Assembly: GCF_007990525.1 (NCBI RefSeq)
Contig: NZ_AP019823.1
Span: forward strand, 1,178,001 to 1,242,000
DNA: 64,000 nt
Source of the DNA: Leptotrichia hofstadii
Lineage (GTDB): Bacteria; Fusobacteriota; Fusobacteriia; Fusobacteriales; Leptotrichiaceae
Reading direction: 5' to 3'
In this document: in pieces, positions 1 through 64,000 of the stretch
Layout of the letters: each line of letters starts with the position of its first letter
How positions within the stretch are numbered: position 1 is the stretch's first letter
The notes under the pieces: model-generated
Seen by the model: only the letters and a program-made list of their open reading frames with translations
Database searches by the model: none
Told to the model about the DNA's origin: nothing
Program-made: the position numbers and the translations under genes

Positions 1-746
1 CGGCAATTACAGGCTATTTGACAGATCCTAGGGAACTGGGAGCGGAAATTATTGTAGAAGAGCCTGAAAAATTTGAAATATCAGATAACTATTTTATTTT
101 CCCAAATTCAAATGAAGAGGAAGCAAAGAAAGAAAGAGAAGCAGTAAAAATCGTAATGGGACCAAACATTAAGCCATTCCCAATTGGAGAAGAGCTGCAG
201 GACAGTATTGCACGTAAAGTTATCTTAAAGACAGGAGATAACATTACAACAGATGATATTTGCCCATCAAATGCCGCATTGCTGCCATTCCGTTCAAATA
301 TTCCAAAATTATCGGAACATTGCTTTGAAACAATAATTCCAGATTTTAAGGAAAGAGCTGAAAAAAATAATGGCGGAATAATTGTCGGTGGAGAAAATTA
401 TGGGCAAGGTTCAAGCCGTGAGCATGCCGCATTATTGCCGCTTTATCTTGGCATAAAGGCGGTTATTGCAAAATCCTTTGCAAGAATACATAAGGCAAAC
501 CTGATAAACAGCGGAATTATACCGTTGGAGTTTGAGAACGTGGAAGATTATGATAAAATTGATGAGTATGATGAATTACAGCTGTCAGACATTCCAAATT
601 CATTGATAAACGGAAGATTTATAATAAAAAATATTACTAAAAATACTGAATTTCCTGCAAAATTCAATGGTTCAGCGAGAGAACTTAAAATCTTAAAATT
701 TGGTGGCTACTTGAAATTTGCGACAAGTGATGAGTTTTTAAGCTAA
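1..746 (+). CDS. acn: Aconitate hydratase, C-terminal part (5' end outside window)
   Basis: Interconverts citrate and isocitrate through cis-aconitate with a [4Fe-4S] cluster. The reading frame is already open at base 3, so only about the last 247 residues are visible. They contain the end of the catalytic core and the swivel domain, including the family motif GQGSSREHAALLP whose Ser-Arg pair lies in the active site, and the conserved ITTDDICPSNAALLPFRSN stretch. The cluster-ligand cysteines lie upstream, outside the window. It is followed by isocitrate dehydrogenase and citrate synthase on the same strand, an oxidative-branch TCA operon that supplies 2-oxoglutarate/glutamate. The 129-base gap to the next gene has no clear terminator. 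Confidence 0.95.
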   Translation, partial: AITGYLTDPRELGAEIIVEEPEKFEISDNYFIFPNSNEEEAKKEREAVKIVMGPNIKPFPIGEELQDSIARKVILKTGDNITTDDICPSNAALLPFRSNIPKLSEHCFETIIPDFKERAEKNNGGIIVGGENYGQGSSREHAALLPLYLGIKAVIAKSFARIHKANLINSGIIPLEFENVEDYDKIDEYDELQLSDIPNSLINGRFIIKNITKNTEFPAKFNGSARELKILKFGGYLKFATSDEFLS

Positions 747-875
747 GATATTTACTTTAGCTTTATTGTTCAAAATCAAGCTGGTAAAAACATAGAAATT
801 GTGAAAGTTAATTTTAATTTTTGAATTTTGAAGTTTTAATCGTATAGAAAAATAAAATAGAAAGAGTGGTTTATT

Positions 876-1877
876 ATGAAGAAAGTTACATTAATACCTG
901 GGGATGGGATTGGATATGAAATATCTGAAAGCTTAGTAGAAATTTTTAAGGCTGCTAAAGTTCCAGTTGAATTTGAAACTGAAAATGCAGGAGCAGATGT
1001 TTATGAGAAAACAGGAGAATTAGTACCAGACAGCCTTTATAAAAGTGTTGAAAAAAATAAAATTGCTATAAAAGGACCGATTACAACACCAATTGGAAAA
1101 GGATTTAGAAGTATAAATGTGTATCTTAGAAAAAAATACGATTTATATACGAATTTTAGGCCATCAAGAAATTTGCCGGGAATTAAAACTCGGTATGACA
1201 ATATTAATTTGGCAATTTTTAGGGAAAATACCGAAGGAATTTATATTGGTGAGGAAAAGTATGAAAATGATGAAAAGACAAGCGCGATTGCCATAAAACG
1301 AATTACAAGAAAAGGAAGCGAACGTATTATAAGAAGTGCATTTGAATATGCAAAAAATAATGGACTTTCCAAAGTTACGGCTGTACACAAGGCAAATATA
1401 CTGAAATTTACAGATGGAATGTTTCTGGAAATTGCAAGGGAAGTTTCAAAAAACTATGAAGGAATTGAGCTGGAAGAACTTATTGTTGATAATATGTGCA
1501 TGCAGCTTGTTACAAATCCAGAAAGATTTAGAGTAATCGTTACGATGAATTTATACGGAGATATTTTATCGGACTTAGTGGCTGGGCTTGTAGGAGGGCT
1601 GGGAGTTGCCCCTGGTGCAAATATAGGAGATGATATAGCTATTTTTGAAGCTGTGCATGGCTCTGCACCGGATATTGCGGGGAAAAATAAGGCAAATCCT
1701 TTGGCATTGCTGCTATCTTCATTAGAAATGCTAAAATATTTAAAGCTGAATGATTTTGCAGAAAATATAGAAAATGCTATTTTAAAGACATTGGAAGAAG
1801 GGTGTAAAACGAAAGATTTGGGTGGAAATGCTGCAACGACTGAATTTACAAAAAAAATTATTGAAAATTTAGGATAG
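876..1877 (+). CDS. icd: NAD-type isocitrate dehydrogenase
   Basis: Oxidative decarboxylation of isocitrate to 2-oxoglutarate. The 333 residues match the short isocitrate/isopropylmalate dehydrogenase family: N-terminal GDGIGYEI, substrate-binding NFRPSRNLPG and FRENTEGIYIG, the family signature NLYGDILSDLVAGLVGGLG around residue 225, and cofactor-site HGSAPDIAGKNKANP. The HGSAPDIAGK form is usual in NAD-dependent enzymes, so NAD is preferred over NADP by inference. Its place between aconitase and citrate synthase argues against 3-isopropylmalate dehydrogenase. The Shine-Dalgarno is weak (GAGTGG). Citrate synthase starts 9 bases after the stop, so the two are probably co-translated. Confidence 0.93.
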   Translation: MKKVTLIPGDGIGYEISESLVEIFKAAKVPVEFETENAGADVYEKTGELVPDSLYKSVEKNKIAIKGPITTPIGKGFRSINVYLRKKYDLYTNFRPSRNLPGIKTRYDNINLAIFRENTEGIYIGEEKYENDEKTSAIAIKRITRKGSERIIRSAFEYAKNNGLSKVTAVHKANILKFTDGMFLEIAREVSKNYEGIELEELIVDNMCMQLVTNPERFRVIVTMNLYGDILSDLVAGLVGGLGVAPGANIGDDIAIFEAVHGSAPDIAGKNKANPLALLLSSLEMLKYLKLNDFAENIENAILKTLEEGCKTKDLGGNAATTEFTKKIIENLG

Positions 1878-1886
1878 GAGGGCATT

Positions 1887-3218
1887 ATGAAAAGTGATTT
1901 TATAAATGAGCTAGGCACGTTATTTAATCAGAATAATTCGATTTCAGACGATATTTACAATAAGCTTGATGTGAAAAGAGGGCTTAGGAATAAAAATGGG
2001 ACAGGGGTTCTGGTTGGATTAACTAAAATTGGATCAGTTTTAGGGTATTCGGTAAACAAAAAAGGAAAAAAGATTCCAGAAAAAGGAAAACTTTATTATA
2101 GGGGAATTTCGATTGACAAACTTGTTAAGCAGTTTGAGGAAGAGAAGACATTTTGCTTTGAAAAAACGATGTTTTTGCTGCTTTTTGGGAAAGTTCCTTC
2201 TAATTTTGAATTAAAGATGTTTGTAAGCACGTTGAAAGAGTACAGGCACTTGCCAGATGAATTTATAGAGGATTTTATCTTGCGAAAACCTAGCACAGAT
2301 ATAATGAATCATCTTCAAAGAGCTGTTTTATGCCTGTACACGTTGGATGAAAATCCGGATGACGTGAGTTTATCAAATTTGATAGATCAGTCTTTAAATT
2401 TAATTGCAAAATTTCCAAGTTTATTAGTATACTGTTATCAGGCATGCAATTACAAGCATTTTAAAAAGAGCTTGATAATTCATAATCCAATGGAGGAATA
2501 CAGCATTGCTGAAAATATTCTTCATATGCTTAGAAGCGACAGCAAATTTACAAAACTGGAATCTGAAATACTGGACTTAATATTGGTTATACATGCAGAA
2601 CACGGTGGTGGAAATAATTCGACATTCACTTCGCACGTAATTTCTTCCACAAGAACAGATACCTATTCTTCAATTTCTGCTTCAATTGGTTCATTAAAAG
2701 GGCCTATGCATGGTGGAGCAAATTCAATGGTTACAAAAATGATAGAAGATATGAAAAAAAATTCAAATCCTTATGATGAAATAAAATTAAAAGAATATTT
2801 GAAAAAAATATTTGAGAAAAAAGCATTTGACAAGACAGGGCGAATTTATGGAATGGGGCATGCAGTTTATACAGTTTCAGACCCACGTGCTGAAATTTTG
2901 AAAAAAAAGGCTTACGAACTGGCAAAGGAAAAAGATGCGCTTGAAGAATTTGAGCTTTTTTCAAATGTTGAAAAATTTACGAAAGAAATTGGGAAAGAAT
3001 TAAAAGGCAAGGATTTTGAAATTTGTGCAAATGTTGATTTGTATTCAGGATTTGTGTATAGACTTCTGAATATCCCGCAAAACATATTTACACCATTATT
3101 TGCATTGTCGAGAATAGCCAGTTGGAATGCACATAGGATGGAGCAGATTCTTGTGGATAAAAAATTGATCCGTCCAGCATACAAGGCAATTGATGAAGAT
3201 GGAAATATATTTTTATAA
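1887..3218 (+). CDS. gltA: Citrate synthase
   Basis: Condenses acetyl-CoA and oxaloacetate to citrate. Visible catalytic elements are HAEHGGGNNSTFTSHV (central helix), the active-site His motif GPMHGGANSMV, the second His motif YGMGHAVYTVSDPRAE, and the C-terminal catalytic Asp region VDLYSGFVYRLLNIP. At 443 residues it belongs to the longer bacterial type with an extended N-terminus (about 60 residues before the core), common in clostridia and fusobacteria. A good Shine-Dalgarno (GGAGGG) precedes the ATG 9 bases after icd. A strong intrinsic terminator follows, so this is the last gene of the acn-icd-gltA unit. No genes for the reductive branch are seen here. Confidence 0.95.
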   Translation: MKSDFINELGTLFNQNNSISDDIYNKLDVKRGLRNKNGTGVLVGLTKIGSVLGYSVNKKGKKIPEKGKLYYRGISIDKLVKQFEEEKTFCFEKTMFLLLFGKVPSNFELKMFVSTLKEYRHLPDEFIEDFILRKPSTDIMNHLQRAVLCLYTLDENPDDVSLSNLIDQSLNLIAKFPSLLVYCYQACNYKHFKKSLIIHNPMEEYSIAENILHMLRSDSKFTKLESEILDLILVIHAEHGGGNNSTFTSHVISSTRTDTYSSISASIGSLKGPMHGGANSMVTKMIEDMKKNSNPYDEIKLKEYLKKIFEKKAFDKTGRIYGMGHAVYTVSDPRAEILKKKAYELAKEKDALEEFELFSNVEKFTKEIGKELKGKDFEICANVDLYSGFVYRLLNIPQNIFTPLFALSRIASWNAHRMEQILVDKKLIRPAYKAIDEDGNIFL

Positions 3219-3231
3219 TTATTTTTTTAGA

Positions 3232-3262
3232 ACAGGGAGAAAATTTTATTCTCCTTGTTTTT
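3232..3262 (+). terminator. Rho-independent terminator after gltA
   Basis: A 10-bp stem ACAGGGAGAA / TTCTCCTTGT (one G-T wobble) with a 7-base loop is followed by a short T-run. It sits 13 bases after the gltA stop and closes the TCA operon. Confidence 0.85.
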
Positions 3263-3277
3263 ATATGTTTTTTGCCA

Positions 3278-3306
3278 TTGTCATTTTGCAATTTATGGGC
3301 TATAAT
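3278..3306 (+). promoter_or_regulatory. Sigma70-type promoter for the GntR gene
   Basis: TTGTCA, 17-base spacer, TATAAT, ending 32 bases before the chosen GTG start. It lies directly after the gltA terminator, so the regulator and perhaps the two-component genes start here. Confidence 0.7.
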
Positions 3307-3338
3307 AAAATTGATATTTCTTGAAAGGAGATATGCCT

Positions 3339-4043
3339 GTGAGCAAATATAAAGAAGTTTATAATGATATAAAAGAAAAAATAACAAATGGGACATTCAA
3401 GGCTGGGGAATTTTTAAAAAGTGAATCAGATTTGGCACATAAATATTCGTATTCTAAAGATACTATAAGAAAAGCACTTTCCATGCTTGAATTAGATGGA
3501 TATATTCAAAAAATAAAAGGTAAAAATTCCATGGTTTTAGAAAATGGACGTTTTAAAAATAGCTTATCAAACTTGAGAACTTCAAAAGAACTTAATAAAA
3601 TTGAAAATATTGATATTCATACTAACTTAATTGAAATGGAAGTTGTTAGTGGAATTAAGGAAATTATGGATGTTTTTGAAGTGTCTGCTGATGTTTCATT
3701 TTACAAGGTTTCACGTACTCGTGTACTGGATGGGGAAGCACTTGAGTATGAAATTACATATTTGGATAAAAGAGTTGTACCTTTCTTGGATAAAAAAATT
3801 GCTGAAAGTTCAATTTATAATTATCTGGAAAAAAAATTACATTTAAAAATATCGCATTCACGAAGGGAAATAAAATTTAGATATGCTACTGAAGATGAAA
3901 AAAAATACATGGATTTAAAAAATTTTGATTCAGTTGTTGTTATAGAAAGCCATACATACTTATCTAATGGAACTTTATTTCAATATGGTATAAATTCTTA
4001 TAGACCTGATAAATTTGCTTTTTCAACAGTAGCCAAAAGATAA
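3339..4043 (+). CDS. GntR-family (HutC/UTRA) regulator, TreR-like
   Basis: Sugar-responsive transcription factor. The GTG at 3339 is chosen as start: GAAAGGAG lies 8 bases upstream, whereas the ATG at 3333 is only 2 bases from it. This gives a 234-residue protein beginning SKYKEVYNDIKEKI, typical of the subfamily. Residues about 1-65 form the winged HTH (SYSKDTIRKALSMLELDGYI). Residues about 80-230 form a UTRA effector domain (FYKVSRTRVLDGEALEYEITY). The closest resemblance I recognise is TreR, the trehalose-6-phosphate-responsive repressor, but no trehalose gene lies nearby, so the ligand and targets are open. It is followed 37 bases later by a response regulator. Confidence 0.85.
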   Translation: MSKYKEVYNDIKEKITNGTFKAGEFLKSESDLAHKYSYSKDTIRKALSMLELDGYIQKIKGKNSMVLENGRFKNSLSNLRTSKELNKIENIDIHTNLIEMEVVSGIKEIMDVFEVSADVSFYKVSRTRVLDGEALEYEITYLDKRVVPFLDKKIAESSIYNYLEKKLHLKISHSRREIKFRYATEDEKKYMDLKNFDSVVVIESHTYLSNGTLFQYGINSYRPDKFAFSTVAKR

Positions 4044-4080
4044 CGCTGTTAGAAAAAATTGTAAGGAGGTTTTTTGAAAA

Positions 4081-4764
4081 ATGAGAATTTTAGTAATTGA
4101 AGATGAAAAAAATTTGAATGATATAATTGTAAAAAAGCTGGTATTGGAAAAATATTGTGTAGATAGCTGTCTTAATGGAAAAGATGCGCTTGATTATATT
4201 TTTTCTGTTGAGTATGATGCCATTGTTTCTGACATTATGCTTCCAGGAATAGATGGATTTGAAATTTTGAGAAGAATAAGGGAGAAGGGGATAAAAACGC
4301 CAGTTTTACTTCTTACTGCAAGAGATGGGATAGAAGACAGGGTAAAAGGGCTTGACTATGGAGCCGACGACTATCTTGTAAAACCGTTTGCCTTTGACGA
4401 GCTTATGGCTAGAGTAAGGGTTCTTTTACGTAGAAATCCCTCGACTAATAATTCCAATGCAAGTAATGTTTTTTCAATTGCAAATTTAACTGTTAATTGC
4501 AATTCTCACGATGTTTTTCGAGATAAGACACCAATAAAGCTGTCAACTAGGGAATTTACAATTTTGGAATACATGATCAGGAATAAGGAACGTGTGCTTT
4601 CAAGAGAGCAAATTGAGCAGCATATTTGGAATTACGATTATGAGGGCGGTACAAATGTTATTGATGTTTATATCAGATATTTAAGAAGAAAAATTGACAA
4701 GGATTTTGAACCTAAATTAATTCATACAATCCGTGGGGTTGGATATGTGTTAAAGGCTGAATAG
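4081..4764 (+). CDS. OmpR/PhoB-family response regulator
   Basis: Cytoplasmic DNA-binding output of a two-component system, 227 residues. The receiver domain (1-115) has the acidic pair in VIEDEKN, the phospho-acceptor Asp in IVSDIMLPGIDGFEIL (about residue 53), the Thr switch in LLLTARDG and Lys in LVKPFAFDEL. The C-terminal winged helix (about 130-225) has LSTREFTILEYMIRNKERVLS and the recognition-wing end IHTIRGVGYVLKAE. The start has AAGGAGG about 12 bases upstream. The sensor kinase follows 37 bases later; the two exported PepSY proteins downstream are plausible regulon members. Confidence 0.95.
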   Translation: MRILVIEDEKNLNDIIVKKLVLEKYCVDSCLNGKDALDYIFSVEYDAIVSDIMLPGIDGFEILRRIREKGIKTPVLLLTARDGIEDRVKGLDYGADDYLVKPFAFDELMARVRVLLRRNPSTNNSNASNVFSIANLTVNCNSHDVFRDKTPIKLSTREFTILEYMIRNKERVLSREQIEQHIWNYDYEGGTNVIDVYIRYLRRKIDKDFEPKLIHTIRGVGYVLKAE

Positions 4765-4801
4765 GTTTTAAATCTTAAATAAAAAGGAATAGAAATAAAC
4801 A

Positions 4802-6157
4802 ATGAAAAGATTTTTTAATAACAGTTCGATAAAGTTGAAAATTGGATTATGGTACATGGGAATTATGATTCTGCTTGTATTTTCGTCGCTGGCTATAGTT
4901 TTTTATATAAGCGAAAATATTATCCATTCAAGTGTACGAACTTATCTAAAAGATGTTGTAATTCATAGGCTTGACTATTTGACTATAAAAAATGGGGAAA
5001 TTATAATTGACAGCAACTTTGATACAATGATTCAGAATGTGGAAATTGCCATTTATGATAAGGATTTCAAGTTTCTTTACGGAAATTCGCCAAATGGCTT
5101 TGAGATGGATAACAGGAAGTCAAAGGATGATAAAATTATGATTATAAGAAGCAATAATCAGAAATGGTATGTCTATAACAAGACAATTGAGCTTGGAAGT
5201 TATGGAAAAGTATGGATTCGAGGAGTAATGCCTAATATTGGGCAAGCAAGCGCCATTGAAACGGTTATTCAGATTTCCTTTGTAATTTTGCCGTTTTTTC
5301 TTATACTTTCAGCAATTGGAGGCTACATTATTACCAAAAATGCCTTTACACCGATTGAAAAGATTAGAAGAATTGCAGAAAAAATCAATGAGGGAAATGA
5401 CTTGTCACAGCGAATAAATCTTGGAAAAGGAGATGATGAGCTTCATACGCTTGCAAATACCTTTGATGTGATGTTTGACAGGCTTCAGACATCCTTTGAG
5501 AATGAAGTCCAGTTTACTTCTGATGTTTCGCATGAGTTAAGAACGCCAATTACAGTAATTCTGACGCAGGCAGAGTATGGAAAAGGCTATATAAGTTCGG
5601 TTGAAGAGGCACAGAAATCCTTTGGAATTATTGAAAAAGAAGGGCAGAAAATGTCAAAACTGGTATCACAATTACTAACTTTAGCAAGAATGGAACGGGG
5701 AAGACAAAAGCTGAATCTTGAGAACATTAATTTAAGCGAACTAATCGAAATGACTGTTGAAACTCAGACTTTAAGCGCAAAAAGTAAAAATATAAAATTT
5801 ATCACAAAAATAATGCCTGAAATTTATGCAAATATTGATGAAATGATGATTATGCGAGTTTTTACAAATCTAATTTCAAATGCAATTTCGTATGGAAAAC
5901 AGAACGGAACAGTTACCGTTGAACTTTTTTTGAAAGAAGATAAAATTATAAGCAAAATTTCAGATGACGGAATAGGCATTTCAGAAGACAAGCTGGATAA
6001 GATATGGCTGAGATTTTATCAAGTAGATCCGTCTAAAAATGGAGATAATTCAGGACTCGGGCTTTCAATGGTAAAAAAGATTGTGGAACTGCATAAAGGG
6101 GAAATTTTTGTGGAAAGTGAACTTGGGAAAGGGACAACTTTTACAATAATTTTATAA
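4802..6157 (+). CDS. Membrane sensor histidine kinase
   Basis: Autophosphorylating sensor partnering the preceding response regulator, 451 residues. Order: transmembrane helix about 16-36, extracytoplasmic sensor about 37-154 without cysteines or a recognisable ligand domain, transmembrane helix about 155-177, HAMP about 178-230, HisKA with DVSHELRTPI (phospho-acceptor His about 244), then HATPase_c with the N box FTNLISNAISY, G1 DDGIGI and G2 GLGLSMVKKIVE. All catalytic boxes are intact. The architecture is like CusS/ArlS-type kinases. No strong ribosome site is seen before the ATG, which suggests coupling to the regulator. Confidence 0.95.
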   Translation: MKRFFNNSSIKLKIGLWYMGIMILLVFSSLAIVFYISENIIHSSVRTYLKDVVIHRLDYLTIKNGEIIIDSNFDTMIQNVEIAIYDKDFKFLYGNSPNGFEMDNRKSKDDKIMIIRSNNQKWYVYNKTIELGSYGKVWIRGVMPNIGQASAIETVIQISFVILPFFLILSAIGGYIITKNAFTPIEKIRRIAEKINEGNDLSQRINLGKGDDELHTLANTFDVMFDRLQTSFENEVQFTSDVSHELRTPITVILTQAEYGKGYISSVEEAQKSFGIIEKEGQKMSKLVSQLLTLARMERGRQKLNLENINLSELIEMTVETQTLSAKSKNIKFITKIMPEIYANIDEMMIMRVFTNLISNAISYGKQNGTVTVELFLKEDKIISKISDDGIGISEDKLDKIWLRFYQVDPSKNGDNSGLGLSMVKKIVELHKGEIFVESELGKGTTFTIIL

Positions 6158-6504
6158 AATCTGAAAAAATCAAAAAAATTTTTACACTCTAAAATAGTGA
6201 TAAATAGTGGACAATATGCAAAACTGAAAAAATTTTTTTTAAAAAATGTAAAAAAATTAAAAGTTCTCATTTTTCTTTAATGTTTATATGGTACTATTAT
6301 CTTGTCAGAAGGAGACGGACAATAGTTCAATTTTAGAACAAATTACTCGAGTAAAAAATAATCAGTAAATTACTGTGAAAAAATGAAAAAATTAGTTAGT
6401 TATCAATTCAGAAAGGAAAGGAGGGAACTTGTCAGGTAATTGTATATTGAAGAAAAAAGAGAAATAAATATTAGACAGAATTAAAAAGAAGGGGATGAAA
6501 AGCT
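6158..6504 (+). other. Intergenic leader before the PepSY genes
   Basis: This 347-base gap has no credible long gene. It holds a possible -10 (TACTAT, about 6290) without a good -35, two copies of CTTGTCAG (about 6302 and 6429), and two purine-rich Shine-Dalgarno-like sites (AAGGAGA about 6310; AAAGGAGGG about 6417) that are not followed by an ATG. The second precedes a TTG that could start only a 12-codon peptide. A long untranslated leader for the PepSY genes is the simplest reading. The weak -35 would fit activation by the OmpR-type regulator upstream. Confidence 0.4.
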
Positions 6505-6792
6505 ATGATGAAAAACAAATTACTAATATCAATGTTATCTGGAGTTTTAATTATCAATATAATGAGTTTTTCGGCTATGAAGGATCGTAAAAAAATACCA
6601 GCGGTAAAAGCGAAACAAATAGCTCTAGCTAGAATCCCCGGAGCAACATTTGCAAATGTCCTGGAATTTGATTCAGGAAACAGCAAATTTTACAAAGGGC
6701 AGATTAATTACAGAAATACTGTCTACAATTTTGAAATAGATGTCTATACTGGAAAGATTATTAATTGGAGTGAAGAAAAAAGTAATAGATAA
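6505..6792 (+). CDS. Small exported PepSY-domain protein
   Basis: A 95-residue protein with an N-terminal hydrophobic signal/anchor (about residues 5-22, LLISMLSGVLIINIMSF) followed by one PepSY repeat: AKQIALARIPGATFANV, then the strand pair ending YNFEIDVYTGKIINW. PepSY domains are usually extracytoplasmic and thought to inhibit or modulate proteases or sense the envelope. There is no lipobox Cys. The start could be the ATG at 6505 or the one at 6508. It pairs with the next PepSY gene and follows a two-component system, an arrangement common in Firmicutes and Fusobacteria. Confidence 0.8.
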   Translation: MMKNKLLISMLSGVLIINIMSFSAMKDRKKIPAVKAKQIALARIPGATFANVLEFDSGNSKFYKGQINYRNTVYNFEIDVYTGKIINWSEEKSNR

Positions 6793-6821
6793 AAATAAAA
6801 AAGAGTTTATGGAGAAAAAAT

Positions 6822-7178
6822 ATGATAGATAAAAAAATAATAAAAAAGGGAAATTTAAATTATACAATTACACTGATGGTTTTCTTGCTTTCTGTCAACC
6901 TTTTGGCAAAAGGAAACACTAACTATGTTAAAAAGGAGAAATTAGTTCCGATGGTAAACATAAAAACATCCAACGGACAGATAACGCCAAGCAGGGCAAA
7001 GGAAATCGCATTGGGACACGCTGGAGTCTCAGAAGGTTCAGCTAATTTTAAAAAAATAAAATTAGATAATAAAAATGGAAGACCTGCCTATGAAATAGAG
7101 TTTATCGCAAATAATTCCAGATACGAATTTAGCATTGATGCTGGAAATGGCTCAATTATAAAATTTGAAAAGAGATAA
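6822..7178 (+). CDS. Second small exported PepSY-like protein
   Basis: A 118-residue paralogue of the preceding gene. It has a basic N-terminus (MIDKKIIKKGN), a hydrophobic segment about residues 14-29 (YTITLMVFLLSVNLLA) acting as signal peptide, a short linker, then a PepSY repeat from about 50 (ITPSRAKEIALGHAGV) to the end (YEFSIDAGNGSIIKFEKR). Two PepSY proteins behind a sensor kinase suggest that their products act in the periplasm on the same signal or are its output. That role is inferred. A strong terminator follows. Confidence 0.75.
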   Translation: MIDKKIIKKGNLNYTITLMVFLLSVNLLAKGNTNYVKKEKLVPMVNIKTSNGQITPSRAKEIALGHAGVSEGSANFKKIKLDNKNGRPAYEIEFIANNSRYEFSIDAGNGSIIKFEKR

Positions 7179-7187
7179 AATAAAAAT

Positions 7188-7232
7188 AAAGACTATATGG
7201 AAAATTAATAATAATCTATATAGTCTTTTTAT
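7188..7232 (+). terminator. Rho-independent terminator after the PepSY genes
   Basis: A perfect 11-bp stem AAAGACTATAT / ATATAGTCTTT is separated by 19 bases and followed by TTTTT. It begins 9 bases after the stop of the second PepSY gene. Confidence 0.85.
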
Positions 7233-7475
7233 AATATTTAAATTCTATGGTGTTTTGTACTATTTCCCATTTAAATAGCAGAAATCAGAAAATTCATGAA
7301 ATTAAAGCCTTTTTTACAAGATTATATTATTATATGATCTATGGAGCTATTAAAATATCTTTTAATTAAATTCAATCATTAAGTATCCATATAAGGGATT
7401 TTTATTTAGATTTTAAAAAATTGCTTATTATTAATAAATATTTTTTCATAATCTTATGTTTTTTCTTTTTATAAG

Positions 7476-7580
7476 GCAAGGGAAATCAGTCGCCATTTCC
7501 CTTGCAACCCTGGCTCGTCTAAGCATTTTTTTGAAATAAAAACGAAACTCGCTAACGCTCAGACAACCGTTTTTATTCCA
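7476..7580 (-). repeat. Dispersed hairpin repeat, copy A
   Basis: Read on the minus strand this has a TGTCTGAGCG...AGCGAGTTT block, a T-rich spacer, a GGGTTGC block, and then a terminal hairpin at 7505-7476 with an 11-bp stem GCAAGGGAAAT / ATTTCCCTTGC and the 8-base loop GGCGACTG. The same module order occurs in copy B on the plus strand at 7660-7812, so A and B form an inverted pair with hairpins outermost. The 7233-8044 gap holds these two copies and otherwise AT-rich sequence in which I see no gene. Confidence 0.65.
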
Positions 7581-7659
7581 AAAAAATCACGACATTCTAT
7601 ACTAAATTATAGAGATTATTATATTTAAATTCTAGACTTTTGTATTTAGAAAATATTAA

Positions 7660-7812
7660 ATAAGCAAAATTTCGTTAAAGGAAAAATAACTGTTTGAGCG
7701 TAGTTTTACGAAGCGAGTTTTATTTTTTCTTTATAAGAAAGTTTTGCGTGAGCGGGGTTGTAAGGGCATGGCGTTTGATGCCCTTACGTTACAAAAAAAT
7801 TGAATAAAAAAA
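7660..7812 (+). repeat. Dispersed hairpin repeat, copy B
   Basis: Blocks in order: AAGCAAAATTTCGTTAAAGG, CTGTTTGAGCG, ACGAAGCGAGTTTTAT, ATAAGAAAGTTTTGCGTGAG, CGGGGTTGTAAGGG. The closing hairpin at 7760-7787 has stem GTAAGGGCAT / ATGCCCTTAC and loop GGCGTTTG, followed by GTTACAAAAAAATTGAA. Most of these blocks recur, in reverse, at 31678-31926, and the hairpin with its tail recurs at 42889. No open reading frame spans it. It is probably a non-coding mobile or structural repeat. Confidence 0.7.
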
Positions 7813-8044
7813 TAGAAAAACTATTATTAATCATAATACTTATAAATTAAATTATAAAAGTTCTTAAGATAGATACTTAAAAATTAATTATATGATTTGA
7901 TTACTACTTTTTAATGGTATTTAGTATTAAATAATAAAGCAGAGTTATTATAAGTTTTTTTTTTCAAGGTTAAATAGTTTATCAGTTAAATAAAAGATAA
8001 TTTTTTTGAAAAGAGCTTCGTATTAATCTTATTCTAGCTGTAAA

Positions 8045-8989
8045 TTACATTATTCCAAGATAAGCGGCACCTAAAATTCCTGCGTCATTTCCAAGAGTTG
8101 CTGTAACAATTTTTAAATTTTCCAAAATTGATGGGAACGCCACGTCTTTTAATTTTTCTTTTACACGGTCAAACAGAAAGTCTCCGGCAAGCGCAACTCC
8201 TCCGCCAACTACTACAATTTCAGGATCTAATATGCTAAGCAGATTTCCAATTCCCAATGCTAATTTTTCTGCTTCATAATCTACAATGTCAATTGAAAAT
8301 TCATCTCCTTTTTTAGCCGCGTCAAATACATCCTTTGCTTCTAAATCCCTACCTTTTGTCATTTCATAAAGCAAGTTTTGTCTATTTACTGCAAGACGGC
8401 TTTTTGCTTCACGAATTATTCCTGTAGCAGAAGCGTATGCTTCCCAGCATCCTTTTTGCCCACATCCGCATAATTTTCCGTTTGGCTCAATTTTAATATG
8501 TCCAACTTCTCCACCTGCTCCGTGTTCTCCACTTACAAGTTTTCCGTCAACAATAATTCCACCACCAATTCCAGTTCCTACAGCAAGCCCTAATACATTT
8601 TTATATCCTTGCGCAGCACCTTTCCACATTTCTCCAAGTGTAATTACATTAACATCATTATCAGCTTTTACTGGCTTACCAAGATTTTTTTCAAATTCCA
8701 ATGCCAAATCTACTCCGTGTTTCCAAGGGAAATTTGCCCAAAACTTAACAACTCTGGAATTTAACACAGGTCCTGGCACTCCGACTCCAACTGATACGAC
8801 ATCATCAAAATTAATATTGCTTCCTTCAATTTGAGTAATCAGAATTTTTGATAATCTTTGAATTGTTTCAGAAAAACCTTCCATTGAATCAGTTTTTACC
8901 ATGGTTGTAAAAATGATATTCCCTTTTTCATCAACAAGTCCAATTTTTGTATTAGTTCCTCCCAAGTCAATTCCTACATAATATTTCAT
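8045..8989 (-). CDS. glk: ROK-family glucokinase
   Basis: Phosphorylates glucose (possibly other hexoses) with ATP. The 314-residue form starts at the ATG at 8989, preceded by TAGGAGGAAAT. A longer frame extends 14 codons further but has no ribosome site. Features: N-terminal phosphate-binding GIDLGGTNTKIGLVD, ROK signature region GLAVGTGIGGGIIVDGKL, catalytic loop DNDVNV, HGAGGEVGH with the zinc His, and the zinc-binding CGCGQKGCWEAYAS. The length and lack of an N-terminal HTH make it a kinase rather than a ROK repressor. It is a single gene divergent from the paralogue cluster at 9263. ManNAc kinase is an alternative. Confidence 0.88.
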   Translation of the reverse strand: MKYYVGIDLGGTNTKIGLVDEKGNIIFTTMVKTDSMEGFSETIQRLSKILITQIEGSNINFDDVVSVGVGVPGPVLNSRVVKFWANFPWKHGVDLALEFEKNLGKPVKADNDVNVITLGEMWKGAAQGYKNVLGLAVGTGIGGGIIVDGKLVSGEHGAGGEVGHIKIEPNGKLCGCGQKGCWEAYASATGIIREAKSRLAVNRQNLLYEMTKGRDLEAKDVFDAAKKGDEFSIDIVDYEAEKLALGIGNLLSILDPEIVVVGGGVALAGDFLFDRVKEKLKDVAFPSILENLKIVTATLGNDAGILGAAYLGIM

Positions 8990-9101
8990 ATTTCCTCCTA
9001 AGTCTAATTTTATTTTATTTACACAACGCATAGCAAAACATCTTTAAAATTAATTATTTTATCAATATAAGTTTACCTTATTTCTTCTACTTTTTCAATA
9101 T

Positions 9102-9130
9102 TTTACAAAAATTTTTTTTAATGATATAAT
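9102..9130 (+). promoter_or_regulatory. Promoter upstream of the three-paralogue cluster
   Basis: TTTACA, 17-base spacer that is mostly T, TATAAT. The 41 bases 9090-9130 match 20731-20771 upstream of trpS at 38 positions. The predicted transcript has a leader of about 125 bases before the GTG at 9263. Confidence 0.7.
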
Positions 9131-9262
9131 GAAAATATATTTTTTAAATACAGATATTTATTTTAAAGAAGCAATAATGATAAAAAGCAAATATTTTATA
9201 AGTACTAAATTATTTATATAGATGGTGAAAATAAATTTCAGGAAAGGAAAAGCTGTAATAAA

Positions 9263-9910
9263 GTGAATGAAATAAAAAAAGGAATAATAATAGGTTTGTT
9301 GTTAACGTGTATTTACAGTATAGGGGCATATATTTATAAAAGTCAAGCTAAAAAGAAAACTGAAATTGGAATAAAAGACAGAAAAAATAATGAAACAAGT
9401 AAAGAAAATGCAGAAAAAGAAATTAATACACAGAACTTACAAAATGAAAATGATAAGATAATTAATGGCTATAGATATAAAAATGGCTATGTATATAAAT
9501 GGTCAGATAATGAGAAATCTGCATTTGTAAAAAGAAGCCTTGGATATGAAAAAAGATTTTCAAAAACAACAAGTCAAGAAGAGCTGGACAATGGATTAAA
9601 ATCGGAATATTGCGATGCAATAAAGGAAATTGAGAAAGTTGACCAGAAAATAGTTCCTGGAACTGATATTCCTTTTAGAAAGGCAACTTATACACAGGTG
9701 GATGATGCATATAAGAAATACTTGCAAAAAATAGCTCAAATAAGACAGGTGGTTTCTATTATAAAACCAGATAACCTAGATAACGAGATATACTTTGAAA
9801 CTCGTATAAAGTGTTGGTATAAAGGAACTAACTGGAATAATGCCAATTCAAAATTCAAGCATTTGGCAAGAGATTTTTATAGTGAGGAAGTTAATGATTA
9901 TTACAAATAA
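9263..9910 (+). CDS. Membrane-anchored protein of unknown function, paralogue 1
   Basis: I do not recognise this family. The 215 residues have one N-terminal transmembrane segment (about 7-24, GIIIGLLLTCIYSIGAYI), a Lys/Asn/Glu-rich linker (25-70), and a folded part from INGYRYKNGYVYKWSDN through SEYCDAIKEIEKVDQKIVPG to a Tyr/Trp-rich end. The start is a GTG with GGAAAGG about 14 bases upstream. Two close relatives follow in tandem, and the DNA after genes 1 and 2 is also duplicated (TAATTCATTAATTTTAAG), so whole units were copied. The topology suggests the bulk is outside the cytoplasmic membrane or facing the cytosol on a single anchor. Confidence 0.75.
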   Translation: MNEIKKGIIIGLLLTCIYSIGAYIYKSQAKKKTEIGIKDRKNNETSKENAEKEINTQNLQNENDKIINGYRYKNGYVYKWSDNEKSAFVKRSLGYEKRFSKTTSQEELDNGLKSEYCDAIKEIEKVDQKIVPGTDIPFRKATYTQVDDAYKKYLQKIAQIRQVVSIIKPDNLDNEIYFETRIKCWYKGTNWNNANSKFKHLARDFYSEEVNDYYK

Positions 9911-9973
9911 TTCATTAATTTTAAGGTATGAAAATTTATAAGAAGATAAAAATATATTTACAGAAAGGAAGAT

Positions 9974-10018
9974 ATGATATTTAGTTTGTTATCATCGCTA
10001 AGTAAAAAATGGAAATAG
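9974..10018 (+). CDS. Possible 14-codon leader peptide before paralogue 2
   Basis: The strong AAAGGA site at 9964-9969 is 39 bases from the gene's ATG but at ideal distance from the ATG at 9974, which opens a 14-residue frame (MIFSLLSSLSKKWK). It overlaps the start of the main gene by 10 bases. The same spacer also contains an inverted repeat, ATGATA (9974-9979) / TATCAT (9990-9995). Either translational coupling through the leader or folding of the spacer could deliver ribosomes to 10009. Confidence 0.35.
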   Translation: MIFSLLSSLSKKWK

Positions 10019-10650
10019 GGAAAATACTAAGTGAAATAAAAAAAGGTACAATAATAGGATTGCTATTGATAAGTTTTTATGGCATAGGAGTATATGTTTA
10101 TAAGAATAGAAATAAAGTAGAAACTAAAATTGAAATAAAAGACAGAGAAAATAATGAAATAAGTAAAGAAGATACAGTAAAAGACATTGACGCAAAGAAT
10201 AAAAATGATAAGATAATCAATGGCTATAGACATAAAAACGGCTATGTATATAAATGGTCAGATAATGAAAAATCTGCATTTGTAAAAAGAAGCCTTGGGT
10301 ATGAAAAAAGGTTTTCAAAAACAGCAGATCAAGAAGAGTTGGAAAACGGTTTAAAAAAGGAATATTGCGATGCAATAAAGGAAATTGAGAAAGTTGACCA
10401 GAAAATAGTTCCTGGAACTGATATTCCTTTTAGAAAAGCAACTTATACACAGGTGGATGATGCCTATAAGGAATACTTGCAAAAAATATCTCAAATAAGA
10501 CAGGTAGTTCGTGCTATATTGCCGGATAACAAGGAAGCTTTTGAATATCATATAAAGTGCAGATATAAAGGAACTAACTGGAATAATAAAAATTCGGAAT
10601 ATTCAGTAGCTAGTTTTTATAACGCAGAAGTTAATGATTACTACAAATAA
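10009..10650 (+). CDS. Membrane-anchored protein of unknown function, paralogue 2
   Basis: A 213-residue near-copy of paralogue 1. Residues from about 62 (NDKIINGYRHKNG) to about 170 are almost identical to it, while the linker and the last 40 residues differ more. There is one transmembrane helix near the N-terminus (about 15-30, IIGLLLISFYGIGVYV). The N-terminus is extended by EIGKILSEIKKG relative to paralogue 1 and resembles paralogue 3. The divergence pattern, a conserved core with variable tail, may mean that the tail binds a changing partner. That is inference. No function can be assigned. Confidence 0.75.
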   Translation: MEIGKILSEIKKGTIIGLLLISFYGIGVYVYKNRNKVETKIEIKDRENNEISKEDTVKDIDAKNKNDKIINGYRHKNGYVYKWSDNEKSAFVKRSLGYEKRFSKTADQEELENGLKKEYCDAIKEIEKVDQKIVPGTDIPFRKATYTQVDDAYKEYLQKISQIRQVVRAILPDNKEAFEYHIKCRYKGTNWNNKNSEYSVASFYNAEVNDYYK

Positions 10651-10710
10651 TTCATTAATTTTAAGCTGTAAAAAGTTTTGAAATACCATGTATATTTACG
10701 GAAAGGAAAA

Positions 10711-10734
10711 TATGACAGTTAATACACTGTCATA
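10711..10734 (+). promoter_or_regulatory. Inverted repeat between ribosome site and start of paralogue 3
   Basis: A perfect 9-bp stem TATGACAGT / ACTGTCATA with a 6-base loop lies between GGAAAGGA (10700-10707) and the ATG at 10747. The unfolded gap is 39 bases, exactly as in paralogue 2. Folding the stem shortens it to about 15, the gap seen in paralogue 1. It also contains a 7-codon frame (ATG at 10712 to TAA at 10735). Confidence 0.5.
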
Positions 10735-10746
10735 AATAAATATAGA

Positions 10747-11319
10747 ATGAGAAGTGGAAATATTGAAAAAATACTGACAGAAGTAAAAAAAGGGATTGTA
10801 ATAGGTTTATTATTAACAGGTCTTTATGGTGTGGGGGCATATATTTATAAAAGTCAGACTAAAAATGCAGCAGAATCTAAAAATGAAATAAAAGATAATG
10901 ACAAAAATAATGGAGATACTGAAGCTGGTTATGAAATTTACGGATATAGATATAAAAATGAAGGTGATAAAGAATCTAAAGTTTTAAAAAGAAACTTAGG
11001 TTATGAAAAAAGGATTGCAGAAGCAGTAAATAAAGAAGAAGTCCATAGTAAACTAAAATCAGAATACTGCGCCGCGATAGCCGAAATAAAAAAAGTTGAT
11101 AAAAAAATAATGCCAGGTACAAATATTCTTTTTGCACAAGCTGCCTATACTCAAGTAAAGGATTCCTATGAAGAATATTTGCAAAAGATAGCTCAAATAA
11201 AACAAGCAGTATTAACAATGGAAAATAAAGATATAGAAAGCGAGACAGGGTGTTATTATGAACCGACCAGATGGGACAAAGTAAATAATTTAAACTATAG
11301 ATTGAAGAATTTTCTTTAG
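10747..11319 (+). CDS. Membrane-anchored protein of unknown function, paralogue 3
   Basis: The 190-residue most diverged member of the tandem family. It keeps the N-terminal anchor (about 19-35, IVIGLLLTGLYGVGAYI) and the core motifs NLGYEKRIAEA, LKSEYCAAIAEIKKVDKKIMPG and AAYTQVKDSYEEYLQKIAQI. It lacks the VYKWSDNEKSAF segment of the other two and has a shorter tail. It ends the cluster ahead of a strong terminator. Function unknown. Confidence 0.72.
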   Translation: MRSGNIEKILTEVKKGIVIGLLLTGLYGVGAYIYKSQTKNAAESKNEIKDNDKNNGDTEAGYEIYGYRYKNEGDKESKVLKRNLGYEKRIAEAVNKEEVHSKLKSEYCAAIAEIKKVDKKIMPGTNILFAQAAYTQVKDSYEEYLQKIAQIKQAVLTMENKDIESETGCYYEPTRWDKVNNLNYRLKNFL

Positions 11320-11398
11320 CAGGCGTGTATTGGCTATAAAAGCTGAAATAATTATAGCGTTTGGATTTTTAGAAAAATTTAAATACATTTAAATATAG

Positions 11399-11444
11399 AA
11401 AAGCTATTTTGGGATAATATTTATTTCCTAGGATAGCTTTTTTT
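11399..11444 (+). terminator. Rho-independent terminator after the paralogue cluster
   Basis: A 9-bp stem AAAAGCTAT / ATAGCTTTT, with further partial pairing inside the loop, ends in a run of seven T. It lies 80 bases after the last paralogue. Confidence 0.8.
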
Positions 11445-11627
11445 GTTTATTAAATATTAGGTCAATTTATACATATTTTAAAATATTCCATGAAAAATTT
11501 ATTAATATAAAAATAGAACACTTTGCATAACTTATTTCAAAAAGCTATAAAATAGTATATTTATCGAATCGTTTTTGTGAACATAATTATATTTATGTAA
11601 AAAAATAAATATTTTTAAAATAATATA

Positions 11628-11656
11628 TTGACATATTATATAAAATACGGTATAAT
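11628..11656 (+). promoter_or_regulatory. Perfect-consensus promoter with long leader
   Basis: TTGACA, 17-base spacer, TATAAT: a full match to the sigma70 consensus. Transcription would begin near 11663, giving a leader of almost 300 bases before the ATG at 11956. The leader has no convincing gene. This promoter and leader occupy the 11445-11955 gap. Confidence 0.8.
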
Positions 11657-11874
11657 ATTTCTGTAATTATAGAAGATAATATTTTTTATGAGAGTAATTC
11701 GTACAAATAAATATTTGTTTTTATAAATTTTAACTCTATATAAAAAGAAAGAGAGGATATTTTTTAAATAAGATAAAAAATTTAGAAATACAATAATAAA
11801 AATTTTTACATAATTAGCGCACAAAAAGAAATTTTATAAAAAAATTTAGTTTTTATTTTTCAAACACAAAGAAT

Positions 11875-11916
11875 ATGCCCCCTATTTTTTACTTTTAAAA
11901 AAAGTTAGAAGGGCAT
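11875..11916 (+). promoter_or_regulatory. Structured hairpin in the 11.7-11.95 kb leader
   Basis: ATGCCC (11875-11880) pairs with GGGCAT (11911-11916). Inside it CTA/TAG and ACTTT/AAAGT also pair around a TAAAA loop. It lies about 30 bases before the Shine-Dalgarno GGAGG of the gene at 11956. It lacks a T-tail, so it looks like a leader structure rather than a terminator. Confidence 0.45.
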
Positions 11917-11955
11917 GATATAAGGAAAATTAATTAAATAAATCTGGAGGTATTT

Positions 11956-12285
11956 ATGAAAAGTAAACTAAAACTAATAGTATTAGTAACTATGATTAAT
12001 TTAAACTGTGTGAGCTATTTTTCTAATTTTTGTAAAGTGGCTGGAGGAAAGAATACAAGTAAAAAAAGAATTTGTACTTTTTATAAAATGGGTAAAAAAT
12101 TATTTGGCGAATCTAGCAAGGTGCTTGGAATTGTACTTGATATGGGTATTAATGGAAATAGAACTGTTAGTAAAAAGACAAAAACAAAGACAAAGAAAGG
12201 TAAAAATTTAAAAACAGATGCTGAAAAGATAAGCAGTACAGAAACTGCAAAAGAACCAAAGGGAAAAAATAAAAAACAAATTTAA
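11956..12285 (+). CDS. Small exported Lys-rich protein, unknown
   Basis: A 109-residue protein with a well-placed ribosome site (CTGGAGG). It has an N-terminal signal-like hydrophobic stretch (about residues 6-22, KLIVLVTMINLNCVSYF). The middle contains two cysteines and a short FGESSKVLGIVLDMGINGN segment. The C-terminal third is low-complexity Lys/Thr (KTKTKTKKGKNLKT). I recognise no domain. The highly basic tail suggests binding to a polyanion such as nucleic acid, peptidoglycan or lipopolysaccharide, an inference only. It is followed 29 bases later by a broken lipoprotein gene. Confidence 0.6.
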   Translation: MKSKLKLIVLVTMINLNCVSYFSNFCKVAGGKNTSKKRICTFYKMGKKLFGESSKVLGIVLDMGINGNRTVSKKTKTKTKKGKNLKTDAEKISSTETAKEPKGKNKKQI

Positions 12286-12314
12286 GATAAAGAATGAGTA
12301 AGGAGAGATCGAAT

Positions 12315-12513
12315 ATGAATAAAACAAAAAAATTAATGCTAGCGATATTTTCGTTAATTGCTATTGTAAGTTGTGGAGAAGCAGGTAAAAGCGGTGATTC
12401 AGGAAGTAGTACATTAGCAACAACCCCCTACTATCCCAAATTCAGAAAGTACAAGTTATTCAATACAAATACTTGGTATTCTAGATTTTTCAAAATTTAA
12501 TATGAATGAATAA
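12315..12513 (+). pseudogene. Truncated/frameshifted lipoprotein gene
   Basis: Starts at the ATG at 12315 (AAGGAGAG 8-9 bases upstream) with a clear lipoprotein signal, KKLMLAIFSLIAIVSC|GEAG, Cys at about residue 20. After a C5 run at 12424-12428 the frame becomes unprotein-like (YYPKFRKYKLFNT) and stops at 12500. Reading one base along gives NSESTSYSIQILGILDF and a stop at 12511-12513. A single extra C explains this. The gene is also cut short by the IS relic that follows. It could be a short real lipoprotein of 61 residues, but decay is more likely. Confidence 0.5.
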
Positions 12514-12576
12514 TTTGACCATACTGAAAATGATATAGAGTTGTTTAAGCTGTTATTAATGGAAGGAAAGTATTTA

Positions 12577-13015
12577 ATGGCTAATAGAACTAAATAGACT
12601 GTCTCATATTAAATGGATGTGTAAGTGTGTCATATAGTATTTACACCTAAGTATAGACGAAAAATTATATATAGTCAATACAGAAAAAGTGTGGGAGAAA
12701 TTTTAAGAATATTATGTGAATATAAAGGAGTTGAAATAATAGAAGGATATCTGATGATATGCTGGTAAGCATATGACCGAAAATAAGTGTATCAAGTTTT
12801 ATGGGATATTTGAAGGGGAAAAGTGCATTGATGATGTTTGGCATGCAAACTTAAAGTATAAATTTGGAAACAGACATTTTTGGTCAGAAGGATATTATGC
12901 AAGTACAGTAGGTTTAAATGAAACAACAATAAAAAAATATATAGCCAAACAGGAGAAACATGATATAGCGATGAACAAATTAAGTGTAAAAGAAGATGAA
13001 GTCCCTTTTAGGGGT
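12577..13015 (+). mobile_element. tnpA: IS200/IS605-type tnpA relic (Y1 HUH transposase), broken
   Basis: Pieces of one small single-strand transposase can be followed across three frames. The start is at 12577 (MANRTK, preceded by GGAAGG), then LSHIKWMCK, then after a frameshift HIVFTPKYRRKIIYSQYRK and ILCEYKGVEIIEG. Next comes an apparent deletion of about 14 bases where the HUH motif should be, then a third frame with HANLKYKFGNRHFWSEGYY, STVGLNETTIKKYIAKQEKHD (catalytic Tyr helix) and LSVKEDEVPFRG. The metal-binding HUH pair is lost, so it is inactive. No terminal hairpins are obvious. It explains the broken genes on both sides. Confidence 0.85.
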
Positions 13016-13027
13016 GGTCTTGACTTT

Positions 13028-13339
13028 ATGCCAATAATCGGATTTGTGTATGATGTGCTTTTAATACTGTTATTAATATTGAAAATTACAAAATTAAATA
13101 AAGAAAATCGAACAAATGAACTAAAAAGAATAAATTATCTATCAGTAATAATAGGATGCTGTATGTGAATTTTTTTTAAAATATGTTATTATTATTTTAA
13201 TTATTTTCCTAATTCAGTGTATGGAATTTTTATAGATTCACTGTTATTATCGGATTTAAGGGAGATTACTTTATTAATATCAGCTATCACAAATGGAATT
13301 CTTATCTTTAAAAGAAAGAAGAGTAATAAAAAATATTAA
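13028..13339 (+). pseudogene. Remnant of a small membrane protein, split by an in-frame TGA
   Basis: In one frame from the ATG at 13028 there is a hydrophobic segment (FVYDVLLILLLILKI), a charged stretch (KENRTNELKRINY), and another hydrophobic run (LSVIIGCC), then TGA at 13166-13168. The same frame continues for 56 sense codons with more membrane-like sequence (FFKICYYYFNYF, LLISAITNGILIFK) and a basic end, to TAA at 13337. The 5' part fuses in frame to the tnpA relic. A nonsense mutation in a multi-spanning protein whose 5' end was removed by the IS is the simplest reading. Confidence 0.5.
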
Positions 13340-13373
13340 ATTATTTAAAAAAAATTTGGCTGGAGGGATTTTT

Positions 13374-15317
13374 ATGAAAAGTAAATTTTTTAAAGTTGTA
13401 TTGGGGGTATTTATTTTAGCTAATTTGGGAATGGCGGAATATGTGAAAAAGAATAATGAAATTTATTATAAGTATTCTAAAGAAGACGATATAGGGATTA
13501 AAGTAAAAAATGTTGATTTGAATACATTTAAAATATTGAATGATAAATATGCAAAAGATGATAAAAGTGTTTATTTTTCAGGAAATAAATCGTATGAAGA
13601 TGTGGACAGTAAAACTTTTGAAGTGTTGCCAAACTATTATTCAAAAGATAAAAATAATGTTTATAGGCCAATTAATGAATGGATCCGCAAAATAAATGGA
13701 GCAAATCCAAAAACAATAAAAGCTTTGGGTTATTTTTATTCAAAAGATGATAAAAATGTGTTCTATGGTTCAGATAAAATTTTAAATGCAGATGTAAATT
13801 CGTTTGTGGTTCTGGAGGGAGACCATAGTTATGCAAAAGACAAAAATTCAGTCTACTATTCAGGAGAAAAAATTGAAGGTGCGAATCCAAAAACATTTAA
13901 AATAATTTCGGATGGAATGTATTCAAAGGATGATAAAAATGTGTATGCGGCAGTAGACATTATAAAAGGTGCAGATCCTCAAACTTTTAGAAGAATTTCT
14001 GAAACAAATTATGCCAGAGATAAGAATAACCTGTATTATTACTTTGGAGATGTTAAAAATCTTGGGAAAATAAATGAAAAAGATTTTAAAGTTTTGGATA
14101 GTGATTTGGTTAAAAATGGAAATGAAATCTACTATTTGGGAGAAAAAGCGAATATAAAAAATCCTGAAAAATTTGAACCAATAAAAGCTTCAGATGATAA
14201 ACGTATTCTTTATGGAAAAGATGATGAAAATGTATATGCAGTAACGTCAGATGAAAAGCATGGATATTTCAAGGTTATAAAAAATGCTGATAAAGATACT
14301 TTTGAAGTAATGGAGAAAGATACCAGATATTCAAAAGATAAAAATAATGTTTATTATGCAGGGTATAATGTTGTGCAGTTACAGGATGTAGATAAAAATA
14401 GTTTTACTATTGTAGAAGATGAAGATTTTTCATACGATAAAAAAAATGTTTATTATGCAGGAAGAAAACTGAATGATATAAGTCCAAATGGCTTTAAAGT
14501 TACAAGACTGGTTAATAGACGAAATATACCACTTAATTTTTTAAATGACAATAAGAATATATACAAACTTATTGACATATTTGATGAAGAAACTGGCGAG
14601 CTGAAAAGTGTAAAAACAGCCGTTGTAAAAAGGCCTAAAGTAGATTCTAAAACTTTTGAAATATTTAGTTATTCGGAAAATTATTTCCGTGATAAAAATA
14701 ACGTGTATTATGAAAATGAATTGTATAAAATGGGCTTGAAAAAAATAGAAGGTGCAGATAGAAACAGTTTTGAAGTTTTGAATGATGAATTTTCAAAAGA
14801 CAAAAACAATGTCTATTATTATGGAAATAAAATGAAAGGTATAAGTCCAGTTGGATTGGAGTTTGTGGATAGTAACTTTAAAAATGGTGAAGATATTATT
14901 TCTTTTCTTAAAACTAAAGATAAAGTTTATGCCTTGAAAACTAGAACTGGTAAAGAAGCATACGAAATAGTCCCTTTAAATTTTGACGCAACTTCTTTTA
15001 AAGATTCCAATGCTGATTATCCGTATGGATCTAAATTTGAGGGTTATTTTCAGGACAAAAACGGAGTTTATTATTTTGACATGTCTAAATTGGATAAATT
15101 AACTCCAAATAATATTTTTTCAAAAGTAGAAGGTGCTGATACTTCGTCATTTGTACAGTTAATGTTTGGTTATGCAAAGGATAAGAAGAAGGTATATCGT
15201 GGGAATCAGGAAATTAAAGGTGCAGATCCAGAAAGTTTTAAAATAATTGAGACAAGCGGGAAAGTTATAGTAAAGGATAAAAATAGGGCTTACAGGGAAA
15301 TAAAAGAAGAATTTTAA
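13374..15317 (+). CDS. Exported DKNYY-repeat protein
   Basis: A 647-residue protein starting at the ATG at 13374 (GGAGGG 7 bases upstream). A frame 27 codons longer exists but lacks a ribosome site. Signal peptide about 1-22 (FFKVVLGVFILANLGMAEY). The rest is built of about 15 imperfect repeats of 35-45 residues with the pattern YSKDKNNVYYxGxKIxGADxxTFxxL. This is the DKNYY family, abundant in Leptotrichia and some Neisseriaceae. No catalytic residues are evident; the repeats probably fold as a beta-rich surface or periplasmic solenoid. Its function is unknown. Parts of the coding sequence are near-duplicates and could recombine. Confidence 0.88.
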   Translation: MKSKFFKVVLGVFILANLGMAEYVKKNNEIYYKYSKEDDIGIKVKNVDLNTFKILNDKYAKDDKSVYFSGNKSYEDVDSKTFEVLPNYYSKDKNNVYRPINEWIRKINGANPKTIKALGYFYSKDDKNVFYGSDKILNADVNSFVVLEGDHSYAKDKNSVYYSGEKIEGANPKTFKIISDGMYSKDDKNVYAAVDIIKGADPQTFRRISETNYARDKNNLYYYFGDVKNLGKINEKDFKVLDSDLVKNGNEIYYLGEKANIKNPEKFEPIKASDDKRILYGKDDENVYAVTSDEKHGYFKVIKNADKDTFEVMEKDTRYSKDKNNVYYAGYNVVQLQDVDKNSFTIVEDEDFSYDKKNVYYAGRKLNDISPNGFKVTRLVNRRNIPLNFLNDNKNIYKLIDIFDEETGELKSVKTAVVKRPKVDSKTFEIFSYSENYFRDKNNVYYENELYKMGLKKIEGADRNSFEVLNDEFSKDKNNVYYYGNKMKGISPVGLEFVDSNFKNGEDIISFLKTKDKVYALKTRTGKEAYEIVPLNFDATSFKDSNADYPYGSKFEGYFQDKNGVYYFDMSKLDKLTPNNIFSKVEGADTSSFVQLMFGYAKDKKKVYRGNQEIKGADPESFKIIETSGKVIVKDKNRAYREIKEEF

Positions 15318-15335
15318 ATTGCACAGAAAAAGTTA

Positions 15336-15364
15336 GTGAAATTTAGTGATAAATATGCTATAAT
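15336..15364 (+). promoter_or_regulatory. Promoter of the GrpE-like/Hsp70 genes
   Basis: GTGAAA, 17-base spacer, TATAAT, about 80 bases before the ATG at 15453. No CIRCE inverted repeat is seen near it, so HrcA control is not indicated. Confidence 0.6.
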
Positions 15365-15452
15365 ACAATAAATTTCCTGAACGTATTAAAAACATATTTA
15401 ATATTAAATATAATTTGATAAGAAAATAAGGATATGTGAAAGGACAATAGTT

Positions 15453-16046
15453 ATGGAAGTGGAAAAAATTGAGAAAAGGGGCGTGTCAGAAATATTTCAG
15501 CCAGTTTTAGAAAATGAAGCAGTAAAATTGGATGCTGAAGAAAAAAGTGTATTTGAAGAGATTCAGGAACTTAATGAAAAAATGGATGTTATGAATGATA
15601 CAGTTTCTCAAAAAATATTAAATATGGATTTTGAAAAAAATGTAGCCGATAAGCTCCACAAGGAACTTCAAGGCTATAAAGACGATCTTTATTTTCAGCT
15701 CGTAAAACCTCTTATAATGGATTTGATAAATATGAGGGAAAGAATGAGAAGAGCTGTAAAACATTTTTCTAAAGAAACTGGTGAAAAAAAAGTTGAAATG
15801 CTTGAAAGTTATGTGGAAGAAATTGAAACAATTTTAGAAAATAACAGCATAGAAATTTATGAAACAGAAAAAGAAGAATGTGATTACAAGGTAAAAAAAC
15901 AACGTATAGTAAAGCAAATAAAAACATCAGATGAAAAATTACATGGAAAAATCTGTAATATTTTAACAAATGGGTATATTTATACAGAAAAAAATAAAAT
16001 TATCTTTCCAGAAAAAGTAGAAGTGTATGTTTACAAAAACAATTAG
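15453..16046 (+). CDS. Diverged GrpE-like nucleotide exchange factor
   Basis: The 197-residue protein has the GrpE order: a charged coiled-coil region (about 28-75), a helical bundle (LVKPLIMDLINMRERMRRA), then a C-terminal beta domain with LHGKICNILTNGYIYTEKNK and a final strand IIFPEKVEVYVYKN, matching the GY..ndrvlrPa.V.V end of GrpE. Similarity is structural and positional more than by motif, so this is a diverged relative, not housekeeping GrpE. It lies 18 bases before an Hsp70 gene, which supports a nucleotide-exchange role for that specific chaperone. Confidence 0.7.
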   Translation: MEVEKIEKRGVSEIFQPVLENEAVKLDAEEKSVFEEIQELNEKMDVMNDTVSQKILNMDFEKNVADKLHKELQGYKDDLYFQLVKPLIMDLINMRERMRRAVKHFSKETGEKKVEMLESYVEEIETILENNSIEIYETEKEECDYKVKKQRIVKQIKTSDEKLHGKICNILTNGYIYTEKNKIIFPEKVEVYVYKNN

Positions 16047-16064
16047 ATGAAAGGGAGAATAAAA

Positions 16065-17711
16065 ATGTCAAAATATGTATTTGGAATTGATTTAGGAACA
16101 ACATATTCTTGCATAGCTCGTGTAGATGAAACAGGGAGAGCAGAAGTAATCAAAAACTTGGAAGGCGAAAACGTAACACCTTCTGTAGTAGCTTTTGAAG
16201 ATGACAGTGTAATCGTAGGAAGCGATGCAAAAGATGAGTCAAGCATAAAGCCAGAAACAACTGTAATGCTGGTAAAATCCTATATGGGGAAAAAAACTAG
16301 CATGATTGACTACAATGGCGAGCCTAAGATGCCGGAAGAAATTTCATCATATATTTTAAAAAAACTTGCAAGAGATACTTCGGAGCAGCTTGGAGTTGAA
16401 GTAAAAGATGTTGTGATAACTTGTCCTGCATATTTTGGAACGGCAGAACGTACAGCTACTAAAAATGCTGGTAAAATTGCCGGATTGAATGTTTTGGAAA
16501 TTATAAGCGAACCGACAGCTGCGGCTATATATTATGGCTGTACAAGAAAACTTGAGGAAAAGACAGTTTTAGTGTATGACCTTGGTGGCGGAACATTTGA
16601 TGTTACAGTTATGAGGATAAGCGCTGACAAGATAGAAGTTATATGTTCTGATGGAGATCATGATTTAGGTGGTAAAAATTGGGATGAAGCATTAATGGCC
16701 TACTTAATTAATCAGTTTAGTGAAAAAGCTGGATATGAAGTTGAACCAGATGAATATTTGGATCAGAGATTGAGGGAACTGGCTGAAAAACTAAAAAAGA
16801 GATTAACTTCAAGCAGTAAGGCAAGCGGAATGCTGGAAGGCGATGGAAGGCAGGAAAAATTATCAATAACTAGAGAAGAATTCGAGAGAATGACAGCGTT
16901 ATACCTTAGAGAAACAATGAATAAAGTGGACGCTGTACTTGAAATAGCTCAAAGTAAGGGATATCAAGCTGATGAAGTTCTTCTGGTTGGGGGCTCAACA
17001 AGAATGCCTCAAATAAAGGAAACGCTGGAGAAAAAATTTGGAAAAGAAAAAGTTCAGTTTCTTGAACCTGACGAAGCTGTAGCTAAAGGAGCCGCAATTC
17101 ATGCTGTAAACGTTTATGTAAATAATCAGAAAAACCTTACTGAAGAGGATTTTGAATCTGAAGAAAACGTACAGGTAAATATCGATGGGGATATAAAAGA
17201 GCTGAATGCAAAAGACTACAAGGAAAAATTAAGCTTTTCGCCAGAAATAATGAGTCTAGGAGGTAAGGCAAGGGAAGTTGTTATGGCAACAACGAAAAGC
17301 TTTGCAATAAATCCTATTGTGAACGGTAAACAGATTGGTTATAATATGATTATAAAAAATCAGCCTTTAAATAACGGTTTTTTAGAAGTCTCAAAAGTTT
17401 TTGGAACTTATTATGAAAATCAGGAAAGTGTAAATATAGCAATATATGAAAATGACAGTATGGAAGAGTATTTTGAACTGGAGGAAAATTTGAAACTAGG
17501 AGATGTAAACTTGGAATTGCCTAAAAGCCTTCCAAAAAAATCTCCAATAGAAATAACTTTAAAATTAACGAAAGAGGGAATCCTTGAAGTAAAGGGACTT
17601 GACAAAACGAGTAATAAGGAAGTAAAAGTTGAAATGAATGCAAAAGGGATTATGTCGAAGGAAGAACTGGAGAAAATAAAACTTAAGGTTCAAGGCATAA
17701 CATTAATATAA
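16065..17711 (+). CDS. Hsp70-family protein without C-terminal lid
   Basis: Start at the ATG at 16065 (AAAGGGAG 7 bases upstream), 548 residues. The ATPase domain is intact: phosphate 1 GIDLGTTYSC, connect 1 NVLEIISEPTAAAIYYG, phosphate 2 VYDLGGGTFDVTV, adenosine motif LLVGGSTRMPQIKETL, and connect 2 PDEAVAKGAAIHA. A beta-sandwich substrate domain follows (about 390-510). It ends with a short KEELEKIKLKVQG helix; the alpha-helical lid of DnaK, about 80-100 residues, is missing. It is flanked by a GrpE-like gene and a membrane protein that may supply the J function. This is a specialised second Hsp70, not the housekeeping dnaK. Confidence 0.9.
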   Translation: MSKYVFGIDLGTTYSCIARVDETGRAEVIKNLEGENVTPSVVAFEDDSVIVGSDAKDESSIKPETTVMLVKSYMGKKTSMIDYNGEPKMPEEISSYILKKLARDTSEQLGVEVKDVVITCPAYFGTAERTATKNAGKIAGLNVLEIISEPTAAAIYYGCTRKLEEKTVLVYDLGGGTFDVTVMRISADKIEVICSDGDHDLGGKNWDEALMAYLINQFSEKAGYEVEPDEYLDQRLRELAEKLKKRLTSSSKASGMLEGDGRQEKLSITREEFERMTALYLRETMNKVDAVLEIAQSKGYQADEVLLVGGSTRMPQIKETLEKKFGKEKVQFLEPDEAVAKGAAIHAVNVYVNNQKNLTEEDFESEENVQVNIDGDIKELNAKDYKEKLSFSPEIMSLGGKAREVVMATTKSFAINPIVNGKQIGYNMIIKNQPLNNGFLEVSKVFGTYYENQESVNIAIYENDSMEEYFELEENLKLGDVNLELPKSLPKKSPIEITLKLTKEGILEVKGLDKTSNKEVKVEMNAKGIMSKEELEKIKLKVQGITLI

Positions 17712-17730
17712 AAATTATTTTTATAAAATG

Positions 17731-17772
17731 CTCAAGTTTTATAATATCTAAATTGATATTATGGAATTTGAG
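17731..17772 (+). terminator. Long hairpin between the Hsp70 gene and the next gene
   Basis: An 18-bp stem (three G-T wobbles) from CTCAAGTTTTATAATATC pairs with GATATTATGGAATTTGAG around a 6-base loop TAAATT. The 3' side is T-rich (TAAATTTTTATTTG) but not a clean T-run. It could be an intrinsic terminator or an RNA-processing/stabilising structure that sets different levels of the genes on either side. Confidence 0.55.
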
Positions 17773-17913
17773 TAAATTTTTATTTGTTAATCATAGATTG
17801 TATAATATATTGTGAAAAAATTAAAATTACTGTTTGAATTGTAATGTGGCAGTTTGATTTTAACGTAGTTTTTACTGGATTTGAATAAATAAAAATGTGA
17901 AGGAGAAGATAGA

Positions 17914-18918
17914 GTGTCAAAAGAAATAAAAGATAACTGGTTTGTAGTGTTAGAATTGGATTTTTATCCTAAAGCTGAAGAAAATGAAGAAATTATAAGG
18001 AATAGGATAGAAGAAAAGAAATCTGAGTGGGAAAGAAGGAAAGTTCGTGCTTATAATAAAGAAAATTTTATAAGATACATTAATTCATACGAGACTATAA
18101 AAAAGGAAATGTTGGGAAGCAATAATATAAGAAAAGAATTAATAGAAGATGCTCTCGCTCCTGTAGACAATGCTTTAAAAATGGGAGAAGGAAGCATTAA
18201 AGTCTTTACAGATGATATTATAAAAAAAATTTCAAGGGAAACGAAAAGAAGTGAGAAAGTCATAAGGCAAAGAATTATGGAAAATCCTAATTTTGAATTG
18301 TATGATGAAACAATATACAATGATTATCTTGATATTATTAAAAAGAAGGCTGACTTTGAAGTGATAGAAAAATTATTAAAAACATTGAATAGTGAAGATA
18401 TTTACAGCTTTTTAAGCTCTCAAAATTTAAAATTTGAAACTTTAGACAATAGTGTTATAAATAAAGAAAGGAAAAAACTGGAAAATCTTCATAATAATAT
18501 TTCTTCTGCTAAATACAAATTATATAGTCAAATTGAAGATATGGTTAACAATGATGAAGAAAAACAAAAATATGATAAATATTTAAAGTACAGTAAAGTA
18601 ATGAAAGAATTAAATTATGTAAAAATATACAAAAATGGAACTGTAGGAATTAAACCTGTTCAAAATATCAAAAAAATACTAGGCAATGAAAAAGAAGCAA
18701 CTAATATTTTTATAGGATTTTGTGAAGAAAATAATATTGCATACAATCTTTCAGATAACTCGGATACAGCGATTGCAGATACTTTAAATGATGAAAATGA
18801 AAATTTTAAAACTACATCTGATAATAAACAGACTAACTATATGATCAGATATGCAGTAGCTTTAGCAGTATTCGCTTTAGGAGTTTTTATAATAAATACA
18901 TATTTTATAGGAATATAA
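17914..18918 (+). CDS. Tail-anchored membrane protein with possible degenerate J-like domain
   Basis: A 334-residue protein with a GTG start (AAGGAG about 8 bases upstream). N-terminal residues 5-70 (NWFVVLELDFYP, then two amphipathic helices with EEKKSEWERRK and INSYETIKKEML) recall the opening of J domains but have no HPD tripeptide. The middle is a Lys/Glu-rich helical region, possibly coiled coil (KERKKLENLHNNISSAKYK). The C-terminus has one hydrophobic anchor (about 311-331, YAVALAVFALGVFIINTYFIG). Next to a GrpE-like factor and an Hsp70, a membrane-tethered co-chaperone is an attractive but unproven reading. No other family is recognised. Confidence 0.6.
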   Translation: MSKEIKDNWFVVLELDFYPKAEENEEIIRNRIEEKKSEWERRKVRAYNKENFIRYINSYETIKKEMLGSNNIRKELIEDALAPVDNALKMGEGSIKVFTDDIIKKISRETKRSEKVIRQRIMENPNFELYDETIYNDYLDIIKKKADFEVIEKLLKTLNSEDIYSFLSSQNLKFETLDNSVINKERKKLENLHNNISSAKYKLYSQIEDMVNNDEEKQKYDKYLKYSKVMKELNYVKIYKNGTVGIKPVQNIKKILGNEKEATNIFIGFCEENNIAYNLSDNSDTAIADTLNDENENFKTTSDNKQTNYMIRYAVALAVFALGVFIINTYFIGI

Positions 18919-18928
18919 AAGAATAATT

Positions 18929-18950
18929 ACATAGTATTCTGTGTTTTTTT
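18929..18950 (+). terminator. Possible weak terminator before the HsdS-like gene
   Basis: A 6-bp stem ACATAG / CTGTGT (one wobble) with a 4-base loop is followed by TTTTTT. A TATAAT lies 4 bases further on at 18955-18960 but without a good -35. Confidence 0.4.
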
Positions 18951-18994
18951 GTGTTATAATAAATATGAAAAAAATGAGATAAGAAGAGGTAGAA

Positions 18995-19582
18995 ATGAAA
19001 TTAGGAGATAATGTAGATATAATAGCGCCATTAAACGTAAAAACGGCTGATTCTGAAACGGGATATTTTTTACTAAATCCGACAATGGTAAATAACGGAA
19101 AAATAGAAACTTTTGATTATGCAGAAGTTCCGGACAGATATAAAAATGGAAAAAATAAAATAGCCGATAAGTATTTTATAAAAAAGGATGATGTGCTGTT
19201 TCAAGCTAAAGGAAGTAAAATAGACGTGGTGTATGTGGATAAGGATTATGAAAAAGTTCTTCCATCAACACTTTATTTTATTTTAAGACCAAACGAAAAA
19301 ATAAATCCCAAATATCTTCAATGGCTTTTAAAAACAGAACTGGTATTATTGTATTTTGAAAAGAAATACAAGACGATGGGGACTGTTAGGGCTGTGAACA
19401 AGGGAGACATAGTGGACCTGAATGTGAAGATACCCGAAAGAAAAATTCAGGACGAAATGGCTAAAATAATAACAAGTTTTGAAGAGGAAGAATACAGTAC
19501 AATGAAATATTTAAACATAAAAAGAAAGTACATTGAAGAAAGAGTTATTGAAAACAATCAGGTGATAATAGATGAAGAATAA
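18995..19582 (+). CDS. HsdS-like single target-recognition-domain protein
   Basis: A 195-residue protein with the pattern of one TRD of a type I restriction specificity subunit: KLGDNVDIIAPLNVK, KYFIKKDDVLFQAKGSKIDV, LPSTLYFILRPNEKINPKYL, and the TRD end GTVRAVNKGDIVDLNVKIPE, followed by a helix (QDEMAKIITSFEEEEYSTMK) like the conserved spacer. Normal HsdS has two TRDs and about 400 residues, so this is half-sized and might dimerise. It overlaps the next gene by 11 bases. No hsdR or complete hsdM is present in the window. Confidence 0.75.
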   Translation: MKLGDNVDIIAPLNVKTADSETGYFLLNPTMVNNGKIETFDYAEVPDRYKNGKNKIADKYFIKKDDVLFQAKGSKIDVVYVDKDYEKVLPSTLYFILRPNEKINPKYLQWLLKTELVLLYFEKKYKTMGTVRAVNKGDIVDLNVKIPERKIQDEMAKIITSFEEEEYSTMKYLNIKRKYIEERVIENNQVIIDEE

Positions 19583-20705
19583 ATTTTTTAAAGTTATGAG
19601 CGAAGAACTTGAAAATGAAAAAAAATCAAAAAAAATAGATATACTTAAAACATCATTATTTTTATATATGACTGTAATAAGTAAAGTTCTTTATGAAGAA
19701 CTGGAAGTTTTGAAAAATAGTAATTATTTATTTTTAGAATATTTAAATAATATAGGTTTTACGTACAATTTAAAAGAAAATTATTTGAAAAATATGAAGA
19801 ATCTATCAAGTAAAATAAAGATATTTGAAGATACCTATAAAGCTATAGAAAGCCGTTTGAACAGGGAAGAGCTTATTGAAGATGCAGGAGCTATGGAAAT
19901 AGATCTCAAACTGGACATTTTCAGAGGACAATGTGTAAAGATAGCTAAAAATTATATTGATAAAATAATCAACAGCGCAGTAATACCTAATGACAACACA
20001 GTTCAGCTGTTATCAGAAATTCTTGGAATAAAAAATAACGAAATTTTATATGCTATAAACTTTTTTGAAGAAAACATGTTTTATGATTACGAAATACCGA
20101 AAAATGAAATAGATGCTATTACTGATATTTTATTTTCCATAGCTAATTTAAAAAAGAAAGAAAAAATATCGATAATTTTAACAAAAGAAATAACATCAAA
20201 AGAACTAATATATGAATCAATAAAAAATAATAAAAAGGGCATAGTGGAGAAAAGCGCTATCGATTCGCTAACTTTAGAAGAAAAAGAGGAATTAGTAAAA
20301 TCAGATAAAATTCAATGCATAATATCTGTACCGTTTAATAATGTATTAAAGAATCAAGTAGTAATATTTAACGAAGAAAAAGAGGAAAAAGAACATATAT
20401 TATTTGTTCAAACACAGGATTTTTTTGAAAAAGGGAATGAAAAAATTAAAGTTGAGAACTTTAAGGAACTGTTAAAAATTCTTGATGAAAAAGAGGAAGT
20501 TAACGGGGTCTTAAAATCAGTTTCCAACGATGCAGTATTGGAAAAAGAATGTAATTTTGATATTTTAAATTATGTCTTTAAAATAAAGGAAAAAATTAAT
20601 TTGGAAGAATTAATGGCAGAAAAGGATGAAAGTTATAAAATAATGACGGAAAAAAGAGAAAGATGCGATAAGTTGTTAAGAGAATCTTTAGAGGTAAAAA
20701 AATAG
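19572..20705 (+). CDS. HsdM-like protein lacking recognisable methylase catalytic motifs
   Basis: A 377-residue protein whose start overlaps the HsdS-like gene, so they are coupled. The N-terminal half (1-190) is helical. From about 195 it follows the C-terminal third of type I methyltransferase subunits: KISIILTKEITS, LVKSDKIQCIISVPFN, NQVVIFNEEKEEKEHILFVQ, TQDFFEKGNEKIKVENFKEL and CNFDILNYVFKIKEKINLEE. I cannot find the SAM-binding glycine motif or NPPF/Y, so enzymatic activity is unlikely. It may be a structural partner for the HsdS-like protein. The assignment rests on pattern similarity alone. Confidence 0.55.
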   Translation: MKNKFFKVMSEELENEKKSKKIDILKTSLFLYMTVISKVLYEELEVLKNSNYLFLEYLNNIGFTYNLKENYLKNMKNLSSKIKIFEDTYKAIESRLNREELIEDAGAMEIDLKLDIFRGQCVKIAKNYIDKIINSAVIPNDNTVQLLSEILGIKNNEILYAINFFEENMFYDYEIPKNEIDAITDILFSIANLKKKEKISIILTKEITSKELIYESIKNNKKGIVEKSAIDSLTLEEKEELVKSDKIQCIISVPFNNVLKNQVVIFNEEKEEKEHILFVQTQDFFEKGNEKIKVENFKELLKILDEKEEVNGVLKSVSNDAVLEKECNFDILNYVFKIKEKINLEELMAEKDESYKIMTEKRERCDKLLRESLEVKK

Positions 20706-20742
20706 ACATTATTTTATTCCGTTTTTTGGGCTTTTTCAATAT

Positions 20743-20771
20743 TTTACAAATTTTTTTTTTAGTGATATAAT
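20743..20771 (+). promoter_or_regulatory. trpS promoter
   Basis: TTTACA, 17-base T-rich spacer, TATAAT. It is almost identical to the promoter at 9102-9130 over 41 bases. The leader to trpS is about 55 bases and shows no T-box. Confidence 0.75.
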
Positions 20772-20831
20772 ACAGATATGTTTTTAAAAATATAAGTATC
20801 TGTTTAATAATATAAAATTATGGAGGTTTTT

Positions 20832-21803
20832 ATGAGAAGTTTATCGGGAATACAGCCCAGCGGAATTTTACATATTGGAAATTATTTTGGCGCTATTAAG
20901 CAGTTTGTAGAACTGCAGGATGAATATGAAGGCTTTTATTTTTTAGCCAATTACCATGCTTTGACATCTTCACCAAAAGGAGAGGACTTGAAGGCTAATA
21001 CGATTGGTGTAATTCTGGATTATTTGGCTTTGGGACTGAATCCTGAAAAATCAACGCTGTTTTTGCAGTCGGATGTACCTGAACATGCGGAATTATCTTG
21101 GATTTTGTCAAATATCGCTCCAATGGGGCTATTAGAAAGAGCGCATTCATATAAGGATAAAGTTGCAAAAGGGATTAAGCCAAATGTGGGGCTTTTTACT
21201 TATCCAATACTTATGGCTGCTGACATTTTAATGTATTCGCCAGATATTGTACCTGTTGGAAAGGATCAGAAGCAGCATTTGGAAATGACTCGTGATATTG
21301 CAATTAAATTTAATGAAACTTACGGCAAGGAAGTATTTAAATTGCCAAAAGAGAAAATCGTTGAAAATGTAGCGACTGTGCCAGGAACAGATGGCGATAA
21401 AATGAGCAAGTCCTATGGAAATGTAATAAATATGTTTGGTTCAAAAAAAGCATTGAAAAAACAGATAATGAGCATTGTAACCGATTCAACGCCTTTAGAA
21501 GAACCAAAAGATCCTGACAACAACATCACAAAATTATATGCTCTTTTCGCAACAGAAACGGAAGTGGAAGCACTGAGGGAAAAATTCAGGGCTGGAAACT
21601 TTGGATACGGACACGCTAAAAATGAATTATTTGACAAATTCATGGATTATTTTTCTCCATTCCAGAAAAAAAGGGAAGAGCTGGAAAATAATATGGACTA
21701 TGTATACCAAATTTTGCGGGAAGGCGCAAATAAGGCTAGAAGCATTGCAACTGCCAAGATGGATGAAGTTAGGGATGCAGTGGGACTGTTGAAAAAAAAT
21801 TAG
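20832..21803 (+). CDS. trpS: Tryptophanyl-tRNA synthetase
   Basis: Charges tRNA-Trp; class I synthetase of 323 residues, the usual bacterial length. The ATG at 20832 follows GGAGGT; another ATG 12 bases upstream overlaps that site. The N-terminus SLSGIQPSGILHIGNYFGA carries the HIGH-type motif as HIGN, and the KMSKS loop is intact in GTDGDKMSKSYGN (about residue 194). The Trp pocket region FYFLANYHALTS and the PMGLLERAHSYKDKVAKG helix are conserved. It has its own promoter and is followed by a new promoter for the rimP operon. Confidence 0.97.
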   Translation: MRSLSGIQPSGILHIGNYFGAIKQFVELQDEYEGFYFLANYHALTSSPKGEDLKANTIGVILDYLALGLNPEKSTLFLQSDVPEHAELSWILSNIAPMGLLERAHSYKDKVAKGIKPNVGLFTYPILMAADILMYSPDIVPVGKDQKQHLEMTRDIAIKFNETYGKEVFKLPKEKIVENVATVPGTDGDKMSKSYGNVINMFGSKKALKKQIMSIVTDSTPLEEPKDPDNNITKLYALFATETEVEALREKFRAGNFGYGHAKNELFDKFMDYFSPFQKKREELENNMDYVYQILREGANKARSIATAKMDEVRDAVGLLKKN

Positions 21804-21807
21804 GGGC

Positions 21808-21836
21808 TTGAAAAAAAAGCGAAAATGTGTTATTAT
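21808..21836 (+). promoter_or_regulatory. Promoter of the rimP-nusA-infB operon
   Basis: TTGAAA, 17-base spacer, TATTAT. It starts 5 bases after the trpS stop and about 70 bases before rimP. Confidence 0.7.
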
Positions 21837-21861
21837 AGTTACAGAAAATAATTTTAGGTAG

Positions 21862-21881
21862 AGAGTGGGTTAGCCCACTCT
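21862..21881 (+). promoter_or_regulatory. Hairpin in the rimP leader
   Basis: A perfect 8-bp GC-rich stem AGAGTGGG / CCCACTCT with loop TTAG, then TTAGTTTTAG, 27 bases before rimP. Similar short hairpins are common before rimP in low-GC bacteria. It may act as an attenuator; the T-tail is interrupted, so it is not a strong terminator. Confidence 0.6.
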
Positions 21882-21908
21882 TTAGTTTTAGATATGAGGT
21901 GTAATTTT

Positions 21909-22397
21909 ATGGAACAGATTTTAAATGAGTTTGAGAAGAAAATCGAACAGCATTTAAAGGAAATGAATCTGGAATTGGCAGATTTGGAATATGTGAGGGA
22001 TGGGGGATATAATTATTTGAGAGTGTATGTAGAGAAACTGGATGGAACTACGACGCTTGATGATTGTATTGATTTTAGCCGTGAGATTGACGGAATTGCG
22101 GATGACTTGATTGAGGAGAAGTTTTTTCTGGAGGTTTCGACACCTGGGGTTGAGCGTAGATTGAGAAAGCCTAAGGATTTTGTGAGATTTTCGGGAGAGA
22201 GAATTAACGTTCAGGCTAAGAGTAACATTGAAGGAGCGAAGAGGTTTTTAGGAAAATTGGAAAAATTTGAGAATGATACGGTTTTTCTTTTGGATGATAA
22301 ATCGGAAAAAATAGTGGAAATACCACTTTCTAAATTAAAGAAAGCAAATTTAATATATGAATTACCGAATGGCATATTAAATAGTGAGGAGGAATGA
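21909..22397 (+). CDS. rimP: Ribosome maturation factor RimP
   Basis: Needed for 30S subunit assembly. 162 residues from the ATG at 21909 (GAGGTG 7 bases upstream). The N-terminal domain has LELADLEYVRDGGYNYLRVYV and DDCIDFSREIDGIADD, and the hallmark LEVSTPGVERRLRKPKDFVRF links to the SH3-like C-terminal domain. The last codons overlap the nusA start (ATGA), so the two are translationally coupled. The order rimP-nusA-ylxR-infB-rbfA is the standard operon. Confidence 0.96.
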   Translation: MEQILNEFEKKIEQHLKEMNLELADLEYVRDGGYNYLRVYVEKLDGTTTLDDCIDFSREIDGIADDLIEEKFFLEVSTPGVERRLRKPKDFVRFSGERINVQAKSNIEGAKRFLGKLEKFENDTVFLLDDKSEKIVEIPLSKLKKANLIYELPNGILNSEEE

Positions 22398-23554
22398 TGA
22401 AAGGGCGAGATCAAAAAATATTTTTGGAAGCACTTGATGAACTTGAAAAAGAAAAGGGAATTTTAAAGGAAGAATTACTGGAAACAATAGAAACTGCATT
22501 GCTTGCGGCGTATAAAAAAAATTATGGTGAAAAGGACAATGTGAAGGTAACGATTAATAGAAACAGCGGAGATGTAAAGGTTTATTCACAAAGGCTGATT
22601 GTAGAAAACGTAGAAAATCCTGAAGAGGAAATTAGTCTGGAAGATGCAATTTCTGTTAAAAAGCGTGCTAAGCTGGGAGATATTCTGGATTTGGAAATTA
22701 ATGCGGAAAGTTTTAAGAGAAATGCAATTCAGAATGCAAAGCAGATTGTTGTGCAAAAAGTTAGAGAATGTGAAAAAAGAAATATCTTTAATAAATTTAA
22801 GGAAATTGAAAATTCAATTGTTTCTGCAAATGTTAGAAAAACTGATGAAAAAGGAAATCTGTATGTGGATATAAATGGACTTGAAGCAATTGTGCCGGCG
22901 AAGGAATTATCACCAGTAGACATATTCAGACAAGGAGATAGAATTAAAATTTATATCGGCGCTGTAGAAGAGTCTACGAAATTTACAAAAACTTTTGTTT
23001 CAAGAAAATCTGAAGAATTACTTCGAGGACTGCTTGAATTAGAAGTTCCTGAAATTTATGAGGAAATTATTGAAATCAGAAACATTGCAAGAGAAGCAGG
23101 AAGCCGTTCTAAAGTCGCTGTTTACTCAAATGATGAAAATCTGGACGTTAAAGGTGCATGTATTGGACGTAACGGAATGAGAATCCAAAATATCATTGAT
23201 GAACTTTGCGGAGAAAAAATCGATATTGTTCTTTGGAATGAGGATATAACGGAATTTGTAAAAAATGCCTTGAATCCTGCAGAAGTTCTGTCAGTGGAAA
23301 TCATTGAGGAAGGCGAAGAAAATATGAAAGTTGCAAGAGTGCTTGTAGCAGAAAATCAGTTATCGCTTGCAATCGGTAAAAAAGGTCAAAATTCAAGGCT
23401 TGCAGCAAGACTGTGCGGAGTGAAAATTGACATTCATACAGAGCCTGCTGAAATTGATGAATTTGAAGAGTACGAAGAAGATACGGCTTTTAATGATTCA
23501 TTTGAAGATGAAGTTGAGGAAAGTGCATTTGCTGGACTTCACGAGGAAGACTGA
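22394..23554 (+). CDS. nusA: Transcription termination/antitermination factor NusA
   Basis: RNA polymerase-bound elongation factor acting in pausing, termination and antitermination. 386 residues: N-terminal RNAP-binding domain (1-125, LEALDELEKEKGILKEELLE), S1 domain (about 130-200, ENSIVSANVRKTDEKGNLYV), then two KH domains (DVKGACIGRNGMRIQNIIDE; LSLAIGKKGQNSRLAARLCG). It ends in an acidic tail (EYEEDTAFNDSFEDEVEE) and lacks the extra C-terminal repeats of proteobacterial NusA, as is usual in Firmicutes-like types. GAGGA precedes an ATGATG pair; either could start. Confidence 0.97.
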   Translation: MMKGRDQKIFLEALDELEKEKGILKEELLETIETALLAAYKKNYGEKDNVKVTINRNSGDVKVYSQRLIVENVENPEEEISLEDAISVKKRAKLGDILDLEINAESFKRNAIQNAKQIVVQKVRECEKRNIFNKFKEIENSIVSANVRKTDEKGNLYVDINGLEAIVPAKELSPVDIFRQGDRIKIYIGAVEESTKFTKTFVSRKSEELLRGLLELEVPEIYEEIIEIRNIAREAGSRSKVAVYSNDENLDVKGACIGRNGMRIQNIIDELCGEKIDIVLWNEDITEFVKNALNPAEVLSVEIIEEGEENMKVARVLVAENQLSLAIGKKGQNSRLAARLCGVKIDIHTEPAEIDEFEEYEEDTAFNDSFEDEVEESAFAGLHEED

Positions 23555-23620
23555 AATTTGTAAAAAAATTATAAAAGATAAGTATTGAAAAAGTATCAAA
23601 CAAGGAGATGATTAGAGAGT

Positions 23621-24190
23621 TTGGATACATTAATAAAAGAAAAGAAAGAAAATAACGAACCTGAAAGAATGTGTATTTGCTGCAGGAAAAAAGGTAAAAA
23701 AACAGACTTTTTCAGGATAACTGAGCAATACGGAAAATATGTTTACGATAAGGAAATGAAGGTGCAGGCAAGAGGATTTTATGTCTGTAAAACGAATGAA
23801 TGTATTGAAAGGCTGTCAAAACACAAGAAATATAATGTTGAAATAGAACAGCTTGTACAAATGCTTGAGGAAGTAAAAAAACAAAAGAAAAATATAATTG
23901 ATATTTTAAAGCCGATGAAAAATTCTGAATATTTTGTCTTTGGAGTTGAGGAAACAATTAACGGAATAAAGCGTGAAAAAGTAAAGCTTGTTATTATTCC
24001 AAAAGATACAAGGACAAAATACATTGAGGAGTTTAAAAAATTAACTGAAAAATTTAATTTTAAAATTGTATTTGTTGAAAAGAAAATCGAATTAATAGAG
24101 CTTTTTTCAAGAGATGTGAATGTTGTCGGTATTTTTGACAAAAAAGTAATCAAAGGAATATTAAGCAAAGTGGAGGTGATGAATGGATGA
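23621..24190 (+). CDS. YlxR (DUF448) - L7Ae/YlxQ fusion protein
   Basis: Two small RNA-associated proteins that are separate in Bacillus (ylxR, ylxQ) are joined here in 189 residues. Residues about 14-85 are YlxR: RMCICCRKKGKKTDFFRI and ARGFYVCKTNECIERLSKHK. Residues about 95-188 are an L7Ae-like fold (EYFVFGVEETINGIKREKVK, LVIIPKDTRTKYIEEFKK, VNVVGIFDKKVIKGIL), probably binding a kink-turn. The start is TTG at 23621: AAGGAG lies 13 bases upstream and no in-frame ATG/GTG fits, since a stop occurs at 23609. It overlaps infB by 4 bases. Confidence 0.85.
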   Translation: MDTLIKEKKENNEPERMCICCRKKGKKTDFFRITEQYGKYVYDKEMKVQARGFYVCKTNECIERLSKHKKYNVEIEQLVQMLEEVKKQKKNIIDILKPMKNSEYFVFGVEETINGIKREKVKLVIIPKDTRTKYIEEFKKLTEKFNFKIVFVEKKIELIELFSRDVNVVGIFDKKVIKGILSKVEVMNG

Positions 24191-27100
24191 AAGTAAAAGT
24201 GCATGAATTAGCAAAAGAATTAGGTTATAACGGAACTGCTAAGTTTATTGAGGATATTGATAAAATTGGTGTAAAAGGTAAAAAACATCATATGAATGTA
24301 CTAAGTGATGAAGAAGTAAGCCTTATAAGGAAAAAACTTCAAAAAGGTGTCCAAAATAATCAAAATAACAGTAAAACTGAAAATCTGAATAAAAGTGAAA
24401 ATAAAACAGAGAGTAGTACAAAAGAAAATATTGCAAAAACAGTAAGTAGCCATTCAGAGAGTCAAAAAAACAGCAATGCTGAACACAATAAGATTAATGA
24501 ATCTAAAAACATTAATAAAAATTACGAAAAACCAAAACAGCCATTGGAAAAAGATATTAAACTAAATGTAGAAAAAAAATCAGATGACAGCAATAATAAA
24601 AATAATCTGAATACTACAAAAAATTTAGATAATAATAAAAATCAAAAATTTGAAAAATCAAATAAGTTTGATAAAAAAGAAAATAATAGGAAAATGGAGA
24701 TGAAAGTTAATTTGAGTAGCCAAAATAATAAAGCGAATGAATTAAATAAAGAAAAGCAAAATTTTCAAAGTAGAGAAAACAGAGATAGTAGAGAAAATAG
24801 GGAAAACAGCGGAAGAACTTTCCAAAACAGAGACAACCGAAATAGAGAAGACAGAAACAAAGACGGATTTAGAAAAGAAGGAAGAGATAACTTCAGAAGA
24901 GACAATCGTAACTTTAATAAAGACGGAAATAATCAAACAAGAGATAACCGTGACAACAGAGGTTTTCAAAATAGAGATAACAGAGAAAATAGGGAAAACA
25001 GCGGAAGAACTTTCCAAAACAGAGATAATCGGAATAGAGAAGACAGAAATAAAGACGGATTTAGAAAAGAAGGAAGAGATAACTTCAGAAGAGACAATCG
25101 AAGCTTTAATAAAGACGGAAATAGCCAAGCAAGAGACAGTCGTGACAACAGGGGCTTCCAAAATAGGGATAGAGATAATCAAAGTACAGGAAGAAACTTC
25201 AGAGACAGACAAGATAATAGAGGATTTTCTGATAGAGGCGGATTTAATAAGGACAGAGATGACTTTAGAAGAGACAGCCGAAATTTTTCTAACGCTAAAA
25301 AGGAACCAGCTTCTGAAATTCCAGCATCGACAGTGGCTGAAAAAGGTAAAGCCGGTGGAAAAGGAAAAGGGAAATTCGATAAGAAAAAATATGAAAAAAA
25401 TAGAAGAGACAGAGAACATCAAGAAAAAGAACTTCGTTCTGACTTTAGAAAAGATGACAAAAAGAAAAAGAAAAATAAGAAACAGGAAAAAACTGTCAAG
25501 GATGAAATTGTCAGAATTGAAGGAGAGAGCATAGGAATGATAACAATTGGAGAAGAAATTGTTATTAAAGACTTAGCTGAAAAACTAGGAATAAATGTTT
25601 CTGATATAATCAAAAAATTCTTTATGGAAGGAAAACTTCTTACTGCGAATGCTATTTTATCATTTGAGGAAGCTGAAGAAGTGGCGCTTGAATATGAAGT
25701 AATTGTAGAAAAAGAAGTAGTAGAGGAAATCAGTTACGGTGAGAAATATCATCTTGAGCAGGAAGACGAGGAAGCTGAACTTGTAACAAGAGCTCCAGTT
25801 ATTACGATAATGGGACACGTTGACCATGGTAAGACATCACTTTTGGATGCGCTTAGACATACAAATGTAATGAGTGATGAAGCTGGAGGAATAACGCAAA
25901 AAATAGGAGCTTATCAAGTAAACTGGAAAGGGCAAAGAATTACATTTATTGATACTCCAGGGCATGAGGCGTTTACTGAAATGAGGGCAAGAGGAGCGAA
26001 TATTACAGATATTTCGATTCTAATTGTAGCGGCTGATGATGGGGTAAAACCTCAGACTGTAGAGGCAATTTCTCATGCTAAGGAAGCGGGAGTTCCAATA
26101 ATCGTTGCAATTAATAAAATTGATAAGCCAGGTGCAGATCCTATGAAGGTTAGAACTGAATTGACTGAATATGGACTGATGTCACCTGAATGGGGAGGAA
26201 CTACTGAATTTGTTGAAATTTCTGCAAAACAGAAAATTAATTTGGAAGAACTTCTTGAAACAATATTAATTACAGCGGAACTTGAAGAATTAAAGGCCAA
26301 TCCAAATAAACGACCTAAAGCCGTTGTAGTGGAATCAAGACTGGATCCAAAAATGGGAGCAGTTGCCGATGTGCTTGTACAGGAAGGAACGCTTAAAATT
26401 GGAGATGTGTTCGTAGCAGGGGAAGCTCATGGTAGAGTCCGTTCAATGCTTGACGACAGAGGTAAAAAAATAAATAAAGCCATTGTTTCACAGCCAGTAG
26501 AAATTACAGGATTTAATGTTGTGCCAAATGCAGGTGATGTTTTATATGGTGTAGAAAGCGATAAGCAGGCTAAAAAAATTGTAGAGGACTTTATTAGAGA
26601 GAAAAAAGTAAACGAGCAGAATAAGAAAAAACATATTTCACTGGAAAGTTTGTCTCAAGAATTAGAAGAACAAGAATTAAAAGAATTGAAATGTATTATA
26701 AGAGCCGATTCAAAAGGATCTGTTGAAGCATTAAGAGAATCGCTTGAAAAACTTAATACTGAAAAAGTTGTAATTAATATAATTCAAGGAAGTGCAGGAG
26801 CAGTAAGTGAGGGGGATGTAAAACTTGCAGAAGTATCAAATGCAATTATAATCGCATTTAACGTGCGTCCAACTACACCAGCCAGAATCATTGCAGAAAA
26901 AATTGGAGTAGAAATTAGAAACTACAACGTAATTTATCACGCAACTGAGGAAATTGAAAAAGCAATGAAAGGAATGCTTGATCCAGAATATAAGGAAGTT
27001 TACTACGGAAGAATTGAAGTTAAGCAAGTGTTTAAAGTATCAAATGTTGGAAATATCGCTGGAGCTATCGTTGTTGATGGAAAAGTTACAAAAGACTCGA

Positions 27101-27285
27101 AAATCCGTGTAATTCGTGATGGAATTATTATTTTTAACGGAGAATTAGGTTCATTGAAACGATTTAAAGACGATGTTAAGGAAGTTGTAATGGGACAAGA
27201 ATGTGGAATTGGTATTCAAGACTTTAATGATATTAAGGCTGGAGATATTATCGAATCGTATATTATGGAAGAAATCCCAAGATAA
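24187..27285 (+). CDS. infB: Translation initiation factor IF-2
   Basis: GTPase that places initiator tRNA on the 30S subunit. At 1032 residues it is long because of an N-terminal disordered region (about 55-420) rich in Asn, Arg and Asp, including two copies of a 64-residue repeat. The first 50 residues form the IF2N helical domain (VHELAKELGYNGTAKFIEDI). A second IF2N-like domain lies at about 455-510. The GTPase domain begins near 540: GHVDHGKTSLLDAL (P loop), DTPGHEAFTEMRARG (G3), NKIDKPGADP (G4), with the 'GITQKIGAY' switch. Domains II-IV follow to the end. The start overlaps the preceding gene (ATGA). Confidence 0.97.
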   Translation: MKVKVHELAKELGYNGTAKFIEDIDKIGVKGKKHHMNVLSDEEVSLIRKKLQKGVQNNQNNSKTENLNKSENKTESSTKENIAKTVSSHSESQKNSNAEHNKINESKNINKNYEKPKQPLEKDIKLNVEKKSDDSNNKNNLNTTKNLDNNKNQKFEKSNKFDKKENNRKMEMKVNLSSQNNKANELNKEKQNFQSRENRDSRENRENSGRTFQNRDNRNREDRNKDGFRKEGRDNFRRDNRNFNKDGNNQTRDNRDNRGFQNRDNRENRENSGRTFQNRDNRNREDRNKDGFRKEGRDNFRRDNRSFNKDGNSQARDSRDNRGFQNRDRDNQSTGRNFRDRQDNRGFSDRGGFNKDRDDFRRDSRNFSNAKKEPASEIPASTVAEKGKAGGKGKGKFDKKKYEKNRRDREHQEKELRSDFRKDDKKKKKNKKQEKTVKDEIVRIEGESIGMITIGEEIVIKDLAEKLGINVSDIIKKFFMEGKLLTANAILSFEEAEEVALEYEVIVEKEVVEEISYGEKYHLEQEDEEAELVTRAPVITIMGHVDHGKTSLLDALRHTNVMSDEAGGITQKIGAYQVNWKGQRITFIDTPGHEAFTEMRARGANITDISILIVAADDGVKPQTVEAISHAKEAGVPIIVAINKIDKPGADPMKVRTELTEYGLMSPEWGGTTEFVEISAKQKINLEELLETILITAELEELKANPNKRPKAVVVESRLDPKMGAVADVLVQEGTLKIGDVFVAGEAHGRVRSMLDDRGKKINKAIVSQPVEITGFNVVPNAGDVLYGVESDKQAKKIVEDFIREKKVNEQNKKKHISLESLSQELEEQELKELKCIIRADSKGSVEALRESLEKLNTEKVVINIIQGSAGAVSEGDVKLAEVSNAIIIAFNVRPTTPARIIAEKIGVEIRNYNVIYHATEEIEKAMKGMLDPEYKEVYYGRIEVKQVFKVSNVGNIAGAIVVDGKVTKDSKIRVIRDGIIIFNGELGSLKRFKDDVKEVVMGQECGIGIQDFNDIKAGDIIESYIMEEIPR
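24791..25174 (+). repeat. Two-copy 192-bp tandem repeat inside infB
   Basis: Two in-frame copies (period 192 bases, 64 codons) begin with GAGAAAATAGGGAAAACAGC at 24791 and 24983. They encode RENSGRTFQNRDNRNREDRN, DGFRKEGRDNFRRDNR and so on. Differences are mostly synonymous or conservative, so the duplication is fairly recent. It adds positively and negatively charged disordered sequence to IF-2. Confidence 0.9.
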
Positions 27286-27307
27286 CAGATAGATAGGTGA
27301 TAATTGT

Positions 27308-27676
27308 ATGAATGACAGAAGAAAAAGAGGGTTGGAAAAGGAAATATCAAGAATTATCGGAATGACACTTTTAACAGAGATAAAAAATGACAAAATAAAA
27401 AATCTTGTATCAATTCACAAGGTTGAACTGACAAAAGACGGACGGTATCTTGATTTAACTTTTTCAATACTGGATTTGAAAGACAATATAAATAAAGAAA
27501 AAATCGCTGAAGATTTGAATAAATTAAAAGGTTTTTTTAGGAAAAAAATTGGTTCACAGCTGTCGATAAGATTTGTTCCAGAAGTGAGAATTCATCTGGA
27601 TGACAGCGTTGAATATGGAGTAAAAATTGCTTCGATACTGAATGAAATAAAAAAGGAAAATGACAATATCGAGTAA
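27308..27676 (+). CDS. rbfA: Ribosome-binding factor A
   Basis: Late 30S assembly factor, 122 residues. The N-terminal RRKRGLEKEISRIIGMTLL helix and a single KH-like fold are present, with IRFVPEVRIHLDDSVEYGVK as the most conserved segment near the C-terminus. It lies 22 bases after infB with a GATAGGTGAT ribosome site. It continues the standard rimP-nusA-infB-rbfA order. Confidence 0.93.
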   Translation: MNDRRKRGLEKEISRIIGMTLLTEIKNDKIKNLVSIHKVELTKDGRYLDLTFSILDLKDNINKEKIAEDLNKLKGFFRKKIGSQLSIRFVPEVRIHLDDSVEYGVKIASILNEIKKENDNIE

Positions 27677-27752
27677 CAGAAATACCGGGCTGCTTTAAAA
27701 AAGCATGAGGCAGTCCTGCAACTATACAAAAAAGGAAGCGATTAATCTTGTA

Positions 27753-29450
27753 ATGAAATGGGAATTAAAAAGCTATAATGAAGATTATTTGACATCAAAA
27801 AGTTCTGAATTTGGTGAAAGCAGATTAATTTCAAGACTGCTTTTGAATCGAGGAATTGACACAAAGGAAAAAGTTTCTAAATTTTTAAATTCAGATAAAA
27901 AAGATATTCATAATCCATTTTTATTTGAAAATATGGAAAAAGTTGTAGAAAGAATAAAAAAGGCTGGGAAAAATAAAGAAAAAATTGTAATTTATGGAGA
28001 TTATGACGTTGACGGAATCTCTGGAGTGGCGTATCTCGTAATCATGCTACGAAAATTGGGGCTTAATGTTGATTATTATATTCCAAATCGGGTTCATGAG
28101 GGAATAGGTATAAATAAAAATCTTTTGAATTTTTTGAAAAAACGGGACGCAAAGTTGTTTATAACAGTTGATATTTCAATAAATAACCGTGAAGAAATAC
28201 TGATGTTAAAAAGCAGCGGAATTGACATAATTATAACAGATCATCATAGACAGATTGGAATTCTGGAGGATAGGGAGCAGGAAAAAGAATTGGATATTCT
28301 TACAATAAATCCAAAGACCAGCAGTACTTATCCAAATAAGTCCTTGTCAGGCTCTGGAGTTGCCTTTAAACTTGCGGATGCTATTTATGAAAGATATGGT
28401 GCAAATAAAAAAATATTGTACGATTATATGGATGTTATAATGATTGGAACAGTTGCAGATGTTGTGCCAATGACCGATGAAAACAGGTTTATCATAAAAA
28501 AAGGACTAAATAATTTAAAAAAAACCAAAATAAAAGGTTTGAAGTATATTATTAATTATTTGAAGATAAATCCTAGAAATATAACAACTAGCGATATTGG
28601 ATTTTTCATTGCGCCGATTTTCAATGCACTTGGAAGAATTGATAATTCAAAAAGTGTTGTAAATTTCTTTATTCAGGAAGATGACTTTAAACTTTTCTCA
28701 ATAATTGAAGAAATGAAACGTGCGAATAAAATCAGGCGTTATCTGGAAAATGAGATTTATAATGAACTGGAAGAAAAAATACAGCGTCTGGAACGTCCAA
28801 AATATATTTTTATGAAAAGCAGAAAATGGCATTCTGGCGTAATTGGCGTAGTCTGTTCAAGAATTTCCATCAAATACAACATACCAGTAATTCTGATTTC
28901 AATAAAAAATGGATATGGAAAGGCATCGTGCAGAAGTATCGAAGGAATAAATATTTTTGATATTTTAAAAAGTGTGTCAGACAAACTGGAGCGATTTGGA
29001 GGGCATGACTTGGCGGCAGGATTTCTTGTTTCAGAAAAATATTTAGGTGAAATTGAAAAACATCTGCGGCAAAGACTTGCAAGAAAAAACAGGGAAAATG
29101 TGCAAAAAACTTTGTATGTTGACGCATGGTTGAATATTGAATATTTAAACAAAAGAAAACTGCACGAAATAAACAGGCTGTCTCCTTTTGGGCTGGATAA
29201 TCAGGAGCCAAATTTTATGGATTCAGATGTAAGTTTTCTTAATCTAACGAAATTTGGGATAAATAATCGGCACTTTAAGGGATTTATTAGAAAAAATAAT
29301 CGTATTATTTCAGTAATTGGATATAATTTAGGACATAAATTGAAGGCAAATAATTTTTATAAGAAAAAATTTAAAATAGTTTATACTCCGATATTTAAGT
29401 CTGGGCATTCGGATTTATTTATCGAATTGAAAATAAAGGATTTTAAATAA
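27753..29450 (+). CDS. recJ: RecJ-type single-stranded-DNA exonuclease (DHH/DHHA1)
   Basis: 5'-3' ssDNA exonuclease for recombination and repair. The ATG at 27753 (MKWELKSYNED, typical RecJ opening) gives 565 residues. An ATG 48 bases earlier has no ribosome site, though AAAGGAAG is 15 bases upstream of the chosen one. Catalytic motifs: VIYGDYDVDGISG (motif I), ITVDISI with the metal Asp, IIITDHHRQ (DHH), and MIGTVADVVPM. The DHHA1 domain has SRISIKYNIPVILIS and FGGHDLAAGFLVS. The C-terminal OB-like domain is present and short. Confidence 0.92.
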   Translation: MKWELKSYNEDYLTSKSSEFGESRLISRLLLNRGIDTKEKVSKFLNSDKKDIHNPFLFENMEKVVERIKKAGKNKEKIVIYGDYDVDGISGVAYLVIMLRKLGLNVDYYIPNRVHEGIGINKNLLNFLKKRDAKLFITVDISINNREEILMLKSSGIDIIITDHHRQIGILEDREQEKELDILTINPKTSSTYPNKSLSGSGVAFKLADAIYERYGANKKILYDYMDVIMIGTVADVVPMTDENRFIIKKGLNNLKKTKIKGLKYIINYLKINPRNITTSDIGFFIAPIFNALGRIDNSKSVVNFFIQEDDFKLFSIIEEMKRANKIRRYLENEIYNELEEKIQRLERPKYIFMKSRKWHSGVIGVVCSRISIKYNIPVILISIKNGYGKASCRSIEGINIFDILKSVSDKLERFGGHDLAAGFLVSEKYLGEIEKHLRQRLARKNRENVQKTLYVDAWLNIEYLNKRKLHEINRLSPFGLDNQEPNFMDSDVSFLNLTKFGINNRHFKGFIRKNNRIISVIGYNLGHKLKANNFYKKKFKIVYTPIFKSGHSDLFIELKIKDFK

Positions 29451-29506
29451 AAATAAATTAATAAAAAAATTATATATAACAAAAAATTTTAGGAGGAATT
29501 AAAAAA

Positions 29507-30793
29507 ATGGCAGTAAAAAAATTAAATGAATCTACTTATGAAGTATCAGCAGTTAGAGAAGGAGAAGAGTTAAAACATTTAAAGGAACATGTTTTAGTAC
29601 ATTTTAAAGATGCAAAAGTTGACGGATTCCGTCCAGGACACGTACCTGCAAAAGTGATTGAAGAAAAATTCAAGAAAGAAATTGAAGGTGAAATCTTAAA
29701 TCATATTATTTCTGACGAATATAGAAAAGCAGTTGCAGAAAATGAATTAAAACCAATTGCTGATATTAAACTTGAAAAATATGAGCTTAATGATGACAAA
29801 GTTGAAGTGGTATTTACAATACCTGTATTGCCTTCATTTGAATTGGGGCAATATAAAGGTGTGGAAGTAGAAAAGGAAAAAGTGGAAATTACTGATGAAA
29901 AAGTAAACGAAGAAATCGAAAGATTAAGAGAAAATGCTGCAAAATTAAAAGAAGTTGCAGAAAATGAAGAAGCTAAAAATGATGACGTTGTAAATATCAA
30001 CTTTGAAGGATTTATAGATGGCAAGGCATTTGATGGAGGAAAAGCTGAAGGATATGACTTGACATTAGGTTCTCACAGCTTTATCGACACTTTTGAAGAT
30101 CAAATCGCAGGGCATAAAAAAGGCGATGAATTTGACGTAAATGTTACATTCCCTGAAGAATATCATGCTGAAAGCCTAAAAGGAAAACCAGCTTTATTCA
30201 AGGTAAAAGTAAATTCAATCAAGAGAAAAGAAGAAGCTGAATTAAACGATGATTTAGCAAAAGAATTAGGATTTGATTCTGTTGAAGATATGACAGCTAA
30301 AACTAGAGAAAATATTACAAAAAGAGAAGAAGCAAGAGCTGAAAATGAATTTAAGAACAAAGTTATAGATGCTGTAGTAAACGGAACAGAAGTTGAAGTT
30401 CCAGAAGCATTGGTTCAAAGAGAAATTGACTATCAAATCAACAGATTTGCACAACAATTGCAAATGCAAGGAATTAATCTTAACCAATACTTCCAAATGA
30501 CTGGACAAACAATGGAAGCAATGAGAGAAAGCTCAAAAGAAAATGCTGAAAAATCAGTAAAAACAGAATTAGTATTGTCTGAAATCGCAAAAGCAGAATC
30601 AATCAAAGCAACTGATGAAGAAGTGTCAAAAGAAATTGAAACATTGGCTGCAATGTACGGACTTGAAAAAGACGCATTAATTGCCGATGTAAGAAAAAAT
30701 GGAAACTACGAAAGATTCATTGATGAAACAAACTACAGATTAGTAAATCAAAAAACAATTGATTTATTAGTAAAAGAAGCAAAAGTTAAATAA
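29507..30793 (+). CDS. tig: Trigger factor (ribosome-associated peptidyl-prolyl isomerase chaperone)
   Basis: Binds nascent chains at the ribosome exit tunnel. 428 residues in the usual order: ribosome-binding domain (1-115) with VDGFRPGHVPAKVIEEKF, a relaxed form of the GFRxGxxP loop; FKBP-type PPIase domain (about 150-240) with VVNINFEGFIDGKAFDGG, DQIAGHKKGDEFDVNV and FKVKVNSIKRKEEAELND; and a long helical C-terminal chaperone domain containing QINRFAQQLQMQGINLNQYF. The ribosome site is TAGGAGG. Three protease-related genes follow on the same strand. Confidence 0.97.
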   Translation: MAVKKLNESTYEVSAVREGEELKHLKEHVLVHFKDAKVDGFRPGHVPAKVIEEKFKKEIEGEILNHIISDEYRKAVAENELKPIADIKLEKYELNDDKVEVVFTIPVLPSFELGQYKGVEVEKEKVEITDEKVNEEIERLRENAAKLKEVAENEEAKNDDVVNINFEGFIDGKAFDGGKAEGYDLTLGSHSFIDTFEDQIAGHKKGDEFDVNVTFPEEYHAESLKGKPALFKVKVNSIKRKEEAELNDDLAKELGFDSVEDMTAKTRENITKREEARAENEFKNKVIDAVVNGTEVEVPEALVQREIDYQINRFAQQLQMQGINLNQYFQMTGQTMEAMRESSKENAEKSVKTELVLSEIAKAESIKATDEEVSKEIETLAAMYGLEKDALIADVRKNGNYERFIDETNYRLVNQKTIDLLVKEAKVK

Positions 30794-30828
30794 TAATTTT
30801 GAGAAAATTGTTAAATAAAAAGAATATT

Positions 30829-30857
30829 TTGATTTTAGAAGAATTTTGTGATAAAAT
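30829..30857 (+). promoter_or_regulatory. clpP promoter
   Basis: TTGATT, 17-base spacer, TAAAAT, about 36 bases after tig. It leaves a leader of about 120 bases before clpP. No CtsR heptad repeat is evident. Confidence 0.6.
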
Positions 30858-30983
30858 AGTTTATTGCGGAATTCTTTTTCTCTATATTTAAACTGCAAAA
30901 TTTTAAAACAATTTTACTGTAGTTTTGTAATAATGAGAAAAATAAAAAATGAAAGAAAATTGACAGAAATAGGAGGAAATAAT

Positions 30984-31559
30984 ATGTCAGCATATAGTCC
31001 AGTAGTTATTGAAAATGATGGGCGTGGGGAAAGAAGCTATGATATTTATTCAAGACTTTTGAAGGATAGAATAATTTTTGTAAGTGGAGAAGTTGAGGAT
31101 GGAATGGCAAATGCGATAGTCGCTCAATTATTATTTTTAGATGCACAGGATAATGAAAAAGATATAGTTATGTATATAAACAGTCCGGGAGGAGTAATTA
31201 CCGCTGGACTTGCGATTTATGACACAATGCGTCACATTAAAAGCGATGTTTCTACAGTATGTGTAGGACAGGCGGCAAGCATGGGAGCAGTGTTATTGGC
31301 GGCTGGAGCAAAAGGTAAAAGATACTCGTTGCCAAATTCAAGAATCATGATTCATCAGCCACTAGGCGGAGCAAGAGGTCAAGCAACAGACATTCAGATT
31401 CAGGCAAAAGAAATTGAAAGAATGAAGGAAATTACAAGTAAAATTTTATCAGAAGCAACTGGAAAATCAGTAGAAGAAATCTATGCAGATACTGAAAGAG
31501 ACAACTTTATGTCTCCAGAAGAAGCTGTAAATTACGGATTAATTGACAAGATATTGTAA
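30984..31559 (+). CDS. clpP: ClpP protease proteolytic subunit
   Basis: Self-compartmentalising serine protease working with ClpX. 191 residues from the ATG at 30984 (AGGAGG 7 bases upstream); an upstream in-frame extension of 40 codons lacks a ribosome site and family similarity. The catalytic triad is visible: Ser99 in [17 protein letters not shown], His124 in [16 protein letters not shown], and Asp173 in [12 protein letters not shown]. The N-terminal [13 protein letters not shown] and the oligomerisation region are conserved. clpX follows after a 440-base gap that carries a repeat. Confidence 0.97.
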
Positions 31560-31677
31560 TTATTTGCAAAAGGAACTATGATTGAATAATTTACTAAAAA
31601 TGATTTTAATTATAAGTTTTTTAATTTACTTAATTAATAATAATTTTTATGTATTATTTATTTCTAGTTCATTTTAA

Positions 31678-31926
31678 GCAAGGGTATCAGACGCCATACC
31701 CATATTTCGCAATAAAGATTATTATGATATAAATAATTTATTGCTTTCTTGAGATTAAGGCGAAAGTTCTACGAACTATCCCCGCTTTACGCAAAACTTT
31801 CTTATAAAAGAAAAAGAAAACTTGCTTTTGAATATAGGTTATTTTGCTATAAATAAATGTATATGATTTAAAAATTTTTACAAAAGCTCAAACAGTTCTT
31901 TTTCTTTTAACGAAATTTTGCTTATT
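31678..31926 (-). repeat. Dispersed hairpin repeat, copy C (between clpP and clpX)
   Basis: Read on the minus strand it opens with AAGCAAAATTTCGTTAAAAG and CTGTTTGAGC, continues with ATAAGAAAGTTTTGCGTAA and GCGGGG, and ends in the hairpin at 31701-31682 with stem GGGTAT / ATACCC and loop GGCGTCTG. It is the same module order as copy B but with an extra internal stretch of about 60 bases and a longer gap before the hairpin. The rest of the 31560-32001 gap is AT-rich with no credible gene. Confidence 0.7.
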
Positions 31927-32001
31927 ATAACGAAATAATAGATTTTTTTATTAAATATAGGTAAAAGTATAAATTTTAAAGAAAAAACGAGGTGAAAAAT
32001 A

Positions 32002-33231
32002 TTGGCAAATAAGAAAAAAAATTACTGTTCATTCTGTGGCAGGGAAGAGCATGAAGTGGAACGGTTAATACAGAGTCCTGAAGAGGATGATGTGTTTATC
32101 TGTAATGAATGTATAGAAGACAGTGCGGAATTACTGGATAGTTTTAGGGAATATGACGAAAATGAACATAACAGGGAAATCACTCTATTAAAGCCAAAAG
32201 AGATAAAGGCAAAACTTGATGAATATATTATCGGACAGGAACAGCCTAAAAAGGTGTTATCTGTGGCGGTTTATAACCATTTTAAGAGAATAATGCACAA
32301 ACAGAAAAATGTAGATAATGATGTAGAGCTTCAAAAATCAAATGTACTGCTAGTAGGGCCTACTGGAAGCGGAAAAACCTTGCTTGCACAGACACTGGCG
32401 AAAACATTGAATGTGCCTTTGGCAATTGCAGATGCAACAACATTGACAGAAGCTGGATATGTCGGGGATGATGTTGAGAATGTACTTTTAAAGCTGATAA
32501 AAGCGGCTGATTATGATATTGAAGCGGCAGAGCATGGAATAATTTATATTGATGAAATTGACAAAATTGCTAGAAAATCGGAAAATATGTCAATTACAAG
32601 GGATGTTTCTGGAGAAGGAGTACAGCAGGCATTACTCAAAATCATTGAAGGGACTGTTGCAAGTGTGCCGCCACAAGGTGGAAGAAAGCATCCAAATCAA
32701 GAAATGATAGAGATTAATACAAAGGATATTCTATTTATCGTTGGTGGGGCATTTGAAGGACTGGAAGCGAAGGTTAAGGATAGAGTTAATGAAAAAAGAG
32801 TTGGATTCGGACTGGAAACAAATAATACAAAACTGGATGATTTGACTTTGTTTGAAAATGTACTGCCTGAAGATTTAATAAAATTTGGGCTGATTCCTGA
32901 ATTAATTGGGCGGTTACCAGTAATCACAGCACTTCATGGACTTGATGAAGAGGCTATGATTAAGATACTAACAGAGCCTAAAAACTCACTTGTTAAGCAA
33001 TATAAAAAATATTTTGAGATGGAAAATGTTGATTTGGAATTTGAGAAGGATGCGATTACAGAAATTGCACAGCTAGCGCTTAAAAGAAAAATTGGAGCGA
33101 GAGGGCTTCGTTCAATTATTGAGAGCGTTATGACTGATCTGATGTACGAAATTCCATCAAAAAACAATGTTAAGAAAGTAATAATTACTAAAGAAGCAGT
33201 TACGGATAAAGAGAAGGTAATTGTTGAATAA
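32002..33231 (+). CDS. clpX: ClpX ATPase/unfoldase
   Basis: AAA+ unfoldase feeding ClpP, 409 residues. It starts at TTG 32002 with GAGGTGA 6 bases upstream; no ATG alternative retains the zinc domain. Zinc-binding Cys 9, 12, 34 and 37 (CSFC, CNEC) form the N-terminal ZBD. Walker A GPTGSGKT is at about 119-126, Walker B has [11 protein letters not shown], and the pore loop lies in [13 protein letters not shown]. The ClpP-docking IGF-type loop appears as VGFGLETN. Sensor 2 is in [13 protein letters not shown]. Confidence 0.97.
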
Positions 33232-33268
33232 TATTTAATAATTAAAACAAAGTATGAAAGGGGAAATT

Positions 33269-35641
33269 ATGCAAAATAAACCATTTATAGCTACAAGAGA
33301 ATTAGTTGTCTTTCCAGGTGTTGTAACTCCGATTTTTATCGGTAGGCAGTCAAGCCTGAAAAGTCTTGAAGAAGCAATAGCAAGATATGACAGTAAACTG
33401 ATTCTTTCAGCACAAAAAGATGCAAATGTAGAAGAGCCAAAATTTCCAGAAGATGTGTATGAAACAGGAGTATTGGTTCATGTAATACAGACTGTAAAAA
33501 TGCCAAACGGAAATGTAAAAGTTCTAGTTGAGGCAAAACATAGGGTTTTAATCAATCAATTTCCAAAAGATGATAAAGGTGTTGTTTATGCTGAATATGA
33601 AGAAATTTTTTCAAAACCAATTGACGAAAGTAAAGCTGAAGCACTAAAACGTAAAGTTATCGATGAATTTTCAAATTATGCACAAAAAACTAATAAAGTG
33701 TTGCCAGATATTATTTACAATATAAAAGAAATTAGTAATATTGACAAAGTTTTTGATTTGATTTGTACGAACTTGATGGTTGCGGTGGAAACGAAACAGG
33801 AGTTGCTTGAAACACTTGATGTAGAAGCAAGAGCGTATAAAATTTTGGGTATTCTTGAGAGAGAAATTGAGATTTTTATGCTTGAGCGTGAAATTGAAAA
33901 TCGTGTAAAGGAACAGATGGCAGAAGTTCAGAAAAACTATTATTTACGTGAAAAAATTAAGGTAATGCGTGAAGAAATGGGTGAAGGAACTGATTCTGAC
34001 GAGGAACTGGAGGAACTTGACCAAAGAGTTAGAGATGCGAAAATTCCTCAGGAACTAAAGGATAAGCTAGTAAAAGAGCTTTCAAGAATGAAGAAAATGC
34101 CAGACTTTTCTGCAGAATCTTCAGTAATAAGAACATATCTTGAGACTGTACTTGAATTGCCGTGGGAAGTTTCTTCAAATGATGAGATTGACATTGAAAA
34201 AGCTGAAAAAATTCTAAATGAGGATCATTACGGACTGGAAGAAGTTAAGGAAAGAATATTGGAATTTTTGGCAATAAAAAAATTAAACAATACATTGAAA
34301 GGTTCAATTATCTGTCTTGTGGGACCTCCAGGTGTAGGGAAAACATCACTTGCACATTCGGTGGCACGTTCAATGAACAGAAAATTCACAAGAATCTCAC
34401 TTGGTGGAGTAAGAGATGAAGCTGAAATTCGTGGACATAGAAGAACTTATGTGGGAGCAATGCCAGGAAGAATTATAAATTCTTTAAAACAGGTTGGCGT
34501 AAATAATCCAGTAATGCTGTTTGATGAAATTGATAAAATGGCTTCTGACTTTAGAGGAGATCCCGCTTCAGCAATGCTGGAAGTTTTAGATCCTGCACAA
34601 AACAACTCGTTTGAAGATCACTATATCGATCATACTTTTGACTTGTCAAACGTATTCTTCATTTGTACAGCAAATGATTTGGGCGGAATTCCAGGACCGC
34701 TTCGTGACAGAATGGAAATTATTTCAATTGAATCGTACACAGAATTTGAAAAATTAAATATTGCAAAAAGATATTTAATACCTCAAACACAAGAAGAAAA
34801 CGGATTAAAGGAATTCAAAATTTCATTTTCTGATAAAGCAGTTATGAAAATTATAAATGAATACACAAGAGAAGCTGGAGTGAGAAATTTACGAAGAGAA
34901 ATTGGTAAATTATTCAGAAAAATAGCAAAAGAAATACTTGTATCAAAATCTAAGAGTAAAAAAATCTCTGTTTCTGAAACAAAAATCAAGAAATATTTAG
35001 GAAATGCAAAATTCAGAGCAGATAAAGTCAAGGAAAAAGAAGGTAAAATTGGTGTTGTCAATGGACTTGCATGGACAGCAGTCGGAGGTACAACTCTAGA
35101 AGTGCAGGCAGTAAAAATGGAAGGAAAAGGTGTACTGCAGCTTACAGGAAAACTAGGAGATGTAATGCAGGAATCAGCCAGAGTGGCTTATTCTTACGTA
35201 CGGCATATAAAAAATGAACTTGGAATCAAGGAAAAATTCAACGAAACAACAGATGTTCATTTACATTTTCCAGAAGGAGCAGTGCCGAAAGACGGGCCAT
35301 CAGCAGGAATTACAATTACAACAGCGATAATTTCAGTATTGACTGATAAGGAAGTTAGGCAGGATGTGGCAATGACTGGAGAGATTACGATTACTGGAGA
35401 GGTTCTGGCAGTTGGCGGAATCAAGGAAAAAGTAATTGGGGCTCACAGGGTTGGTATAAGAGATGTTGTACTTCCTTATGACAATAAAGTTGATACGGAG
35501 GAATTGCCAAAGGAAATTGCAGACCAGATGAAATTCTACTTTGCTAAAACTTATGATGATGTTAAAAAGATTGTTTTTGTGGATAAGAAAAATAAAGAAG
35601 CAAAGAAAAGCAAGGCTGTGAAAAAAACAGCTGGGAAATAA
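33269..35641 (+). CDS. lon: Lon protease (LonA)
   Basis: ATP-dependent serine protease for damaged and regulatory proteins. 790 residues from the ATG at 33269 (AAAGGGG upstream); an ATG 15 bases earlier overlaps the ribosome site. Order: N-terminal LON substrate domain (1-200, PFIATRELVVFPGVVTPIFI), coiled coil, AAA+ module with Walker A GPPGVGKTS (about 351) and Walker B VMLFDEIDKMA, and a protease domain with the catalytic Ser in PKDGPSAGITI (about 679) and the Lys downstream in GGIKEKVIGAHRVGI. The C-terminal Lys-rich tail is a local extension. A bidirectional terminator separates it from the minus-strand PTS operon. Confidence 0.97.
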   Translation: MQNKPFIATRELVVFPGVVTPIFIGRQSSLKSLEEAIARYDSKLILSAQKDANVEEPKFPEDVYETGVLVHVIQTVKMPNGNVKVLVEAKHRVLINQFPKDDKGVVYAEYEEIFSKPIDESKAEALKRKVIDEFSNYAQKTNKVLPDIIYNIKEISNIDKVFDLICTNLMVAVETKQELLETLDVEARAYKILGILEREIEIFMLEREIENRVKEQMAEVQKNYYLREKIKVMREEMGEGTDSDEELEELDQRVRDAKIPQELKDKLVKELSRMKKMPDFSAESSVIRTYLETVLELPWEVSSNDEIDIEKAEKILNEDHYGLEEVKERILEFLAIKKLNNTLKGSIICLVGPPGVGKTSLAHSVARSMNRKFTRISLGGVRDEAEIRGHRRTYVGAMPGRIINSLKQVGVNNPVMLFDEIDKMASDFRGDPASAMLEVLDPAQNNSFEDHYIDHTFDLSNVFFICTANDLGGIPGPLRDRMEIISIESYTEFEKLNIAKRYLIPQTQEENGLKEFKISFSDKAVMKIINEYTREAGVRNLRREIGKLFRKIAKEILVSKSKSKKISVSETKIKKYLGNAKFRADKVKEKEGKIGVVNGLAWTAVGGTTLEVQAVKMEGKGVLQLTGKLGDVMQESARVAYSYVRHIKNELGIKEKFNETTDVHLHFPEGAVPKDGPSAGITITTAIISVLTDKEVRQDVAMTGEITITGEVLAVGGIKEKVIGAHRVGIRDVVLPYDNKVDTEELPKEIADQMKFYFAKTYDDVKKIVFVDKKNKEAKKSKAVKKTAGK

Positions 35642-35662
35642 CATAAAAGCATATAAAAAAAT

Positions 35663-35707
35663 AAATTGTGTAAACTCATGAATATTTGAATTTACACAAT
35701 TTTTATT
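35663..35707. terminator. Bidirectional terminator between lon and the PTS operon
   Basis: A 12-bp stem AAATTGTGTAAA / TTTACACAATTT with a 16-base loop has T-runs on both strands. It ends lon from the left and the minus-strand MurNAc operon from the right. Confidence 0.88.
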
Positions 35708-35720
35708 TATAATTTTTTTC

Positions 35721-37136
35721 TCATTTTCCATACATTTCTTCTATCTTTTCGTTGTCAATTCCAAAGAAATAAGTTAGGATAAATCCTCCTGCATACGCTC
35801 CTAGCATTGCGATTATAAAGTAAATCCAAGTTCCCGGAACAGCAATAAGAAGTCCGAATAAGCCTGAGACACCTTGAGAAATTGTTCCTAAATGGAATAG
35901 AACTGCAAGAACTCCACCAATCCCAGATCCTAGACAGGCTGTAATAAACGGTTTTCCTAATGGCAAAGTTACAGCGTACATTAATGGCTCGCCAATTCCA
36001 AGTATTCCAACTGGAATAGAATCTCTTACCATATTTTTAAGCCTTTGATTCTTAGTTTTTATATAAATTGCAATTCCTGCGCCAACCTGTCCTCCGCCTG
36101 CCATCATAAGTATAGGAAGCAAATAATTGACTCCTTTTGTAGGTCCTGCTGGATCATTAAGTAAAGTGTGTATAGGAGTTAAGGCCTGATGCAATCCAAC
36201 TGAAACTAAAGGAAGAAATCCAGCTGCCAGTATATATCCTCCTAATATTCCTAATTTCTTGTATGCGAAATCAAGAATAGCGAATATAAAGCCTGTTACA
36301 ACTGTTCCTAAAGGCTGAATTATTATTAAGGCTATAAATATGCCTATGATTAAAGTTAAAAGTGGGGTAAAGAAGGTATCAAGCATTTCAGGAACTATCT
36401 TTCTTACTTTTTTTTCCAGATAAGCAATTATTATGCCCATAAATAATGATGCAAGCAGTCCTCCCATTCCAGGTGCAAAAGGCTTACCTGTAAAAGGAAG
36501 TATAACTGCGCTCTTGTCTTCTGCTTTAAGAAGTAAAGGCAAGGCTGGATTTGTGATAAATATTGACCCCATAATTCCACCAAGCACTGCAGTTCCCCCA
36601 AATTCTTTTGCCGCATTCATTCCTACATAAATTGCAAGATATCCAAACATAACAAATCCGATACTTCTTATCGCGGCAAACCACCATACTGTATTATAAG
36701 CATTTTTTGCTGCAACATTTATTACATTTGTAAGTCCCATTATTAATCCCGCTGAAATTATTCCAGGCAGTAAAGGAACAAATATGTTTGCAATTTTTTG
36801 AAGAAATCGTTGGACAGGACCATTATATTTTTGTTTATTTGCTTTCTTATTTTCACTTGCTACATCCTTTACGTTGCTGTCTGAAAATCCTAGAGCAATA
36901 CCGCTAAGCTTTGAAAATTCATCTCCTACTGCATTTACTTTTCCAGGCCCTAGTATTATTTGTAAAGTTTCAGCATTTACTACGTTCAGTACGCCATCAA
37001 CTTTTTTTAACTTTTCTAAATCTACTTCATTTTTAACTTTAACTCTAAGTCTTGTCATGCAGACTGCGTTTGAAGCAATGTTTTCCTTGCCTCCTAAAAT
37101 TTCATAAATTTCCTTTGCTGTTTTTTTGGCATCCAT
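35721..37136 (-). CDS. PTS system N-acetylmuramic-acid-type EIIBC component
   Basis: Imports and phosphorylates a sugar, probably MurNAc to MurNAc-6-P. 471 residues from the ATG at 37136 (AAAGGAG 9 bases upstream). N-terminal EIIB about 1-80 with phospho-acceptor Cys26 in ASNAVCMTRLRVKVKN, a linker, then a membrane EIIC of the glucose/sucrose type of about ten helices. The EIIC motif GIGEPLMYAVTLPLGKPF is conserved. There is no EIIA domain, so phosphate must come from another EIIA, as for MurP of E. coli. It is the last gene of an operon containing murQ and mupG; the substrate is inferred from that. Confidence 0.82.
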   Translation of the reverse strand: MDAKKTAKEIYEILGGKENIASNAVCMTRLRVKVKNEVDLEKLKKVDGVLNVVNAETLQIILGPGKVNAVGDEFSKLSGIALGFSDSNVKDVASENKKANKQKYNGPVQRFLQKIANIFVPLLPGIISAGLIMGLTNVINVAAKNAYNTVWWFAAIRSIGFVMFGYLAIYVGMNAAKEFGGTAVLGGIMGSIFITNPALPLLLKAEDKSAVILPFTGKPFAPGMGGLLASLFMGIIIAYLEKKVRKIVPEMLDTFFTPLLTLIIGIFIALIIIQPLGTVVTGFIFAILDFAYKKLGILGGYILAAGFLPLVSVGLHQALTPIHTLLNDPAGPTKGVNYLLPILMMAGGGQVGAGIAIYIKTKNQRLKNMVRDSIPVGILGIGEPLMYAVTLPLGKPFITACLGSGIGGVLAVLFHLGTISQGVSGLFGLLIAVPGTWIYFIIAMLGAYAGGFILTYFFGIDNEKIEEMYGK

Positions 37137-37218
37137 AATGCTCATCTCCTTTGTAAGTTGAAGTTTCAAAATCTTTTAATTGAATAGTTAAAGATAAAGC
37201 TGTTAGATAGAGGCATTT

Positions 37219-38310
37219 TTATTTTTTTACAAAAGAAAATTTTTGCCAAGACTTGATGTAATCAATTAAAAATATTTCTTCATCAGCTATTTTTCCAACA
37301 ACATTTGACTTTCCAGTATTTTTCATTTCTGTTTTTGCAATCAAAAGTTCACCTGTGTAATGTCCAAATTCGCTGCTTTCAATAATTACATCTCCTTTTC
37401 TTATTGTTTCAGGAGCGTTAAAAATTTTGAAGTTATGTCCTTTGTACTTAACACGGCTATTTGTGGAACGGATTAGATTTTCGGAAATATCACCTCTGTT
37501 AAAGTGAAGTTCATCAAAAATTATTTTTTGCTCTATTTCAGGAACATCTTTTTCCAGCTCGATTGAAAAACTTACCATATCTTTACGCACTTTTTTAAAT
37601 TTTTCTAATTCTTCATCAGTTGGATAGCAGTTTGAAATAATTATATCGTCAATTGTTTCTAGTGCGACAAAATGTTTGAACTGAACTATCAATGGTAAAT
37701 TACGATGCATTTCCAAAGTTGGTAATCCTTGCGTTACTGGCTTAGGACCAAAACTGTTTTTAGCTTGTGAAGTTATAAATGCCGCTGTTCGTAATCCATA
37801 TTTTGCAAAATTTTCTGTACATTTTTTGAAAAATTCCAAGCCTAATCCTGTGTGGATATGAGGATAAAAGTTATGGCATCCTATTAGATTATTTTTATTT
37901 GGGCAGTAATCCATAATTGTATCGATATAATGAGTATCGTTGCTCATATTTACCTCAATTTTTAAATTTTCCTTATTAAATGTCATAATGCTTTCCTGCA
38001 ATCCAGTAAATCCAATATCAAGCCTGATTCCATCAGCTCCTATTTCCTTAAAGAAAGTTAAATCATCATAACTGATTTCCAAATCATCAAAAACTTTTGG
38101 ATTTACATCCAGGATAATCTCAAAGCCTTTTTCCTTGGCATAATAATTTACTTTTTTAAATTTTTTTAAAATTATTTCCTTATTCTCCGTAGAAGAGAGC
38201 AGACAACTGAATATTCGGCTAAAGCCAGCTTCAAAAGATTTGTCAATATAATTTAGCAATTCTTCTTCAGTTGTCTTTTCAGGATAAATTGAAATTCCTA
38301 ATCTTCTCAT
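37219..38310 (-). CDS. mupG: MupG-type 6-phospho-N-acetylmuramidase (DUF871)
   Basis: 363 residues with a TIM-barrel N-terminal domain (LGISIYPEKTTEEELLNYID, GADGIRLDIGFTG, NNLIGCHNFYPHIHTGLG) and a C-terminal beta domain (RGDISENLIRSTNSRVKY). This is the DUF871 family; the characterised member, S. aureus MupG, hydrolyses MurNAc-6-P-GlcNAc inside the cell. Location between murQ and a MurNAc-type EIIBC supports the same role: a disaccharide from the cell wall is imported as the 6-phosphate and split before MurQ removes lactate. The start has AGGGAAAT upstream. It is predicted cytoplasmic. Confidence 0.85.
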   Translation of the reverse strand: MRRLGISIYPEKTTEEELLNYIDKSFEAGFSRIFSCLLSSTENKEIILKKFKKVNYYAKEKGFEIILDVNPKVFDDLEISYDDLTFFKEIGADGIRLDIGFTGLQESIMTFNKENLKIEVNMSNDTHYIDTIMDYCPNKNNLIGCHNFYPHIHTGLGLEFFKKCTENFAKYGLRTAAFITSQAKNSFGPKPVTQGLPTLEMHRNLPLIVQFKHFVALETIDDIIISNCYPTDEELEKFKKVRKDMVSFSIELEKDVPEIEQKIIFDELHFNRGDISENLIRSTNSRVKYKGHNFKIFNAPETIRKGDVIIESSEFGHYTGELLIAKTEMKNTGKSNVVGKIADEEIFLIDYIKSWQKFSFVKK

Positions 38311-38332
38311 TTTGTACTATTTCCCTTCTTTT

Positions 38333-39676
38333 TTATTCTTGTGTTTCAGCGTGTTCTTCTGCCAACAATTTTTTCTCGTAGGCTGTAAAGAAAGGATAGT
38401 AAATTGCAATGGAAATTATAATTAGAAGTATGTTTAAAATCACAGCTCTGTAATCTCCATTTGTTGCTAAAAATGCTCCTATTGGCCCAGGAAGAGTCCA
38501 AGGCGGTGTTGAAGTTACACGGTTTACCAGTCCTGCTACCATTGCAAAATAAGCGATTGAGGCATTAACGATTGGAACAATTATAAAAGGTGGCAACAAT
38601 GTAGGATTCAATACGATTGGAGCTCCAAAAATAATTGGTTCGTTTATGTTGAATATTGAAGGAAGGATTGCTGCTTTTCCTAGAGTCTTACCGTAAGTTG
38701 ATTTTGATTTAAGCAGTAGCAATAGTGCAAATCCTATTGTCGTTCCTGAACCGCCAATCCAGATAAACCATTGGTATAAAGGTTCTGCCGCAATATGAGG
38801 AATATTTTGTCCGTTTGCTAGAGCTGTGGCATTTTGTTCAAGAAGCATAAGCCATAATGGACGTACAACTGAGCCAACGATTGAATCGCCGTGAATTCCA
38901 AAGCTCCAGAAAAACGTAATCATAAATACGATAAGTATTACAGAAAACCATGAATCACTAAATTTCAGAACGGGTTTTATAATTGAGCCAATTATGTCGT
39001 GTAAATCGATATTTAGCCAGTAAGTTAAGATTGTCAATGTGAAAATGATTATTGCTGCTGGAGTAAGCGCTTCAAATGAACGTGCAACTGATTCTGGCAC
39101 AGCTTCAGGCATTTTTATTCTAAATCCAGTTGTTGTAGTCATTCTATATACTTCAACTGCAAATATTGCTGCTATAATTCCTACAAACAAACCTGCAGAG
39201 CCTAATCTTGACATTTGCAGGGCATACCCAATATCTTCCTGAATAATTTGAGAGCCTTTTGTACCCTCTTCAACAATAATTTGTACTGCTTTTCCGCCGA
39301 TAGTTTGATTTATCGCTTCAATCGGATTAATCATTTTAGGCATAATTGTAAGCAAAAATGCACAGACTGACAGTATTGCCCCTGTAATTCCATCTAATTT
39401 ATACGATTTTGCAAGACTGTAACCGATTCCCATAACTGCGTAAAGTCCCATTATGAACATTGTCATACGGTAGGGCAGTAGCATTTGTACTGCATGTTTT
39501 TTTGCTAAAACTGAGATTGCCCATTCTTTTGGAAAAGGTGGGAACGCCAAAATTAAAAATATTGATCCGACAATGATTAGAGGCAATGTGGAAACTATAC
39601 CGTCCCGTATTGCCCTTAAATGTCTTTGTTCTGATATTTTTGCCATTTTTATTGAAAGTTGTTCTAAAACTGCCAT
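38333..39676 (-). CDS. PTS EIIC, lactose/cellobiose family
   Basis: Membrane channel component, 447 residues and about ten hydrophobic helices. The family-typical N-terminus (KMAKISEQRHLRAIRDGIVS) and the conserved NINEPIIFGAPIVLNP motif, which forms the sugar site, are present. A mid-protein loop carries FSFGIHGDS-like sequence (FFWSFGIHGDSIVGSVV). With the following EIIB and EIIA genes it makes a complete split permease. The substrate is a beta-linked disaccharide by family; in this operon it may be cellobiose/chitobiose-like or GlcNAc-MurNAc. Confidence 0.9.
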   Translation of the reverse strand: MAVLEQLSIKMAKISEQRHLRAIRDGIVSTLPLIIVGSIFLILAFPPFPKEWAISVLAKKHAVQMLLPYRMTMFIMGLYAVMGIGYSLAKSYKLDGITGAILSVCAFLLTIMPKMINPIEAINQTIGGKAVQIIVEEGTKGSQIIQEDIGYALQMSRLGSAGLFVGIIAAIFAVEVYRMTTTTGFRIKMPEAVPESVARSFEALTPAAIIIFTLTILTYWLNIDLHDIIGSIIKPVLKFSDSWFSVILIVFMITFFWSFGIHGDSIVGSVVRPLWLMLLEQNATALANGQNIPHIAAEPLYQWFIWIGGSGTTIGFALLLLLKSKSTYGKTLGKAAILPSIFNINEPIIFGAPIVLNPTLLPPFIIVPIVNASIAYFAMVAGLVNRVTSTPPWTLPGPIGAFLATNGDYRAVILNILLIIISIAIYYPFFTAYEKKLLAEEHAETQE

Positions 39677-39734
39677 AATTCTGCTTCCTTTCCTGTTACG
39701 ATATTGTTTTTGTGAATTGTTAAGATATTAAAAT

Positions 39735-40046
39735 TTATTTATTTTGTGTTAATTCCTGAATCTGTTTTAATAGTTTTGGACCTCCGAGTGGGCTATACCC
39801 TTGCGGCGTAATCATTGCACACGGCACACCTGCATCTTTTGCCTGAGCGTTTAATGTGTCAAATCTGTGTCTTATTTGAGGAGCAACCATTGCCACGTCA
39901 TATCCATTTTTTACTTCTTCTTCAAATTGCTGCGTACTCACAGCCTTCACTTCAATTTCTACGCCTTTTGCATTTGCTTCTTTTTCAAGAGCCTTTACTG
40001 CCACAGCACTAGACATTCCTAGTGAACATACAAATAATACTTTCAT
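39735..40046 (-). CDS. PTS EIIB, lactose/cellobiose family
   Basis: A 103-residue soluble phosphocarrier. Phospho-acceptor Cys7 is in KVLFVCSLGMSSAV, the P-loop that defines the family. The remaining Rossmann-like fold shows VAMVAPQIRHRFDTL. The ribosome site AGGAGGAT precedes the ATG. It passes phosphate from the EIIA at 40127 to the sugar in the EIIC at 38333. Confidence 0.93.
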   Translation of the reverse strand: MKVLFVCSLGMSSAVAVKALEKEANAKGVEIEVKAVSTQQFEEEVKNGYDVAMVAPQIRHRFDTLNAQAKDAGVPCAMITPQGYSPLGGPKLLKQIQELTQNK

Positions 40047-40126
40047 AAAATCCTCCTAATTTTTTATTTTTTAAATTTTTATAACTTTTGTGTTACCTCT
40101 GCTTAAAAATAGTATCAGTTTTATTT

Positions 40127-40462
40127 CTAAATCTGTAACTTTTCAAGTTTATCAATTCTTCTATACATTTTTATCATGCCTTCAATTAATGTTTTTGCCT
40201 CGATTGCTGTCATCAAATGGTCCTGCGAGTGAACGAATAAGACTGAAGGTGTAATACCTTTCCCATTTACTTCCGCCTGAATTATTTCCGTCTGGACATT
40301 GTGAGCGGATAACAGAGCCTCATCAGCTTCTTTCAATAAATTTTCAGCCTTTTCAAAATTCCCTTTTTCTGCCTCGCTTAACGCTTCATAAGCCATTCCT
40401 TTTGCCATTCCGGCACTATTTACAATTTCAAAGACGACTAATTCCATTTGTTCCTTGTCCAT
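40127..40462 (-). CDS. PTS EIIA, lactose/cellobiose family
   Basis: A 111-residue all-helical trimeric phosphocarrier. The active His is His78 in SVLFVHSQDHLMTA, with the second conserved His82. The start at 40462 has GGAGG 13 bases upstream, inside the end of the preceding gene. The ATG at 40447 has AAGGAA directly upstream and could be used instead, shortening the protein by five residues. Only 6 bases separate it from the GH4 gene. Confidence 0.93.
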   Translation of the reverse strand: MDKEQMELVVFEIVNSAGMAKGMAYEALSEAEKGNFEKAENLLKEADEALLSAHNVQTEIIQAEVNGKGITPSVLFVHSQDHLMTAIEAKTLIEGMIKMYRRIDKLEKLQI

Positions 40463-40468
40463 AATTTC

Positions 40469-41830
40469 TTATTTTCCTCCTTTTTGATATTTTTCTCTGT
40501 TTTCATAATAATCCTTAAACTGTGGCAAATATTTTTCGTGTGCATCTAGAAGTTCATTCAAAACCTTTCTTCCAATTGTAGTTCCAGGAATTAATGGATT
40601 TGTAGTGAAAGCCTGCAATGCGGTGTAATAATTTCCTGTAACAGCCGCTTCCACAGTAAGTTCTTCCATTGCCTTCATTAGCTGAATATATCCTCTCTGC
40701 CCAGCATTTGGAAATTTACCAAATGTTATAGGTTTAGGCCCGCTTGCTGTAATGTATGAGGAAATTTCAACTGCCGAATTATATGGTAAATCTGCAATAG
40801 CTCCTTTGTTTCTAGTATTCACAGCCATTATTATGCCTTTATCGTTATAAATCGCACTAATCAATTCACAGGCTGCATCAGAGTAATAAGCGCCACCTCT
40901 TTGTTCAAGCTGTTTAGGTTTTTCCTTCAAATTTACATCCTTATAAAGTTCAAAAAGTTCTGCTTCAACTCTTTTAACAATTTCCCCTCTTGTTCCATTC
41001 TCCTTATATGATTTCAACCCTTCAGCCAGCATTTCATCCTGTAAGTAATAATATCTATGATAGTCACAAGGCAGCATTCCCAAATTTTTTATCTGATCAT
41101 AATCATAATTTATGCTTACAATATTTTTTACACCAAGATTTTCCTTATCCTGTCTTTTATCCCATAAATCTGCTGTAAGCTCATTTCCTTTCTTGTCCCA
41201 TACCTTGTACCAGACAAAGTGATTCAGCCCTGCAAATTGGAATTTAAACTCGCTAATATCTTTTTCATAAAGGCTTGCACAATCCATCTGAGTATGTACA
41301 GGAATATTGCAAAGTCCGACAACTTTTTCAAAATTTCCATAATTTAGTACAGCTTCTGTTACGATTCCAGCTGGATTTGTAAAGTTAATAAGCCAGGCAT
41401 CTGGAGCAAGTTCCTTTATATCATTCACAATATCAAGTATCACAGGAATTGTACGAAATGCCTTGAACATCCCCCCAGCACCATTTGTTTCCTGTCCTAG
41501 AAGTCCGTTTTCAAATGGTATTCTTTCATCCTTAATTCTCGCATCAAGAAGCCCCACACGAAACTGAGTCGTTACAAAGTCTGCATCCTTTATGGCTTCC
41601 CTTCTATCCAGCGTCAAATAAACCTTGCAGTCAATACCAGCCTTTTCCACCATTCTTTTAGCCAAATTTCCAACTATTTCTAATTTTTCTTTCCCTTCCT
41701 CAATATCAACCAGCCATATTTCCCTTACTGGCAATTCCTTTATCCTTTTAATGAATCCTTCTATCAGTTCAGGAGTATAGCTGGAGCCTCCACCAATTGT
41801 TACAATTTTAATTCCGTCTTTTTTTCCCAT
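40469..41830 (-). CDS. Family GH4 6-phospho-beta-glucosidase-like enzyme
   Basis: NAD+- and Mn2+-dependent hydrolase of phosphorylated disaccharides. 453 residues from the ATG at 41830 (AGAAAGGA 9 bases upstream); an earlier in-frame start would overlap murQ and lacks a site. The NAD-binding GGGSSYTPELIEG opens the protein. The metal-binding VVGLCNIPVHTQMD has the Cys-Asn-Ile-Pro form typical of 6-phospho-beta-glucosidases rather than the alpha-specific enzymes, and GLNHFVWYKV supplies the metal His. Its partner is the EIIABC encoded next. Whether it acts on cellobiose-6-P or an amino-sugar disaccharide cannot be told from sequence. Confidence 0.88.
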   Translation of the reverse strand: MGKKDGIKIVTIGGGSSYTPELIEGFIKRIKELPVREIWLVDIEEGKEKLEIVGNLAKRMVEKAGIDCKVYLTLDRREAIKDADFVTTQFRVGLLDARIKDERIPFENGLLGQETNGAGGMFKAFRTIPVILDIVNDIKELAPDAWLINFTNPAGIVTEAVLNYGNFEKVVGLCNIPVHTQMDCASLYEKDISEFKFQFAGLNHFVWYKVWDKKGNELTADLWDKRQDKENLGVKNIVSINYDYDQIKNLGMLPCDYHRYYYLQDEMLAEGLKSYKENGTRGEIVKRVEAELFELYKDVNLKEKPKQLEQRGGAYYSDAACELISAIYNDKGIIMAVNTRNKGAIADLPYNSAVEISSYITASGPKPITFGKFPNAGQRGYIQLMKAMEELTVEAAVTGNYYTALQAFTTNPLIPGTTIGRKVLNELLDAHEKYLPQFKDYYENREKYQKGGK

Positions 41831-41852
41831 TTTTTCAATCCTTTCTAAATTG

Positions 41853-42767
41853 CTAAATATTTTTTTCAGAATATTCATGTATTAATTTTGCTACATTATT
41901 ATCGTATTGTTTTAATTTTTCCGTTGCCATATCTCTATCAATATCCAAAAGTATCATAGTAATAGCTGTTTTTACATCATTTCCGGCTTTTTCCAAAACA
42001 GAACTTGCAATTTCATAATCAGTCCCAGTAGTTTTCATTATTATTCTTTTCGCCCGCTCAACCAGTTTCTGATTGGAAGTTTTTACATCCACCATGTAGC
42101 CTGAAAATACTTTTCCCAGCTTTATCATAATTGCTGTGGAAATCATATTAAGTATCATTTTCTGTGCTGTTCCAGACTTCATTCTGGTAGAGCCTGTCAC
42201 AATTTCAGCACCAACAGGGACTTCTATCGGATATTGGCTGACTTTGGATAAATCCGAATTTTTGGAGCAAGTTATACTTCCCGTAACTGCACCAATGCTG
42301 TTTGCATATTCTATTGCCCCTAAAACATAGGGAGTTCTGCCAGAAGCGGCAAGCCCAATAACTGCATCATTTTCTGTAAGATTAATATTTAGCAAATCCT
42401 GTTTTCCCAGTTCTGGCTTATCTTCAGCATTTTCCTTAGCCTTGAATATCGCTTCATTTCCACCGGCAATTATTCCTTGAACTTTCTCAAAGGAAACCCC
42501 ATAAGTAGGAGGGCATTCTGAAGCGTCAAGAATTCCAAGCCTTCCCGATGTTCCTGCACCAATATATATAATTCTTGTTTCTTTTTTATATTTTGACAAT
42601 ATGGCATCTATCAGCCGTGAAATGCTCTCTAATTCTTTTTCCACGCAAAACGCCACTTTCTTGTCTTCCTCATTTATCCTTCTCACAATCTCAAGGCTAT
42701 CCTGCAGTTCAATATCCTTGCTGTTTGAATTATTTTCTTCAGTAGACAATTTTTCAAGTTCAACCAT
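41853..42767 (-). CDS. murQ: N-acetylmuramic acid 6-phosphate etherase
   Basis: Cleaves the D-lactyl ether of MurNAc-6-P to give GlcNAc-6-P and lactate. 304 residues with a SIS fold: IIYIGAGTSGRLGILDASEC (hallmark), CPPTYGVSFEKVQGIIAGG, AVIGLAASGRTPYVLGA with the sugar-phosphate site, and EIVTGSTRMKSGTAQKMILN. The C-terminal helical part has DIDRDMATEKLKQYDNNVAK. It is the first gene of the minus-strand operon. A regulator (MurR type) is not present in the window. Confidence 0.96.
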   Translation of the reverse strand: MVELEKLSTEENNSNSKDIELQDSLEIVRRINEEDKKVAFCVEKELESISRLIDAILSKYKKETRIIYIGAGTSGRLGILDASECPPTYGVSFEKVQGIIAGGNEAIFKAKENAEDKPELGKQDLLNINLTENDAVIGLAASGRTPYVLGAIEYANSIGAVTGSITCSKNSDLSKVSQYPIEVPVGAEIVTGSTRMKSGTAQKMILNMISTAIMIKLGKVFSGYMVDVKTSNQKLVERAKRIIMKTTGTDYEIASSVLEKAGNDVKTAITMILLDIDRDMATEKLKQYDNNVAKLIHEYSEKNI

Positions 42768-42810
42768 TATTTATCACTTCCTCTAAGTCAGTTTTAAATT
42801 TGTTTGTTAT

Positions 42811-42824
42811 GTTATAATTATAAC
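42811..42824 (-). promoter_or_regulatory. Palindrome over the murQ -10 region
   Basis: GTTATAATTATAAC is a perfect 14-bp palindrome that contains a TATAAT on the minus strand, 43 bases before murQ. No convincing -35 is present. It may be a repressor operator for the MurNAc operon. Confidence 0.45.
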
Positions 42825-42888
42825 TCGATTTTTATTAAATGGAAGTCTATTTTTAAATTTATCTGAAAAATTTGTTTAAAAGAGAGAA

Positions 42889-42936
42889 AAAGGGCATGGC
42901 GTCTGATGCCCTTGCATTACAAAAAAATTGAAGTAA
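42889..42936 (+). repeat. Dispersed hairpin repeat, copy D
   Basis: The stem AAGGGCAT / ATGCCCTT (42890-42913) with loop GGCGTCTG is followed by GCATTACAAAAAAATTGAA, the same tail as copy B. The upstream blocks of copies B and C are absent here. It lies in the 282-base gap between the divergently placed murQ start and the UbiA gene end. Confidence 0.7.
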
Positions 42937-43049
42937 AAAAAGAGAATAGTTATTTTTATCCCCTTGTTTGTTTATAGATGATTAAAATTGTGATTGTTAA
43001 ATTTATTTGTTAAAAACTATAGATATAACTGATATAAAATTTATACTTT

Positions 43050-44075
43050 TTATTTTATTAAACTAAATACAAAATACGGAAGAAGCCCAAAGCTCATACT
43101 TGAAAAAATAATCCATAGTCCCGACATAGTTTCTACAATCTTTCCTGACAGATCCTTTTTCAAAAATTTTACCATAAAATATATTGAAACTACTAATATT
43201 ACAAGCAATGTCAATCCACCAAAGAAAAAGTATTTTTCATAAGTATGGGCAAGCCCAAGAATAACAAGAAAATATTCAATAACAAAAAGTAGACTTAAAA
43301 CAACCACAGCCTTTTTTCTTCCCCAAAGTTTGCTATATGTTTGCACTCCATGTTCCTCTTCATCAGCTCTTCTCGTTTTTCTTCCTATTTCCAGTACGAT
43401 TCCATTTAAATAATTTAATGCAAAAAGAGGAATTAATGCAAAATCAATATTATGTCTATACCGTTGTAATATAAAAACGTCAAAAATATTTTTTGGTACA
43501 ATGTATTGTGTAGCTTCTACAATAACAAGAGTAATGAATACCATTATTACAACGTGGGAGAGAGCATAAATCAAAATTCTTTTTGTAAGCCATTTTTTTA
43601 TAAAAAATTCTTTTGCCATTAAGAACATATAAATCCATACAAATATCATAAAATAAATAATTTCAGGATCTATAACGTGTGCAAGCATTATTTGTATTAT
43701 AACAGTTGCAATTCCTATTTTTCCTAATGTTTTTAAGGAAATTATACCTCTTTGAACAGGACGGTAAGCCCTATATTTTAAGTCTTCTTCATAATCCTTA
43801 AATTCATCTGTAATTCGTAATTGCAAGAAAAACATAAAAATTATGATAAATAGAGCGATTATTTTATATTGAAATATCCCTATTTTAACTCCGTTTGTAA
43901 AAAGATACATAATTTTTGAATTGTATAACAAACTTGTATAAATGTATCCTGACAGAGTAAAAATCAATACGAAAAAAGAGTTTTTTCCTAATGGAAATCG
44001 TTCATTTAAATATATTTTAAAGTTTTTTATATATTGGATTATTGATTTTTTTGAATTTACATTACTTTCGTTCAT
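43050..44075 (-). CDS. UbiA-family prenyltransferase-like membrane protein
   Basis: 341 residues with about nine hydrophobic helices. The first Asp-rich motif is RITDEFKDYEEDLKYRAYRP with RPVQRG just after it, matching the NDxxDxxxD-type substrate/Mg site of UbiA enzymes such as those making menaquinone, heme O or archaeal lipids. The second motif region is less clear (NGIVLEIGRKTRRADEEEHG). It probably moves an isoprenoid chain onto an acceptor in the membrane. It is the last of four closely spaced minus-strand genes, with GAGGAG upstream. The substrate is unknown. Confidence 0.75.
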   Translation of the reverse strand: MNESNVNSKKSIIQYIKNFKIYLNERFPLGKNSFFVLIFTLSGYIYTSLLYNSKIMYLFTNGVKIGIFQYKIIALFIIIFMFFLQLRITDEFKDYEEDLKYRAYRPVQRGIISLKTLGKIGIATVIIQIMLAHVIDPEIIYFMIFVWIYMFLMAKEFFIKKWLTKRILIYALSHVVIMVFITLVIVEATQYIVPKNIFDVFILQRYRHNIDFALIPLFALNYLNGIVLEIGRKTRRADEEEHGVQTYSKLWGRKKAVVVLSLLFVIEYFLVILGLAHTYEKYFFFGGLTLLVILVVSIYFMVKFLKKDLSGKIVETMSGLWIIFSSMSFGLLPYFVFSLIK

Positions 44076-44115
44076 TTTTATTTTCTCCTCTTACAATATT
44101 ATAATTACAACAATT

Positions 44116-44499
44116 TTACTGACAATAGAAGTCAATCATGGAAAGTAAATATCCTGTATTACTGTCTACTGGTGTACTTTCAATAAAATCTTTAATTTTA
44201 TACCTTAGTATTAATTTCTTTTCATTATATTGTTCACGCTTTTCAATGGTCATCGCTCTATCCAGAGAATGACTAAACGGACTTCCTGAACTTGCAACGC
44301 CTTCTATAATTCCTCCTAAAAAATCAAAAAACAGTCCTCTTGCTTTAGAACGCATATGAGTCTGATACTTTTCATCGAGATATGATAAATCTGCCTCGCT
44401 TTTTTCTGCTGAAAGGTAGAATCTTTTCAAAGCTCTCCTGTCATATAATGAAAATAATTTTAATCCTTCCTGAATTAACTCTTTTGCTTCTGTTTTCAT
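44116..44499 (-). CDS. Small protein of unknown function in the lipid-like cluster
   Basis: 127 residues, not recognised. A good ribosome site (AGAAAGGA) and tight spacing (26 and 40 bases) to neighbours support it as a real gene. The N-terminal half is helical and charged (ELIQEGLKLFSLYDRRALKR). The middle has a Gly/Ser stretch (LGGIIEGVASSGSPFSHS). There is no signal peptide or membrane helix. It lies between an adenylating enzyme and a prenyltransferase, so an accessory or acyl-carrier-like role is conceivable, but it lacks a carrier-protein DSL motif. Confidence 0.6.
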   Translation of the reverse strand: MKTEAKELIQEGLKLFSLYDRRALKRFYLSAEKSEADLSYLDEKYQTHMRSKARGLFFDFLGGIIEGVASSGSPFSHSLDRAMTIEKREQYNEKKLILRYKIKDFIESTPVDSNTGYLLSMIDFYCQ

Positions 44500-44525
44500 A
44501 AAATTTCCTTTCTGAATTTAAATTT

Positions 44526-46052
44526 TTAAATTTTTTCAACTATTTCTTCCAGCCTTTTATAATCCGTCTTGCTGTTATGTCTTTTGTCCATAGGAATTTC
44601 AGTTTCGATTATTTTAAATATTCCAAATTTTTCTTTTAGTTTGTTAATTTCACTATCCTCAGATAAATTTCCTTTAAATTCAGGGTTTCTTTCAACAATT
44701 AGATACAGTTTATTATTTTTGGAAGTAAGAACTGATTTTTTCACGTTTTTACAAAATGAAAAGGCGGTTTCTACAGTAAAAGGATAATAAATGTTTTCTT
44801 CAATCTGTATTCGCCCTTTAACTCTTCCTAGCAGTATAAGTTGACCTTTTTTGTTAATATATCCCATATCTCCTGTTCTGTGCCAGTTTTCATCAGAATT
44901 TTTTTCAATATTTAAGTAACCATCAACCACGTTTTCGCCCCTTACAAGTATTTCGCCCTTGATTTCTGAAATTTTATTTTTTTTAGGCGTTTTTTCTAAT
45001 TCTTCTATTTTAAGTTCTATTTCATTAACTATTTTTCCAGCGAGAAGTCCATCACCATTTTTCATATTTTCAATATCTTCTTCTGTTATATCTTCAAAAT
45101 TTAATACTGATATGGGTTCAGCCTCTGACGCTCCATACAAGGCTATAATTTTAGCATTTGTAAAAACTTCTTTAATCTTTTTCATAAGGCTGTAAAAGAC
45201 AGGTGCTCCTCCAGTATATATTTTTTGAACATTTTCGAGCATTATTTTTTTATCTTTGCAAAATTTTACGATGTTTTCAAATATTGCAGGAGGCAAGATG
45301 ATGTTTTGTATATTATTTTCTGTTATTTGCTTAACAATGTTCCCAAAATCTGACTCGACAGGTCTTAGCCAGTTCAAATCAGGAATAAAGGTAGTTGTTC
45401 CTGTTGCCATATGTGAAAGAAGAAATATCGGGAATGAAGAATAAACAGCTGTTTCTTTTTCAAATTTTAGATTTTTTTCAAGCACATTGTGCTGTCCAAG
45501 TAAAAATTCATGCGTTCTCATAATAATTTTTGGAAAGCCTGTACTCCCGCTCGTAAAACTGATAAGAGCAGGTGTACTTCCGTCAATTTTTTCATTTTGT
45601 ATTATTTTCTGATTTTTATTTTTTTCATATATTGAAAGTTTTTCAGAATATTTCATCATTTTAATATAATTAATTTTTTTGTCAATTTTTCTGATTTCCT
45701 TCAAAAAGAATCCCTTTAAAAGTGTCTTTCTGCTTCCAATTATTCCGTCAGGGGAAATCATTTCGCAACATTTATTTATATGCTCAATACCAGCATACGG
45801 ATCAATAAACACAGCCTGCAGTCCCATTTTAAATATTGCAGTCAGAATAAGATAAAATTCTATGCCAATGGGGACAAAAACAACGATTTTATTTCCTTTT
45901 TGAAATCCTTTTTGTGTCAAGTAACTGCAAATTTCATCTGATTTTGTATCAATTTGAGTAAAAGTAATCTTATTTCCTGTCTTTAAATCAAATAATGCTG
46001 TATTGTCTGGATATTGTTTTCTCAAATCTTTAATTTTGTCAATTATTGTCAT
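44526..46052 (-). CDS. AMP-forming acyl/aryl-acid ligase (ANL superfamily)
   Basis: Activates a carboxylic acid as the acyl-adenylate. 508 residues: P-loop-like LISFTSGSTGFPKIIMRTH (A3), GGAPVFYS and IIALYGASEAEPIS (A5), and ENWHRTGDMGYINKKGQLIL with LGRVKGRIQ (A7-A8). In the expected A10 region only KTDYKRLEEI is seen, so the final Lys may be NSKTDYK. It resembles OleC-type and fatty-acid ligases. There is no fused carrier domain. It lies 17 bases from the acyltransferase-like gene, consistent with joint acyl transfer. Confidence 0.82.
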   Translation of the reverse strand: MTIIDKIKDLRKQYPDNTALFDLKTGNKITFTQIDTKSDEICSYLTQKGFQKGNKIVVFVPIGIEFYLILTAIFKMGLQAVFIDPYAGIEHINKCCEMISPDGIIGSRKTLLKGFFLKEIRKIDKKINYIKMMKYSEKLSIYEKNKNQKIIQNEKIDGSTPALISFTSGSTGFPKIIMRTHEFLLGQHNVLEKNLKFEKETAVYSSFPIFLLSHMATGTTTFIPDLNWLRPVESDFGNIVKQITENNIQNIILPPAIFENIVKFCKDKKIMLENVQKIYTGGAPVFYSLMKKIKEVFTNAKIIALYGASEAEPISVLNFEDITEEDIENMKNGDGLLAGKIVNEIELKIEELEKTPKKNKISEIKGEILVRGENVVDGYLNIEKNSDENWHRTGDMGYINKKGQLILLGRVKGRIQIEENIYYPFTVETAFSFCKNVKKSVLTSKNNKLYLIVERNPEFKGNLSEDSEINKLKEKFGIFKIIETEIPMDKRHNSKTDYKRLEEIVEKI

Positions 46053-46069
46053 TCTACACCGCCTTTTAT

Positions 46070-47068
46070 TTAAAGTTCCTTTATAAACAGGGCATATCTT
46101 CTTAACTCATCTCCCAAAAGTGAGCCGATATTTTTTGATATATTTTTTTCGTGCATTAAAGCATAAATCACATTTTTATAGCCTGAATGTTCCGCTTCCT
46201 TCACAAGTTCATCTATCAGAATATACCCCATGCCTTTTCCATTATATTTGGGAGAAATTGCAATCGTTTTAAGAATCATAGTTTCTATTTTTTCCTTGTA
46301 TTGAAGTTCGGCATAATCAGGTATTCCAAATACGTAGCCGATTAATTCGTCTTTTAAATAAAGCATTTTAAAGAATTTTTTTACAATTTTATCTTCATGG
46401 CTCATATACATTTTCAAAAATATTTCTCTATCCAATTCAGAATACAGAAAATTATTTTTAAATGCCTCAATTGTCAAGTCGTAAACTTTATTCAGCACAG
46501 CGATTAAATCTTCATTTTCCGCAGATTTTACTGTAGTATCCCTATAATATTCAAATTTTTTCAACTTTTCAATTTTTTTAGATAAATGCCCCCTTTGAAC
46601 AGGATTCATATTTTCCATTACTGTTGAAATATAATAGGCAAGAGGCTTAAATCCAAGTTTTTCAAAGAGTTCTACATAGTAGTCTTCATTCCAAGGTTCC
46701 ATAAGAAATGGCGAACGATGTCCTTTGTCAGTAACATAACGATATGTATTCCAAGTAGTTCCATTTAAAGGGCCTATTATTGTTTCTATTCCTTCTTTTT
46801 TAAGTTCTTTAAATACTTCATTAAAAAATTTTTCTTCATTTTTTATATATTTTTCATGTATACTTACATTTCCTATATATGATGTTTTTCTTTCATTGTA
46901 ATCCGGACGATTATGCCATAAATGTAAACTACCTGCTATATTGTTATTTTCATCCATGAAAATCATTATTTCCGATGGTCGTTCTATCATTATTTTCTGT
47001 GATTCTTCGTGAGATATGTTATTTTCTATAACGTATTTCTGAATTTCTTTATACCTTTTTATTTTCAT
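46070..47068 (-). CDS. GNAT-family N-acyltransferase-like protein
   Basis: 332 residues. The C-terminal half shows the GNAT fold: LYLKDELIGYVFGIPDY (strand 4), ETMILKTIAISPKYNGKGMG (acyl-CoA pyrophosphate loop), and YILIDELVKEAEHSGYKNVI. The N-terminal half (LHLWHNRPDYNERKTSYIG, IIGPLNGTTWNTYRYV) looks like a second, degenerate GNAT domain. Large two-domain GNATs of this kind occur next to lipid and polyketide-like genes. The substrate is unknown. It is the first gene of the second minus-strand block. Confidence 0.7.
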   Translation of the reverse strand: MKIKRYKEIQKYVIENNISHEESQKIMIERPSEIMIFMDENNNIAGSLHLWHNRPDYNERKTSYIGNVSIHEKYIKNEEKFFNEVFKELKKEGIETIIGPLNGTTWNTYRYVTDKGHRSPFLMEPWNEDYYVELFEKLGFKPLAYYISTVMENMNPVQRGHLSKKIEKLKKFEYYRDTTVKSAENEDLIAVLNKVYDLTIEAFKNNFLYSELDREIFLKMYMSHEDKIVKKFFKMLYLKDELIGYVFGIPDYAELQYKEKIETMILKTIAISPKYNGKGMGYILIDELVKEAEHSGYKNVIYALMHEKNISKNIGSLLGDELRRYALFIKEL

Positions 47069-47246
47069 AATTTATCATCTACTTTCTCTATAAACTTATG
47101 GTAAAATCATTTTAGAATCATTTTAAAGGCTATTATTATTTAAATTTTTTATTTTTTAAACTTAAAATTATGATAGATTTTACAATAAGAATTATATCAT
47201 TTTTTGAATTTTTATTAAAGTACACATAACCCTTTATTTTTTAAAC

Positions 47247-47274
47247 TTGATTTTTTATTTATATAAGTTATAAT
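47247..47274 (+). promoter_or_regulatory. Promoter of the small lipoprotein gene
   Basis: TTGATT, 16-base spacer, TATAAT, 32 bases before the ATG at 47307. On the other strand a TATAAT at 47196-47191 could serve the acyltransferase block; its -35 is unclear. Confidence 0.6.
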
Positions 47275-47306
47275 TTATTAAAGTTAAAAGAAAGAAGGAG
47301 ATGGAT

Positions 47307-47483
47307 ATGAAAAAATTACTGATAATGGTAATACTTGCAATGACAGTTGCTGGATGTGAGCTGTTTGATGCAAATAGATGGGATAGAGTGAACCGAGAAG
47401 CAAAAGAAAAAGGCAGAACATGTTATAGAAGAAATGATGGATATTTTTATTGCAAGGATAAATATGGAAACAGAGCAGATTAA
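47307..47483 (+). CDS. Very small lipoprotein
   Basis: 58 residues from the ATG at 47307 (AAGGAG 6 bases upstream; another ATG 6 bases earlier touches that site). The signal is KKLLIMVILAMTVAGC|ELFD, with lipidated Cys at about 17, leaving a mature part of about 40 residues that contains two more cysteines (RTCYRRNDGYFYCKD) able to form a disulphide. It is the only plus-strand gene within the 43-53 kb minus-strand cluster. Function unknown. Confidence 0.7.
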   Translation: MKKLLIMVILAMTVAGCELFDANRWDRVNREAKEKGRTCYRRNDGYFYCKDKYGNRAD

Positions 47484-47504
47484 GTAAAAAATAGACAAAC
47501 CAGT

Positions 47505-47545
47505 ATTGCAAAGGGGATGCGATTATTCCCCTTTACAAAAAAAAT
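47505..47545 (+). repeat. Diverged hairpin repeat, copy E, or terminator of the small lipoprotein gene
   Basis: The stem AAAGGGGA / TCCCCTTT (47510-47534) with a 9-base loop TGCGATTAT is preceded by TTGC and followed by ACAAAAAAAA, like copies A, B and D. The loop GCGATT aligns with GGCGACTG of copy A after two deletions. It also has terminator-like position 26 bases after the gene. Confidence 0.5.
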
Positions 47546-47635
47546 AAAATAATATAACATTAGAGAAAAAATATTTATTAATCAAAATAATTTGTAATGA
47601 AAAAACCTTTATATGAATAGATTTTAATTAAAAAA

Positions 47636-48970
47636 CTAAAACAGCATTCCTATTCCTAGTAATATCATTGAACAGATAAAAACTATTCCAGAAGTTATAA
47701 ATACTTTTGTTTCCCCACTAAGTTCGTTTTCTTTTTCAATAATATAAAAAATCTTCATACTTGTTTCGTAAATAAATATTCCGCCAAATATAAAAATTAT
47801 TATTCCAGCCAGCATTTTAAAATCCCAAATTCTTGACAAGGCAAGATAATTTATTATAAAGAAAGTAAATGCCTTTCCAATGCTTCCCATCAGAAAATTC
47901 ATTCTAAATGTTTCCCGTTTTACATTTCCTGCATTATCTCTTATCAAATTTATAATTCCAAAATGCAACGAAAAGGTAAATATATAAATAAGATACATTT
48001 TATTTTTATCAAGTATGATGCTCATAGCAAGCCACATTGCTGTAGTAAATGCTATTGCCAAAAGTCCTTTAAGAGAATCTTTTACTTGCCCTTTTACCTT
48101 TGGAGTGAAATGATAATAGCCAAGATACATTATTAGTGGCGGAATAAGCCATTTTATTCCTCCAATTATCATAACGATGTAAAGAAAAAATAAACTTGCA
48201 GTTTGTGCAACTCTTGTAAGAGTTGTCTTTTTTCTATTTAATATTATTATAATAAATAATACGATTATTACCCAAAGTTTATACATTAGTTCCCGTGCTG
48301 TTAAATATAAATTTAATCTTAAAAATAAGTACACAAAAAATGGTACAAAAAGATTATCCAGACCATTCCATGAAATGACTTCAAGAATCATTGTAAGGAT
48401 GCTTAAAAGTAGGGAAACAAGCACGATGTTTATGCTGCCAATATCACTGAAGAATAAAAAGAAATTTATACATATAAAATATGTTGTAAGAAAGAATGTT
48501 ACCGAGCCTTCTATCGACTTCGTTCCAAATCCCGTATTAAATTTATACTTGCTGTAAAATTCCCCTATGAGGGCGGCAAAAGCGTCAGAAAGCATAAGAA
48601 TTATAAGCGGAAGAGCATACATTACCTTATTATCACTTGAAACAAGCCATAATCCCAAAATACTCATAATAAAGTATATATCTCCTAAAGTCTTCCTATT
48701 TTTTGTTTCCAGCACCTTTTTAAATCCTGTCACCTTATTTTTTACAATTCTTATGGAAACAAGCAATACAAGAAATACTATTCCAAGTATTACAACCGAG
48801 CTTTTTCTTTCAAAGATAAAAGGAAGTGACAGTCCTCCAACTCCTGAGCCTATATGCAGAATCTTCCTTATAAATTCCGAATTAAGTTTTTCGCTTTTTT
48901 CAAGCTTGTTAAGCAGAAGAAAAAACAGTATAAAAGCCGCCAGAACAAATATCATTTTAACTATTTCCAT
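47636..48970 (-). CDS. Polytopic membrane protein with polyprenol/dolichol-kinase-like domain
   Basis: 444 residues, about 13 hydrophobic segments. The first 210 residues carry the CTP-dependent polyprenol/phytol kinase pattern: FIRKILHIGSGVGGLSLPF, NRKTLGDIYFIMSILGLWLV, LSDAFAALIGEFYSKYKF and GTKSIEGSVTFFLTTYF. The second half (GGIKWLIPPLIMYLGYYHFT onward) is a further membrane domain I do not recognise. Such a fusion suggests phosphorylation of a lipid alcohol coupled to a membrane transport or transfer step. It overlaps the BtaA-like gene by 14 bases. Confidence 0.75.
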   Translation of the reverse strand: MEIVKMIFVLAAFILFFLLLNKLEKSEKLNSEFIRKILHIGSGVGGLSLPFIFERKSSVVILGIVFLVLLVSIRIVKNKVTGFKKVLETKNRKTLGDIYFIMSILGLWLVSSDNKVMYALPLIILMLSDAFAALIGEFYSKYKFNTGFGTKSIEGSVTFFLTTYFICINFFLFFSDIGSINIVLVSLLLSILTMILEVISWNGLDNLFVPFFVYLFLRLNLYLTARELMYKLWVIIVLFIIIILNRKKTTLTRVAQTASLFFLYIVMIIGGIKWLIPPLIMYLGYYHFTPKVKGQVKDSLKGLLAIAFTTAMWLAMSIILDKNKMYLIYIFTFSLHFGIINLIRDNAGNVKRETFRMNFLMGSIGKAFTFFIINYLALSRIWDFKMLAGIIIFIFGGIFIYETSMKIFYIIEKENELSGETKVFITSGIVFICSMILLGIGMLF

Positions 48971-50126
48971 TTTTTATCACCTTTTCCACTATAAAATCAG
49001 TATAGAAAAATGTCATATCCTTTTCATGAAGCTTCTTATCCAGCTCCTTCATCCTTTCATATTTTTTTCCGTTTACATTTTTTTCTTTTCCAGCAACTGC
49101 TATTTCGCTATCCGTCTCTTTATAACCAAGTTTTTCTGAATTTCTTTCAACTATTAGGTTCCAATATGCCAGTAAGGCATTATTTTCAGCATTGTCGTAA
49201 ATTTTTTCCATTAATTTACTGTAATTTTCAGCTGACATATATTCAAATATGTCACTTAAATTAAATTTATTTATTTTAAAATCAATCTGATCCAGATATT
49301 CTTCGACTGAACTCTGTAAAATTTCTACCTTATGAAGATTTCTTCTGATTTTATCAAAATTTTCTTTTCTAAGAAAATAAGGAAGACAATCCTTACGGTA
49401 ATTTCCTGTCAGAATATAGTTAATATAGGGATTCTCATACGGATTCAGCTCACAGAGGGCATATCTGCTTCTTTCCTTCATTTCTTCAGAAATATTTTTT
49501 TCTGCATATCTGAAAAATTCCTTATCCCTTCCCAGTTTCCCAACTATATATTTTGAAAAGAACAGCTTAAACATCAGTTTCCACTTGAAATTATTCCAGT
49601 ACTTATCATAATATTCAATTCTTTCCTGCCTGGATTTTTTTTCAAGAAGTTTTTCTATCCGTTTTTTACTATGCACAAAAGGAAGTATTTTTTCCCTGAA
49701 AATTTTAAAAAACTTTTCAAATTTTCCGGCATGTATTATTCCCTTTTCAATTGATTCTCTGTTAAAGTCCCAGTATTCCTTCACTTCTTTATCAAGATTT
49801 TCTCTTATTCTGTCATATATTTCAATTCTTTTATCAGATTTCATTACTCCCATGAACTCAAGCATTTCTTTATAGGACAGGCTGTTAAAAACTTCCTTTT
49901 TCAGCTTTGCAAGTGCTATCTGAGGAAAACTTATATCAAGTGCCACCACTTTCTTTGGATTTTCTGCAAGCATGGAAAATACATTATCTCCCGCAGACAG
50001 TATTCCAAAGCATATATCATTTTCCTGTATATTAAGACTTTCGAGCAAAACCTCTGTATCTTCCCAGCATTGGGAATACCTTATCAAAGAAAAATCAACT
50101 CTATTTTCTTTTACTTCGCTTTTCAT
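48957..50126 (-). CDS. BtaA-like (DUF3419) 3-amino-3-carboxypropyltransferase family protein
   Basis: 389 residues. Family hallmarks are RYSQCWEDTEVLLESLNI, ICFGILSAGDNVFSMLAENP (SAM-binding loop), VVALDISFPQIALAKLK, KGIIHAGKFEKFFKIFRE and LSDIFEYMSAENYSKLM. Known BtaA transfers the aminocarboxypropyl group of S-adenosylmethionine to diacylglycerol to make a betaine lipid precursor. The methylating partner BtaB is not found here, so the product may be an unmethylated homoserine lipid or something else. It is coupled to the kinase-like gene and lies 54 bases after the PEP-utilising gene. Confidence 0.8.
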   Translation of the reverse strand: MKSEVKENRVDFSLIRYSQCWEDTEVLLESLNIQENDICFGILSAGDNVFSMLAENPKKVVALDISFPQIALAKLKKEVFNSLSYKEMLEFMGVMKSDKRIEIYDRIRENLDKEVKEYWDFNRESIEKGIIHAGKFEKFFKIFREKILPFVHSKKRIEKLLEKKSRQERIEYYDKYWNNFKWKLMFKLFFSKYIVGKLGRDKEFFRYAEKNISEEMKERSRYALCELNPYENPYINYILTGNYRKDCLPYFLRKENFDKIRRNLHKVEILQSSVEEYLDQIDFKINKFNLSDIFEYMSAENYSKLMEKIYDNAENNALLAYWNLIVERNSEKLGYKETDSEIAVAGKEKNVNGKKYERMKELDKKLHEKDMTFFYTDFIVEKVIKNGNS

Positions 50127-50180
50127 CTATACTTCCTCCATATTTATCCGTATAAAATTTTAATCAGTTTTTTTCTGATT

Positions 50181-52898
50181 TTATATTTCCTCCAATTTTT
50201 TTATTATTCCTGTACTTCCATCAAACTGGACAAAATCTCCTGTTTTTAAAGCAGTTGTTGCTCCCTGCACTCCGACTATGGCAGGTATATTCATTTCACG
50301 TGAAATAATTGCACTATGTGATAAAAGACTTCCCTTTTCCACTATAAGCCCCTTTAATAAAGGAAAAACCATAACCCAGCTTGGATCCGTAGATTTTGTA
50401 ACGACAATATCTCCATCTTCAACTTCAGTATTCATAGGATTTAGTACAATTTTTACTTTTCCCTTTACTACTCCCTTGCTGCATCCTGTTCCCTTAAGAA
50501 TACTTTTATCTCTCTGTTCATTTCCTGTCAAATCTTCATAATAGAAGTTTTCCCCTAAAAATCCTCTCGTTAAAAATCTGTCAGGAAGGACAGCTCCTTC
50601 TTCATATTCCTTATACTTTTCTTTTCTTAAGTCTATCAGCTTTTTTAAGTCTGTATCAATTAGTGCACCGTCTATCAGTCCAAAAATTTCATCTATTGTC
50701 AGATAAAATACATCCCTTTCATGAACTATTATATTTTCTTCCTTCAGATAGACTCCCATTTTTTTCATAATTTTTCTGACCATGCCGAAAACCTTTGTCC
50801 TTTCATATCGCAGATTTTCCCTTAATCGAATAAATTTTTTTGCATAGGATACTGTTTTTTTCAGTATAAACTTTTTCAACGGACTGATTTTCAGATTTTC
50901 ATATATCTTTTTCTGTTCTTCTGAAATGTTCCTTTTACTGTGTTCACCTGATTCCTTTGTCATTGAAATCGAATATATCATCCTGATCAGAAATAACGGA
51001 TCTTCCCTCAATGTCAATGCTTCAAGCTTCAGCTCATGTACTGTCCTGTCTCCAAATTTTTGCATATATTCTTCCAGTAATGAGTTAAATTCTTTATTCC
51101 TAGTTAAATTTTCAATATTAATATCTGTTGCAGCTTCTGAAGTTATCCCTTTTATTTCATTCTGTAAATTCTTATCCTTTTTTATTATACTGCTCATTTT
51201 CATAATATATTTTGAAGGCTCGACACTTATCATGTCATTTCCTTCCTGAGCAATAAGAATATTATGTACTTCTTCAAAATTTTCCTTTATATATTTTTCT
51301 GCTACTTTTTTTGAAAGACCGAACCAAACCATTACAAGAAAATCATTTATAATAGGTATTTCCCAGTTTTTTAAAAATTTATTTTCAAGAAACTTGTAAT
51401 ATTTTTTTAAGTCCTTTACGCTTTTTTCCTCCAGACTGCTATTTTTTCCATTAAGATTTTCATCTATGAGCTTATAAAACTTTTTAGCCTTATTCTCAAT
51501 CAGGAACATATTCAGAAACAATGTCCCTCCTGCCTTCAGTTTTTCAATCCTGTTTCTGAATTTTTCCCACGAAGACATTTTTTCTTCCGCTTCCAGAAGG
51601 TTTTCGTTTATATCTTCTTCTGACAGTTCCTTTTTCACTCCCATCATCTGTTCCATAAATTTACTGTTATTACGTGAATTAGGAAACAGCATGAGAAGTT
51701 TGTACCAGTTTATCAGATTATAGTAAACTCTTCCCTTCAGTAATCCAAGCATATTGTCATATACAACCTGATAGCTTTCAACAACCTTCGGAGGTACTCC
51801 CGTAATTTCCGAGAATCTTTTATATACATCAGAGTAGGCTTTTCTTATAAAGCTGAAGGTAAGCGGAAGTGTAATTTCAGGATAGCTTTCTACAATATTA
51901 CTGTTGTCCCATATTATTGTATTTGATGTTTTTTCATTTGATTTTTCTAATGTAGTTACAGGTCTTGACTGCAATATATAAAGTTTCCCCTTTTCAAATG
52001 CCCATTCCATATCCTGAGGTTTTCCATAATATTTTTCAATATTTATAATATTTTCTCCAAGCTCCTGTACTTCACTGTCGTTTAACACTTCATCTTCAAT
52101 ATTTATTTCTTCTATCTTTACTTTCTTATTTTCAAAATCTAAAACCTGTCTTATTTTTTTTGTTCTTATTTCCTTTTTAATTTCCTTCGTTTTTTTATTA
52201 TATATAAACAGATCTCCATTTTCATCTCCATCAACTATACTTGTTCCCAGCCCATAAGTTCCTGAAATTACTATTTCATCATAATGTCCATTTACGGGAT
52301 TTACGCTGAATCCGACTCCGGCCTTTTCAGAATTTACCATTTCCTGAATTATTACTGCCGGAACATTTATTTCATTGTTTATTTTTCCTTCTTTTCTATA
52401 TTTCATGACATGTAAGGAAAAGGAAGAAATCCATACTTCCTTCACTTTTTCCATTATATTTTCCTTTTTTACATATAGATATGTTTCAAACTGACCTGCA
52501 AATGAAAAATTGCTGCTGTCTTCCTCAATAGAAGAAGATCTCACAGCATAGTAACTTTCTTCATTTAGTGCATTTTCTATTTCCTTTTCAAATTCTTCCC
52601 TAATTTTATGATTTTTTATAATTCTAATTATATTTTCAATTTTTCTTTCGGCATTCCCGCTAAATACAGCATTCCAATCCTTAATTTCATCATTATTTCC
52701 TGCTTCTTGATTGTACATTTCAATTTCTTTTAGTATAATTTCCTTAAAATATCTGTTAGTAATGACTGAAAAATACGGTACATTAAATCCATCGGCAGCA
52801 AGTTCAAGCAAATTTTGAGCCTTTTTACCAATTTTTTCCTCAAATACTGTATTTTCATTATGATTTTTTAGGTTATCAATATTATAAATATATTTCAT
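50181..52898 (-). CDS. PEP-synthase-like phosphotransferase (ATP-binding plus mobile His domain)
   Basis: 905 residues. The N-terminal PPDK/PEP-synthase ATP-grasp spans about 20-330: IGKKAQNLLELAADGFNVPY, YYAVRSSSIEEDSSNFSFAG, VIIQEMVNSEKAGVGFSVNP and GKPQDMEWAFEKGKLYILQS. There is a long helical middle without the PEP/pyruvate barrel signature. The C-terminal phosphohistidine domain has KGLIVEKGSLLSHSAIISRE with His861 and IPAIVGVQGAT. This architecture is shared with rifampin phosphotransferase and other enzymes that phosphorylate small molecules by a swivelling His. It is the first gene of the cluster. The true acceptor is unknown. Confidence 0.85.
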   Translation of the reverse strand: MKYIYNIDNLKNHNENTVFEEKIGKKAQNLLELAADGFNVPYFSVITNRYFKEIILKEIEMYNQEAGNNDEIKDWNAVFSGNAERKIENIIRIIKNHKIREEFEKEIENALNEESYYAVRSSSIEEDSSNFSFAGQFETYLYVKKENIMEKVKEVWISSFSLHVMKYRKEGKINNEINVPAVIIQEMVNSEKAGVGFSVNPVNGHYDEIVISGTYGLGTSIVDGDENGDLFIYNKKTKEIKKEIRTKKIRQVLDFENKKVKIEEINIEDEVLNDSEVQELGENIINIEKYYGKPQDMEWAFEKGKLYILQSRPVTTLEKSNEKTSNTIIWDNSNIVESYPEITLPLTFSFIRKAYSDVYKRFSEITGVPPKVVESYQVVYDNMLGLLKGRVYYNLINWYKLLMLFPNSRNNSKFMEQMMGVKKELSEEDINENLLEAEEKMSSWEKFRNRIEKLKAGGTLFLNMFLIENKAKKFYKLIDENLNGKNSSLEEKSVKDLKKYYKFLENKFLKNWEIPIINDFLVMVWFGLSKKVAEKYIKENFEEVHNILIAQEGNDMISVEPSKYIMKMSSIIKKDKNLQNEIKGITSEAATDINIENLTRNKEFNSLLEEYMQKFGDRTVHELKLEALTLREDPLFLIRMIYSISMTKESGEHSKRNISEEQKKIYENLKISPLKKFILKKTVSYAKKFIRLRENLRYERTKVFGMVRKIMKKMGVYLKEENIIVHERDVFYLTIDEIFGLIDGALIDTDLKKLIDLRKEKYKEYEEGAVLPDRFLTRGFLGENFYYEDLTGNEQRDKSILKGTGCSKGVVKGKVKIVLNPMNTEVEDGDIVVTKSTDPSWVMVFPLLKGLIVEKGSLLSHSAIISREMNIPAIVGVQGATTALKTGDFVQFDGSTGIIKKLEEI

Positions 52899-52937
52899 AA
52901 TTTATTTTCCTTTTCTAAAAATTCTATTTTTCATTAT

Positions 52938-52966
52938 ATTATACCTCATTAAACTTATTTTTTAAA
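52938..52966 (-). promoter_or_regulatory. Promoter of the minus-strand lipid-like cluster
   Basis: On the minus strand TTTAAA, 17-base spacer, TATAAT, about 40 bases before the ATG at 52898. Confidence 0.55.
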
Positions 52967-53119
52967 ATTTTATGCTATATATTGTTATTAATATTTTTTT
53001 ATTTATTAAAAAGGGCTTAAGCTTCCTTCCTGAAAATAATTTTTAAAAAGTCATTATTTTAATAAAAGCAGTATAAGCAGAAATGATTTATAGCATTGAA
53101 TAATTAAAAAAATTTAATG

Positions 53120-53152
53120 AAAAAGAGGGAAATTCAAAATTCCTCTTTTTTT
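53120..53152 (+). terminator. Terminator-like hairpin in a divergent intergenic region
   Basis: AAAAAGAGG, bulged G, AAATT, loop, AATTCCTCTTTTTTT: a strong stem with a T-run on the plus strand, yet no gene lies upstream on that strand. The 52899-53254 gap also has an inverted repeat AAAATAAT / ATTATTTT at about 53033-53061. It may end a small RNA, or be left from a lost gene. Confidence 0.7.
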
Positions 53153-53254
53153 GTGAATAGTAATAGAAATTGTTGATGAAATATAGTATACTGGATTAAG
53201 AAAAGAAAAAAGTTATAAAATTGTAAATTTTTAAATTTTGTAAATGGAGAAAAG

Positions 53255-54688
53255 ATGATAAAAATAGACATAGATGAGAGAAAGTGGAAGAAAATAAAAG
53301 AAGAACATTCGGAATGGTATTGTAAAAAAATATTTCCTAAAGTTAAAAAAGCATTTGAAGAATTAAAAAAACTATATGAAGATAAGTTTTCTGATTATCA
53401 AGAGTTGGAAAGATATGTAGAAATGCTAAAAAAAATAGTAGCAGAAGAGAAAGGGTTTGTTATAAAAGAAGAATTATTTTTGTATTATAAAATTAACGAA
53501 ATAGAAAAATTAAGAAATTTAATGCAAAAAGTAGGAAAGAAAAAAAGTGTTTTAGAAGTATGTTTTGAAAAATTAAATATATCTGAAGAATATTTGCCAA
53601 ATCAACTTTTTTGTTATGAAAAATTACAAAATGGCAATAAAGATTGGGATAGACATAAATTATTATTTTTAATGGGAATAGAAGTATGTCCGTCAGAATG
53701 GTACTATAAAAAAATATTTCCTAAAATTAAAAAAGCATTTGAAGAATTAAAAAAACTATATGAAGATAAATTTTCTGACTATGAAGAGTTGGAAAGATAT
53801 GTAAAAATGCTAAAAAAAATAGTAGCAGAAGAGAAAGAGTTTGTTATAAAAGAAGAATTATTTTTGGATTATAAAATTAACGAAATAGAAAAATTAAGAA
53901 ATTTAATGCAAAAAGTAGGAAAGAAAAAAAGTGTTTTAGAAGTATGTTTTGATAAATTAAAAATACCTAAAAAATATTTGCCAAATCAACTTTTTTGTTA
54001 TAAGAAATTATACAAAGAAGGAAAATGGAGTAGACATAAGTTATTATCATTAATGGGAATAGAAGTATGTCCATATTGTCAAAGAAATTATATTAGTAAT
54101 TATGCAGATGCAGAAAATAACGATGAAAAAACAACAGCAACTTTAGATCATTTTTATCCAAAGGCAGATTATCCATTTTTAGCTTTGTCTTTATATAATT
54201 TTGTACCTAGTTGTCAAGTTTGTAATAGTATATTTAAAGGAGATGCAGATACACGTGATTCTATTTATCCACATGAAGAAGGTTTTGATGAATTAGGAGT
54301 AAAATTTAAGACTTCAAAAGAAGCTATATATGAAATTTTAGGAGAAAAAGATTCTGATTTTTCAGTGAAAATTGATTATGAAAATCTTGAAGATGAAGAA
54401 AATAAAAAAAAGGTGGAAAATAGTATTGGAAATTTAGGATTAGACAGAGTTTATAAAAAATCACATAATCAATATATTCAAGATTTATTGTATACAATTG
54501 AGAAATATCCAGAAAATTATTTAGAGGCTTGTGGAGAGATGTTTGAAAATAATAATGACAAGAAAAAACAACTTGAAGAATATTTTAAAGATATTGTGAA
54601 AGAGCCATACAGAAAAAGGATAGAAAATGGAGAGCCTTTGGCAAAATTGACTAAAGATATTTTAGAAGAATTTGATATAAAAATTTAA
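53255..54688 (+). CDS. HNH endonuclease with duplicated N-terminal domain (PtuB-like defence nuclease)
   Basis: 477 residues; probable DNA-cleaving partner of the ATPase encoded 12 bases downstream. Residues about 19-146 and 147-273 are near-identical helical repeats (KKAFEELKKLYEDKFSDY, IKEELFL, KVGKKKSVLEVCF, LPNQLFCY). The HNH domain follows the second copy: zinc pair CPYC (about 272-275), ATLDHFYPKADYPFLALS with the catalytic His, and VPSCQVCNSIFKGD. In the first copy the zinc site is cut (CPSEWYY), so only one nuclease domain is present. GGAG precedes the ATG by 5 bases. It is close in layout to PtuB of Septu and to retron-associated HNH proteins; no retron RT is present. Confidence 0.82.
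   Translation: MIKIDIDERKWKKIKEEHSEWYCKKIFPKVKKAFEELKKLYEDKFSDYQELERYVEMLKKIVAEEKGFVIKEELFLYYKINEIEKLRNLMQKVGKKKSVLEVCFEKLNISEEYLPNQLFCYEKLQNGNKDWDRHKLLFLMGIEVCPSEWYYKKIFPKIKKAFEELKKLYEDKFSDYEELERYVKMLKKIVAEEKEFVIKEELFLDYKINEIEKLRNLMQKVGKKKSVLEVCFDKLKIPKKYLPNQLFCYKKLYKEGKWSRHKLLSLMGIEVCPYCQRNYISNYADAENNDEKTTATLDHFYPKADYPFLALSLYNFVPSCQVCNSIFKGDADTRDSIYPHEEGFDELGVKFKTSKEAIYEILGEKDSDFSVKIDYENLEDEENKKKVENSIGNLGLDRVYKKSHNQYIQDLLYTIEKYPENYLEACGEMFENNNDKKKQLEEYFKDIVKEPYRKRIENGEPLAKLTKDILEEFDIKI
53309..54072 (+). repeat. Recent ~384-bp tandem duplication inside the HNH gene
   Basis: The 384 bases from 53309 recur from 53693 with few substitutions and one 3-base gap, preserving frame. The junction is CCGTCAGAATGG, where the first copy runs out at GAAGTATGTCC and restarts. 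High DNA-level identity points to a young duplication that could also collapse by recombination. Confidence 0.9.
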
Positions 54689-54700
54689 GGAGAGTATGAA

Positions 54701-56605
54701 ATGTTTCCAATATATATGTATGTAAAAGAATATAAAGGATTGAAAGATTTTGAAATTACTTTTGATAATAATTATGAAATTAAGTATAATAGAGATAAAG
54801 ACACGTTATCAATCAATAAAAAATATGAATCTGCAAATAATAATATAGAAAACTTTTATTCTATTGATAAAACAAAGGGGAATATAGATAGTGCTAATTT
54901 GTTGATTGGGAAAAATGGGAGTGGGAAGACAAGTATTTTAGAAGTACTGAATATATTTAATTTAGGTTCTTCTAATGATAATGAAAAAATACAAGAAATT
55001 GGTAATCATGTAATTCTCTATAAATCTAGTTTTAATAATGAGGACTTTATTCTTGAAAAAGATTTTTTATCAATCTCTATAGAAATAAAAGAATCTAAAA
55101 AAGAAATAAAACTTAAAGAAGTATTAAGTAAATGTGAAATTGAAGATGAAAAAAATTATAAAGAAGATTATTTAAAAAATTTAGGAACAATCAAGCTTTC
55201 ATTTAGAGAAAAAAAACTAAGTGCTGCTCAAAGAGAATTGTTATCTAAATATGTAAAAGAAAGAACAGTTCTAAAATTAAATATTGGATTAGAAAATGGA
55301 AGTAAAAAAAATATATATGATTATTTAATTAAAATAAGACAAGAAAAAAATAATGATAATTTTGAAAATGCATATTTAACATTATCAATTCTTGATTTAT
55401 ACGTTAAATTAATAAATTCAAATAAGGAAATATTAAATAATTTTCATTTTGATAAAATTAATCTTAATTTTTTAAAGTTGTATGATAATATAAATAACGA
55501 TAATATAAAAGATATTATTTTAAAGAATTATTTTAATTATCTTTATTTAATACATATATTAAGGGATTTATACATAAATAATGGAAAAGAAAATTCAATA
55601 AAAAAATTAGAAAAAGATAAAAATAAAATGTTGGAATTACTAAATGATAAATCTTCAAGTGAAAAATTTGAAATATTATTAAAAAGATTTGAAAGATTAT
55701 CAAGAAAATCGGGAAACCAAATTGCATTTAACAGAAAAAATTACAAGGAGATTATAGACGACATAGCTACCCGCATAAATGATATTGTAGCAGCAAAAGA
55801 TGAAATAAATATTCAATATAACAAAATTATTAAAAAATTTATAATTAATTTTAAAGAGAGAGAGGAAATTATTGACTTCTTAGAAGAATACGATAATTTT
55901 TATATTCCAAAAGAAAAAAAGGACATAGATTTATTATTTAAAAGCGTAGAGTTTATAAAAATAGAGGAAGAAGGATTAAGCGATGGAGAAAGAATAAAAT
56001 TACAATATTTTTCAACACTTCATGGAGTTTTAAATGCTGAATTTAAAGATAGAAAATATATTACACTTTTATTTGATGAAATAGAAAGTTTTTTACACCC
56101 TGAATGGAGCAGAAGATTCCTGTATGAATTAATAGAGGAATTAGAAAGATATGAAGATAAAAAGTTTAAATTGATTTTTGCAACACACAGTCCTTTTCTG
56201 ATAGCAGATGTTTTAGCAAGAGATTGTATTTATTTGAATAAAGATGAAGAAGGTAAAATTCAGGCTGAGATTAAAGAGGATGTGAAAACTTTTGGGGCTA
56301 ATATTATTGATTTGTTTAAAAATACTATGTTTTTAGAATCGACTTTTGGGAAATTTGCTACTGAAAAGATTAAAGGGATAGTACATAAAATAGAAAAAGC
56401 TGAAAAGTATTCGGATATAAAACATGAGGTTGATTTTATAATAGGTGAAATTGGAGAAAAGTTAATTTCTAATAAGTTAAAATCAATGATTGAATCAAAG
56501 TTTGAAAATAAAGATGAAGAATATTACAGGAAAAAGATAGAAGAATATCAAACAAAACTAGAGAAATTAAGAAATAAAGAAAATAACAAGAATTCTGAAG
56601 AATAA
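54701..56605 (+). CDS. AAA/SMC-type ATPase (PtuA-like), partner of the HNH nuclease
   Basis: 634 residues with a split ABC-type ATPase: Walker A NLLIGKNGSGKTSILEVL (about 68), a long helical/coiled insertion (about 100-400), signature EEEGLSDGERIKLQYF (about 425), Walker B ITLLFDEIESFLHPEWSRRF (about 457) and the switch His in FATHSPFLIADVL (about 494). No TOPRIM nuclease domain follows, unlike OLD/GajA; the C-terminus is a charged helix. With the adjacent HNH gene this matches Septu-type anti-phage systems, although PtuA usually comes first. It probably senses invading DNA or a nucleotide change and licenses the nuclease. Confidence 0.85.
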   Translation: MFPIYMYVKEYKGLKDFEITFDNNYEIKYNRDKDTLSINKKYESANNNIENFYSIDKTKGNIDSANLLIGKNGSGKTSILEVLNIFNLGSSNDNEKIQEIGNHVILYKSSFNNEDFILEKDFLSISIEIKESKKEIKLKEVLSKCEIEDEKNYKEDYLKNLGTIKLSFREKKLSAAQRELLSKYVKERTVLKLNIGLENGSKKNIYDYLIKIRQEKNNDNFENAYLTLSILDLYVKLINSNKEILNNFHFDKINLNFLKLYDNINNDNIKDIILKNYFNYLYLIHILRDLYINNGKENSIKKLEKDKNKMLELLNDKSSSEKFEILLKRFERLSRKSGNQIAFNRKNYKEIIDDIATRINDIVAAKDEINIQYNKIIKKFIINFKEREEIIDFLEEYDNFYIPKEKKDIDLLFKSVEFIKIEEEGLSDGERIKLQYFSTLHGVLNAEFKDRKYITLLFDEIESFLHPEWSRRFLYELIEELERYEDKKFKLIFATHSPFLIADVLARDCIYLNKDEEGKIQAEIKEDVKTFGANIIDLFKNTMFLESTFGKFATEKIKGIVHKIEKAEKYSDIKHEVDFIIGEIGEKLISNKLKSMIESKFENKDEEYYRKKIEEYQTKLEKLRNKENNKNSEE

Positions 56606-56627
56606 AAATAGAAATTTATAATAAAAT

Positions 56628-56683
56628 TACACCTTCCATTGTAATAGTAATTCTAAAAATTACTCTAAAAGGAAGGTGTTTTA
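56628..56683. terminator. Terminator between the HNH-ATPase pair and the zinc-transport genes
   Basis: ACACCTTCC / GGAAGGTGT (9 bp) with a nested GTAAT / ATTAC pair. T-rich on the plus side (GTGTTTTATAG) and usable from both converging transcripts. Confidence 0.75.
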
Positions 56684-56695
56684 TAGTTAAATTTA

Positions 56696-57538
56696 TTAAT
56701 TCAAAAATCTCCCCTTCACAAATCCTCCAACCTTAACTAACGCCAACAAAATCGTAAGCAGTACAATAATTGAAGGGCCTGACGGAATATTTAGTGTGTA
56801 GGAAAAATATAGCCCTGATAGTATTCCGATAAATGAGAAAATTATGGATAGAATTATGATTGCTGAGTATTTTCTTGCGAGTGAGGCTGCGATTGCCTGC
56901 GGGATTGTCAGGATTGAGATTATTAGGATGATTCCTATTGTTTTTATGTTTATTATTATCACGGAGGATATTAGGATTATCATAAAATAGTTTATGAAGG
57001 TTACTGGGACGCTGTGGATTTTGTAGAAGTTTTCATCAAAGCTGGTGTAGACGATGCTTTTGTAGAAGATGATGAAAAAAGTGATTGTGATGATGTCCAG
57101 TATTAGCAGTAAAATTATGTTCAGGGTGTTGGATAAAAGGATATTTCCGAATAAATAAGTTGACATATCGGACTGATAGCCTGGTGTCAAGAAGGAAAAA
57201 ATAATTCCGATGGCCATTCCCATTGACATAACGATACCTATTCCCAAATCACCATCAACGTGAAGAGTGTCTTTTAGAACCAAAATCAGCACACCTGACA
57301 GTATTGAGAAAATCAGTCCAAAAAATAATGGATCTTTTATTGGCAAGTTAAAGAAGTAAATCAGGTAAATTCCTATTCCAATACCGCCGTAAGAGGCATG
57401 GCTGATACTTGATGAAATAAAGACCATTTTTTTATTTACAATATAAGTTCCTATTATTCCACAGCATATACTTGAAAGAAGGCCTACAATAAGGGCGTTT
57501 CTCATAAAGGCGTATTCAAAAATTTTTATAAATTCCAT
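56696..57538 (-). CDS. znuB: Zinc (metal) ABC transporter permease, ZnuB-type
   Basis: 280 residues with about eight transmembrane helices of the ABC-3 family: NALIVGLLSSICCGIIGTYI, SSSISHASYGGIGIGIYLIY with the conserved His region, GIGIVMSMGMAIGIIFSFL and TIPQAIAASLARKYSAII near the ATPase-coupling site. It is the third gene of a znuA-znuC-znuB block. Zinc is assigned from the His-rich binding protein and the Zur-like gene; manganese is possible. Confidence 0.9.
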   Translation of the reverse strand: MEFIKIFEYAFMRNALIVGLLSSICCGIIGTYIVNKKMVFISSSISHASYGGIGIGIYLIYFFNLPIKDPLFFGLIFSILSGVLILVLKDTLHVDGDLGIGIVMSMGMAIGIIFSFLTPGYQSDMSTYLFGNILLSNTLNIILLLILDIITITFFIIFYKSIVYTSFDENFYKIHSVPVTFINYFMIILISSVIIINIKTIGIILIISILTIPQAIAASLARKYSAIIILSIIFSFIGILSGLYFSYTLNIPSGPSIIVLLTILLALVKVGGFVKGRFLN

Positions 57539-57580
57539 AATTCCCCAATCTTTAATAATTTATCTTTAATTTTGTAAATT

Positions 57581-58279
57581 TTATTTGTGTGAATGTAAGT
57601 AAGGATTGCTGCACACGTAATCTTCCTTTTTCTCATAAACTTGAATATTGCCTTCCACGACAAAAATGGAATCAATGTAATCGTAGATTTTTTCAAGCTC
57701 GTGAGAAATCACAACGATTGTTGAATCTGACAATTCCTTTATTTTTTCAAAAAGTTTAAATTCAAATTCCTTATCCAGAAATGATTCCGGCTCATCAAGA
57801 AAAATAAGTTCTGGTGAAGAAATTAAGGCACGTGCAATTAATGCCCTTTGAAGCTGTCCACCAGATACTTCGTTTATTAATTTATTTTTTAAATGAAAAA
57901 TATCAAATTCCTTCAAAAGTATTTCAGCACGTTTTTTTTCTTCGTTGTTAAATCTTCTGAAAAGGTTATTTTTATTAGTTAATCCCGATATTACCAAGTC
58001 AAAAATGTTAATGGGAAAGGAAGTGTCAAACTCCCTTATTTGTGGTAAATACCCAATTTTATTTTCACTTGTAAAAAATTCAATACTGCCAGAATTTTTC
58101 CTCAAAAACCCAAGCATAACTTTTACTAAAGTTGATTTTCCGCCACCATTTCTTCCCAGAATTGCAACATTTTTTCCTTTAAAAATATCTAAGTTTATAT
58201 CGTTCAAAATATAATCATTGTTGTATTTAAAATTAAGGTTTTGCACGCTCACAAGTTTTTTATTCTGTCCGTTAGCCAT
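57581..58279 (-). CDS. znuC: Zinc ABC transporter ATP-binding protein, ZnuC-type
   Basis: 232 residues from the ATG at 58279 (AAAGGAT upstream; a TTG lies directly before it). Walker A is NVAILGRNGGGKSTLVKVML, the signature LINEVSGGQLQRALIARALI, Walker B ELIFLDEPESFLD, and the switch His is in IVVISHELEKI. Short ABC ATPase without extra domains. It energises ZnuB at the inner membrane. Confidence 0.93.
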   Translation of the reverse strand: MANGQNKKLVSVQNLNFKYNNDYILNDINLDIFKGKNVAILGRNGGGKSTLVKVMLGFLRKNSGSIEFFTSENKIGYLPQIREFDTSFPINIFDLVISGLTNKNNLFRRFNNEEKKRAEILLKEFDIFHLKNKLINEVSGGQLQRALIARALISSPELIFLDEPESFLDKEFEFKLFEKIKELSDSTIVVISHELEKIYDYIDSIFVVEGNIQVYEKKEDYVCSNPYLHSHK

Positions 58280-58331
58280 CAAATTTTTATCCTTTCGTTT
58301 TTCTTCTCGTTCTTTTTTTGAATAAAAATTT

Positions 58332-59255
58332 TTAATTTAAATAATCTACAAACTGTTTTAGATTTTCAAAGACATTTTCTTTGTCAACATTAAATTCAGC
58401 GACTTTTGAGTTAGGAATTTCTTTTGAAATAGCTTCGGCACTTTGTTTTGGAAATTGAGGCTGAACTAGGATTGTAGTTACATTGTGTTCTTTTGCTTCG
58501 TCAATGATTTCTTTTATTTGCTGTGCTGATGGCTCTTTTCCTTCCTGCTCGATTGAAATTTCTTCAATAGCATAATTTTTTAGGAAATAGTTTAATGCAG
58601 GGTGATAAATCATAAATGATTTTTTAGTTTTTGAAGCCATTTTTTGTGAAAGTTCTGTTTTTACTTGATTAAGTTCTGTAATGAAAGCATTGTAATTTTT
58701 TTCAAAAGTTTCTTTTTTGTCTGGGTAAAGTTTTGACAATTCATTTTTTATATTTTCAGCAACTTTAGGCATCATATCAAGCGAGAACCATACATGCGGA
58801 TCAATTCCACCGTGTCCTTCATGTTCGTGATGATGTTCGTGTTCTTCTTCCTTTTTATCTGCATGTTCGTGATCATGATCTCCTTTGATAAATAAATTTT
58901 TATCAACACCATCCAAGACATTAACAATTTTATTTTTATCGCTTAGGCTGTCAGAAATTGTTTCTTCAAATCCCAACATATTGTAAGTGAAAAATACTTT
59001 TGAATTTTCCAGAATTTTCAAATCTGAAGGTTTTGGCTCAAATAGTTCATGATTCATGTTTGGCTGTACAATCGAAATAACTTCAAAATCATCTCCTGCA
59101 ATTTTTTGGGTAAGCCATCTTAAAGGCGGCACGCTTGTTACAATTTTTTCCTTTGCTCCTGCAGTAGTTCCTTGCTCTTTTTTAGTTTCTGATTTATTTC
59201 CGCAAGAAAAAATAAACAGAGCTGATAATAAAAGTAATGATAATAATTTTTTCAT
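58332..59255 (-). CDS. znuA: Zinc-binding lipoprotein of the ABC transporter, ZnuA-type
   Basis: 307 residues. Lipoprotein signal KKLLSLLLLSALFIFSC|GNKS. Cluster A-I fold: IVTSVPPLRWLTQKIAG, QPNMNHELFEPKPSDLKIL with metal His, a His/Asp/Glu-rich loop about 131-152 (GDHDHEHADKKEEEHEHH) that marks zinc proteins, GIDPHVWFSLDMMP with metal His, and MIYHPALNYFLKNYAI. It delivers zinc from the envelope to ZnuBC. TAGGAGG precedes the start. The upstream gap contains a palindrome that may bind the Zur-like regulator. Confidence 0.93.
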   Translation of the reverse strand: MKKLLSLLLLSALFIFSCGNKSETKKEQGTTAGAKEKIVTSVPPLRWLTQKIAGDDFEVISIVQPNMNHELFEPKPSDLKILENSKVFFTYNMLGFEETISDSLSDKNKIVNVLDGVDKNLFIKGDHDHEHADKKEEEHEHHHEHEGHGGIDPHVWFSLDMMPKVAENIKNELSKLYPDKKETFEKNYNAFITELNQVKTELSQKMASKTKKSFMIYHPALNYFLKNYAIEEISIEQEGKEPSAQQIKEIIDEAKEHNVTTILVQPQFPKQSAEAISKEIPNSKVAEFNVDKENVFENLKQFVDYLN

Positions 59256-59351
59256 TTTAATTCCTCCTAAATATGTATTTTTTGTAATAAAATAATGAAT
59301 TTATTAAAAACTTTTCTAGAAAAAGATAAAAACTTAATATTTTTAAATAAT

Positions 59352-59366
59352 TGAAATATAATTTCA
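59352..59366 (-). promoter_or_regulatory. Palindrome upstream of znuA
   Basis: TGAAATATAATTTCA: perfect 6-bp arms around ATA, about 97 bases before znuA and 34 bases beyond the zur stop. Candidate Zur operator; not the classical Zur consensus. Confidence 0.35.
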
Positions 59367-59399
59367 TTTCCTAAACAGAGTCTAGTATAAATAATAGAT

Positions 59400-59756
59400 T
59401 TAATCACAATCGTTGCATTTTCCTTTAAAAATCGAAAGATGCGACAATAGTGAAAAGCCTCGTTTTTTTAATTCGCTTTTTTCTTTTTCCGTTTCTTCAT
59501 TTGAAAATCCTGGCACAGTTTCAATATGCTTGCAAGAATCACAAATAAAAAAATTGGTATTTTCTTCCTTAAAGTAATATTTTTCATTTTTAAAGTCGAA
59601 TGAAAAAATATAATTATTTTTCTCTAAAAATTCCAAAGCCCGATAAACTGTCGATAAGTCAAAATCCACTTTTGATTTTAAAAACTTGGCATTTACTGGA
59701 GTGTCTGAAGACTGTATAAGATTAAGTATTTGCTGCCTTTTCTTAGTTAATTTCAT
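59400..59756 (-). CDS. Fur-family metalloregulator, probably Zur
   Basis: 118 residues from the ATG at 59756 (TAGGAGATGTT upstream); a frame 14 codons longer lacks a site. The winged helix has LTKKRQQILNLIQSSDTPVN and FDLSTVYRALEFLEKNNYI. The dimerisation half has the structural zinc Cys pairs FICDSCKHIE and GKCNDCD. It is short for a Fur protein and lacks the HHH-rich Fur iron motif, in keeping with Zur. Location directly upstream of znuACB and the repeat operator in its own leader suggest zinc control and autoregulation. Confidence 0.85.
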   Translation of the reverse strand: MKLTKKRQQILNLIQSSDTPVNAKFLKSKVDFDLSTVYRALEFLEKNNYIFSFDFKNEKYYFKEENTNFFICDSCKHIETVPGFSNEETEKEKSELKKRGFSLLSHLSIFKGKCNDCD

Positions 59757-59791
59757 AATAACATCTCCTAATAATAAAAAACGTTTTTTAT

Positions 59792-59818
59792 TTTGCAAAT
59801 TTGCAAATTATTCGCAAA
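59792..59818 (-). promoter_or_regulatory. TTTGCAAA operator-like array before the zur-like gene
   Basis: Two abutting palindromes TTTGCAAA (59792-59799, 59800-59807) and a third, TTCGCAAA (59811-59818), just downstream of the predicted transcription start and 36 bases before the gene. Probable autoregulatory site. Confidence 0.5.
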
Positions 59819-59826
59819 TATTTTTG

Positions 59827-59855
59827 ATTATATATTAAAAAAACCTATTTGTCAA
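59827..59855 (-). promoter_or_regulatory. Consensus promoter of the zur-like gene
   Basis: Minus strand TTGACA (59855-59850), 17-base spacer, TATAAT (59832-59827): perfect match to the sigma70 consensus. Its -35 lies inside the loop of the preceding gene's terminator. Confidence 0.8.
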
Positions 59856-59868
59856 ATGAATAGGTTTT
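59835..59868 (-). terminator. Terminator of the quinone oxidoreductase gene
   Basis: Minus strand AAAACCTATT / AATAGGTTTT (10 bp), 9-base loop, T-run of seven. It overlaps the zur promoter. Confidence 0.8.
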
Positions 59869-59909
59869 CATATATTTATAATAAACTTCAGGTTATACCG
59901 GCTGAAAAA

Positions 59910-60899
59910 TTATTGTCCTGTCGTTATAATAACTTTTCCATTAGCGCTATCTGATTCTAAAAATTTATGTGCTAAAGAAATTTCGTTTAATGTAAAAATT
60001 TTTGCAATTCTTGGTTTTATGAGATGTTTTTCAATAAAATCAAACATTTCTTTTATTGTATCTTTTTTGACAATTGTGCTGTTAAATGAAGTTAGGTAGG
60101 ATTCTGAAGGAATTTCGTCAAGCGGCTCAAAATTTTTAATTATCCATCCTCCAAGACAGCCTGTCATGCAGACTATTCCACCTTGTTTCACAGATTTTAA
60201 AGAATTTTTCAAAGTAGGAGTGCCGATTAAATCAAGAACTTTGTCAACTCCGTCTGGAAAATATTCTTGTAACTGAGTGTCAAAAGTTTCATCTTGAATT
60301 AGGACAAAATCTGCTCCTATTTCTTTTAAAAATTCAACTTTAGCCTTACTTCTTGATGTTGCAATCACGGTATTTCCAAAACTTCTGGCAAGCTGAATTG
60401 AAGCAAGGGCAACTGAACTTGTTCCGCCACGAATCAACAGAGTGTCAGTGTTTTTTAACTGCAGGCTTTTGAATAAAGAGCCGTAAGCTGTGTAGTATAA
60501 TTCAGGATATGCTGCAAGCTTTGCCCAGTCTGTTTCTGAAAGAGTTATCGGATAAACTTGAGAAGATGGTACAAGCACATATTCTGCGTAACTTCCGTTA
60601 AATTCGCGTCCCAAGCCATTCATCATTGTGAAAACTCTATCTCCTTTCTGAAAATGGCTATCAGAAGCATCTTCAATAACGCCAGCGCATTCAATTCCAA
60701 TCACACGTGGCAATTTCACAGAAGGAGAAAATCCATCTCTAGTAAATATTTCAGCTCGATTTATTCCAAAAGCCTTAATTTTTATAAGAACCCAGCCATT
60801 TTTTACTTTCGGAATTTCAATATTTTGAATTTTTAATTCATCAGCAGTACAAGGTTTTTCAAGAACAACAGCTTTCATAGTATTTTTTTTATTTAACAT
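59910..60899 (-). CDS. Zinc-independent quinone oxidoreductase-like MDR enzyme
   Basis: 329 residues of the medium-chain dehydrogenase/reductase superfamily. N-terminal GroES-like catalytic domain (KAVVLEKPC, NRAEIFTRDGFSPSVKLPRV, IGIECAGVIEDA), then a Rossmann fold with NADPH site TLLIRGGTSSVALASIQLAR. The structural and catalytic zinc cysteines of alcohol dehydrogenases are missing, so it is of the QOR type, reducing quinones or enones. The ATG at 60899 has AAAGGA 8 bases upstream; a second ATG seven codons later is the more usual family start. It is divergent from a MarR gene that likely controls it. Confidence 0.85.
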   Translation of the reverse strand: MLNKKNTMKAVVLEKPCTADELKIQNIEIPKVKNGWVLIKIKAFGINRAEIFTRDGFSPSVKLPRVIGIECAGVIEDASDSHFQKGDRVFTMMNGLGREFNGSYAEYVLVPSSQVYPITLSETDWAKLAAYPELYYTAYGSLFKSLQLKNTDTLLIRGGTSSVALASIQLARSFGNTVIATSRSKAKVEFLKEIGADFVLIQDETFDTQLQEYFPDGVDKVLDLIGTPTLKNSLKSVKQGGIVCMTGCLGGWIIKNFEPLDEIPSESYLTSFNSTIVKKDTIKEMFDFIEKHLIKPRIAKIFTLNEISLAHKFLESDSANGKVIITTGQ

Positions 60900-60931
60900 A
60901 GTAAAATTCCTTTCTTACTTTTAAATTTTAA

Positions 60932-60966
60932 TTGACAAAAATAATTCTTTATAGTATTATACTATA
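60932..60966 (+). promoter_or_regulatory. marR promoter with overlapping operator palindrome
   Basis: TTGACA (60932-60937), 17-base spacer, TATTAT (60955-60960). A perfect 17-bp palindrome TATAGTATTATACTATA covers 60950-60966, so a bound dimer would block the -10. It lies in the 110-base gap between the divergent oxidoreductase and marR genes and may control both. Confidence 0.75.
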
Positions 60967-61009
60967 TAGAAGTAAAAAGTCAAGAAAATTTTGTTTAGGT
61001 TAGGAGGCT

Positions 61010-61468
61010 ATGATGAATAAAAAAGTAAATTTGGGAATATATATAAGCAAAATTAAGCAGATACACGATAGAATCTTAAATTATATTCTTTCAAAAAGAG
61101 AAATTACCGTTTTTAATGGTGAACGTGGGAAAATCCTGCATATACTCTGGGAGAAGGATAATGTAACGTGTAAGGAATTGTCCGAAAAAACGGGGCTTGC
61201 GATAAATACGCTTACGCCAATGCTGGATAGGATTGAAAAGGCTGGACTGATAGAAAGAGCACCACATCCTGATGATAGACGGAAAGTGCTGATAAAACTT
61301 ACAGAATACGCACAAGGCTTTAAAAAAGAATATGAGGAAATTTCTGAAACTATGACAAATTATGTTTATGAGGGATTTTCTCAAGAGGAAATTGAGATGT
61401 GTGAAAGATTTTTAGAAAGGATTTCGCAAAATTTAGAGAAAGTTGAAAAGGAAAGAAGCAAGAAATAA
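61010..61468 (+). CDS. MarR-family regulator
   Basis: 152 residues. The winged helix has NVTCKELSEKTGLAINTLTP (HTH) and the wing APHPDDRRKVLIKLTEYAQ, the hallmark DxRxxxxxLT. N- and C-terminal helices form the dimer. OhrR-type sensing would need a Cys near the N-terminus; none is present there, while Cys in VTCKEL is within the HTH. A GGAGG site precedes ATGATG. It is divergent from a quinone reductase and upstream of an ABC transporter and a flavodoxin-fold reductase, pointing to stress by quinones or electrophiles. Confidence 0.9.
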   Translation: MMNKKVNLGIYISKIKQIHDRILNYILSKREITVFNGERGKILHILWEKDNVTCKELSEKTGLAINTLTPMLDRIEKAGLIERAPHPDDRRKVLIKLTEYAQGFKKEYEEISETMTNYVYEGFSQEEIEMCERFLERISQNLEKVEKERSKK

Positions 61469-61483
61469 CGGGAAGGAGAGAAT

Positions 61484-62326
61484 ATGAATAAAATTATAGA
61501 ATTTCAGAATGTAAATAAAGTGTATCCAAATGGAAATGAAGCTGTAAAGGATATGAATTTTTCGATAAATGAAGGAGAATTTATTGTGTTTATCGGAACT
61601 TCGGGAAGCGGAAAAACTACAGCTTTGAAAATGATAAATAGGCTGGAGGATGCGACTTCTGGAAAAATAGAAATAAAAGGGAAAAATATTTTTGAATATA
61701 ATATTCATAAAATGCGTTGGAATATGGGTTATGTCCTACAGCAAGTGGCTTTATTTCCACATCTGACAGTAGAAGAAAATATAAGTATCGTGCCTGAACT
61801 GAAAGGGTGGAAGAAAGAGGAGATTAAGGCAAGGACAGAGGAACTTCTGGAAATGATTGGGCTGGAAAGTGAGAAATATTTGAAAAGAATGCCGTCTGAA
61901 CTGTCTGGCGGGGAAGCACAGAGAATCGGAATTGCGAGGGCATTAGCAGGGAATCCTGAAATTATACTTATGGATGAGCCTTTTAGTGCTTTAGATCCGA
62001 TTACAAGGAAAAGTTTACAGAAAGACATAAAAGAATTGCAGCAGAAAATTAATAAAACAATTGTTTTTGTAACACATGATATTGAAGAAGCCTTTTATCT
62101 GGGAGACAGGATTTTTATAATTAAAGACGGGAAAATCCTTCAATCTGGGACGAAATCTGAGTTAATTAATAATCCGAAAGATGAATTTGTAAGGGAATTT
62201 ATCAGTTTGGAGCAAAATAAGAATGCTGAAAATGAAATTGATAAAAAAATTATTGAAAAATTAAAGGAAAATGGGGAATATGCAAAACTGGTTATGGAAA
62301 TAGAAAATTGTAGAAGTAAAGATTAA
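61484..62326 (+). CDS. ABC transporter ATPase of the glycine betaine/choline/ergothioneine class
   Basis: 280 residues. Walker A is FIGTSGSGKTTALKMINRLE, Q-loop VLQQVALFPH, signature MPSELSGGEAQRIGIARALA (GEA in place of the usual GQQ), Walker B IILMDEPFSALDP, and H-loop VFVTHDIEEAF. The region after about 235 is a short helical tail instead of paired CBS domains, as in EgtV-like ATPases rather than full OpuCA. Only 15 bases separate it from marR. The permease lies 850 bases on, after a reductase gene. Confidence 0.88.
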   Translation: MNKIIEFQNVNKVYPNGNEAVKDMNFSINEGEFIVFIGTSGSGKTTALKMINRLEDATSGKIEIKGKNIFEYNIHKMRWNMGYVLQQVALFPHLTVEENISIVPELKGWKKEEIKARTEELLEMIGLESEKYLKRMPSELSGGEAQRIGIARALAGNPEIILMDEPFSALDPITRKSLQKDIKELQQKINKTIVFVTHDIEEAFYLGDRIFIIKDGKILQSGTKSELINNPKDEFVREFISLEQNKNAENEIDKKIIEKLKENGEYAKLVMEIENCRSKD

Positions 62327-62458
62327 AAAATTTTCAAAAGATCATCATTTTAATAGTTTTCGGACATACCTTAATAAAGAACTAACTTTAATAATTTTTG
62401 AAAATGAATTATTAATAAAACAAATATGAAAAATTTGAAAGAAAGAAGGAAAATAAAA

Positions 62459-62989
62459 ATGAAAAAAACATTAGTAGTTATGGCACATCCTAATATAGAA
62501 AATTCAAGAGCGAACAAAGCCTTTAAAGAAGAAGTAGAAAAATTATCAAATGTAGAATTGTATAATGTTTATGAAAAATATCCTGATGGAAAAATTGACG
62601 TTGAAAAAGAATTAAAATTATTGTCTGAAACTGGTACTTTAATATTGCAGTTTCCTTTATACTGGTTTAATTGTCCATCTTTAATTAAAGAATGGATAGA
62701 TACAGTATTTATGGCAGCTCATTATGGTGAAAATAAAGTGCTTAAAGGTAAAAAAATTGGAGTTGCAGTGACAACTGGAGGAATTGCATCAAGATATGAT
62801 GGAACAAATGGATTGACAATAAAAGAAGTGTTAAAACCATTTTTATTAAGCATAGCTCATGTCGAAGGAATTGAATTGCCAATTTATTCATTATATGGGG
62901 CAATGCCTGATTTAAGCGATGAAAAGATTGTTGAAAGTGCAAAAAAATATGCAGAATATATAAAAAATAATTCACAAGATTTAGATTAA
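62459..62989 (+). CDS. Flavodoxin-fold NAD(P)H:quinone reductase (KefF/MdaB type)
   Basis: 176 residues from the ATG at 62459 (AAGGAAAAT upstream); an earlier ATG lacks a site. The FMN site is TLVVMAHPNIENSRANKAF, then LILQFPLYWFNCPSLIKEWI, and the third loop VAVTTGGIASRYDGTNGLT. This is the NQO/KefF family that reduces quinones with two electrons. It lies between the ATPase and permease of a transporter, downstream of MarR. It probably protects against redox stress together with the oxidoreductase on the other side of marR. Confidence 0.85.
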   Translation: MKKTLVVMAHPNIENSRANKAFKEEVEKLSNVELYNVYEKYPDGKIDVEKELKLLSETGTLILQFPLYWFNCPSLIKEWIDTVFMAAHYGENKVLKGKKIGVAVTTGGIASRYDGTNGLTIKEVLKPFLLSIAHVEGIELPIYSLYGAMPDLSDEKIVESAKKYAEYIKNNSQDLD

Positions 62990-63176
62990 ATTCAAAATAA
63001 TCAGTTATAATTAGGTATACTGAAAACTATTAAAATAATAATTTTTTTAAATTAAAAATAACAGTATAGGTTTTATAACAATTCATAAACCAAACACAAC
63101 ATAGATTTTGAATTTTTTAGATACTCCCTGATTTAACTTTAAATGAGAAAATTTTAGAAATAAAAGGAGAAAAATA

Positions 63177-64000
63177 ATGAATAATAACTTTTTTCAAGTA
63201 TTTTATGAGCGTAAAGAGGAGTTTTTTAAGGCTGTTCTTGAGCATATCCAGATTTCATTTTATGCACTTGTAATTGCCTTGATTATCGCAATTCCACTTG
63301 GAATTTATTTGACATATAAAAAGAAAATAGCAGAAATAATTATCGGACTTACAGCAGTAATGCAAACTATTCCTTCACTTGCATTGCTTGGATTATTGAT
63401 TCCAATTATGGGAATTGGTAGAAAACCTGCAATTACGGCACTTGTAATTTATGCCTTGCTTCCACTTTTACGAAATACATATACGGGAATAAATGGCGTT
63501 GATCCAGTGTATATGGTGGCTTCAAGGGCAATGGGAATGAATAAGATGCAACAGCTTTTTAAAATTCAGCTGCCACTTGCGATGCCTGTGATTATGGCTG
63601 GAATCCGTACAGCGACAGTGCTTATCATTGGAACGGCAACGCTTGCTTCGTTAATTGGTGCAGGAGGGCTTGGAAAACTAATTTTACTTGGACTTGACAG
63701 AAACAATATGAACTTAATTTTGCTTGGAGCAATTCCGTCTGCATTGTTAGCAGTTTTATTTGATTTTGTGCTTAAAAAACTGGAAAATAAAAACTGGAAA
63801 GTGATTGTAATTTCATTTATGAGTCTATTTATAATATTTTTTGCTGGAAATTTAGTTATGAATAAACAAAGCAAAAGGGATAAAATTGTAATTTCGGGGA
63901 AATTGGGAACAGAGCCGGAAATATTGATAAATATGTATAAACTTCTGATTGAAGCGGAAATGAACGTGGATGTGGAACTAAAAGCAGGATTTGGAAACAC
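63177..64000 (+). CDS. Fused ABC permease/substrate-binding protein, osmoprotectant or ergothioneine type (3' end outside window)
   Basis: Starts at the ATG at 63177 (AAAGGAGA upstream); 274 codons are visible and the frame is open at the edge. Residues about 1-215 are an OpuB/OpuC permease with about six helices and the coupling motif (VASRAMGMNKMQQLFKIQLP, IGAGGLGKLILLGL). After one more membrane helix the start of a periplasmic binding domain follows (DKIVISGKLGTEPEILINM). Such fusions include EgtU for ergothioneine and choline transporters. The ligand-binding Tyr/Trp box lies beyond the edge, so the substrate cannot be chosen. Confidence 0.88.
   Translation, partial: MNNNFFQVFYERKEEFFKAVLEHIQISFYALVIALIIAIPLGIYLTYKKKIAEIIIGLTAVMQTIPSLALLGLLIPIMGIGRKPAITALVIYALLPLLRNTYTGINGVDPVYMVASRAMGMNKMQQLFKIQLPLAMPVIMAGIRTATVLIIGTATLASLIGAGGLGKLILLGLDRNNMNLILLGAIPSALLAVLFDFVLKKLENKNWKVIVISFMSLFIIFFAGNLVMNKQSKRDKIVISGKLGTEPEILINMYKLLIEAEMNVDVELKAGFGN

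Follow-up and report, generated by a model that had tools for sequence, protein, structure and literature searches.

Hairpins between distant Shine-Dalgarno sequences and start codons in Leptotrichia: candidate split ribosome-binding sites in a tandem gene array and at unrelated genes

The p1-p2-p3 array and its long leader spacers

Three paralogous genes, here named p1, p2, and p3, lie in tandem on the forward strand of the window, i.e., the 64,000-nt stretch of the Leptotrichia hofstadii contig NZ_AP019823.1 that was analyzed (Table 1). The identity amounts to 75% between p1 and p2 and to 49-51% between p2 and p3. A named protein family was rejected for the array, as searches of p1-p3 against Pfam and NCBIfam returned no family above the cut-off. 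The ATG of p2 cannot be located further upstream because the in-frame stop codon TAA precedes it by two codons. The best promoter-like site of the region is probably the promoter of the array, but the consensus scan retrieved nine such sites in the region compared with a mean of 16.1 in shuffled sequences, and a single match therefore proves nothing. The terminator-like hairpin behind p3 was missed by the consensus scan, whose loop limit is 8. Since a promoter match before p1 is combined with a terminator-like hairpin after p3, a single transcript of the three genes is likely.

Table 1. Positions of genes and leader features in the p1-p2-p3 region of the window
Feature	Positions	Strand	Remarks
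Promoter-like site (TTTACA, 17 nt, TATAAT with TG)	9102..9130	+	11/12 consensus matches; best of the region; 5' of p1
p1, paralogue 1	9263..9910	+	GTG start; Shine-Dalgarno gap 14 (second GGA at 19)
Shine-Dalgarno GAAAGGA of p2	9963..9969	+	
p2 6-bp stem ATGATA/TATCAT	9974..9995	+	Arms 9974-9979 and 9990-9995; loop 10; looping out leaves 17 nt
p2 mini-ORF MIFSLLSSLSKKWK	9974..10018	+	14 codons and stop; overlaps the p2 start by 10 nt
Alternative p2 hairpin	9978..10004	+	Arms 9978-9985 and 9997-10004; GGA-ATG gap would be 12 nt; spacer MFE fold (-5.5, z -1.7, P 0.06)
p2, paralogue 2	10009..10650	+	ATG start; open frame of 214 codons
Shine-Dalgarno GAAAGGA of p3	10701..10707	+	
p3 9-bp hairpin TATGACAGT/ACTGTCATA	10711..10734	+	Loop 6; ATG of the mini-ORF in the 5' arm; GGA-ATG gap of 15 nt once looped out
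p3 mini-ORF MTVNTLS	10712..10735	+	7 codons and stop; ends 11 nt before the p3 start
p3, paralogue 3	10747..11319	+	ATG start
Terminator-like hairpin followed by a T run	11397..11443	+	RNAfold -20.4; 3' of p3

The three genes and their leaders are also present in G001 and G011, two of the 12 other genomes of the genus that were searched, and the three species carrying the p2 and p3 leaders are closely related (dS of 0.04 to 0.25). More distant homologues of p1-p3 have different N-termini and mostly ordinary Shine-Dalgarno sites, as judged by eye; in G003 and G004, they make up the C-terminal region of open frames that span about 590 to 620 codons (L006, L007, L014, and L018). Downstream in the window, the ORF at positions 12773-13168, whose N-terminal part matches the end of the IS200-like transposase model Y1_Tnp, is probably the remnant of such a transposase.

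An earlier note on this DNA had placed the GGA of the Shine-Dalgarno sequence 39 nt before the ATG in p2 and p3, compared with 14 nt in p1, and these distances were measured exactly (p2, GGA 9967-9969 to ATG 10009; p3, GGA 10705-10707 to ATG 10747). The gap of 39 nt is found in all six p2 and p3 leaders of the three species and is too long for direct use of the Shine-Dalgarno sequence. The mini-ORF that was said to start 4 nt after the GGA in both genes is indeed located there, at position 9974 in p2 and 10712 in p3, and an ATG at this distance with a nearby stop codon occurs in all six leaders. In p2, the mini-ORF is kept in the same frame in three species and its peptide is unchanged; the spacer differs by 0 to 1 of 39 nt (dS of 0.10 to 0.25). 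The one change is silent in the mini-ORF and located in the loop of the stem, and p2 therefore cannot separate a role of the stem from one of the peptide. In p3, 3 to 6 of the 39 nt differ between the species (dS of 0.05 to 0.15) and the peptide varies (MTVNTLS, MIVNILS, and MIFNTLS), so that a conserved leader-peptide sequence, which was sought in p3 across the three species, was not found.

The leaders of p2 and p3 can be aligned over 82 nt without insertions or deletions and are accordingly copies of one ancestral leader. Judged from this alignment, the equal gap comes from duplication and common descent, not from two independent designs. When 13 genomes of the genus were searched with a model of the leader, the six p2 and p3 leaders were the only ones recovered (next best hit with an E value of 0.19), and a dispersed element was hence rejected. 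The same applies to a known RNA family, based on the lack of an Rfam match up to an E value of 1, and to a phage origin, with one short weak match and a protein without a relative in viral contigs.

Two local features of the leaders may be recorded here. The 25 nt from TATATTTAC via the Shine-Dalgarno sequence to the mini-ORF start codon, hereafter mini-ATG (9953-9977 and 10691-10715), contain two differences between p2 and p3, i.e., fewer than the flanks, and the segment in front of the Shine-Dalgarno sequence either can pair with the region of the mini-ATG or resembles a -10 box. Six A's at window positions 10004-10009, which are unchanged in the three species, link the p2 mini-ORF to the frame of the gene; a -1 slip on this run would fuse the mini-ORF with p2.

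Stems in the p2 and p3 spacers

The inverted repeats of 6 bp (p2) and 9 bp (p3) described in the earlier note are both present, but only the latter goes beyond chance. In the window, shuffling yielded P values of 0.003 (mononucleotide) and 0.002 (dinucleotide) for the p3 stem, whose MFE is -10.5 (z of -4.6), whereas the corresponding values of 0.21 and 0.11 for the p2 stem, taken alone, do not exceed chance. In the two relatives, the perfect repeat of p3 measures 7 bp, with P values of 0.14 to 0.22 for its length and of 0.012 and 0.033 for the folding energy. The seven outer pairs of p3 have predicted probabilities of 0.63 to 1.00 in the three species. According to RNAfold, the p3 Shine-Dalgarno sequence is 0.94 unpaired, the mini-ATG is almost fully paired (at most 0.02 unpaired), and in a longer fold the ATG of the p3 gene is itself partly paired (0.26 to 0.43 unpaired). 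For p2, the pairing probability of the 6-bp stem is about 0.05 (0.14 to 0.18 in G011), the hairpin with the arms 9978-9985 and 9997-10004 is preferred, and the mini-ATG is predicted to be 0.12 to 0.33 unpaired.

The RNAalifold consensus contains a 6-bp core stem that is common to all six leaders and in which one pair has changed on both sides. With p2 as the outgroup, all four substitutions in the p3 arms keep or gain pairing (P of 0.005 to 0.009 for random placement), including changes from U-A to C-G and from U.U via G.U to G-C; starting from the state of G001, the test comprises three changes and gives P values of 0.02 to 0.12. The covariation score of the p2/p3 alignment was reached by 38 of 500 shuffles and is not significant, and the true register pairs 88.9% of the cells compared with at most 60% in any slid register. 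When the stems are looped out, a gap of 15 nt (p3) or of 17 or 12 nt (p2) is left, compared with 5 to 13 nt in three analogous gene families (see below), and the value of p3 is close to the gap of 14 nt in p1.

Distant Shine-Dalgarno sequences and hairpins at unrelated Leptotrichia genes

The usual spacing was determined in 304 kb for ORFs with a minimum length of 120 aa. A Shine-Dalgarno sequence lies 2 to 14 nt before a start codon within the first 30 codons in 203 of these 233 ORFs; the other 30 have none at this distance from any such start. Counting gaps up to 14 nt only, the local gap is 6 to 10 nt in 157 of the 203 genes and 4 nt in 10 of them. A larger sample of 1.104 Mb (53 pieces with 883 ORFs of at least 100 aa) contained 34 ATG starts with exclusively a far Shine-Dalgarno sequence (22 to 55 nt). 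A spacer stem of at least 6 bp is present in 14 of these starts, and a stem that leaves no more than 15 nt is present in 7, compared with about 8.3 to 8.5 and 2.9 to 3.0, respectively, in shuffled spacers. The P values for the two measures in three runs were 0.013 and 0.007 (300 shuffles), 0.003 and 0 (300 shuffles), and 0 and 0.025 (200 shuffles). At 98 starts that have a near Shine-Dalgarno sequence in addition to a far one, no excess was detected (16 and 4 versus 17.3 and 4.6 in shuffles), and the two classes of starts differ accordingly (Fisher P of 0.004 for stems of at least 6 bp and of 0.006 for bridging stems, i.e., 7/34 versus 4/98). The excess shrinks when p2 and p3 are left out (12 and 6 of 32; P of 0.047 and 0.037).

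These counts are indicative of a modest genome-wide enrichment of bridging stems. The enrichment was not replicated in the smaller samples from G006 (3 and 1 of 10) and G055 (5 and 3 of 22). In G004, the sample of which includes the same nadV-like gene and leader that is described below, 7 and 3 of 16 starts were found (Fisher P versus the control of 0.013 and 0.037; shuffle P of 0.17 and 0.28). In all scans, AGGA, GGAG, or GAGG were accepted as Shine-Dalgarno sequences; AGAGG and GGGG were additionally allowed in the spacing survey of 304 kb. As start, the first start codon of an ORF with a minimum length of 100 or 120 aa was taken, rather than that of an annotated gene, and stems are perfect Watson-Crick helices with a loop of at most 25.

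Five candidate families that had been picked for their stems were followed across orthologues; due to this choice, the set documents the conservation of the stems and not how common they are. The order of Shine-Dalgarno sequence, hairpin, and start codon is kept in the Leptotrichia orthologues of three unrelated genes with conserved stems and variable loops, namely, a nadV-like gene (8/8), an ABC permease gene (13/13), and a FadA-like gene (10/13). The leader of the permease gene (BPD_transp_1) consists in all 13 genomes of the genus of AGGAGGA followed by TATGAAC or TGTGGAC, which pairs with GTTCAT, a further 5 to 8 nt, and the ATG (stem scored by script in 12 genomes and by eye in G002). The loop comprises 6 to 10 nt, the linear gap of 25 to 31 nt is reduced to 5 to 9 nt upon looping out, and the stem holds an ATG in 10 and a GTG in 3 of the 13 leaders, with mini-ORFs of variable length and frame (4, 7, or more codons). 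Outside the genus, G022 has a permease hairpin with different arms, and the other three of four relatives apparently lack one, as judged by eye. The covariation of the permease leaders is not significant (500 of 500 shuffles); the true register pairs 88.6% of the cells compared with at most 47.1% in slid registers. The underlying alignment A8 omits L116 and L118, the spacers of which are identical to that of L114; G022 is included in a register that is shifted, so that its paired share comes out lower.

The nadV-like gene (NAMPT_N and NAPRTase domains) has the pair GTATGAT and ATCATAC in all eight leaders, once with a G-U pair (seven scored by script, G007 by eye), and its looped-out gap is 10 to 11 nt. 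A four-codon ORF with its stop codon, 24 to 25 nt before the start, is likewise kept in 8/8 leaders and possibly represents a conserved mini-ORF in its own right. It reads ATG RTT TTT ACR stop (L058:18300-18353), and TGA and TAA stops are exchanged across the eight species.

In the FadA-like gene (PF09403), the base stem of TACGAGAA with TTCTCGTA, or variants thereof, was found in 10 of 13 leaders, one of them with a bulge. The linear gap is 49 to 63 nt and the looped-out gap 8 to 13 nt in the eight leaders placed by script, and the three species without the hairpin have a direct gap of 10 to 11 nt. Two pairs have changed on both sides and still pair, both in G002. The covariation score was reached by 56 of 500 shuffles and is not significant, while the true register pairs 94.9% of the cells compared with at most 64.6% in slid ones. 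No ATG, GTG, or TTG occurs within the first 10 nt after the Shine-Dalgarno sequence in 8 of the 10 hairpin leaders; G002 and G007 have an ATG. In one example (L054:13695-13754), the Shine-Dalgarno sequence is followed by a long hairpin and a start codon 49 nt away. Across the three families, the Shine-Dalgarno sequences in L121, L158, and L164 and the stem in L110 were placed by eye and not by script.

Further candidates were abandoned. The hairpin of an RNase H-like gene is missing in at least 4 of 13 loci and ambiguous, and its apparent Shine-Dalgarno sequence seems to belong to the coding region of the preceding gene. A DgkA-like gene shares the hairpin solely between G000 and G009 among 9 of 13 loci inspected, and its start is poorly placed in the remaining ones. 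A wecB-like gene of the order-level relative G055 (L235:12569-12609, minus strand) has an 8-bp hairpin with a loop of 3 directly after AAAGGAGG, but most of its relatives seem to rely on a nearby Shine-Dalgarno sequence (7 of 10 loci inspected). An ordinary coupling layout without a hairpin was observed at a gene judged by eye to be HAD-like (L058:2610-2634), whose start overlaps by 4 nt with a five-codon ORF that has its own Shine-Dalgarno sequence.

Candidate split ribosome-binding sites and competing readings

The likeliest reading of the p2 and p3 leaders, to which we assign a probability of roughly 0.55, is that of split ribosome-binding sites in which a stem shortens the spacer and is accommodated by the ribosome. 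The 30S subunit would bind the exposed Shine-Dalgarno sequence, and the hairpin directly behind it would fold out the extra 24 nt (p3) or 22 to 27 nt (p2), thus bringing the distant ATG to the P site, while the nearby decoy ATG would be hidden by the same stem. This reading is favored because at unrelated genes a stem after the Shine-Dalgarno sequence removes a variable length and leaves the usual gap. From these patterns, we infer that the stem forms in vivo and is accommodated by the ribosome, and that p2 and p3 depend on it for their translation; transcription, in-cell folding, and start-site use are likewise deduced from the DNA. The earlier note had left the choice between a folded spacer and a leader peptide open. 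The folded spacer has gained most, since the p3 pairs survive substitutions and unrelated genes carry conserved hairpins at this place, whereas the p3 peptide is not conserved.

Several observations speak against the bridging hairpin. The looped-out gaps of 17 nt (p2) and 15 nt (p3) are wider than those of the other families, those given for phage T4 (5 and 11 nt, PMC3014915), and the usual local spacing; the stem of p2 is weak, and the p3 ATG is partly paired in the longer fold. Moreover, the p3 spacer sequence is not conserved, the shuffle controls of covariation are not significant, two of the five followed families failed, and the p2 and p3 leaders derive from three close species and one duplication. 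The two genes are thus weaker cases than the permease, nadV-like, and FadA-like genes, with p3 fitting the proposal and p2 fitting less well.

The main rival, which we regard as unlikely but more probable than the remaining alternatives, is a coupling by the mini-ORF. Ribosomes would initiate at the ATG 4 nt after the Shine-Dalgarno sequence, translate 14 (p2) or 7 (p3) codons of an irrelevant peptide, stop near the gene start, and reinitiate there. The unit of Shine-Dalgarno sequence and mini-ATG is better conserved than any other part of the six leaders and provides a usable initiation site of its own, and the mini-ORFs of the other families, i.e., the invariant nadV-like ORF and a permease ATG located 1 nt after the Shine-Dalgarno sequence in 10/13 leaders, are in line with coupling. 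Nevertheless, a gap of 4 nt is rarely used in the sampled genes, the mini-ATG is predicted to be mostly paired, the p3 peptide varies between species, the permease mini-ORFs differ in length and frame, and most FadA-like hairpin leaders lack an early start codon.

The published spacing data point in both directions. According to the accessible text of PMC12548453, the delivery of ribosomes by short ORFs is a known idea, no loss of coupling occurred from -4 to +25 nt in one study of Escherichia coli, and a spacing of -10 performed better than +2 in a chloroplast pair. The stop-to-start distances of -10 (p2) and +11 (p3) are nevertheless outside the most efficient range of -4 to +3 given there, other spacings being less efficient, and coupling was strongly reduced or almost lost at +12 in Bacillus subtilis and at +11 in chloroplasts (PMC12548453). 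In the part of PMC10666635 that is accessible, about 20 nt nearly abolished coupling in six pairs.

It is improbable that the leader was simply inherited without a special role. In this case, the A-rich region before the ATG would initiate translation without a Shine-Dalgarno sequence, as might be done by the 30 sampled genes that lack one nearby, and the upstream Shine-Dalgarno sequence and hairpin would be leftovers. The p2 stem is not significant and p1 has no such hairpin, as expected for leftovers, but the p2 spacer has hardly changed at its dS, p2 and p3 show almost no difference in the Shine-Dalgarno block, and the p3 stem survived four substitutions. A DNA operator for a regulator instead of an RNA hairpin, suggested by the matching position of the inverted repeats in p2 and p3, is the least probable alternative, as the repeats lie 3' of the Shine-Dalgarno sequence within the probable transcript and the arm spacing of the analogous permease leaders varies from 6 to 10 nt, which is unexpected for a fixed dimer site.

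The bridging hairpin and coupling could also be two states of one leader, since the stem of p3 is predicted to enclose the mini-ATG. A bolder and doubtful extension would be that the order of Shine-Dalgarno sequence, hairpin, and start codon is a regular chromosomal type of ribosome-binding site at unrelated Leptotrichia genes and that stems with a decoy ATG, as in p2 and p3, act as a two-state switch between the gene start (folded) and a dead-end mini-ORF (open), so that temperature, a helicase, or a small RNA could set the expression.

A spacer that is short and limited in length is what gene finders and translation models generally assume. If long spacers are frequently bridged by hairpins in a bacterial genus, some of its start sites are being misjudged, and the arrangement would lend itself to comparisons among natural variants that differ in their loops. 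To our knowledge, hairpin-bridged spacers are known from a few cases such as phage T4. In a limited search of the open-access literature, only a review on T4 and the thrS gene of E. coli came close among the matches listed. The thrS hairpin is located upstream of the Shine-Dalgarno sequence and not, as in p2 and p3, between this sequence and the AUG. Common to both systems is the proposed accommodation of a hairpin; for the split ribosome-binding site of thrS, the accessible text of PMC3936740 reports that the ribosome accommodates a long hairpin without unfolding it. With termination-reinitiation coupling, as described in the accessible parts of PMC10666635 and PMC12548453, the leaders share a short upstream ORF whose stop is close to the gene start, but they differ from the best coupled pairs in their spacing (-10 and +11 instead of -4 to +3) and in the unconserved p3 peptide. 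In phage T4, a hairpin cuts the distance between the Shine-Dalgarno sequence and the AUG from 22 to 5 nt in gene 38 and from 27 to 11 nt in gene 25, according to the accessible text of PMC3014915. The 39 nt of p2 and p3 would be shortened to 15 nt (p3) and 17 or 12 nt (p2), and the Leptotrichia genes are chromosomal and carry a decoy ATG in the stem. With genes 38 and 25 (PMC3014915), they have in common a Shine-Dalgarno sequence that is too distant from the AUG, and a hairpin in between is predicted here as well, more weakly in p2 than in p3.
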